Below are positions 1 to 32,407 of a DNA stretch of 32,407 nucleotides, piece after piece. Under the pieces are notes generated by a model. The model ran no database searches. It had not been told where the DNA came from and saw only the letters and a program-made list of their open reading frames with translations. Made by a program: the position numbers and the translations under genes. Source of the DNA: Desulfobacteraceae bacterium 4572_35.2 (GTDB lineage: Bacteria; Desulfobacterota; Desulfuromonadia; Desulfuromonadales; Desulfuromonadaceae); contig NBLY01000060.1 in assembly GCA_002084665.1 (NCBI GenBank), positions 1 to 32,407 of the forward strand. The letters run 5' to 3'. Each line of letters begins with the position of its first letter. The first letter of the stretch is position 1.

Positions 1-152
1 AGTTGGTTGGGAGATCTCAGCAAAAAACGCTCACAAGCAAGCTTGGTCTTGTCGTTGCCGTAAACGCAATGGTCTCCTGTGTCGGGATAGAAGTCTTCTC
101 CGCTGGTGTTGTGTTTTTCCGCAGGCGATGTCTTTGGTGGTTTCTGTGTCAC
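1..152 (-). CDS. Possible 5' fragment of a hypothetical gene, cut by window start
   Basis: An open frame on the minus strand begins at a possible GTG near position 152 and runs off the window edge without a stop, giving about 50 codons. Its composition is protein-like, with a Lys/Pro-rich start and then an acidic stretch containing the residues GEDFYPDTGDHCVYGNDKTK. I recognise no family, there is no clear ribosome binding site, and the complementary strand is also open. It could be the start of a real gene read divergently from eutH, or chance. Confidence 0.2.
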   Translation of the reverse strand, partial: MTQKPPKTSPAEKHNTSGEDFYPDTGDHCVYGNDKTKLACERFLLRSPNQ

Positions 153-635
153 TTTAGATTGGCATATCTTTAAAAACAGTCAAAGCGGCACTCAAAAGAT
201 AAGGTTCAGGTCGAACAATTTGGTTTGAAAAGTATCAGTATTGACTCATAACTTACTGTAGTCACAGGCTTTTTCATGCTTGGTGTCGCAGCTTAGGTAA
301 CACTTATCTCGTATACTATGATGTCCGTGACACACCTGTACCGTCCCTCCACAAGTTAAAATCCGAAATATTGCATAAGAAAAACATCTGAAAAAACAGT
401 ATGTTATGTAGCCTTGTGTCTTTGGTTTGGCTTGGTGGCTCACTACTTGCAGCACCTATGGCTAAACTTAGAGCATAGTTAGAGTTATTATAAAATAAGC
501 CGAGCTGTTTTTTTCTAAGCAAAGTTGTAACGGACCAATTTGTTCCGTATTGCCAATTCAGAAAGGAGCTGTAGTAACGTATATAGCTTTTACTGCCACA
601 GTTTAAAAAAAATCCCACAAATCAAAATCAAGAAA
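153..635. other. Intergenic region upstream of eutH
   Basis: About 480 bases without a convincing gene. The short open frames here are overlapping, low-quality and lack ribosome binding sites. The stretch holds the -24/-12 promoter candidate at 436-450, leaving a leader of roughly 200 bases before eutH. I looked for a cobalamin riboswitch and found no B12-box-like sequence. Confidence 0.6.
436..450 (+). promoter_or_regulatory. Candidate sigma-54 (-24/-12) promoter of the eut operon
   Basis: TGGCTCACTACTTGC has the invariant GG and GC dinucleotides (437-438 and 449-450) separated by exactly ten bases, with TGGC and TTGC matching the -24 and -12 boxes. Only two positions of the consensus core (A and G in TGGCACG) differ. 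The divergent regulator at 10522-12519 is a sigma-54 activator, so context supports the call. Transcription would start near 462. No upstream activator site was identified with confidence. Confidence 0.55.
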
Positions 636-749
636 CCTAGCGAAAGGAAAGAGTGAATTATGGAAAACATTGGAACAGTTATAATTTGGATTCCTAGCGA
701 AAGGAAAGAGTGAATTATGGAAAACATTGGAACAGTTATAATTTGGATT
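636..749 (+). repeat. 57-bp perfect tandem duplication spanning the eutH start
   Basis: The 57 bases 636-692 are repeated exactly at 693-749. Each copy contains the ribosome binding site (GAAAGGAAAGAG), the ATG and the first eleven codons of eutH. Translation from the first ATG (660) gives a 17-residue peptide that shares the eutH N-terminus and then stops at TGA 711-713, three bases before the second ATG at 717. It may be an assembly overlap or a real duplicated start. Confidence 0.9.
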
Positions 750-1922
750 ATCATGGCATGTGCAGTTGTTGGCGCATTCGCCTCGCTTAAAGATGAAGAA
801 AATGGTCTTGGTGGAGAGTTTATTACAGGTTTACATAGTATCGGCCCAATCTTTGTTCCAGTTGCTGGAATTATGGCGGCTATTCCTTACCTGTCAAAAT
901 TTATCAATGCTGTTTTTGGTCCTTTGTACAATGCTGTTGGCTCGGATGCAGCTATCGCTGCCACCACGTTTATCGCTGTTGACATGGGCGGCTACCAACT
1001 TGCCGATGCCCTGGCCCAGACTCGCGAGGCTTGGATCATGGCAATGATCACTGGCTACATGGCGGGTGCGACCATCGTATTCTCTATTCCAGTTGGTCTG
1101 GCAATGTTGGACAAGAAGGACCACAAGTACATGGCACTGGGTGTGATGGCTGGTATCCTGAGTATCCCCATCGGCGTGTTTGTTACCTGTATTGTTACGA
1201 TGCTGACCAATGTTCAGGTGCGAGACATGGTCTCTGCTAATGCCGATGCAAGCTACGTTCTTGCTCTTACTCTGGGTGGCATTTTGGCCAACCTGACTCC
1301 TTTGATTATCTTCTGCTTGGCGATCGCTGTTGGCCTGTGGTTGGTGCCAGGTGTCATGGTGCGTGGTTTTCTCGCTTTTGGTAATACCATGACTGCAAGT
1401 CTTAAATTGGTGTTGGTGTTCAGCATTGTTGAGTATTTCACTGGATTCTTTAGTTCAACACTTGGTGGCTGGGGCTTTGATCCGATTATTGCCGATACTG
1501 TAGACCAGTTCCGTGCGCTGGAAATTGCTGGCTATATCGGCATTATGCTGTGCGGTGCCTTCCCGATGGTTTACCTGATTCAAAAATATCTGGCTAAGCC
1601 GATGGACGCTATCGGTGGCAAGCTAGGCCTTGAGAGCAATGGCGCAGCTGGCATCTTAGCAGCCGCAGCCAACATTTTGGCCATGTTCCGCCTTATTGGT
1701 GATATGCGCGCTAAAGATAAAGTTCTATGTATCGCATTTTCAGTATGCGCTGCTTTCATGTTCGGTGATCACCTTGCGTTCACCGCCAACTTTCAACCGA
1801 CTCTGATCGCACCAGTTATGTTGGGTAAGTTCATCGGCGGTACGACAGGATTTTTCCTAGCCTATCTGTTGTCCGTTCCTAAGGCTGAAGCTCTCGAGCT
1901 GGAAGATAGAGATGTCGCATAG
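717..1922 (+). CDS. eutH: EutH, ethanolamine permease/facilitator
   Basis: A 401-residue polytopic inner-membrane protein matching the EutH family in length (E. coli about 408) and in its conserved segments, for example the FITGLHSIGPIFVPVAG stretch near the N-terminus, AVDMGGYQLAD near residues 88-98 and the MFGDHLAFTANFQP motif near the C-terminus. EutH is thought to import ethanolamine when the external concentration is low. Around ten hydrophobic segments are visible. The start at 717 follows GGAAAGAG, but a duplicated start lies 57 bp upstream. The stop overlaps the eutA start by 11 bp, so the two genes are translationally coupled. Identification is firm. Confidence 0.95.
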   Translation: MENIGTVIIWIIMACAVVGAFASLKDEENGLGGEFITGLHSIGPIFVPVAGIMAAIPYLSKFINAVFGPLYNAVGSDAAIAATTFIAVDMGGYQLADALAQTREAWIMAMITGYMAGATIVFSIPVGLAMLDKKDHKYMALGVMAGILSIPIGVFVTCIVTMLTNVQVRDMVSANADASYVLALTLGGILANLTPLIIFCLAIAVGLWLVPGVMVRGFLAFGNTMTASLKLVLVFSIVEYFTGFFSSTLGGWGFDPIIADTVDQFRALEIAGYIGIMLCGAFPMVYLIQKYLAKPMDAIGGKLGLESNGAAGILAAAANILAMFRLIGDMRAKDKVLCIAFSVCAAFMFGDHLAFTANFQPTLIAPVMLGKFIGGTTGFFLAYLLSVPKAEALELEDRDVA

Positions 1923-3369
1923 CGAAAAAGGTAGCCTGCCGATTGAGTCCGGAACGGGACAGAGTATGACGTGCGGCGTTAGCGCTACGCGGAATACCGA
2001 TGTTCGTCAGGTGAAACTTATCGGGTTTGATTTTGGCTCGACCACCAGCAGTGCCATTGTTGCCAAAGCCCATGTCGGTCGTAATTGTGTTACGGGTCGC
2101 ATGGAGCTTGGCCAACCGGAAATTCTATATCGCTCGACACCGGTTTTTACCCCGTTTGCTGATGGCGTGATCGATGAACAGCGAGTGGAGGAGTATCTGG
2201 AGCAGTGGCTGGAGGAAAGTGACACTAATCTGGAGGATATCTTTGCCGGTGGCACTATCATTACTGGTCTGGCGGCACTGCGCAGTAATGCGCAACCTCT
2301 AGCTAGGCTGGTAAGTGAACGGATCGGCGAGGCGGTTATCGCTACAGCTGATGATCCATCGCTGGAGTCGTGGTTGGCATTTATGGGCAGTTGCTCGGTA
2401 TTGTCCCGCTTTCACAGTGAAACACCGATCGTCAATCTTGATATCGGTGGAGGAACCACAAATCCGGCTCTGGGATTGAACGGTAATGTGCAAAGCACCG
2501 GTTGTTATTATGTCGGGGCGCGACATTTCCGTTTTAAACCCGACAGCTATCTGTTGCTTGGACTATCAGAGTTCGGTCGTCAGCTTCTGAAGCACTTGGG
2601 GGTTCCGTTGTCTGTTGGTGAAGTTATGAGCTCGCAGCTACGTGATCAGATCCTCGATTTTTATATCGAGTCACTGGAAGCCATGGTTAAAGGGGCAACG
2701 CAGTTTTTTGCGAACGGGATTGCCAAGGTTCATCAGCAGGTGCCGTTTGAATGTGACTGTAGCGGAGTACCGCCGGTTGTGACCTTTTCTGGTGGGGTTG
2801 GTGAGTTGATCTATCAACAGGTTGCCGGCGAGGGGTTGCCAACAACAACCTATTTTGGTGATCTGGGGCGAGCAACTGTCTACGGTTTAGCTCTGCACAG
2901 CACCGATGTTTCTGGCACCACCCTGTATACCCTGTATCTACCCGATAGTCAAGCACTGCCGTTGCGGGATCTGCCAATTGTGGCGCGTTTGGCGATGGAT
3001 GCTAGCTTTGATGACTGGGTGCATGCTCTGGAATTGTTGCGTAAGGGGAGCAGTGGCGGTTGTATTCAGATTCTTTCACCGCGATCATTGGATCCTAATG
3101 GACCCCCAGCGAGCTTGCCACAAATTAAAGCAGCCGGTCAGTGTTTGGCGGCGGTGTTGCAGGCTCACCCTCTGTCTGATGAGCACACCATGGTGTTGGT
3201 TGTTAGTGACAATGCTGGCAAAACCCTCGGTAATTATGCGTCAAACTGGGGCCAATTGCCGGTGAAACTGGTGGTGATTGATGAAATTCCTGATCGCCAT
3301 GCACATTTTGTGAATATCGGTCGTTGTTTGAATAATATTGTTCCGGTCTCTTTTTATGGAATGAATTAA
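1912..3369 (+). CDS. eutA: EutA, ethanolamine ammonia-lyase reactivating factor
   Basis: A 485-residue cytoplasmic protein of the EutA family, an actin/Hsp70-fold chaperone that exchanges damaged cobalamin out of ethanolamine ammonia-lyase in an ATP-dependent way. The first phosphate loop is IGFDFGSTTSSAIV (about residues 37-50), the second IVNLDIGGGTTNPAL (about 173-187), and VVTFSGGVGELIY follows near 290. The C-terminal half keeps the family pattern down to the final VNIGRCL and VPVSF. The N-terminus is about 30 residues longer than in E. coli EutA. An internal ATG at 1966 is an alternative start, but 1912 has a GGAAG site and overlaps eutH. eutBC follows 42 bp later. Confidence 0.93.
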   Translation: MSHSEKGSLPIESGTGQSMTCGVSATRNTDVRQVKLIGFDFGSTTSSAIVAKAHVGRNCVTGRMELGQPEILYRSTPVFTPFADGVIDEQRVEEYLEQWLEESDTNLEDIFAGGTIITGLAALRSNAQPLARLVSERIGEAVIATADDPSLESWLAFMGSCSVLSRFHSETPIVNLDIGGGTTNPALGLNGNVQSTGCYYVGARHFRFKPDSYLLLGLSEFGRQLLKHLGVPLSVGEVMSSQLRDQILDFYIESLEAMVKGATQFFANGIAKVHQQVPFECDCSGVPPVVTFSGGVGELIYQQVAGEGLPTTTYFGDLGRATVYGLALHSTDVSGTTLYTLYLPDSQALPLRDLPIVARLAMDASFDDWVHALELLRKGSSGGCIQILSPRSLDPNGPPASLPQIKAAGQCLAAVLQAHPLSDEHTMVLVVSDNAGKTLGNYASNWGQLPVKLVVIDEIPDRHAHFVNIGRCLNNIVPVSFYGMN

Positions 3370-3411
3370 AAAAACCAAGAAAAGCACAGGCTTTTTCAAA
3401 GGAGAATTAAT

Positions 3412-3830
3412 ATGAGTAAGATTTTAAAAATTAAGTCGCTAGACGAAATTGTTGTTCCTGAACCGAAGGTGGATGAAACGTACAACAAAACGTTGTTAAA
3501 TCGTGAATTTTCGTTCGTAGGACTTAAGAAATTGTTGGGTGTGGCTGATTTTTCTAAGTCTGGTGACGGAAGATGAGATCAGTCGTGAAGCAGCACGCTC
3601 AATACTCTCCAACCTGACACTGCAACATCTGTACGATCGCCCACTGATTGATTAGCAGCGGAAGATGAGATCAGTCGTGAAGCAGCACGCTCAATACTCT
3701 CCAACCTGACACTGCAACATCTGTATGATCGCCCACTGATTGATGATCGTGGTGAGCTAGATTCCGTTATGCGAGTCGGTTACGATATCGATATGGCGGT
3801 GTTTGATTCTATTGCCGATACAACAATCGG
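3412..3830 (+). pseudogene. eutB: EutB N-terminal part, disrupted
   Basis: ATG 3412 after AAAGGAGAATTAAT is the natural start of the ammonia-lyase gene. Residues 25-52 align with the EutB N-terminus (NREFSFVGLKKLLGVADFSK, then SGD, against the E. coli VYQFKDVKEVLAKANELRSGD). The frame stops at TGA 3574-3576 inside a duplicated 86-bp block. It reopens in the same frame from 3655 (AAEDEISREAARSILSNLTL, then YDRPLIDD) and continues to SIADTTIG near 3830, where the frame changes and about 16 residues of the family alignment are missing before the main open frame. If repaired, this would be continuous with the gene at 3849. Confidence 0.85.
3567..3744 (+). repeat. 86-bp near-perfect direct repeat inside eutB
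   Basis: Bases 3567-3652 and 3659-3744 are identical except for one C/T difference (3634 versus 3726), which is synonymous (Tyr TAC/TAT). A 6-base spacer separates them, giving a 92-bp period. Only the second copy is in frame with eutB. The first ends the reading frame. Confidence 0.9.
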
Positions 3831-3848
3831 GAGCGTATCAGTCCAGCA

Positions 3849-5636
3849 TTGCTCCCCGTGGTGGTGGCCAGTCTCGCTAAGATCTGTGATGTACACGAAC
3901 TGATCTATCTTTCTGCTAAGGTTAAGCCTAACGCTAAGGCGCGTACTCGCGTCGGTTTGCCAGGTACACTGTCTTCGCGGTGCCAGCCGAATCATCCCAC
4001 CGATGATCTGCGTGGCTTGACCTTGCTGACCTATATGGGCCTCGCCGAAGGAACTGGTGATTGCTTACTAGGGATGAATCCGGCGGAAGATACAGTGGAA
4101 AATGTCAGTGTTGTTCTGGAAACAATGGACAAGATCCGTCGCGAAACTGGGGTGCCAACTCAGCTCTGCTGCCTATCTCATATTAAAACTCAGCTGGCCG
4201 CTCTGGAAAAAGGGGCACCAGTTGAAATCCTATTCCAAAGTATCGCTGGAACCGACAGTACCCTGATTGATGAGTTCGATGTCACCGTTGATTATCTGGA
4301 TAAAGCCTATTACATCATGGCTGAAAAGGGTCCATTGCGTGATCAAGCTGAGCAGTGGATGTACTTTGAGACAGGTCAGGGCAGTGAAGTCAGCTACAAC
4401 AAACATAACGGCATCGATATGACGGTTACTGAGGCGCTGTGTTATGGCTTAGCGCGTCGTTATGATCCGTTTATGGTTAACAATGTTACCGGTTTTATCG
4501 GTCCCGAAACCCATCTGGATAACTTTGAGATGATGATCTCAAATCTTCAGGATCATTTTATGGGTAAATTGATGGGCCTACCTATGGGGATGGCACCATG
4601 TTACACCCTTCACTCAAATTGCACCTTAGAGGGGCAGCAGATGGCGACCCAGATGTTGACCGCTGCTGGGGCCAATTTCTTCATGGATGTTTATTATGGC
4701 ATGGATCGTATGCTGTCCTATTTTGACACCAGCGGCCACGATAATCAGACCTTGCGAGAAATTCACAACCTGAAACCGGCTCCTGAATATTTGGCTTGGG
4801 CTGTTGAAAAAGGGATCTACCAGCTCGATGAGCAGGGCAATGTTGAGCGTGGTGCCCATTGGGGTAATCCGCGGATCTTCTGTGATTCAGATGTTGAGTT
4901 TCAGAAATTGCTTGAGTCTACTCCGGCTGTTTATGGTCTTGAAAATGCTGGGCCACGTGTTGCCAACGATGTGCAACGTACATTACGTGCCAATCAGGCG
5001 ATTGCTCGTGAGGCTATCCACGCTGATCTGCGTATGGAAGAGTTTGAGAAATTCAATGTTCGACTACTCAATACCAAAGCAACAAGTAAGGATGCTCATC
5101 TCAACGATCCTGAACTAGGAGCACATATTGACGAACAGGATCGAGCGGCATTGAAGGTGGAAAATTGTGACGTGCAGATTCTAATCTCCGACGGTCTCAG
5201 TGCTGAGGCCATTCATCACAACATGGACGAATTGCTGCCAGTGTTGGAGGATGGACTCAAGAGCCGAGGTTATACCGTTGCTCAGCACCTTGTCGCTCCT
5301 TATGGACGGGTTAAGCTGGCCGAGGAGGTTTCCTATGCAGTTCAGGCCAAGGTGATCATTAACTTGATCGGTGAGCGCCCAGGCGGTGATGCCTTAGCTT
5401 CACGCAGCATGTCTTCCTATATGACCTATCGTCTCGAAGATGATGATAAGCAGGCCGCTGCCGAGTTCAGCGGCAATAACGATATTGCCTTTGAGATGAC
5501 AGTTATCTCGAATATTTACGCCGGTGGCATCCCCTCTCTTGAGGCTGGCAGTCTGATTGTTGAAAGAGCTAGCGAAATTCTTACAAACCGCGCAGCTGGC
5601 AACCGCCTTACTAATTTGCTCAAAGACAAGGCTTAA
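3849..5636 (+). CDS. eutBC: Ethanolamine ammonia-lyase, EutB-EutC fusion (lacking EutB N-terminus)
   Basis: This 595-residue open frame carries EutB from its middle onward and EutC in a single polypeptide. The enzyme converts ethanolamine to acetaldehyde and ammonia with adenosylcobalamin. EutB signatures include SSRCQPN (substrate-binding Arg and Gln in the GTFSARLQPN context), WMYFETGQGSEVSYN, VTGFIGPE and GMDRMLSYFDTSGHD with the catalytic-site acidic residues. EutB ends near NPRIFCDSD (residue about 350). EutC follows with AGPRVANDVQRTLR, then QILISDGLSAEAI, YGRVKL, LIGERPGGD and ISNIYAGG. The microcompartment-targeting N-terminal tail of EutC is absent. The listed start (TTG 3849) is only where the open frame begins; the true start is 3412. 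A terminator follows at 5659. Confidence 0.9.
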   Translation: MLPVVVASLAKICDVHELIYLSAKVKPNAKARTRVGLPGTLSSRCQPNHPTDDLRGLTLLTYMGLAEGTGDCLLGMNPAEDTVENVSVVLETMDKIRRETGVPTQLCCLSHIKTQLAALEKGAPVEILFQSIAGTDSTLIDEFDVTVDYLDKAYYIMAEKGPLRDQAEQWMYFETGQGSEVSYNKHNGIDMTVTEALCYGLARRYDPFMVNNVTGFIGPETHLDNFEMMISNLQDHFMGKLMGLPMGMAPCYTLHSNCTLEGQQMATQMLTAAGANFFMDVYYGMDRMLSYFDTSGHDNQTLREIHNLKPAPEYLAWAVEKGIYQLDEQGNVERGAHWGNPRIFCDSDVEFQKLLESTPAVYGLENAGPRVANDVQRTLRANQAIAREAIHADLRMEEFEKFNVRLLNTKATSKDAHLNDPELGAHIDEQDRAALKVENCDVQILISDGLSAEAIHHNMDELLPVLEDGLKSRGYTVAQHLVAPYGRVKLAEEVSYAVQAKVIINLIGERPGGDALASRSMSSYMTYRLEDDDKQAAAEFSGNNDIAFEMTVISNIYAGGIPSLEAGSLIVERASEILTNRAAGNRLTNLLKDKA

Positions 5637-5658
5637 CCTGGTGTGAGTTTTCATAGCG

Positions 5659-5680
5659 AGGAGGCCCGTAAGGGCCTCCT
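5659..5680 (+). terminator. Hairpin terminator after eutBC
   Basis: A perfect 9-bp stem (AGGAGGCCC / GGGCCTCCT) with a GTAA tetraloop lies 22 bp after the eutBC stop, followed by TATCTATTT. It is GC-rich and tetraloop-closed, with a weak U tract. Confidence 0.75.
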
Positions 5681-5771
5681 TATCTATTTGCGGTTATTGA
5701 GTAATTTTTTGGTAACTGGATGGTTATGCTAATGGAAATTAAAACTTTTTGCGCTATGGCCAGCACTAACG

Positions 5772-5785
5772 GGCTGTGGCTTCGC
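5772..5785 (+). promoter_or_regulatory. Weak -24/-12 promoter candidate for the permease cluster
   Basis: GG at 5772-5773 and GC at 5784-5785 are ten bases apart in GGGCTGTGGCTTCGCA, 45 bp before the first small gene. Only the GGC and GCA parts fit the consensus, so this is weak. It would explain co-regulation with eutH. Confidence 0.2.
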
Positions 5786-5830
5786 ACTAATTTGACTCTG
5801 TTTTAGACCTGAATCAACGAAGAGGACATT

Positions 5831-6094
5831 ATGAGAAATAAAATAAACTCACTCTACACCAAAGACAATATTATTGTGTTCGCATCGATGTCCCTTCTCT
5901 GGTGCGTCATACTTTTTGTCCTCAAGCAGGTGATTTCGATCTCGCCGAGTGCTGGTTTCAGTAGCGCCGTCACCGGTGCTGGAGTCGCTGTTCTTGCCGC
6001 CCTTACAGCAACCTCTTTTGCCTTGATCATGCACCTTAAAAAAAACAAGATCTCATTATATACTGAAGAGATCGAGAATATTGGCAAACTATAA
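5831..6094 (+). CDS. Small two-helix membrane protein (87 aa)
   Basis: An 87-residue protein not recognised as a known family. Two hydrophobic helices are clear: about residues 13-35 (VFASMSLLWCVILFVL) and 44-67 (TGAGVAVLAALTATSFALIM). They are joined by a short polar loop and followed by a basic tail (HLKKNK) and an acidic C-terminus. ATG 5831 follows AGAGGA at good spacing. It heads a compact run of four small or large membrane proteins ending with the APC permease, with gaps of 12 to 26 bp, so a role as an accessory subunit or regulator of the permease is plausible but unproven. Confidence 0.75.
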   Translation: MRNKINSLYTKDNIIVFASMSLLWCVILFVLKQVISISPSAGFSSAVTGAGVAVLAALTATSFALIMHLKKNKISLYTEEIENIGKL

Positions 6095-6120
6095 GCGCCC
6101 AAGATATAAGGGAAAAAACT

Positions 6121-6357
6121 ATGAAAACCTTCAAGACTGTATTCGATATCCTGTTTATCATGCTCCTGTGCTTCGCCACGCTGCTAGGCACTATGCTGCT
6201 CCAGGGAGGGCTCTTAGTGGGCGGGGAGGGGATAGACTACACCTTCGGGCTGGGTTCGTTTACCGTTACCTTCGGTGCTATGGCTGTCTATTTTGTGTTC
6301 ATTCTCAAGACTAGCAAAAAGGAGCTGAAAACCATGATCGACAGGATCTACAAATAA
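6121..6357 (+). CDS. Small two-helix membrane protein (78 aa)
   Basis: A 78-residue protein with two predicted membrane helices, about 8-32 (LFIMLLCFATLLGTMLLQGG) and 44-62 (GSFTVTFGAMAVYFVFIL). The loop between them contains GGEGIDYTFG, and the C-terminus is lysine-rich (KTSKKELKTMIDRIYK). ATG 6121 follows AAGGGAAAA. No family was recognised. It sits 26 bp after the 87-residue gene and 17 bp before the next, in a cluster that ends in the ethanolamine permease. Confidence 0.75.
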   Translation: MKTFKTVFDILFIMLLCFATLLGTMLLQGGLLVGGEGIDYTFGLGSFTVTFGAMAVYFVFILKTSKKELKTMIDRIYK

Positions 6358-6374
6358 CACTAAAGGACAATATT

Positions 6375-6500
6375 ATGAGTTTCTGGAAAATTATGAATTT
6401 TTCGGCCTGGGCTTTAAGTACAATCATCTTTTTGTGGCTGGCTATTGATTTTTATAAAGCTGAAAAAGAGTTGTCAGACAAGAAAAACAGCATAGAATAA
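6375..6500 (+). CDS. Very small single-helix membrane protein (41 aa)
   Basis: A 41-residue open frame: ATG 6375 preceded by AAAGGACAA at normal spacing, stop TAA 6498-6500. One hydrophobic helix (FSAWALSTIIFLWLAIDF, about residues 9-26) is followed by a charged tail (KAEKELSDKKNSIE). It fills the gap between the 78-residue gene and the permease, leaving only 17 and 12 bp. The good ribosome binding site, tight spacing and membrane-tail composition support a real gene. Function is unknown; it resembles in layout the small subunits that accompany some permeases. Confidence 0.6.
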   Translation: MSFWKIMNFSAWALSTIIFLWLAIDFYKAEKELSDKKNSIE

Positions 6501-6512
6501 GGATGTGTTGCC

Positions 6513-7880
6513 ATGGATAATGCAAATAAAAAAGAACACAAGCTGTCAAAAGTCTTGGGGGTCATCCATATATGGGCTCTCGGCGTTGGAATTGTCCTCG
6601 TCGGTGAATTTATGGGCTGGAATTTTGCTGTAGCTAAGGGTGGTACTCTGGGGGCGATTATCGCTTGTTGGGTGATGGGGGTTCTTTTCATCTCGCTGGT
6701 GATGGTTAATACTGAGATCGGTTCAGTCATTCCTGAGGCTGGCGGCCAGTATGCTATGGCCAAATACCTTCTTGGCCCCTTGGCCGCCTTCAATATCGGC
6801 CTGATGTTGGTGTTTGAGTATGTCATGCTGGAAGCGGCGGACGCGCTAGTGGTCGGCCAGATTCTGGAATCTTTGCATCCAGATGTTCAGGCACTGCCCT
6901 ATATCATTCTGAGCTTGCTGTTTCTAACCTTGCTCAATTATCGCGGTGCTCTAGCGGCGTTATCATTAAATTTCGTGATCACCGCCATTGCGGTGTGTAC
7001 TATCTTCATTCTGCTGATCGTGACCAAATTTTACACCCCCGCTGACAGCCTACTTAACCTTAAAGAGATGTCAAATGGATTGCCTTATGGCTGGATCGGT
7101 ATTCTTGGGGCCTTTCAATTTGGTATCTGGTTTTATCTGGGGATCGAAGGGACAGCTTTGGCCGCCGAAGAGTGCCGTTCTACCGGTCGCTCTCTGCCGA
7201 TAGGAGCGATTGTTGGCCTGATCACTCTGCTGACTGGTGCTACTATCACTTGGTATGTCTGTTCGGGACTTGTCAACGCTGATGATCTCGGTAAGTCGGT
7301 CTATCCCCTTTATGACGCTGCTGTGGCAACGAAAATGCCATTTGTCATCGCTGCTCTGTTTATTGGTACCATCCTCGCTTGTTTAGCCAGCGCCAATGGC
7401 TGTATTCATGATGCAGGTCGAGCCTGGTTCTCTATGTCTCGTGACACATTGATTCCGGAGCAGTTTGGTGTCCTTCATCCTAGATACAACACCCCCCACC
7501 GAGCGATTTTGTTTCTATTGCCGATTTCGTTGGCTTTCGGTTTTACCGGACTGTTAGATCAGGTCGTGACGTTCTCCATCTTTTCTGCCCTGCTGGTTTA
7601 TGCATTCACTGCCATCATGATGTTCAAGTTCAGAAGCATGTACCCGCTAGGGACAATTGAGCGTGGTTATATCTGTCCTGCCCATCCGATTCCAGCCATT
7701 ATTCTCGCCATCTTGACTCTAGCGACATTCGCTGGTATGTATTTCGGTTATTGGATCAATATTCTCGGCGGCTTGACCTTTTACTTTTTGGCCTCGCTGT
7801 GGTTTGTTAAATATCGTTGTAAATCGGTTGATTTGGAAAACTTCATCACCCCGAGGTGGCCACGACCCAAAGGATTTTAG
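6513..7880 (+). CDS. eat: APC-family ethanolamine permease
   Basis: A 455-residue, roughly 12-helix transporter of the amino acid-polyamine-organocation superfamily, closest in features to the ethanolamine permease subgroup. The helix 1 region WALGVGIVLVGEFMGWNFAV carries the unwound Gly motif. GSVIPEAGGQYAMAKY matches the PxAGGxYxy motif, EGTALAAEECRSTGRSLPIG the helix 6 to loop consensus, and FSMSRDTLIPEQFGVLHPRY the late loop signature. ATG 6513 follows AAGGATG. It is the last large gene of the small-membrane-protein cluster and overlaps nothing downstream; the next start is 3 bp away. Its substrate is inferred from family resemblance and from the eut genes next door. Confidence 0.85.
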   Translation: MDNANKKEHKLSKVLGVIHIWALGVGIVLVGEFMGWNFAVAKGGTLGAIIACWVMGVLFISLVMVNTEIGSVIPEAGGQYAMAKYLLGPLAAFNIGLMLVFEYVMLEAADALVVGQILESLHPDVQALPYIILSLLFLTLLNYRGALAALSLNFVITAIAVCTIFILLIVTKFYTPADSLLNLKEMSNGLPYGWIGILGAFQFGIWFYLGIEGTALAAEECRSTGRSLPIGAIVGLITLLTGATITWYVCSGLVNADDLGKSVYPLYDAAVATKMPFVIAALFIGTILACLASANGCIHDAGRAWFSMSRDTLIPEQFGVLHPRYNTPHRAILFLLPISLAFGFTGLLDQVVTFSIFSALLVYAFTAIMMFKFRSMYPLGTIERGYICPAHPIPAIILAILTLATFAGMYFGYWINILGGLTFYFLASLWFVKYRCKSVDLENFITPRWPRPKGF

Positions 7881-7882
7881 TG

Positions 7883-8155
7883 ATGTCGATATTTTCCAGA
7901 TTGAAAGAATCTAGCCCCATATTTCTGGCGATCATGCTACCCGGCTCTGGACATCTAGTGTTGGGTCGCCCAGCACGCGGATTTATTCTGTTGCTATGGA
8001 TGGTGGTGATGGGTTTTATTACCTATAACCTCTCGGATGAAAACACCTCATTCATTGGTCGATATTCAGGAGGATTCGCTATTTTGATCCTTTCAGTGCT
8101 GGACATCGATACGATCATTCGTAAGCGCAAACAGCAAGCTAATACGGCCTGTTAA
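7883..8155 (+). CDS. Small membrane protein with GSGHLxxGRxxRG motif (90 aa)
   Basis: ATG 7883 follows AAAGGA with 9-bp spacing and is preferred over the GTG at 7856, which would extend it by 9 residues into the permease gene. The 90-residue product has an early hydrophobic segment ending in LPGSGHLVLGRPARGF, a strong helix (ILLLWMVVMGFITYNL) and a third hydrophobic stretch (GGFAILILSVLDIDTII) before a basic tail. The PGxGH-x4-GRxxRG pattern recurs in small uncharacterised bacterial membrane proteins. It starts 3 bp after the permease stop, so the two are likely co-translated. Confidence 0.7.
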   Translation: MSIFSRLKESSPIFLAIMLPGSGHLVLGRPARGFILLLWMVVMGFITYNLSDENTSFIGRYSGGFAILILSVLDIDTIIRKRKQQANTAC

Positions 8156-8209
8156 CCCCGCAGCGGCAATGCATTACACTGCCGAGCGATTAATCGACAA
8201 TTATAAACT

Positions 8210-8255
8210 AATAACTAACGCCAGATGAGCTGATTTGCCTCTGGCGTTAGTTATT
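8210..8255. terminator. 16-bp perfect hairpin, probable terminator
   Basis: AATAACTAACGCCAGA (8210-8225) and its exact reverse complement (8240-8255) flank a 14-base loop. It ends the cluster 55 bp after the 90-residue gene. There is no U run, so it could also be a processing or attenuation hairpin ahead of the adenosyltransferase gene. Confidence 0.65.
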
Positions 8256-8316
8256 GTACCAGCCTTTTCCTTTTATCTATTTTCAACCCCGTTTTACAAC
8301 AAACAGGAGAATTACC

Positions 8317-8865
8317 ATGGAGATATCGACAGGAACCGGTGACGGCGGTCAAACCAGCTTAACTGGTGGACAACGTGTCAGCAAAAATTCATTGCGCGTT
8401 TGTGCCTACGGCACCATTGATGAGCTCAGCAGCTTGATTGGTGTCATTGTGGCTGAGACACCAGCGGACACCATTGCGGATTCATTACGACAAATCCAAA
8501 GTGATCTTTTCAACCTCGGAACCGATATCTCTACGCCCAATGTTGATCCGGCGCTGGTAGCATCTGCCCGAATAAAAACTGTTCACGTTGAACGCTTGGA
8601 ACAATGGGCAGGATCTGCGACAAAAAAACTTCCAGTGTTACGCGAATTTATCCTCCCTGGCGGTTGTCGCACTGCCGCGTGGTTGCATCTGGCGCGCACG
8701 GTCGCTCGGCGGGCAGAACGTGAAGTGGTTGCTGTCTGTGCGACAGAGGGCGCTGCCATCAATCAACTCGCGATCATCTATCTCAATCGGTTGTCTGATC
8801 TTCTTTTTCTTTGGGCTCGAATTGCTAACGATTTTGGCCAAAAAGACGTTACGTGGTCAGTATGA
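8317..8865 (+). CDS. Cob(I)alamin adenosyltransferase, PduO/MMAB type
   Basis: A 182-residue cytoplasmic enzyme that transfers the adenosyl group of ATP to cob(I)alamin, making the cofactor of ethanolamine ammonia-lyase. The family motifs appear in order: TGTGDGGQTSLTGGQRVSK (ATP-binding N-terminus), YGTIDELSSLIG, the LFNLGTDIS segment, FILPGG, then LHLARTVARRAEREV, and finally YLNRLSDLLFLWAR. ATG 8317 after CAGGAGA is chosen; an upstream in-frame extension to 8254 would lie inside the preceding hairpin. It is a PduO-type enzyme, not the EutT type common in enteric eut operons. A bidirectional terminator follows at 8912. Confidence 0.92.
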   Translation: MEISTGTGDGGQTSLTGGQRVSKNSLRVCAYGTIDELSSLIGVIVAETPADTIADSLRQIQSDLFNLGTDISTPNVDPALVASARIKTVHVERLEQWAGSATKKLPVLREFILPGGCRTAAWLHLARTVARRAEREVVAVCATEGAAINQLAIIYLNRLSDLLFLWARIANDFGQKDVTWSV

Positions 8866-8911
8866 GATTTTTATAGCGACATTGACGCGCTAAGACAGCG
8901 TGCTTCATAAT

Positions 8912-8949
8912 AAAAAACGCCTGTTGGAATAATCCAACAGGCGTTTTTT
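8912..8949. terminator. Bidirectional rho-independent terminator
   Basis: A 17-bp perfect stem (A6CGCCTGTTGGA and its complement) with an ATAA loop and U runs in both directions. It separates the adenosyltransferase gene (+) from the convergent sensor gene (-). Confidence 0.92.
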
Positions 8950-8983
8950 GTGTTATTGCGCAAAGCAGATTTTTAGACCGACA

Positions 8984-9760
8984 TTAGCGATAATCGGTTG
9001 TTGTTTTGGTGTTAATCTGGTCAAGGAAAGTAAAGCGTTGCAACTCGTGCTCCAATGACATTGCGTGGCCAGCCAACTCTTTATTGGTGCTTGCACAGCC
9101 ACCAGCTTGAGCGACATTTTCATGAGCAATCCAGCCAATTTCATCCAACGCTTCACGCACCTGTAACAGACGATCAGCAAGCAAACAGCTGACTTCACGG
9201 CTGGGTAGCTCTTCTGGTTTAAATTGGCTAGCCAACTCACTCACCGTGCGTGAAACTTCTTCAATCAACGTCGCTTGCCGACTAGCCGCCAAGATCATGC
9301 CGTGACTGATCTGCGCAATCTGCTCGCTGTCGAGGATGATCTGCTTACTGCTGCTACAAACGTGGCCAATGACGTTGTTGAAATTTTCGGTCATCGTCTG
9401 TAATGAGTGACTGAAAACATCCAACTCCGATGCTAATGCCAGCCGCTGCTGGAGCTCGCCGGCGGCAAGGTTTTCAGCTTGGCTGGCCTTGAAAGAGAGG
9501 CTTTCAGCCATCTGGTTCAACGCTTCGGCCAATTTGCCGACCTCATCCGCCTGATTAAGTTTGAGACGCGGGCTCAAATCACCACGACCGATGCTTTCTG
9601 CCATCTCAGTCCCCATACGGATCGACTTGGTTATTCGAGTGGCGATGACCCACAATAATAATAGGGCAATGGCAATGCTGACTATACCGCCACCGAGTTC
9701 ACTCCACATCATGGCATTGACGGAAGCCATCACCTGATCTGCAGGAATATGAGTATACAT
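8984..9760 (-). pseudogene. dCache-HAMP sensor with short methyl-accepting-like coil, C-terminal part
   Basis: This open frame encodes the end of a double-Cache domain (YTHIPADQVMASVNAMMW), a membrane helix (GGGIVSIAIALLLLWVIA), a HAMP domain (TRITKSIRMGTEMAESIGRG, then DEVGKLAEALNQM) and a coiled-coil region of MCP type. The coil has the outer parts of an MCP signalling hairpin (ASRQATLIEEVSRTVSELAS and HENVAQAGGCASTNKELAGH), but the conserved CheW/CheA-binding tip (family motif FQTNxLALNAAVEAARAGE) is absent. It therefore probably does not drive chemotaxis directly. The 5' part of the gene is in another frame (next entry); the frames overlap near 9755. Co-directional with the sigma-54 activator upstream. 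Confidence 0.75.
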
Positions 9761-10418
9761 CTTCGACCAATTGCTGTAGGAAATCCAAGGTCACGTCGAT
9801 CGTCGCCACGCCGTACACTTGATGACTATCCTGTATCGGCACCGAGACCGTCGTCATGAAAACATCTTTGCCATGAATTGGATAGACATAGGGCTCAGAA
9901 AGCGTTTCGTGCTTTTTACGTAGCGGATCAACATACCAGGATTTGCTGTCAAGTTCTGTCAAGATATCCATCGAGACATTACCGAGATCGTTATGAAACC
10001 AGTAGTAGCTTATTCGACCACTATCATCATGTCCGGGAGTGTTTGCAAATTCTGCATCGCGGCCGTCAAAAGCATTCGGTTCCCAGCAGGTAGCACCACC
10101 GACAAATTCAGGATTTTCTAGGATCATCTGTCGCAGCATTAGGTTGATATGGCGGCGACTAAACGTAATGCGCTGGTCATGATCTTTAGCCGCAGTAACC
10201 GACTGGGCAAACCCTTTGGCGGTAAACATTGCCCGTTCAAGAACGGTGCGAATTCGCAACATATTTTCGACGGCAGAAGCGGTCGCTATCTGTTGAGCAT
10301 CACGCATGGCTTCTTCACGAGCTGAAAACACCGACAATGTGAGGTTAACAGATGAGGTAAGCAATAAACACAAACCCGTCCAGAGTGCTATTTTCGTTCT
10401 AATAGACTGACTGCCCAT
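9699..10418 (-). pseudogene. dCache-HAMP sensor, N-terminal part
   Basis: The gene starts at ATG 10418 (GGAG nine bases upstream) or at ATG 10433. A signal-anchor helix (IALWTGLCLLLTSSVNLTLS) is followed by a periplasmic dCache_1 sensor, with WEPNAFDGRDAEFAN, SYYWFHND, WYVDPLRKKHETLSEPYVYP and VSVPIQDSHQVYGVATIDVT. Homology ends at DFLQQLVEDV. There the frame runs into a non-homologous tail while the next frame carries the last strand of the Cache domain. Roughly 60 residues of the second Cache subdomain seem to be missing, so this is a deletion plus frameshift. The ligand is unknown; ethanolamine is a guess from context. Confidence 0.75.
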
Positions 10419-10521
10419 TATATATGTCTCCATTTATACTTCTGTTTAACTAGATCAATTACACTTTTCAGCAGCAGAAAGAGCATAAATTTTTTTCGTA
10501 TGCCGTCAAAATTTTACCTAG

Positions 10522-12519
10522 CTATTTAACGTCAATCTGATGTTCTTTAAATTTGCGATAGATCGTGTTGCGACTAATGCCTAACAGCATTGCGGCTCGC
10601 GAAACATTGCCGTCCGCTTCATCGAGGGCGAGCTCAATCATCTCGCGCTCTGTTTCCTTGAGCGGACGCACCTTACTCTGCCGTTTCACATCTGCGCCGC
10701 CCACCAGTTCAGTGTGCAATTCCATCAACTCAGCTGTCAGCAGTCCATCAGGGCCAGCCAGATTAATGGCTCTCTCTAAGACATTTTCCAACTCTCGGAT
10801 ATTACCCAGCCAGGGATAGATACAACACGCCCGCAAAAATGATTCGGCGACCGTAATGTCGTCACGGCCTAGTTTCTCAGCCAACCGCCCACTCAGGGCT
10901 TTAATCAACAAAGGCAGGTCCTGAAGGCGATCACGCAGCGCGGGGATGGTAATACATAGAACATTGAGGCGAAAATAGAGATCACTACGAAAGCGACCGG
11001 CCTCAATCTCTTTGGCTAAATTTTTATTCGTCGCAGCAATCACGCGGATATCGATAGGGATTTCGGTACTGGAGCCGACCCGTTTCACTTTACGCTCCTG
11101 CAACACCCGCAATAACTTTACCTGAACATGTAACGGCATATCGCCGATCTCATCCAGAAACAGGGTGCCACCGTCAGCCTCTTCAAAGTGGCCCGGTTTA
11201 CCGCCTTTTTTGGCACCGGTAAACGATCCCTCTTCATAGCCAAATAACTCGCTTTCGATCAGGTTTTCAGGAGTCGCAGCGCAATTGATCGCGATAAACG
11301 GTTGTTCACTGCGCTTGCCGCAGCTATGAATACTCTGGGCAAACATCTCTTTACCGGTACCACTCTCTCCCTGAATCAAAACCGTAGAGGGGCTTTGTGC
11401 GGCAATCTCGACACGTCGCTTGGCCTCATTAATCGTATCACTCTCACCGATGATGGTATCCAGTGTGTAACGTGTATTGGCCGTATGGGCGATGTTAGAA
11501 CGAGTTGTCTTGATTTTTTGCTTGATTTTTGGCTTTTCCTTTAGCTCAATTGCTGGGGCGCGTATGACGGCAATCGCACCGATGCTCTTGCCCTCATCGT
11601 CATATTGCAAGCAGGCAGAACTGAAGATACTGAACCCTTTTGCCTTCAGAAACACCTCTTGTTCTTCATAGCTGACACCAGTTTTTAGTAGGTCAAGTAT
11701 CGGTGCATCAGGGCCGACAAGGTTGCTGATATGCCACCCCTTCACGCTATCTGCCTCGACAGCAAAAATTTGGGCCGCAGCTTCATTGATTTTAGTAATC
11801 ATCCCCTGAGTGTCGACCGAAACTAGCCCCTCCCACATCGAGTTAATGATGGTTGTCGAGTATTTATACGCGACCTGAAGTTTATTGCGCGTATGGATGA
11901 GACGAAGTTGATTTTCGATCGCTTTAGCACCGGCCGCTACCATGGCTAGAGTGTGCAAACTGTCGAGTTGGCTGTCACCACTGACATTGAGAACGCCGAT
12001 CACTGGACCGTCGGGTTCAAAAATTGGTGCGGCATTACACATCAAACTTTGATTTGTTTCACAGTAATGTTCAAAGGCCTGAAGTTTGATTGGTTTTTGT
12101 TCCACAAGGCAGGTACCAATGGCGTTGGTACCGCGCATCGCTTCACTCCAATCTTCGCCGAGTCGGATAGACCCCAATGACATATCTGCTTGAGATTCCT
12201 GCCCTCCCACCTGCGAGACAATTATCCCGCGGTCGTCGGCTAAAACCACCTGAAAGCCGGTTTCACCGACAAAACTGTGTAGGTTTTCCATCACTGGCTG
12301 GGCCACGTTAATTAGGTATTGGAGATGCTCGAAACGTAAATGCTGATCAGCTAATTGGTTGGTACATGTTTGGTGAGGAGTATGGGGGTCCACCTCCAGT
12401 TGGCGACAACGTTGCCAGGAGTTAGCTACATATTGACGCACCTTTTGGGTGTCTAACCCCTGATCTGTTACAAATCGCTCCCAAGCCTTGCGCATCTCAT
12501 GAATTTGTTTATCGGTCAT
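10522..12519 (-). CDS. Sigma-54-dependent activator, AcoR/DhaR-like (GAF-PAS-AAA+-Fis)
   Basis: A 665-residue bacterial enhancer-binding protein. A GAF-like sensor domain (about 60-210, ending VIGVLNVSGD) precedes a PAS domain (about 225-330, STTIINSMWEGLVSVDTQG). The AAA+ domain follows, with Walker A GESGTGKE near 383-390, the sigma-54 contact loop as GSFTGA near 430 (GAFTGA in most homologues) and Walker B GGTLFLDEIGD near 452. A Fis-type HTH (NVSRAAMLLGISRNTIYRKF, about 636-655) ends it. It lies divergently beyond the eut genes that carry the -24/-12 promoter candidate, and 103 bp upstream of the Cache sensor, so it is the likely eut activator. Its start region is tandemly duplicated. Confidence 0.9.
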   Translation of the reverse strand: MTDKQIHEMRKAWERFVTDQGLDTQKVRQYVANSWQRCRQLEVDPHTPHQTCTNQLADQHLRFEHLQYLINVAQPVMENLHSFVGETGFQVVLADDRGIIVSQVGGQESQADMSLGSIRLGEDWSEAMRGTNAIGTCLVEQKPIKLQAFEHYCETNQSLMCNAAPIFEPDGPVIGVLNVSGDSQLDSLHTLAMVAAGAKAIENQLRLIHTRNKLQVAYKYSTTIINSMWEGLVSVDTQGMITKINEAAAQIFAVEADSVKGWHISNLVGPDAPILDLLKTGVSYEEQEVFLKAKGFSIFSSACLQYDDEGKSIGAIAVIRAPAIELKEKPKIKQKIKTTRSNIAHTANTRYTLDTIIGESDTINEAKRRVEIAAQSPSTVLIQGESGTGKEMFAQSIHSCGKRSEQPFIAINCAATPENLIESELFGYEEGSFTGAKKGGKPGHFEEADGGTLFLDEIGDMPLHVQVKLLRVLQERKVKRVGSSTEIPIDIRVIAATNKNLAKEIEAGRFRSDLYFRLNVLCITIPALRDRLQDLPLLIKALSGRLAEKLGRDDITVAESFLRACCIYPWLGNIRELENVLERAINLAGPDGLLTAELMELHTELVGGADVKRQSKVRPLKETEREMIELALDEADGNVSRAAMLLGISRNTIYRKFKEHQIDVK

Positions 12520-12561
12520 CTGTTCTCCCCTGAATTTGTTTATCGGTCATCTGTTCTCCCC
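12500..12561 (-). repeat. 31-bp perfect tandem duplication at the activator start
   Basis: Bases 12500-12530 and 12531-12561 are identical and contain the ribosome binding site GGGGAGAACAG, the ATG and the first codons of the activator. The upstream copy's ATG would give a 13-residue peptide (MTDKQIQGRTDDR) ending at a TAA that overlaps the real start region. This mirrors the duplication at the eutH start. Confidence 0.9.
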
Positions 12562-13329
12562 GTATATCATCACCAAGCGCATCATGATAAGAGTGACATA
12601 ACTCCTGGCACTATGCAGCTGGGGCCGTTTATATTCTAACCAGTGGCAGTAAATTAACGCCTGTGTTTTTCGGTAATTTGGTGTAGTGATAGTTGATGCA
12701 AGCTTTGCAAATGCGGATTTGTGAAAATAGCGCCCGAGGTGAAAGCGTCAAAAATGGCCAGTTCAAACTTAAATGGCTAAGAACTATAAGTTTACAGCTT
12801 CAAACTGGCAAGTATTATAAATAAAAAGATAACTATTCAGCTGATAAACTGGCAACGTCAATTCTTAAGGGACGCATTTAACGTATTTATGGTGTGTGAT
12901 TACGATTTATCCCATCTCCCACTCAAATTCGCTGATATTTTTCTCTTTAGAGTCGAAGTCTATACCGATCAGGTAAATAACTCAACTTTCGCACCATAAT
13001 AAACGGTGCAACAATACGATGTCACACTGATTTTCAGAATATACAAGCTAGAAGTAGCATCGGTCGCCGCAATAAGCTTGGTATCTGAGCCATGAACTCT
13101 TCCAGCACTTCTGCAATCGGTGCCGTTATTTTATCACCGAAACCCTTTATCAATTGCTGCAAAGAGTTCAATAGCAGCGTGATGGCTTCGGTAAAACTGG
13201 TTTGTCGCAACTCATCGCACCCGGCTTTCTTGCACGAACAGACAAAGCACTCTATCTTGTCAAGACAATGCGAAATAACAGCGCATTTCTTTAATTGTTC
13301 ACCTTTTAGACATATAAGAGATTAACTTT
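12562..13329. other. Intergenic region with a possible degraded ORF
   Basis: About 770 bases with no confident gene. A 13-base palindrome TGCAAGCTTTGCA lies at 12697-12709, and AAACTTA/TAAGTTT arms lie near 12770-12795. On the minus strand 13321-13034 is open for 96 codons, with a Cys-rich start (KIECFVCSCKKAGCDELRQ) and an amphipathic helical middle (EAITLLLNSLQQLIKGFGDK). It has no good start codon, so it may be a gene remnant. The + strand open frame 13092-13325 looks like its shadow. Confidence 0.4.
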
Positions 13330-14007
13330 ATGACCCCTTGGACACTTTTAGATAGCGCACCGATTCCCAGTGGTGGCGGTGAGCTACGACTTCATCAACG
13401 TGCTGATGAATTTATGATTAGTATTGTTGGTGGCGGGGTGCTAATGACAACTCGCATGCACGGCTCGGAAGATGTTTTGGCTGAGCTTGCATGTCGTGGT
13501 CTTGACCGCAACTCTAGCGCCAACGTACTGATTGGCGGCTTAGGGATGGGCTTTACCCTTGCCAGTGCCCTCTCTCATTTGAACTCCGAGGCTCAGGTTA
13601 CCGTTGCCGAGTTGGTGCCAAAAGTGATTGAGTGGAACCAAGGAGAGCTTGGCGAGGCCGCAGGTAAGCCAATAGATGACCAACGAGTGACAGCCTTCAC
13701 TGGTGATGTTGGTAAACTGATCCGCAAGGGGGCGCAGAGCTACGATGCGATCATTTTAGATGTCGATAACGGTCCCGACGGCCTAACCCGTAAGGACAAT
13801 AATTGGCTGTATACTCATAGCGGATTGTTGACCTCTTTCGCGGCATTACGGCCTCATGGCGTTTTGGCGGTGTGGTCCGCTGCCGATGATCGACGCTTTA
13901 GTGAACGTTTGAAAAAGATTGGCTTTGTGGTTGAAACGGTTCAGGTTGGGGCGCATAACAATAAAGGGCAAAAACACACCATTTGGTTGGCACGGTGTAA
14001 AGATTAA
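13330..14007 (+). CDS. Spermidine synthase-like SAM-fold protein
   Basis: A 225-residue cytoplasmic protein of the spermidine synthase-like methyltransferase group. The nucleotide-binding glycine loop is VLIGGLGMGFTLASAL (about 68-83), strand 2 ends in TVAELVP with the acidic ribose-binding residue, FTGDVG carries the adenine-contacting Asp, and YDAIILDVDNGPDGL is motif IV. It is shorter than SpeE (about 290 residues) and lacks the N-terminal beta domain, so it is one of the uncharacterised short paralogues and may not make spermidine. ATG 13330 follows AAGAG at normal distance. It stands alone, 215 bp before panP. Confidence 0.75.
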   Translation: MTPWTLLDSAPIPSGGGELRLHQRADEFMISIVGGGVLMTTRMHGSEDVLAELACRGLDRNSSANVLIGGLGMGFTLASALSHLNSEAQVTVAELVPKVIEWNQGELGEAAGKPIDDQRVTAFTGDVGKLIRKGAQSYDAIILDVDNGPDGLTRKDNNWLYTHSGLLTSFAALRPHGVLAVWSAADDRRFSERLKKIGFVVETVQVGAHNNKGQKHTIWLARCKD

Positions 14008-14065
14008 CTGTTTACCGTGAACTCATTTTGTCGCTGATGGTAAGCTCTTGTGTTTTTCTTTGTGC

Positions 14066-14090
14066 TTGATGTGATTGTTTATCATATAAT
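14066..14090 (+). promoter_or_regulatory. Possible sigma-70 promoter of panP
   Basis: A perfect -10 box TATAAT (14085-14090) in an AT-rich stretch lies 132 bp before panP. The best -35 match, TTGATG (14066-14071), is only 13 bp away, which is shorter than optimal. Confidence 0.25.
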
Positions 14091-14222
14091 GTGCATTAAT
14101 ACCGTTAATGTATACGTTGGTTGGATTTGAATTTGACAGAAGGTCGGAACGCACGGTATATAAAACGTTGGTTGTTTTGTCCGTATGTTGAAAGTCACTG
14201 AAAAGTGCTGTTGCAATGAGTT

Positions 14223-15869
14223 ATGAAAATAATGAAAGAAAATGCTCAAGCAAATCTTGAAAATTTATATCGAATTTTTACTGTCAATGAAGGTCGTGAG
14301 TCAACATTGGGCAGTATTGATCAGGCGATCTCCGAAAATGTTGCTGGCTTTTTGCAGGAACACATTGTTGCATTAGAGCGTCAGCTTAAAGAGATTGAGG
14401 TTGATTTCTCTTTTTCGACGATTCCCGAAAATCCCACCTTCGTTTCAGAATATACCGAATTTGTAAAAAAGAAGCTGGTCGCCCAATCGGTTCATACCGC
14501 ATCACCTGGCTTTGTTGGTCACATGACATCAGCGATGCCCTACTTTATGTTACCGTTGTCGCGCATCATGACCGCTTTAAATCAAAACTTGGTTAAGGTG
14601 GAGACCTCTAAAGCGTTTACGCCGATGGAGCGTCAAGTGTTGGCGATGCTCAATCGGTTGATCTACAATCAAGATGATGAATTTTATGAGCGCTGGATTC
14701 ACGATAGTCAAAGTGCTTTGGGTGCTTTTTGCTCGGGTGGAACCATAGCGAACATTACCGCTTTGTGGGCCGCGCGTAATCGCTTGTGCGGGCCAGATGG
14801 TGATTTTAAGGGGATCGCACAAGAGGGGATGTTTAAGGCGCTCCAGCACTTGAACTGTAGTGGACTAGTGATACTTATTTCCCGTCGTGCTCATTACTCT
14901 CTCGGTAAGGCGATCGATCTGTTGGGGATCGGTCGTGACAACCTTATTGCCGTCGGCACCGATGACAATAATCGTGTTGATATGCGCTTGCTCCGTATCC
15001 AATGTCAGCGTGTGCAAAGCGAAGGAAAAAAAATTCTGAGCCTTGTCGGTATTGCTGGCACCACCGAAACAGGCAGTGTCGATCCTTTGGAAGAGATGGC
15101 TGATTTAGCTGAAGAGCTTGGCTGTCATTTCCATGTCGATGCAGCCTGGGGGGGACCAACACTATTTTCCAACACCCATCGTTGGCGGCTACGCGGTATT
15201 GAACGTGCCGACTCGGTTACCATTGATGCCCATAAGCAATTATATGTACCTATGGGTGCAGGGATGGTGCTATTTAAAGATCCAGCGGCGTTATCAGTGG
15301 TTGAACATCATGCCGCCTATATTTTACGTCACGGTTCAAAAGATCTAGGTAGTCATACCCTTGAAGGATCGCGCCCCGGTAAGGCGATGTTGGTTCATGC
15401 TGGGTTGTCGATTATTGGTCGTCGTGGTTATGAACTATTGATGGATCAGGGGATAGAGCGAGCGCAACGCTTTGCCAACCGTATTGACGCTCATGATGAT
15501 TTTGAGTTGGTTACTGCGCCTGAACTGAACATCCTCACCTATCGTTATAACCCATCGTGGTTGCAACGAATTTTAGACCAAGCGAAGCCTGAAACAAGCC
15601 GTAAAATAAATGCTATTTTAGATACCATCACCAAAATAATCCAAAAACGGCAACGCGCCGCAGGTAAAACATTCGTTTCTCGTACCAGTTTAGAACCTGC
15701 TCGTTATCACGGTGATACCATTACTGTTTTTCGCGTGGTATTAGCCAACCCACTAACGACCGATGAGATTCTCGATACTGTGTTGGCTGAGCAGTGCGAA
15801 ATTAGTCGGCAAGGTGGATTGCCAGCGTTGATTGATGAGTTAAAGCGGCTGGCGGCAAGTTTTGTCTAG
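14223..15869 (+). CDS. panP: PanP, PLP-dependent aspartate 1-decarboxylase
   Basis: A 548-residue fold-type I PLP enzyme of the group II decarboxylase family, matching the length and sequence of the Vibrio-type PanP that makes beta-alanine from aspartate for pantothenate and CoA. Supporting segments are HTASPGFVGHMTSAMPYFML near the N-terminus, FCSGGTIANITALWAARN (phosphate-binding), HVDAAWGGPTLFS (Asp that holds the pyridine nitrogen) and VTIDAHKQLYVPMGAGM with the PLP lysine at about residue 338. The start is ATG 14223 or 14232; neither has a strong ribosome site. Earlier annotations often call it glutamate decarboxylase. A strong terminator follows. It appears monocistronic and intact. Confidence 0.9.
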   Translation: MKIMKENAQANLENLYRIFTVNEGRESTLGSIDQAISENVAGFLQEHIVALERQLKEIEVDFSFSTIPENPTFVSEYTEFVKKKLVAQSVHTASPGFVGHMTSAMPYFMLPLSRIMTALNQNLVKVETSKAFTPMERQVLAMLNRLIYNQDDEFYERWIHDSQSALGAFCSGGTIANITALWAARNRLCGPDGDFKGIAQEGMFKALQHLNCSGLVILISRRAHYSLGKAIDLLGIGRDNLIAVGTDDNNRVDMRLLRIQCQRVQSEGKKILSLVGIAGTTETGSVDPLEEMADLAEELGCHFHVDAAWGGPTLFSNTHRWRLRGIERADSVTIDAHKQLYVPMGAGMVLFKDPAALSVVEHHAAYILRHGSKDLGSHTLEGSRPGKAMLVHAGLSIIGRRGYELLMDQGIERAQRFANRIDAHDDFELVTAPELNILTYRYNPSWLQRILDQAKPETSRKINAILDTITKIIQKRQRAAGKTFVSRTSLEPARYHGDTITVFRVVLANPLTTDEILDTVLAEQCEISRQGGLPALIDELKRLAASFV

Positions 15870-15921
15870 TAAGATGGCAGCGAGTAGCTAACCATTTAAC
15901 TGGTTGATCTATTGAGATAAT

Positions 15922-15954
15922 AAAAAAGGCCTGCATTGTTTGCAGGCCTTTTTT
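15922..15954 (+). terminator. Rho-independent terminator after panP
   Basis: A 14-bp perfect stem (A6GGCCTGCA and its complement) with a TTGTT loop, followed by a T run. The A and T runs on both sides allow termination in both directions. Confidence 0.92.
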
Positions 15955-15999
15955 TATTGCTGCTGAGTAACAGTCTCAAAAATAAAAGATAAACCGTCT

Positions 16000-16097
16000 C
16001 ACACAGAGCCACCAAGAAGACACCAAGCCACCAAGAGAATCAAGATCATAAAGGATTATTTTAAGATCTTTCTTTGTGGCTTAGTACCTTTGTGTGG
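16000..16097. repeat. Imperfect inverted repeat of the CACAGAGCCACCAAG type
   Basis: The left arm begins CACACAGAGCCACCAAG and contains CACCAAGCCACCAAGAGAA. The right arm, TTCTTTGTGGCTTAGTAC and then CTTTGTGTGG, is its imperfect complement. Similar palindromes rich in CCACCAAGACACAAAG-like words are dispersed between genes in many bacterial genomes; this looks like one such non-coding element. Confidence 0.5.
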
Positions 16098-16158
16098 AAA
16101 ATGATTTTGAAGTTACTCAGAAGCTGTGTGGAAAATGATTTTGAAGTTACTCAGAAGC
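16091..16158. repeat. 34-bp perfect tandem duplication, intergenic
   Basis: Bases 16091-16124 are repeated exactly at 16125-16158. The first copy begins within the right arm of the inverted repeat. It is another member of the window-wide set of short tandem duplications. Confidence 0.9.
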
Positions 16159-16305
16159 ACTGCTCTTCCGCCAGAACCGAAAAGATCATCTCTCCCGCGA
16201 AGGCGGCTATGAGACAGGAACTCCAATGCGGAAGATTGATGCTAATCTAGTTACCCTTTGGGGTAGAAATCAGGTAGTGACAATTGTGTTTTATTATAGT
16301 TGTTA

Positions 16306-17895
16306 TCATGGCTCCTTCGCCTGTTGAGTAAACGTTTCTATGTCAGATTCTGGACTGATGGCGTGAATCCAAATCAGTAGTGCCGCACGCGTTTGAGCCG
16401 CCTCATTATCGCGTGCGCAGCGGACCACCTCATCGCGTGCTTTACTCTGTGGCATGGCGGTGATAACTGTTTCTTGCGCTGGTGTGGTTATTTGTTGGTG
16501 TCGCTGTTGGCGCGAGCGCAACAGCAATCCTAGGGTAATTCCCCAGCCGACAACGCACAGCGCGCTGATCCACATCCATAAATGTTGCGCTGGCTGGTCG
16601 GTTACGCTGGCCGTGTCGAGTGCTGGTGAAACGGGCGATTCAGCTGGTGCTGGAACAACCGTTGGTGCTTTAGCTGGCCCCGGTTGATCCGAAACGTTGA
16701 TATCGATAGCCGAACTGGCATCACGTTGGCTAGGAAGCACCTGAACGGTAACTTCTTTAGTTCGTTGAGTGCGCCATTTTTTACTGTCAATATCCCACCA
16801 TTTTAATTGTAGTTCAGGCAAGGTGAAAGTTCCCGCCTTGGTTGGTACAACGGCGATCTTTTGCTCCATTATGCCGCGAATTCCTGTTGCCTCTAACTGA
16901 TCCTGACGTATTGTTTGGTCGGGATAGACCTTAAAGCTTTGTGGCGAAATAATAGTTAACTCAGGAAGTTGCGCCGCCGCAAGACCTGTTGCGCTGGTGA
17001 TAATGGTGCGTGTTGCCGGTTCACCAACGGTGAGAGTCGGCGGTGTATGCTGCCAATCATCACCGATAAGAAACTTTTGTGCAGGTAGCCACGGTTGTTG
17101 GCTGGGGATGGTTGGTGGCTCGGTTACGTTAATATCAAGTGCTTGTGAGCGCAGGCGGATCGTTTGCCCCCCTTGGCGGAAATTATCAAAGCGCGAGTTG
17201 AAACGTGAGCGGTTATCTCCCTGTAGTTGACCATTAAAGTGTAGTGGCGGCAAGGTGAGTTGACCAGCATGTTGCGGAAACAGGGCATAGTTGCGTTCGA
17301 TCACGTTATAGCGCCAACTGCCGCGCTCCGTTTCGTAGCGTACATCCTCACCTAACAGGTGAACCGTGGTTTCCACCCCCTCTGGACTGAGGTCACCGAG
17401 ACCTGCTTGCAACAGAGGTTGACGATACAGTAAGCGGATGGTGTAGATCAGTTGTTGTCCTGCCATCACTTCAAGGCTTGAAACCTCTGCTTCAAGAATT
17501 ACCTTGGCTTCAGCTAGATCACTGGGTTTCTGTTCGCGAACTATCAATGCCGTTGGCTTCGAGCAATCTGAGCCACTACACAGCGCGGGGATGATGAGCG
17601 TACCGCTGCGCTGCGGTAAAAGTGTCAGCGTCCACACCTTCGATTTACTGTAATCGCCATTGATAATTTGAACTTGAGAGCTTTGTGATTGGCTAACGAT
17701 CTCAAAATCATCCTTCAGTACTGACAGGTCAGGGTCACTATCAAGGTTGCCCAGCGCAGTAAGTTCAAGGGTCACACTTTCGTTGATACCGATTTGACTA
17801 CGGTCGGTGCGCGAATGTAGTTCGGCGGCATGGAGTGTCGTTGCTGAGATTAAAACAAGCCATAATATTGAGAGAGGTAAGATACGGTTTACCAT
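16306..17895 (-). CDS. batD: BatD, membrane protein of the MoxR-Bat system
   Basis: A 529-residue protein of the BatD (oxygen tolerance) family and last gene of the bat operon. It has a Sec signal peptide (residues 1-24, ILPLSILWLVLISATTLHAA), then beta-rich periplasmic domains beginning with RTDRSQIGINESVTLELT. After a Pro/Ala-rich linker (about residues 405-440) come one membrane helix (MWISALCVVGWGITLGLLL) and a cytoplasmic tail. Its ATG overlaps the natural batB stop (17889-17891). BatD proteins are thought to form a periplasmic complex with the VWA proteins BatA and BatB; the substrate is not known. It is intact. Confidence 0.88.
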   Translation of the reverse strand: MVNRILPLSILWLVLISATTLHAAELHSRTDRSQIGINESVTLELTALGNLDSDPDLSVLKDDFEIVSQSQSSQVQIINGDYSKSKVWTLTLLPQRSGTLIIPALCSGSDCSKPTALIVREQKPSDLAEAKVILEAEVSSLEVMAGQQLIYTIRLLYRQPLLQAGLGDLSPEGVETTVHLLGEDVRYETERGSWRYNVIERNYALFPQHAGQLTLPPLHFNGQLQGDNRSRFNSRFDNFRQGGQTIRLRSQALDINVTEPPTIPSQQPWLPAQKFLIGDDWQHTPPTLTVGEPATRTIITSATGLAAAQLPELTIISPQSFKVYPDQTIRQDQLEATGIRGIMEQKIAVVPTKAGTFTLPELQLKWWDIDSKKWRTQRTKEVTVQVLPSQRDASSAIDINVSDQPGPAKAPTVVPAPAESPVSPALDTASVTDQPAQHLWMWISALCVVGWGITLGLLLRSRQQRHQQITTPAQETVITAMPQSKARDEVVRCARDNEAAQTRAALLIWIHAISPESDIETFTQQAKEP

Positions 17896-18024
17896 GTTTT
17901 ATCCCCTGAATTTCGATGTTGCCGTTGATTGTACTGATATTGAAATTTGCGCCGTAACAGTTCGCCCGGATCATCGGGAATGCGTTGCAACCATTGTTTT
18001 TGTTGCCAGTCCTCGACCTCCTCT

Positions 18025-18130
18025 TCATCGGTGGCGGTTGAGTTGATCTGCTCCTGTTGCTCCTGTTGCTCCTGTTGTCATCGGTGGCGGTTGAGTTGAT
18101 CTGCTCCTGTTGCTCCTGTTGCTCCTGTTG
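18025..18130 (-). repeat. 53-bp perfect tandem duplication in batB
   Basis: Bases 18025-18077 recur exactly at 18078-18130. Because 53 is not a multiple of three, the copy shifts the reading frame and separates the QQE tract from the true C-terminus of BatB. Confidence 0.9.
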
Positions 18131-19400
18131 ATCCTGTTGCTCCTGTTGCTCCTGTTGCTCCTGTTGATCCTGTTGATCCTGTTGCTCCTGTTGCTCCTGT
18201 TGATCCTGTTGATCCTGTTGATCCTGTTGATCCTGTTGATCCTGTTGATCTTGTTGATCTTGTTGATCTTGTTGATCTTGTTGATCTTGTTGATCTTGCG
18301 TTGAGCCATAGTTGATCCCATTCAAGCGCTTGAGCAGGCTGAGGCACTAGCAACACCAAGCATAGTATCAATAACCAGCCACGGCGAAAAGCCAATGCGG
18401 CGATAAATGCCAGCGGCCATAATAGCCACGGCCCCTCTTCACGCCACTGTTCGCCAAGGCGTTGATTTGCTTCATCCTGTAGTGGGTCGGGATGGTCTAA
18501 ATCTTTTAGCACCGCATTGAGGTCGCTATCGTCAATTGCTAGCTGGTGGTAATGGCCGCCGCCCGCTTGAGCGAGTTCGAGCAGGCGGTTACTCTCAAGG
18601 CGCGGTAAAACCATCTGGCCGCTGCGATCTTTTATGAAGCCCCCCTGTGGTTGCGGGATCGGTGCGCCATCAGTAGTACCAATGCCGAGTACTGACAATT
18701 TATAGCCGTTATTTTGTAGCGCACTGGCAGCCTTTAAAGCACGTTGTGGTGTGTCCTCATCAGTGATGAGTAGCAATGTGCCGTGTGGTTGGCTCGCTTG
18801 TTTAAGCAGTTGTTCACCGAGGGCAATCGCTTGCGTTAGATCACTTCCTTGGGCTGGCATCATGGTTGGATCGAGGCTAGCCAGTAGAGCAATAATGGTT
18901 TTGCTGTCATCGGTAAGGGGGACAACGGTAAACGGTTCAGCGGCAAATACGATCAGTGCCGTTTGCCCCTCTTTTCGCTGGCGTAGCAGGTCGGTGACCT
19001 TTAAGCGCGCTTGTACTAAACGGTTCGGTTTAAGATCGGTGGCTAACATCGATTGTGATAGGTCGAGCAAAATAACCAGCGCCGATTGTTGTTTAAATAA
19101 TGGTTGTGGTTGGCGTTGCCACGTGGGGCCAGCGAGGGCGACTATGGCAAGAATGCCGCCTGTTAGTATTAAACCACGCAGCCATGATTGTGAATGGTCT
19201 GGCTCAGTTGCGTTATCGTTCTGATTGCTGATGAGGATATGTGGCAACAGTTGTGGATCGCACAGGGTTTGCCAGTTTGATGCCACACTCACCCGTTTTT
19301 TCCACCACCATACGGCGAGAACCAACAGTGGTAATAGCCACAGCCAATGGGGGCGTAAGAGATGAAAATTGGCCCATATTGTTAATAATAACTCTTTCAT
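18078..19400 (-). pseudogene. batB: BatB-type VWA protein, TPR part missing
   Basis: This open frame of 440 codons encodes an inner-membrane von Willebrand factor A protein up to about residue 365, then an out-of-frame repeat tail. Visible are an N-terminal helix ([14 protein letters not shown]), a second helix before the VWA domain ([18 protein letters not shown]), the metal-ion-dependent adhesion site [13 protein letters not shown] near residues 110-122, and two later helices ([26 protein letters not shown]). In homologues ALEWDQLWL is followed by TPR repeats and then a Gln-rich tract. Here the TPR domain is absent and the minisatellite starts directly, two bases out of frame. The start overlaps batA by 4 bp. 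Confidence 0.82.
18103..18298 (-). repeat. 9-bp minisatellite, about 22 units, coding for QQD/QQE
   Basis: Units of GATCTTGTT, GATCCTGTT or GCTCCTGTT (plus-strand view) follow one another without interruption. The frame joined to the BatB C-terminus reads them as Gln-Gln-Asp or Gln-Gln-Glu. The variants are ordered: GATCTTGTT at the upstream (batB 5') end, then GATCCTGTT, then mixtures with GCTCCTGTT. Length change by whole units would keep the frame. Confidence 0.92.
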
Positions 19401-20386
19401 GGCCGCCTCCGTATTATTCGACTACCAAGCAATATTCCACACAAAATCAATGCCGCACCGAGGGGCCAAAAATAGAGGGCGCTGATAGGGCGGTAGATTT
19501 TCTTCTCTTTTTCGACAGGTTCCATGCTGTCGAGTTGATGGTATATCTGTGTCATTTCCTGGCTGTCGTGGGCGCGGAAGTATTGGCCGCCAGTGGTTTC
19601 GGCTAAATAAGTGAGCATTGTTTCGTCGAGATCGGCTGATGGGTTAACGGTGCGTTTAAAGATAAACGAACCCACCTCCATCGAATCTGCTCCAATACCG
19701 ATGGTGTAAATTTTGAGCCCCACTTGTTGGGCTAATTCGGCTGCTTTTTCGGGTGTGATGGTTCCAGCGGTATTGGCGCCATCGCTGAGGAGGATCAACA
19801 CTTTTTGGTTGTCGGGTTGTTTTTTTAACCGTTTGATGGCCAAACCGATGGCATCACCAATCGCAGTTTGTTTACCCGCTAAACCGATCACCGCTTCATC
19901 TAATAGTTGAATGACGGTGATATGGTCAAAGGTCAGCGGTACTTGAATGTATGGTTTGTCACCAAAGAGGATCAAGCCGAGTCGATCACCTTGGCGGCGT
20001 TCAATGAATGTTGTTGCCACCGCTTTTAAGGCGGTGAGGCGATCAACTTTATCACCGTTGATCTCAAAATCTTGCGCTTGCATACTGGCCGACAGATCAA
20101 CAGCCAGCATCAGATCGCGGCCGCTAACTGGAAGTTCGACTGGTTGCCCTAACCATTGCGGGCGAGCACAGGCGATTACCAGTAGCAGCCAGCATAGAAT
20201 CGCCAAAATTAGCCGCCAGCGCTGTTTGGCTGGGGCGGGTTGACCTGTTTTGGCTAGCGCAAATGGGGTTAACGAGGGCACCCATAGCGCGGAGTCTTCG
20301 CGTTGATCAACTTTAGCTGTTAAGCGATAAACCAAATAGGGCAACGGTAATAGGATAAAGGCCCACGGCCAAGCAAACTGAATCAT
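19397..20386 (-). CDS. batA: BatA-type VWA membrane protein
   Basis: A 329-residue inner-membrane protein with the BatA layout: N-terminal helix ([19 protein letters not shown]), a second helix ([16 protein letters not shown]), a VWA domain with the MIDAS motif [14 protein letters not shown] near residues 90-105 and [13 protein letters not shown] further on, and a C-terminal helix ([18 protein letters not shown]). The conserved TGGQYFRA segment before the last helix is present. It is intact and overlaps both neighbours by 4 bp (ATGA type), showing tight translational coupling. BatA and BatB are thought to interact with each other and with the MoxR ATPase. Confidence 0.92.
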
Positions 20387-20910
20387 GCTGACCTCCGCTG
20401 TTTAGGCGGTAGAGGGAGTTCTTTGATCCACCGTCGGCAGAGGGTGAAAAGTGCGATTGTATCAATCTCAGGAATATCTCTTTGGTATGGGCCACAACTG
20501 AGGCATTGGCCAGCCCCCTCACTGAATGGATGGTTGTTTGGCGATGCTTTTTTATGGAACGGCTGATCGAGAAAAGTCAGCCAAGCTTGGCCCTCTAACC
20601 CTGCACAGGGTTGCTGATAATGGAGAATCGCCATGTGACGCAGCAGTTGCGATAGCCGTTGAATCAGTTGATGATGATCGTCTTGCGTCGCCATATCGGC
20701 TTCAATCGTTGCTAACTGCTGCAAGCCTAAGCGGCGATAACCGCGTTGCCGATAGCGGCGGATGGCTAAGATAGTTACCGCGCTTACAATGATGGCGAGG
20801 GCGACAACTATCCACCAGCCTAGGGCCAGTGGCCACCACGATACAGGGTCGGGGAGATGGATGTCGCGTAATATCAAAGAGGGTTGTTTGATTGGATTCA
20901 TGTCATTCAC
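20383..20910 (-). CDS. DUF4381 membrane protein of the bat operon
   Basis: A 175-residue protein with the DUF4381 pattern: LRDIHLPDPVSWWPLALGWW, then a membrane helix (IVVALAIIVSAVTILAI), and a cytoplasmic helical region with HQLIQRLSQLLRHMAIL and GQAWLTFLD. It always sits between the DUF58 gene and the first VWA gene in gammaproteobacterial bat operons, as here, with 4-bp overlaps on both sides. The function is not established. Confidence 0.88.
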   Translation of the reverse strand: MNDMNPIKQPSLILRDIHLPDPVSWWPLALGWWIVVALAIIVSAVTILAIRRYRQRGYRRLGLQQLATIEADMATQDDHHQLIQRLSQLLRHMAILHYQQPCAGLEGQAWLTFLDQPFHKKASPNNHPFSEGAGQCLSCGPYQRDIPEIDTIALFTLCRRWIKELPLPPKQRRSA

Positions 20911-21854
20911 TTATTGCGCTGACTTTGGTGACCGAGACAGTCGTGGGCGGCATCGGTGGTGGCACACAGGCTGAAATGTGCGCCGTGGCGGAGGCAAAAC
21001 TGCTCAATTCGTTGGCGATGCGTTAAAAACTGTTGTTCGTATTGCTGCCGTATCGCTGGCGAGGCGGTGTCAAAGTGAAACGGCTGGCGACCATCTGATA
21101 TGGGGTAGCTTCCCGCTGGTGGCAGCCGTGTTTCAAGGGGGTCGTAGCAAAAAATCAGGGTTAAATCGTTGTGCCGTTTAAGTAGTGCTAGCTGTTTTTC
21201 CACCGCGTCATCCCATTGGGCAAAATCACTAATCAGGGTCACCAAGCTACCCGGTCGCACCACACGGCGCAAGCGAGTTAGGGTTTGAAATAATCGTTGT
21301 TGTGGTTCAAAAGGGTGTTGCAGTGGCCGCTGCCATACTGGGTCGTTAACCATCTGGCGTAACAGATTGAGTACACCACGTTTACCAGATTGCGGGCGCA
21401 GCTCGGTGTGACGCTCTTCTGAAAAAATAAACGCACCGAGGCGATCACCCTGTTGCAGGGTTTGCCAGCCGATCAGTGCCGCAAGTTGTGATGCTTGCAC
21501 TGCCTTAAATTGACCACGAGTGGCAAAAAACATCGGTCGACGGTAGTCAATAGCCACCAATACCGGACGTTCGCGCTCCTCTTGAAATAGCTTGGTGTGT
21601 GGCTTACCAGTGCGTGCCGTAACGCGCCAATCGATGGTACGCACATCGTCACCTGCTTGATAACCACGCACTTCGGCAAACTCCATGCCACGACCGCGAA
21701 AGTTGGAGCGATAGCCACCATCCTGAGCGGCGAGGATGCGACCACGAGGTGGTTGCCCCTTTGCACCTTGCTGACGTAATGCCATTAAAGAGGTGAGATC
21801 AATACGAACAGCGGAGGCTGTTGACTCACTTTGTTTGTTTGCTAAAAAAGCCAT
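20907..21854 (-). CDS. DUF58 domain protein
   Basis: A 315-residue cytoplasmic protein with the DUF58 signature GMEFAEVRGYQAGDDVRTID, then WRVTARTGKPHTKLFQEERE (about residues 55-95), followed by a VWA-like region (VLVAIDYRRPMFFATRG; LVTLISDFAQWDD). DUF58 proteins are constant partners of MoxR ATPases. The ATG shares one base with the moxR stop (TAATG) and the end overlaps the DUF4381 gene by 4 bp. It is intact. Confidence 0.92.
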   Translation of the reverse strand: MAFLANKQSESTASAVRIDLTSLMALRQQGAKGQPPRGRILAAQDGGYRSNFRGRGMEFAEVRGYQAGDDVRTIDWRVTARTGKPHTKLFQEERERPVLVAIDYRRPMFFATRGQFKAVQASQLAALIGWQTLQQGDRLGAFIFSEERHTELRPQSGKRGVLNLLRQMVNDPVWQRPLQHPFEPQQRLFQTLTRLRRVVRPGSLVTLISDFAQWDDAVEKQLALLKRHNDLTLIFCYDPLETRLPPAGSYPISDGRQPFHFDTASPAIRQQYEQQFLTHRQRIEQFCLRHGAHFSLCATTDAAHDCLGHQSQRNK

Positions 21855-22831
21855 TATGGGATTGGAATCCGTTGCAGTAGTTCGTTAATCAGATGGTCAA
21901 CGGTGATCCCTTCGGCCTCAGCTTCGTAAGTGAGGAGTACGCGGTGGCGTAATACATCGAAGGCCACGTTTTTAATGTCCTCTGGCGCGACATAGTCACG
22001 CCCATGCAACCAGGCGCGACTGCGAGCGCAGCGATCGAGAGCGATGGTAGCACGCGGACTACCACCGTATTGAATCCAGCCAGCTAGATCATCGCCAAAG
22101 CGTTGTGGTTGGCGGGTGGCTAAAATGATCTGCAACAGGTAATCTTCTAAATTGTCAGCCATGTAGGTGTTTAATACCACTTCACGCGCAGTTTTGAGTT
22201 GCGCCGAACTGATCGGTTTAATCGGTGCTACATTGGTTGACGGTTGCTTAATGGTCGAGGCTTCACGGCGAGCGAGGCGTAAAATTTCGCGCTCCGCTTC
22301 TTCTGCGGGGTAGCTGATGGCGACGTGAAGTAAAAAACGATCCAATTGAGCTTCCGGTAACGGGTAGGTTCCCTCCTGCTCAATGGGGTTTTGGGTTGCC
22401 ATGACTAAAAATGGATCTTGTAGTGGATAGGTAGTTTGGCCGACGGTGATCTGCCGCTCAGCCATCGCTTCAAGCAGTGCCGATTGCACTTTAGCTGGGG
22501 CACGATTGATCTCATCGGCTAATACCAGATTGTGAAATAGTGGCCCCTGCTGGAACTCAAACACCCCTTGCTGCGGGCGGTAGATCTCGGTGCCAGTTAA
22601 ATCAGCAGGGAGCAGGTCGGGGGTGAATTGAACACGATGAAAGCTACCTTCAAGGTGGTCACCGAGGAGGCGAATGGCGCGTGTTTTGGCCAAGCCGGGA
22701 GCACCTTCAACAAGCAGGTGGCCATCGGCTAGTAGAGCAATAAGGAGGCGCTCAATCAATTGCGGTTGGCCGATAATCTGTTGACTGAGGGTATGGGATA
22801 ATTGAACAAATTGACTTTGGATCGTTTCCAT
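21854..22831 (-). CDS. moxR: MoxR-family AAA+ ATPase
   Basis: A 325-residue AAA+ ATPase of the MoxR family, first gene of the six-gene bat operon. Walker A is LVEGAPGLAKTRAI (about residues 37-50), Walker B NLVLADEINRAPAKVQSALL (about 101-120), sensor 1 MATQNPIEQEGTYPLPEAQL, and the arginine-finger region DRFLLH. MoxR ATPases are thought to act as chaperones that insert cofactors or assemble complexes together with VWA partners. The start ATG 22831 is preceded by a modest purine-rich site; a MITE-like element lies about 110 bp upstream. Confidence 0.93.
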   Translation of the reverse strand: METIQSQFVQLSHTLSQQIIGQPQLIERLLIALLADGHLLVEGAPGLAKTRAIRLLGDHLEGSFHRVQFTPDLLPADLTGTEIYRPQQGVFEFQQGPLFHNLVLADEINRAPAKVQSALLEAMAERQITVGQTTYPLQDPFLVMATQNPIEQEGTYPLPEAQLDRFLLHVAISYPAEEAEREILRLARREASTIKQPSTNVAPIKPISSAQLKTAREVVLNTYMADNLEDYLLQIILATRQPQRFGDDLAGWIQYGGSPRATIALDRCARSRAWLHGRDYVAPEDIKNVAFDVLRHRVLLTYEAEAEGITVDHLINELLQRIPIP

Positions 22832-22942
22832 AGCTGCTCTAAATCCTTAATGGTTATCGTGAGTAACAGATGTTAGATTGTATTTGCGATATATTTTTAC
22901 ACCTATGGCTTTTAAAAAAAAGGTGTAAATGCACAGTTTTTC

Positions 22943-23096
22943 CTAGGAGGCTGTCGGTCTTGGCGAATTGTAGCGATCAGATGATTTCGCAGTAGATTCT
23001 TGGCGAATAGTGCGCCTATTTGTCGAAAATGTGAGGGAATATGCACCGATCAGATGATTTCGCAGTAGATTCTTGCTAAGCTCGACAGTCTCCTAG
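22943..23096. mobile_element. MITE-like palindromic element (about 154 bp)
   Basis: The element begins CTAGGAGGCTGTCGGTCTTG and ends CTAAGCTCGACAGTCTCCTAG, which are imperfect inverted ends of about 24 bp. Inside, 29 bases (22974-23002) recur exactly at 23047-23075. There is no coding capacity. The shape fits a non-autonomous insertion-sequence derivative between moxR and queF; I cannot name the parent element. Confidence 0.55.
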
Positions 23097-23147
23097 CAGT
23101 TTAAAAAAAATAGCAACGTGCTATGGTAGCCCAAAGAGACCGTTAAA

Positions 23148-23183
23148 TTTCGCAGTTAGATTCTTGCTAAGTCCGACAGTCTT
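23148..23183. repeat. Partial third copy of the element's right end
   Basis: TTTCGCAGTTAGATTCTTGC followed by TAAGTCCGACAGTCT closely matches 23059-23093 of the neighbouring element, with one extra T and small differences. It suggests nested or repeated insertions of the same element. Confidence 0.55.
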
Positions 23184-23255
23184 CTGGTCACAATGTAGAT
23201 TTTAAATAATAACAATTCGTAAGCACAATGAAGATAGACGAGAAAAGGCTGAGCA

Positions 23256-23597
23256 ATGACCAATCACCCAAGTGAAATCCCCCTCGGCAAGCAAAGTGAG
23301 TATCCGCAAAATTATGATGCCAGCTTGCTCTTTCCGGTACCAAGGCAGATAAAGCGCGATGAACTACATATTTTTGGCGACTTGCCATTTTGTGGTGAAG
23401 ATGTGTGGAATGGCTACGAGTTGTCGTGGTTGAACTTACGCGGCAAACCCGTGGTGGCATTGGGCCGCTTTCGTATCCCTTGTGTTTCGGAATTTCTGAT
23501 TGAATCGAAGTTGCGGTGGAATTATTTGCTGTCGACGATATTCAACAGTGGCAAGTGGAATGTTTATCGGGTTGTTGCCTTGATGAGCTTGATATAG
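23256..23597 (+). pseudogene. queF: QueF N-terminal fragment
   Basis: The first about 84 residues match the N-terminal half of long-form QueF, the NADPH-dependent 7-cyano-7-deazaguanine reductase of queuosine synthesis: LGKQSEYPQNYDASLLFPVP, then LPFCGEDVWNGYELSWLNLRGKP and SEFLIESK. After LIESK (about 23507) the frame leaves the family sequence. About 45 residues that should follow (SFKLYLNS... in E. coli) are missing, and the rest continues in another frame. Confidence 0.88.
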
Positions 23598-23980
23598 ATG
23601 TTGAGCACTATCAACTTAAGGCTGAGCTCCTTGATGGTGCCGCCGATTCTAGCTCGGTGGTGAGCGAATCCGTTCATAGTCATCTGCTCAAAAGTAATTG
23701 TCTGATCACGTCTCAGCCCGACTGGGCTAGTGTGTGGATCGATTATCAGGGCGCTAAGATCGATAGGAAAATCCTGCTTAGTTATTTGATCTCATTTCGC
23801 CAACACAATGAATTTCACGAGCAATGTGTCGAGCGGATCTTTACCGATCTGATCCGTTACTGTCAGCCCGAGAAGTTGACCGTTTATGCCCGTTATACCC
23901 GCCGTGGCGGTTTAGATATCAACCCATGGCGTAGCACCCATTTGAGCGCAGCACCAAGCTGGCGTTTAAGTCGTCAGTAG
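23516..23980 (+). pseudogene. queF: QueF C-terminal fragment
   Basis: This frame carries the catalytic half of QueF: VELFAVDDIQQWQVE, then HSHLLKSNCLITSQPDWASV with the nucleophilic Cys at codon 23699, FRQHNEFHEQCVERIFTDLI, and YARYTRRGGLDINPWRS with the NADPH-binding region. All key residues seen are kept, so the lesion is only the internal deletion and frame change near 23508. The intact gene would encode about 280 residues. Confidence 0.88.
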
Positions 23981-24011
23981 TATTTTAAAGAAACAATAAA
24001 GGAGAACTTCT

Positions 24012-24482
24012 GTGAAGGATTCACTTAATATAGATACCGCCAATGTCGATTTGAGCGGCGAGAGCGATTGGACCTCTTTTGATGCACCAGCCTTAGTTGG
24101 CGCATCGCTACGTTTTGTTTCTGGTGAGCCAGAAGGTGACCGTTATCGTGTCCGTTATTATAAAAATGGCCAGCAAGAACTGCGTGCGCGTATCTGGTTT
24201 GGCCCTGAAACCGAAGGACCTCCTGGCCATTCACATGGTGGCGCGATGGCAGCGGTGCTCGATGAGGTGTTGGGCCTTGCGGCGTGGACCGCGGGTTATG
24301 CCATTGTGGTCGGTAATCTAAATATAAGTTTCCGTAATTTGCTTCCCCTCGGTGCGGTTGTTACCGTTGAAAGTACAGTGGTTTCAGCACAGGGGCGTAA
24401 AGTGATGGTGCATGGAAAAATTTGTCAGGGGGATACGGTTTTTGCTTCGGCAGAGTGTCTGTGTATCACTATCCCTCAGTAG
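24012..24482 (+). CDS. PaaI-type hotdog thioesterase
   Basis: A 156-residue cytoplasmic hotdog-fold protein of the PaaI/acyl-CoA thioesterase group. The catalytic segment GPPGHSHGGAMAAVLDEVLG (about residues 72-91) carries the HGG motif, followed by the strand VVGNLNISFRNLLPLGAVVT typical of the fold. The GTG start at 24012 is preceded by AAAGGAGAAC at ideal spacing. It lies 31 bp after queF on the same strand and ends 13 bp before the convergent DNA ligase gene. The acyl substrate is unknown; a broken acyl-CoA synthetase lies 4 kb away. Confidence 0.85.
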   Translation: MKDSLNIDTANVDLSGESDWTSFDAPALVGASLRFVSGEPEGDRYRVRYYKNGQQELRARIWFGPETEGPPGHSHGGAMAAVLDEVLGLAAWTAGYAIVVGNLNISFRNLLPLGAVVTVESTVVSAQGRKVMVHGKICQGDTVFASAECLCITIPQ

Positions 24483-24495
24483 CGTTGAAGTTATG

Positions 24496-25350
24496 CTATA
24501 GCCCGTTGTCACTGCGGATGCGTAAAAACACTGGGAATTTTGGAATTCCAGAAGAGTATAAACCATTATATTTGAAGGTGATGGTGGCGCCGATTGGTGG
24601 CGGGTTGTCGCGCTCATTACGACTAAATCCGGTGCCGATTTTAAATAATGTGCCATCAGCCTTTTGTACCACTAACGCTCCGAGCCGTCCTGTGTTTTGC
24701 CCTTGTCCGCCAAGGTGGGAGATGATGATTGCTTCATCATCTTGATACGGTTTGATTTTGCAGATTGAGCCACTGCGCCCTGCGCTGTAATAGGCGTTTG
24801 GGTCACGAACGATGAGGCCCTCCCCGCCAAGTTGGCTGATTCGATGTTGTTGCTGTTGCAACTGGTCGGTGCTAGTGATGGGGATCTGTTTAATGACAAA
24901 GGCGTAGGGTGATGGGTGATTTTGAAACCATTCTTCGGCGAAAGCAATCCGCTCGCGGAAGTTTTTGTCACGATGAGGCACATCGAAAATTGCAAATTTA
25001 AGCTCAAGCCAACCAGCGTGTGGTTGGTGGCGTAAAACCGTAGCAGCGGTGCGCTCAAAAGTCCCCCGTCCGCCCCATAGCTCTCCCTCTAGGGCAAAGT
25101 GTGGAAGTTGTTGAGTGAATAGTGCTGGCGGGTGGAAAAGGTGACCATTCTTTGACCACAATTTTTCTCCATCCCAGTAGCCGCGAACACCATCAAGTTT
25201 CTCACTCATCCACCAGCCGATAACAGTTTGATTTTGGTTGTAGCTTTTCGCTAACATCGGTTGGTGAGCGAAGCCAGGCAGTGGTAGCATTGCTAGTAAA
25301 ATCAAAACAAACAGAGACGTAGTTTTAACTGGTGTAATGAAGAAAGACAT
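24496..25350 (-). CDS. Secreted/periplasmic ATP-dependent DNA ligase
   Basis: The best start is ATG 25350, giving 284 residues with a clear Sec signal peptide (FVLILLAMLPLPGFA, cleavage near residue 28); a TTG at 25392 would add 14 residues and hide it. Nucleotidyltransferase motif I is SEKLDGVRGYWDG with the adenylated Lys near residue 51, motif III LKFAIFDVP, motif IV GGEGLIVRDP, and motif V KIKPYQDDEA, followed by a small OB domain. This matches the minimal periplasmic ligases of Vibrio, Haemophilus and Neisseria, which lack extra DNA-binding domains and may act on incoming DNA. It lies 30 bp after the sensor kinase fragment on the same strand. Confidence 0.9.
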   Translation of the reverse strand: MSFFITPVKTTSLFVLILLAMLPLPGFAHQPMLAKSYNQNQTVIGWWMSEKLDGVRGYWDGEKLWSKNGHLFHPPALFTQQLPHFALEGELWGGRGTFERTAATVLRHQPHAGWLELKFAIFDVPHRDKNFRERIAFAEEWFQNHPSPYAFVIKQIPITSTDQLQQQQHRISQLGGEGLIVRDPNAYYSAGRSGSICKIKPYQDDEAIIISHLGGQGQNTGRLGALVVQKADGTLFKIGTGFSRNERDNPPPIGATITFKYNGLYSSGIPKFPVFLRIRSDNGL

Positions 25351-25379
25351 GAGTTTTTCTGTGGCCTTAATAGATTGTA

Positions 25380-25979
25380 TCAATGTTCGCAATGGTCGTG
25401 ATATTTTGCCAGAGGTAAGGTGATATCGACGCTACTGCCGACACCAAGTTCGCTGTTTACCTGAATGGTTCCATGGTGAGATTCAATAATGTTCTTAACA
25501 ATAGATAGGCCAATTCCGAGACCGCCAACGGCAGTATTGCTACTGTCAACACGATAAAATTTGTCAAATATTCGTTCTAGTTGTGCGGCGGTCATGCCAA
25601 TGCCTTGGTCGCTAACAGTGATTATGAAGTTTGTGGCGGTTTTGTGCGTTTTAATGGTGATGGTGCCACCCTTTGGCGAGTATTTAATGGCATTGCTTAA
25701 AATATTTTCGATGGCTTGGGTCAGTTTATTTTTATCAATATATAGATTGGTCTCTAAATCATTAAAATCAGTGACGATTTGGTGAGTTGGACAACTGTCG
25801 CGATATTGATTGATAAATGGTTGCACTACTGTATCTAGCGTGTGTTGTTGGCGGTCGAGGGTGATGATACGCCCCGCTTCAATGCGACTAAGGTCAAGGA
25901 GTTCATCAACTATTGTGGCTAGCGCTTCTGATTTTTCAGTAATAATGTTGAGATATTCATGCTGAGATTTTGCTGGCAA
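25380..25979 (-). pseudogene. Sensor histidine kinase, catalytic part
   Basis: This frame holds the second helix of the dimerisation domain (HEYLNIITEKSEALATIVDE, then LLDLSRIEAGR) and an HATPase_c domain with N box ENILSNAIKYSPKGG, G1 VSDQGIGMTAAQLERIFDKF and G2 GGLGIGLSIVKNIIESHHG. The frame is open to about 26010 (LLLLNDNLPAKS). The H-box with the phosphorylated histidine, expected just upstream, is missing at the junction with the PAS part, so as it stands the protein cannot autophosphorylate. Confidence 0.85.
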
Positions 25980-25987
25980 GTTATCAT

Positions 25988-26797
25988 TTAGCAGTAACAG
26001 TTTTTGTCACCATTGAGGATCTCTTGGACTTTTGAGGCTAAAAGGTTGCCCTCAACTGTCTCGCCAATGTCAAGAATTTGTTCCTGAGAATCATCAATTT
26101 GTAGCAGTGCTTTTGCTGTTTGATTGAATAAAATGATCTGGTTTTGTTGATCTGTGACAATCAATCCGTCACCGATTGATTTTAGAATTGCATCAATTTT
26201 ATTGCGCTCGGCTTCTGCGTTATGGAGTGCTTTTTTAAGGGCAAGTTCAGCTTTCTTTTGTCGGTCAATGTCACGGTGGGTGCCTACTAAGCGCAAGGGG
26301 CGTTGATCTGTATCACGAGTAACCACCATGCCACGGCCAATGATCCATTTCCAGCTGCCATCTTTCATTTTCATGCGAAATTCGCTGGCAAAGTGGGAAA
26401 ATTCTTTATTCATGCAGCGTTGCAGTGTTTTTGTTGCGCTGACAAGGTCGTCGGGATGAATAAGATTCTCCCACTGTTTAATCGTTGGGTCAATTTCGTC
26501 AAGTTGATAGCCCAGCATGCGGCACCACTGGCTGTCGACTACATTTCCCCCTGTTTTAACCGTCCAATCCCAAAAACCATCTTGAGATCCATCGAGGGCT
26601 AAACGTAGTCGTTCTTCCTTTTCTTTGAGGATTTTTTCTTTACTTTGTAGGTCACGCAGGGTGCGTAAGAGGATAAGACATAAGAGAAGAAGTAGTGCGC
26701 TAACGACAACAACCAGCCCAAAATGCTCGTGAGCTATGTGGTGAAAAAATGAATCTTGTTGATGGATCTGTTGTAGTTGCTGCTCAATAGGTGTCAT
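25988..26797 (-). pseudogene. Sensor histidine kinase, membrane and PAS part
   Basis: ATG 26797 (CAGGATCA upstream) is preferred over TTG 26827. The product has one membrane helix (FGLVVVVSALLLLLCLILL, about residues 27-45), a coiled linker, a PAS domain (LRLALDGSQDGFWDWTVKTG; LIHPDDL; RMKMKDGSWKWIIGRG) with PAC tail (LVGTHRDIDRQKKAELAL), and a second PAS (IDAILKSIGDGLIVTDQQNQ) that breaks off at EILNGDK, followed by a non-homologous CYC and stop. The H-box and the end of PAS2 are deleted. No response regulator gene is adjacent. Confidence 0.82.
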
Positions 26798-26961
26798 ATG
26801 TGATCCTGCAGCCGAAGTTTTAATCAAGGCTAAATAGTGTTTGGTCTAATGATCGTTCTTTAAACTATACCAGTGTTGTCTGTTTATGGCAACTTAGTAG
26901 GGAGCGTGATAGTATGCGGCCTTCTTTCTTTGGTTTATTTGTGTAGAGGTTTGAGGGGGGT

Positions 26962-28362
26962 ATGTCAGTTTTTGGTGATAACGTTAATCGTACAAGTTCA
27001 GTTTCGCAAACTGCGACCCTTGTTGTGGTGTGCGTTGCCCACTTTTTGATGCCATTTATGATGTCAGCTGTTGGCGTAGCCCTCCCCGTCATTGGTCGAG
27101 AGTTTTCAGCTAGCGCGGTTCAGCTAGGTTTGGTTGAGACCACTTATGCGCTGTCGGCTTCGGTATTTTTATTAGCGATGGGTCGTTTGGGTGACCTTGT
27201 AGGTCGACGACAGATTTTTCGTCTTGGTCTGGTGATTTTTACTGTTTCTGGCGGTCTTATCTCGCAAGCATGGTCGATTGATGGTGTGATTTTGTTACGA
27301 CTTTTTCAAGGGATAGGTGGCTCAATGGTGATGGCGACCACTATGGCGATGGTGGTGACGGCATTTCCTGCTACACAACGCGGGCGCGCATTGGGGATTG
27401 CCACAGCCAGTGTCTATGCTGGGATCTCTTGCGGGCCATTTCTTGGTGGGAGTTTGGTCAGTTGGTTAGGTTGGCGCTCTATCTTTTATTTGGGTGTGCC
27501 GCTGGGGGTGATGGCGTTTATTGTCGCCACGGTGAAACTTACAGAAGAGGGGCCAACGGCTAAGGGTGAATCATTTGATTGGCGTGGCTGGATTATCTAT
27601 GCTTTATCAATTTTGGCGTTGATATCGGGTGTGATGCGACTAAACGACGGTGTCGTGTGGTGGCTGGTTGCGAGTGTTGGTGTGGCTGGGTTTATCCTGT
27701 TTTTGTGGTATGAATCACGTCAGCGTTATCCGCTGCTCAATACCAACTTACTCCGTCATAATCGCATGTTTGCGCTGAGCAATATTGCTGCACTGTTTAA
27801 TTATGCTGGCACGTTTGGTATTACGTTTTTTTTAAGTTTGTATCTACAATATGTTAAAGGATTTCCACCACACACGGCGGGGTTGGTTTTAATTGTTCAG
27901 CCCATTGTTCAAACGATTTTTTCACCCATGTGTGGTCGTTTGTCTGATCGTTTTCCCGCCGCTAAGGTGGCCACTGTTGGGATGCTTTTTTGCGCCGCTG
28001 GTATTGGTGTTGCTGCCACTATTTCCAAATCAACATCACTGGGTTTTATTGTTGTGGTGTTGGTGATGCTCGGTGCAGGTTTTGCGCTATTTTCAACAGC
28101 AAATACCAATGCCATTATGGGCAGTGTTGCTGCGCGTGATCTCGGTGTTGCTTCTGGGTTTGCTGCCAGTATGCGAACCCTAGGTATGATGGCTAGCATG
28201 GCGATCATCACGGTGATGTTTTCGTTATACATGGGTGAACAATCGGTAACATTGGCTACCCAGAATGAATTTGTGCAAAGTATGCAAAGTTCCCTATTGG
28301 TTTTCAGTGGCCTGTGTGTCGCGGCTGTCGCTAGTTCATTTGGCCGTCATCCGTCAAATTAA
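26962..28362 (+). CDS. MFS transporter, DHA2 (EmrB/QacA) type
   Basis: A 466-residue inner-membrane protein with about 14 helices, as in the DHA2 drug:proton antiporter group. Motif A is MGRLGDLVGRRQIFRLG (about residues 73-89), motif B LLRLFQGIGGSMVMAT, and motif C SVYAGISCGPFLGG (about 151-164). A second A-like motif (CGRLSDRFPAAKV) lies in the second half. ATG 26962 is preceded by GAGGGGGG. It is divergent from the kinase gene and 39 bp ahead of the acyl-CoA synthetase gene. The substrate cannot be predicted. It is intact. Confidence 0.87.
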   Translation: MSVFGDNVNRTSSVSQTATLVVVCVAHFLMPFMMSAVGVALPVIGREFSASAVQLGLVETTYALSASVFLLAMGRLGDLVGRRQIFRLGLVIFTVSGGLISQAWSIDGVILLRLFQGIGGSMVMATTMAMVVTAFPATQRGRALGIATASVYAGISCGPFLGGSLVSWLGWRSIFYLGVPLGVMAFIVATVKLTEEGPTAKGESFDWRGWIIYALSILALISGVMRLNDGVVWWLVASVGVAGFILFLWYESRQRYPLLNTNLLRHNRMFALSNIAALFNYAGTFGITFFLSLYLQYVKGFPPHTAGLVLIVQPIVQTIFSPMCGRLSDRFPAAKVATVGMLFCAAGIGVAATISKSTSLGFIVVVLVMLGAGFALFSTANTNAIMGSVAARDLGVASGFAASMRTLGMMASMAIITVMFSLYMGEQSVTLATQNEFVQSMQSSLLVFSGLCVAAVASSFGRHPSN

Positions 28363-28401
28363 TAATTGTAACTATTCCCCTTACTATGGAGTGTTATTTC
28401 A

Positions 28402-28895
28402 ATGCCAGATCCTCTTATCTCACGTACTGAATCTGCTTATACCTATCCACTGTTGATTAAAAACTTGCTGCAGTTTCCGTTGGTGAATTGCCCCGATCAA
28501 GAGATCGTTTACCGTGATCAGTTGCGTTACAGCTATAAAACATTGCATCAGCGTGTATGTCGCTTAGCCAATGCTCTTATTGATATGGGGGTGAAGCCTG
28601 GCGATACCGTTGCGGTGATGGATTGGGATAGTCATCGCTATTTGGAATGTTTTTTTGCCGTACCGATGATTGGCGCGGTGCTGCACACGGTGAACGTCAA
28701 GCTTTCGCCCGAGCAAATTCTTTATACGATTGATCATGCCGAAGACGATGTCCTTTTCATTCATAGTGACTTTATTCCGATTATTGAACAGATTAAGGGT
28801 CGCATCGCCACGGTTCGCGAATATATCCTGCTAAAGGATAGCGACGATTCTTTTGTCAGCCAGATCCCATTTAGTGGCGATTATGAAAGCTGGAT
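28402..28895 (+). pseudogene. Acyl-CoA synthetase, N-terminal fragment
   Basis: From ATG 28402 (ATGGAG upstream) about 165 residues match the N-terminal domain of AlkK-like fatty acyl-CoA synthetases (YRDQLRYSYKTLHQRVCRLA; VKPGDTVAVMDWDSHRYLEC; VNVKLSPEQILYTIDHAED). After SGDYESW (28893) the frame is wrong and about ten residues of the family alignment are missing. The continuation FDENSRATTFYTTGTTGMPK is in another frame. Confidence 0.87.
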
Positions 28896-29580
28896 TTTGA
28901 TGAAAATAGCCGTGCGACAACGTTCTACACCACCGGAACAACTGGGATGCCGAAAGGGGTCTAGAAAGGGGTCTATTTTAGCCATCGTCAATTGGTTTTG
29001 CACACACTCGGTGTTTTGGCTGCTCTTGGTACGCCCGAAACGCAGGGGCGAATGCATCAAGGTGATGTCTATATGCCCATCACGCCGATGTTCCATGTTC
29101 ATGCATGGGGTTTGCCTTATGTGGCAACTGCTCTCGGAGTAAAACAGGTTTATCCGGGTAAATATTCTCCCGATGTCTTGTTAGACTTAATCGATCGCGA
29201 ACAGGTTACCTTCTCCCATTGCGTGCCGACGATTCTGCATATGTTGTTTAAGAGCCCCAAGATCGATCAATGCGATCTGAGCCGCTGGAAGGTGATTATC
29301 GGTGGTTCAGCACTGTCAAAAGTTTTGTGTAGTGAAGCCTTAGATCGCGGGATCGATATTTTTACTGGCTATGGCATGTCCGAAACCTGCCCTATTTTAT
29401 CTCTTGCCCACCTTGATGCTGAAATGTTGAAACTCGATCGTGATGAACAGATCGAATATCGCTGTAAGACAGGTCGTCCCATGCCGCTGGTTGATTTGCG
29501 AGTGGTCAACGAACAGCTGCAAGATGTTGAGGCTGGCACGCAGAACAGTGGTGAAATTGTCGCTCGGGCACCCTCGGGCA
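28896..29580 (+). pseudogene. Acyl-CoA synthetase, middle fragment
   Basis: This frame carries the AMP-binding core: FDENSRATTFYTTGTTGMPK with the P-loop, then GGSALSKVL, IFTGYGMSETCPI and TGRPMPLVDLRVVN. A 12-bp duplication (28952-28975) puts an in-frame TAG at KGV-stop-KGVYFSH, and a 10-bp duplication at 29563-29582 shifts the frame at GEIVARAP. The open stretch after the TAG begins at 28976 (first start-like codon 28992). Confidence 0.87.
28952..28975 (+). repeat. 12-bp tandem duplication creating a stop
   Basis: GAAAGGGGTCTA occurs twice in direct succession. Removing one copy restores the acyl-CoA synthetase reading MPKGVYFSHRQL. Confidence 0.92.
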
Positions 29581-29582
29581 CC
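29563..29582 (+). repeat. 10-bp tandem duplication causing a frameshift
   Basis: CTCGGGCACC occurs twice in direct succession. Removing one copy restores IVARAPWLTQGYLKD in the acyl-CoA synthetase. Confidence 0.92.
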
Positions 29583-30039
29583 GTGGTTGACGCAAGGATA
29601 CCTGAAAGATACTAAAAATTCGGAGAATTTGTGGCAGGGTGGCTATCTGCATACAGGTGATGTGGCGCTACGCGATGAGCGTGGTTATGTGAAGATCACC
29701 GATCGCACTAAGGATGTTATTAAGAGCGGCGGCGAATGGATCTCATCGCTTGAGCTTGAAGATATCTTCTCGCACCATGCCGCAGTGGCCGAGGTGGCTG
29801 TCATTGCTCAAGCCGATGAAAAATGGGGCGAACGACCACTGGCATTAGTAGTGTTGATGGATGGTCTTGAAGATTTGCCGAGTAAAAAAGATCTTCTAGC
29901 ATTGCTGCATGAATATACCGATACTGGTGTCATCTCAAAGCAGGTGATCTTGACACGGGTGAAATTCGTCAATGCGATTGATAAGACCAGTGTTGGCAAA
30001 ATTAACAAAAAGTATTTGCGGGAAAAGTATTTGTCGTGA
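29583..30039 (+). pseudogene. Acyl-CoA synthetase, C-terminal fragment
   Basis: About 150 residues with the C-terminal domain motifs of the adenylate-forming family: WLTQGYLKD, GGYLHTGDVALRDERGYVKI, then TDRTKDVIKSGGEWISSLEL (hinge), and the end SVGKINKKYLREKYL with the catalytic lysine of the thioester-forming step. The upstream frame change is fully explained by the 10-bp duplication. With the lesions removed the enzyme would be about 545 residues and complete. Confidence 0.87.
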
Positions 30040-30108
30040 TCGTGGTTAACAGCGTAGATTAGCGAGAACAGATAGTGGTGGTGTTGCCAAGGATGGAGTA
30101 GGTTGATA

Positions 30109-31434
30109 ATGGTGCGATGGGATGTGCGGGAACATATAAGTTTGGTGTGGTTTGTGTTGCGCTGGCTATTGATGGTGACTCCCGTAGCGCTGTTGATCGG
30201 CACCAGTGTCGCATTCTTCCTGTGGCTATTGGCTGAAGCAACACAGGGACGTATCGCCCATCCCGATTTAATTTATCTATTGCCCTTCGCTGGCGTGGCA
30301 ATCGTGATGATCTATCATCATTACGGTGATACCGCTTCAGCAGGTAATAACCTGGTGATGGAGCAGATTAATCAACCCGGCGCTGGCGTTCCTAAACGGA
30401 TGATGCCGTTGGTGTTATTTGCCACGGTTATCACTCACTTGTTTGGTGGTTCGGCGGGGCGCGAAGGCACGGCGGTGCAGATGGGTGGCAGTATCGCTCA
30501 GGTATTTGTCGCGCCATTTAAGTTGGATCGCAACGATACACGCATCCTTTTAAGTTGCGGTGTGGCTGCAGGCTTTGGTGCGGTCTTTGGTACCCCGTTA
30601 GCTGGAGCTATTTTTGCCCTAGAGGTCTTAGCGATTGGTAAAATGCGCTATGATGCCCTGATCCCGTGTTTGATGGCTAGTGTGATCGGTGACCACGTTT
30701 GCACCGCGTGGGGAGTTGGTCATACACAATATCAAATTGTGGCCCCTGAGCTACATATCGACGCTGTCGTTGCCCATGTTTCACCGCTGTTAGCCGCAAA
30801 GGTGATGTTGGCTTCTGTGTTGTTTGGTTTGGCAGGTTTTTTATTTGCCGAACTGACCCAACTGTTTAGTCGTGTTTTTAAACGGCTTATTTCATGTTAC
30901 TGGCTGCGACCAATTGTTGGTGCGCTGCTGGTTCTCGGTATCACCTTCTTGCTTGGCACCCGCGACTATCTTGGTCTTGGCGTTGGTTCTGTCGGCGTTG
31001 AGGGTGCGTCTATTGTTAATGCCTTTAGTGGTGAAGGGATCACTCCTTGGAGCTGGTGGTGGAAGCTGCTACTTACCGCCATTACCCTCAGTTGTGGCTT
31101 CAAGGGTGGTGAAGTGACGCCGCTGTTTTTTGTCGGAGCTACCTTGGGCGCGGCGTTAGCGAATTTTTTAGGTGTACCTATTGATCTGCTGGCAGGTATC
31201 GGTTTTATCGCTGTATTTGCTGGGGCAACCAACACGCCGCTGGCTTGTACGGTGATGGGCGTTGAACTGTTTGGTGCTCAGTATTTAGAGTATTTTGCCA
31301 TCGCCTGTTTTTTGTCTTATCTGTTTAGTGGTCATTCCAGTATCTACTTAGCGCAAAAAATTGGCGTGGCTAAAGGCGGTGTTGGGGATTATGGTGCTAA
31401 TCAGTCACTCAAGGAGAGTCGGGAGCGCTATTAA
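30109..31434 (+). CDS. CLC-family antiporter, fluoride (CLC-F) type candidate
   Basis: A 441-residue polytopic membrane protein of the CLC family. ATG 30109 (GGAG upstream) is chosen over TTG 30103. Instead of the chloride-type GSGIP and GREGP motifs it has [11 protein letters not shown] (about residues 75-85) and [15 protein letters not shown] (about 113-127). [18 protein letters not shown] (about 330-347) follows. GNN (or GMN) together with GREGT is the pattern described for the fluoride/proton antiporter branch, which expels fluoride from the cytoplasm. No fluoride riboswitch was found in the short upstream region; the gene lies 69 bp after the acyl-CoA synthetase, perhaps co-transcribed. 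Confidence 0.8.
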
Positions 31435-31443
31435 TCGGTCATG

Positions 31444-31614
31444 TTAAAAGATCGAAGCGATGCGCTCATACGATTTAGTTAGCCGTTTACTGGTCATTTT
31501 AAACAAGCCACGCAGCAGCTTCAGGCCGAGTTCAGGGTAGGCTTTGATCAATTGCTCAAAACGATCATTTGACAGCAATAGAAGTTCAACGTCGGTAATC
31601 GCTTCAGCTGGAGA
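31444..31614 (-). pseudogene. cNMP-binding protein, C-terminal fragment
   Basis: The frame ending at TAA 31444-31446 reads AEAITDVELLLLSNDRFEQL, then IKAYPELGLKLLRGLFKMTS and KRLTKSYERIASIF. This is the end of a cyclic nucleotide-binding domain (last strand and C helix). It is in a different frame from the N-terminal half, and about 30-35 middle residues, including the expected GEMSLL/R phosphate-binding segment, are absent. No HTH follows, so it was a stand-alone cNMP domain protein. Confidence 0.7.
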
Positions 31615-31813
31615 ACTCGGTCATCTTCTTTATCCCCAGTTTGCCTTTGAGGATAAACGCCGCTTGATTGTCATCATCGCCCTCATTCCAAATGATTTCA
31701 CCAGCTGTCGCTTTATGATGAGTACAAAATTCCATTAAACTGCCGATCTCACCATCGGGTAAGTTTTTGAAAAAAGTAAATTTATCTTGCGCCAGCATGG
31801 GTAATGAAGTCAT
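31604..31813 (-). pseudogene. cNMP-binding protein, N-terminal fragment
   Basis: ATG 31813, with AGGACC upstream, opens a frame with LAQDKFTFFKNLPDGEIGSL, then EIIWNEGDDDNQAAFILKGK and LGIKK, the first half of a Crp-type cyclic nucleotide-binding beta-roll. Family sequence stops at KKMTEFS, where the deletion/frameshift junction lies (about 31618). Confidence 0.72.
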
Positions 31814-31959
31814 TCTAGGTCCTTGTATTGGAAAGCGAAGTTGACAATAATCAGTTATTCCTAACGGTAAGTCAATAGCTCTAATGATCCATACCGGTTG
31901 TAAAATTAGTTAGCGGGCTGTTTCGCCGTAGAGCCATGTAAAATCTGACAGCCTGCTGA

Positions 31960-32382
31960 GTGAGCAAAATCGTGTGTGAAAAACTAGATAAAAAATATAT
32001 GGATTTGGCCTTAGCGCAGGCTCAGCAAGCTGAATCGCTAGGCGAAGTACCCATTGGCGCAGTGCTGGTTATCAACGATCGGCTGATTGCAGCCGCGGGA
32101 AATCGGCGCGAACTTTGGCAAGATCCTACCGCCCACGCCGAGTTGATTGTATTACGCGAAGCCGCTAAGCGCGTGGAATCATGGCGACTCGATGAAGCAA
32201 CCCTATATGTTACCCTAGAGCCTTGTGTGATGTGTATGGGCGGGATTATTTTGTCACGTATTGCGCGGCTGGTCTATGGGGCTCGCGACCCAAAAGCTGG
32301 AGCCGTTGGCTCAATTTACAACCTCGCTGTCGATGAACGCTTTAATCACAATGTTGAAGTCACACAAGAAAAAGGCTGCTAA
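31960..32382 (+). CDS. tadA: TadA, tRNA-specific adenosine deaminase, short C-terminus
   Basis: A 140-residue zinc deaminase that converts A34 to inosine in tRNA-Arg(ACG). The zinc-binding and catalytic motifs are PTAHAELIVLREA (His and Glu) and TLEPCVMCMGGIILSRI (two Cys). The N-terminal helix DLALAQAQQAESLGEVPIGA, then VLV, fits TadA. The start is GTG 31960; a GTG at 31972 is an alternative. The protein ends at VEVTQEKGC, about 25 residues before the usual end. A shifted frame just beyond reads AAKLLKTS, resembling the family's ECxxLLxxFF helix, so a small frameshift near 32378 is likely. The gene is otherwise intact and lies divergently from the cNMP gene. Confidence 0.87.
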   Translation: MSKIVCEKLDKKYMDLALAQAQQAESLGEVPIGAVLVINDRLIAAAGNRRELWQDPTAHAELIVLREAAKRVESWRLDEATLYVTLEPCVMCMGGIILSRIARLVYGARDPKAGAVGSIYNLAVDERFNHNVEVTQEKGC

Positions 32383-32407
32383 ACTTCTAAAAACATCGGC
32401 GTAGGTA

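Follow-up and report, generated by a model that had tools for sequence, protein, structure and literature searches.

Introduction

To our knowledge, permeases of the APC superfamily are usually regarded as carriers made of a single chain; the familiar exceptions are the animal SLC7/SLC3 pairs. In these heteromeric amino acid transporters, an APC-type light chain of the SLC7 family works with a separate membrane partner of the SLC3 family. Some solute:sodium symporters (SSS) have small subunits of the DUF4212 and DUF485 types, and single small proteins regulate some transporters. In the crystal structure of the bacterial CAT homologue GkApcT, MgtS, a protein of one helix, lies against TM5 (PMC5803215). 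An APC carrier can therefore hold a small helix.

Here we describe a locus in a 32,407-nucleotide stretch of DNA (the window), part of a 1.9-Mb assembly whose nearest named relatives are Desulfuromonas/Desulfuromonadales MAGs. Its five genes, encoding an APC permease and four small membrane proteins (P87, P78, P41 and P90), suggest a so far undescribed transporter of several parts for small amines, or one that brings its own assembly factors. The combination of an APC-type chain with separate membrane partners resembles the SLC7/SLC3 pairs. However, the SLC3 heavy chain has a single TM helix and a large glycosidase-like ectodomain, whereas the partners found here are only 87, 78, 41 and 90 aa long and lack a large extracellular domain. 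As in the symporters, small membrane-partner genes stand beside a secondary transporter, but this transporter is an APC permease and not an SSS protein. Moreover, the known small-subunit families DUF4212 and DUF485 gave no match at the thresholds used, neither in Pfam for the four window proteins (E<=1) nor among members of the small families A2, A3 and A5 (E<=0.01; of P41, the window protein alone was scanned). The GkApcT-MgtS complex shares with our locus the pairing of an APC permease with a one-helix small protein, and GkApcT (5oqt) is among the two best-scoring PDB relatives of our permease; LAT1, b0,+AT and AdiC are also PDB relatives. In contrast to the cassette partners, which are several and genetically linked to the permease, MgtS was contributed by the E. 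coli cells used for expression and is no conserved operon partner.

Gene organization of the locus

The cassette lies among ethanolamine utilization genes, with the following features:

717..1922, + strand: eutH (NCBIfam EutH, 651 bits, over cut-off)
1912..3369, + strand: eutA-like gene (Pfam EutA, E=1.6e-54; NCBIfam EutA models below cut-off)
3412..5636, + strand: eutB-eutC fusion; in the assembly its frame is broken at about 3.8 kb
5658..5681, + strand: terminator-like hairpin that separates eutBC from the cassette
5831..6094, + strand: P87, 87 aa, two predicted TM helices and a C-terminal H-L-K-K-N..L-Y-x-E-D motif (ORF, profile, dN/dS)
6121..6357, + strand: P78, 78 aa, two predicted TM helices, motif FD.LFIM.LCF.TLL (ORF, profile, dN/dS)
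6375..6500, + strand: P41, 41 aa, one predicted TM helix, motif MSFW..MN..AWGL.......DFI.VE (ORF, profile, dN/dS)
6513..7880, + strand: APC-superfamily permease, 455 aa, of a distinct clade (Pfam AA_permease, E=3.4e-28; clade of 55)
7883..8155, + strand: P90, small membrane protein, 90 aa from ATG, motif PGSGH..LGRP.RG (remote DUF6677 similarity)
about 8209..8256, + strand: 16-bp perfect hairpin between P90 and the adenosyltransferase gene (folding, relatives)
8254..8865, + strand: PduO-type cobalamin adenosyltransferase (TIGR00636, 183.7 bits)

The gene order is thus eutH, eutA, the eutB-eutC fusion, P87, P78, P41, permease, P90, hairpin and adenosyltransferase. A preliminary description of this DNA had reported tightly spaced ORFs of 87, 78 and 41 residues before an APC permease and one of 90 residues after it. 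All of them lie where it had placed them, and the gaps from P87 through to P90 measure 26, 17, 12 and 2 bp. For P90, the ATG start gives 90 aa, and an upstream GTG chosen by the mechanical ORF call gives 99 aa.

The small open reading frames as genes

All four proteins are hydrophobic, with one or two predicted membrane spans each. Comparison with two close relatives (loci L021 and L022) gave dN/dS values of 0.02-0.04 for P78, 0.07-0.10 for P41 and 0.20-0.26 for P87, next to 0.02-0.03 for the permease; P90 gave 0.13 in the L021 comparison only, as its dS against L022 was saturated. P78 is the most conserved small partner, and residues W12 and D25 of P41 are invariant. Homologues of all four proteins are detectable in other phyla. 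By their substitution patterns, the small ORFs are real genes under purifying selection, and chance ORFs are ruled out by dN/dS together with the conservation across phyla.

For P87, P78 and P41, neither Pfam nor NCBIfam gave a match that reached the cut-off. P90 is a sub-threshold relative of DUF6677: the window protein scores 21.9 bits (gathering cut-off 24.3), and E<=0.01 is reached by 17 of 26 homologues, the best at 1.4e-06. A search for PDB sequence relatives returned none for P87, P41 and P90 at E<=1 and insignificant ones only for P78, and in two annotated plasmid records every listed partner is labelled "hypothetical". No description of the cassette was found in the open-access (PMC) literature, which is weak evidence of absence, and a Formimonas proteomics paper has no mention of an amino acid permease. 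The description of the small proteins as undescribed therefore holds for Pfam, NCBIfam, PDB and the open literature searched, with the DUF6677 relationship of P90 as its one qualification.

Conservation of the cassette

When one genome per species was scanned with a protein pattern, 47 permease loci with 49-97% identity were obtained. Using the window small proteins as tblastn queries, we located same-strand copies of P87, P78 and P41 upstream of the permease and, in most loci, of P90 downstream of it. These loci belong to Desulfobacterota, Bacillota, Synergistota, a planctomycete, Acetobacteraceae, Rhizobiales/Methylobacterium (Alphaproteobacteria) and Actinobacteria. The order P87-P78-P41-permease-P90 is constant across Desulfobacterota, Bacillota, Synergistota, Planctomycetes, Alphaproteobacteria and Actinobacteria. 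Profiles detected P87 in 44, P78 in 45, P41 in 45 and P90 in 32 of the 47 loci, although these profiles were built partly from the same loci, so that the tblastn searches are the independent evidence. Where P87, P78 or P41 was missing, the locus was cut by a contig end. Median intergenic gaps are 19-28 bp across loci, and 4-bp overlaps are frequent; the close spacing and the order of the small genes hold in 44-45 of the usable loci. P90 adjoins the permease in about two thirds of loci and is absent next to it in about a dozen; it is therefore not strictly required.

Conservation in permease-bearing relatives had been set beforehand as a test, and P87, P78 and P41 were present wherever upstream DNA was available, except for P41 at one divergent locus (L091). 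Judged by these comparisons, the permease and the small genes are an ancient gene set in many bacterial phyla, with the upstream three nearly always and the fourth in most cases.

Specificity for one permease clade

The second test set beforehand was whether the small genes occur without the permease, and no such case was found. In a first draw of 398 genomes, taken from the phylum to which a Desulfosporosinus genome belongs, nine genomes matched the P78 profile and the high-scoring class of permease profile matches fell in the same nine (Fisher p about 2e-18), while the next-best APC permeases of this draw (208-255 bits) were without any small partner. The divergent locus L091 comes from this draw and carries P87 and P78 without a detectable P41. 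A second draw of 398 genomes, from the phylum of a Mesorhizobium genome, contained the permease (679-710 bits) in 14; P87, P78 and P41 accompanied it at 14/14 loci and P90 at 13, the remaining locus being truncated. A search of 40 cassette genomes detected P90 in 32, nearly always as a single copy located at the cassette; the exceptions are a weak second match in G041 and, in G067, a partial match only, beside a contig end. The distance matrix of each small family tracks that of the permease (r = 0.67-0.85), a congruence that common inheritance alone could give.

The preliminary description had called the transporter an ethanolamine permease and had proposed a search for co-occurrence with eat permeases, and here our results depart from it. 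None of the small genes was found at 29 TIGR00908-type permease loci, 25 of which score over the curated cut-off, or beside nine other near APC paralogs. Membership in the APC superfamily is clear for the window permease (PF00324, 99 bits, gathering 24.6; PF13520, 90.8 bits, gathering 27). It resembles the ethanolamine permease Eat (TIGR00908) in its APC fold and in occurring in ethanolamine contexts, and TIGR00908 is the nearest curated NCBIfam family. However, it scores 210.7 bits against an equivalog cut-off of 381.75, and the other cassette permeases likewise stay below (174.3 bits for L064, 217 for L033; overall about 167-217). In our tree, 55 cassette permeases form a single clade with a long stem and a support of 0.93, which includes no TIGR00908-type or other non-cassette member. 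The sub-cut-off score and the separate clade rule out TIGR00908 as the identity of the permease, and besides eut genes, cassette permeases also adjoin methylamine, MttB/pyl and sarcosine-reductase genes. The co-occurrence in the same genomes, the empty TIGR00908-type control, the single P90 copies and the one permease clade together indicate a permease-specific gene set and not generic small membrane proteins. One cassette permease (L058:5989-7824) bears a C-terminal universal stress protein domain.

Neighbouring genes and likely substrates

Ethanolamine ammonia-lyase or eutABC genes lie beside the cassette in the window and at L021, L022 and L025, and an EutD/PduL-type enzyme is encoded near it at L037. 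At other loci we found pylB/pylC (L027 and Desulfosporosinus relatives), MttB (L031), a corrinoid protein (L048) or sarcosine/glycine reductase components (GrdE/GrdF-like at L038; also L067). L064 and Sinorhizobium meliloti pSymB, where the permease adjoins methylamine genes, carry genes for a type III glutamate-ammonia ligase and mgs-type glutamate-synthase-like proteins of the N-methylglutamate route. In Paracoccus aminophilus, MgsABC and gmaS have been ascribed to the oxidation of methylamine (PMC4543880), and mgsABC/gmaS transcripts are up on methylamine in Methyloversatilis (PMC5023235). Several cassette loci have no recognisable amine genes nearby. A choline/ethanolamine-kinase-family gene was observed inside a Desulfosporosinus pyrrolysine gene cluster (L036:8949-9974).

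Taken together, the neighbours point to short amines in general, and we regard an amine-type substrate as quite probable. The cassette would transport short amines or ammonium-bearing compounds, namely ethanolamine in the window operon and methylamines or sarcosine-related compounds elsewhere, and these would be imported or exported for the adjoining catabolic enzymes. Since an over-cut-off EutH is also encoded in the window operon, the cassette would be a second transporter there, and eutH is a candidate for a separate, ordinary ethanolamine transporter.

Natural fusions and a sixth gene

In six assemblies (L034, L046, L077, L078, L079 and L080), P87 and P78 form one ORF. These natural fusions suggest that P87 lies beside P78 and that the two proteins are in contact. 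The structure model of the fused protein was weak (pLDDT 64, pTM 0.48), too weak for a fold search.

In Pseudomonadota, Actinobacteria and some Bacillota, the permease is followed by a sixth gene of about 225 aa before P90; the window and many Bacillota loci lack it. Its product is predicted to have one TM helix and a cytosolic domain (pLDDT 86.5, pTM 0.82). The model is similar to TtfA (6t84; Foldseek E 5.8e-4; Z 11.3, with a 4.2 A rmsd and 10% identity across 158 residues) as well as to chain 4/7 of multipass-translocon entries (7tm3, Z 10.6; 6w6l, Z 9.5; 9i78, Z 8.9), chains which we take to be CCDC47; nothing else stood out in the fold search. An example of this unnamed one-helix protein with its TtfA/CCDC47-like predicted fold, which occupies the same position in many bacteria, is L064:7399-8088. 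Many cassettes may thus encode a protein with the fold of the TtfA/CCDC47-type one-helix factors, but the window cassette has no such gene. The model favours an assembly or transport-factor role for the sixth protein. The three small partners proposed earlier were right in that several dedicated small proteins accompany the permease; their number is four, or five with the sixth gene in many loci.

Discussion

The permease together with P87, P78, P41 and P90 almost certainly constitutes an obligate functional module. Our preferred reading, to which we assign a probability of about 0.65, is a heteromeric amine transporter with the four small proteins as putative physical subunits of the permease. 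In such a transporter, the twelve-helix permease would work with P87, P78, P41 and, in most lineages, P90, and the small subunits would add roughly 7-8 predicted helices. They would assemble with the permease in the membrane, with P87 next to P78 and with the P41 helix and the P87, P78 and P90 hairpins surrounding it, and might be needed for its stability, gating or coupling. The earlier idea of an APC permease with dedicated small partners is borne out at the level of genetic linkage in both tests set beforehand; that the partners are physical subunits is what we infer.

The small proteins could instead be dedicated insertion, assembly or stability factors for the permease and not stoichiometric subunits. 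The predicted TtfA-like or translocon-chain-like fold encoded by the sixth gene in many loci keeps this explanation alive for the other small proteins, P90 is sometimes missing, and the co-occurrence fits equally well. However, the sixth gene is the one that many Bacillota and the window lack, while P87, P78 and P41 are nearly always there, and the very low, permease-like dN/dS of P78 and the strong co-inheritance are no less compatible with structural subunits. We therefore consider assembly factors rather unlikely. Regulators of the permease, either inhibitors or sensors that damp uptake, would be in keeping with the size and the one- or two-helix topology of the proteins, which are like those of known small transporter regulators, but at least three conserved proteins occurring together across phyla with near-complete co-occurrence are more than regulators usually show, which makes this role very unlikely. 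Finally, the catabolic genes around the cassette vary between loci, and from such a context a second, separate membrane function that merely shares the amine operon with the permease could be imagined; as the permease, P87, P78 and P41 stay together while the remaining neighbourhood changes, we regard this as highly improbable.

Beyond the preferred reading of a heteromeric amine transporter, we tentatively propose, at somewhat less than even odds, a new class of heteromeric secondary transporters for ethanolamine and methylated amines across bacteria, in which an APC permease would be functional only with three or four small subunits and, in some lineages, with the TtfA/CCDC47-like sixth protein. 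If true, the cassette would lend itself as a model of how small membrane proteins assemble with and tune a LeuT-fold carrier, and a function could be given to several small protein families that lack a name, three of which have no Pfam or NCBIfam family. For the N-methylglutamate, pyrrolysine/MttB and ethanolamine pathways, it also supplies a candidate transporter.

Hairpins and other sequence features of the window

The cluster had been said to end at a 16-bp perfect hairpin. The hairpin at about 8209-8256 is present and folds strongly (-27.8 kcal/mol, z = -7.2); in L021 and L022 the stem bases differ, yet the stem is preserved. Its role as the end of the cassette needs qualification. It lies about 50 bp past P90 and, outside the window, only the near relatives examined showed it. 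An Rfam scan of the whole window, this hairpin included, gave no match. Sigma-54 patterns near the cassette were limited to two-mismatch matches within coding sequence, with none in the 5637-5830 gap.

The eutB part of the window contains a 92-bp near-perfect tandem duplication (3567-3744), and its first ~119 residues are in a different frame from the rest; compared with this frame-broken copy, the eutB-eutC fusion is intact in L021 and L022 (731-732 aa). Exact two-copy tandem duplications, possibly assembly artefacts, occur at 636-749 (57 bp), 12500-12561 (31 bp) and 16091-16158 (34 bp); those at 636-749 and 12500-12561 lie where genes start. Furthermore, an array of 9/18-bp repeat units at the end of a BatB-like VWA gene (18025-18295) gives rise to repetitive open frames in at least two phases.
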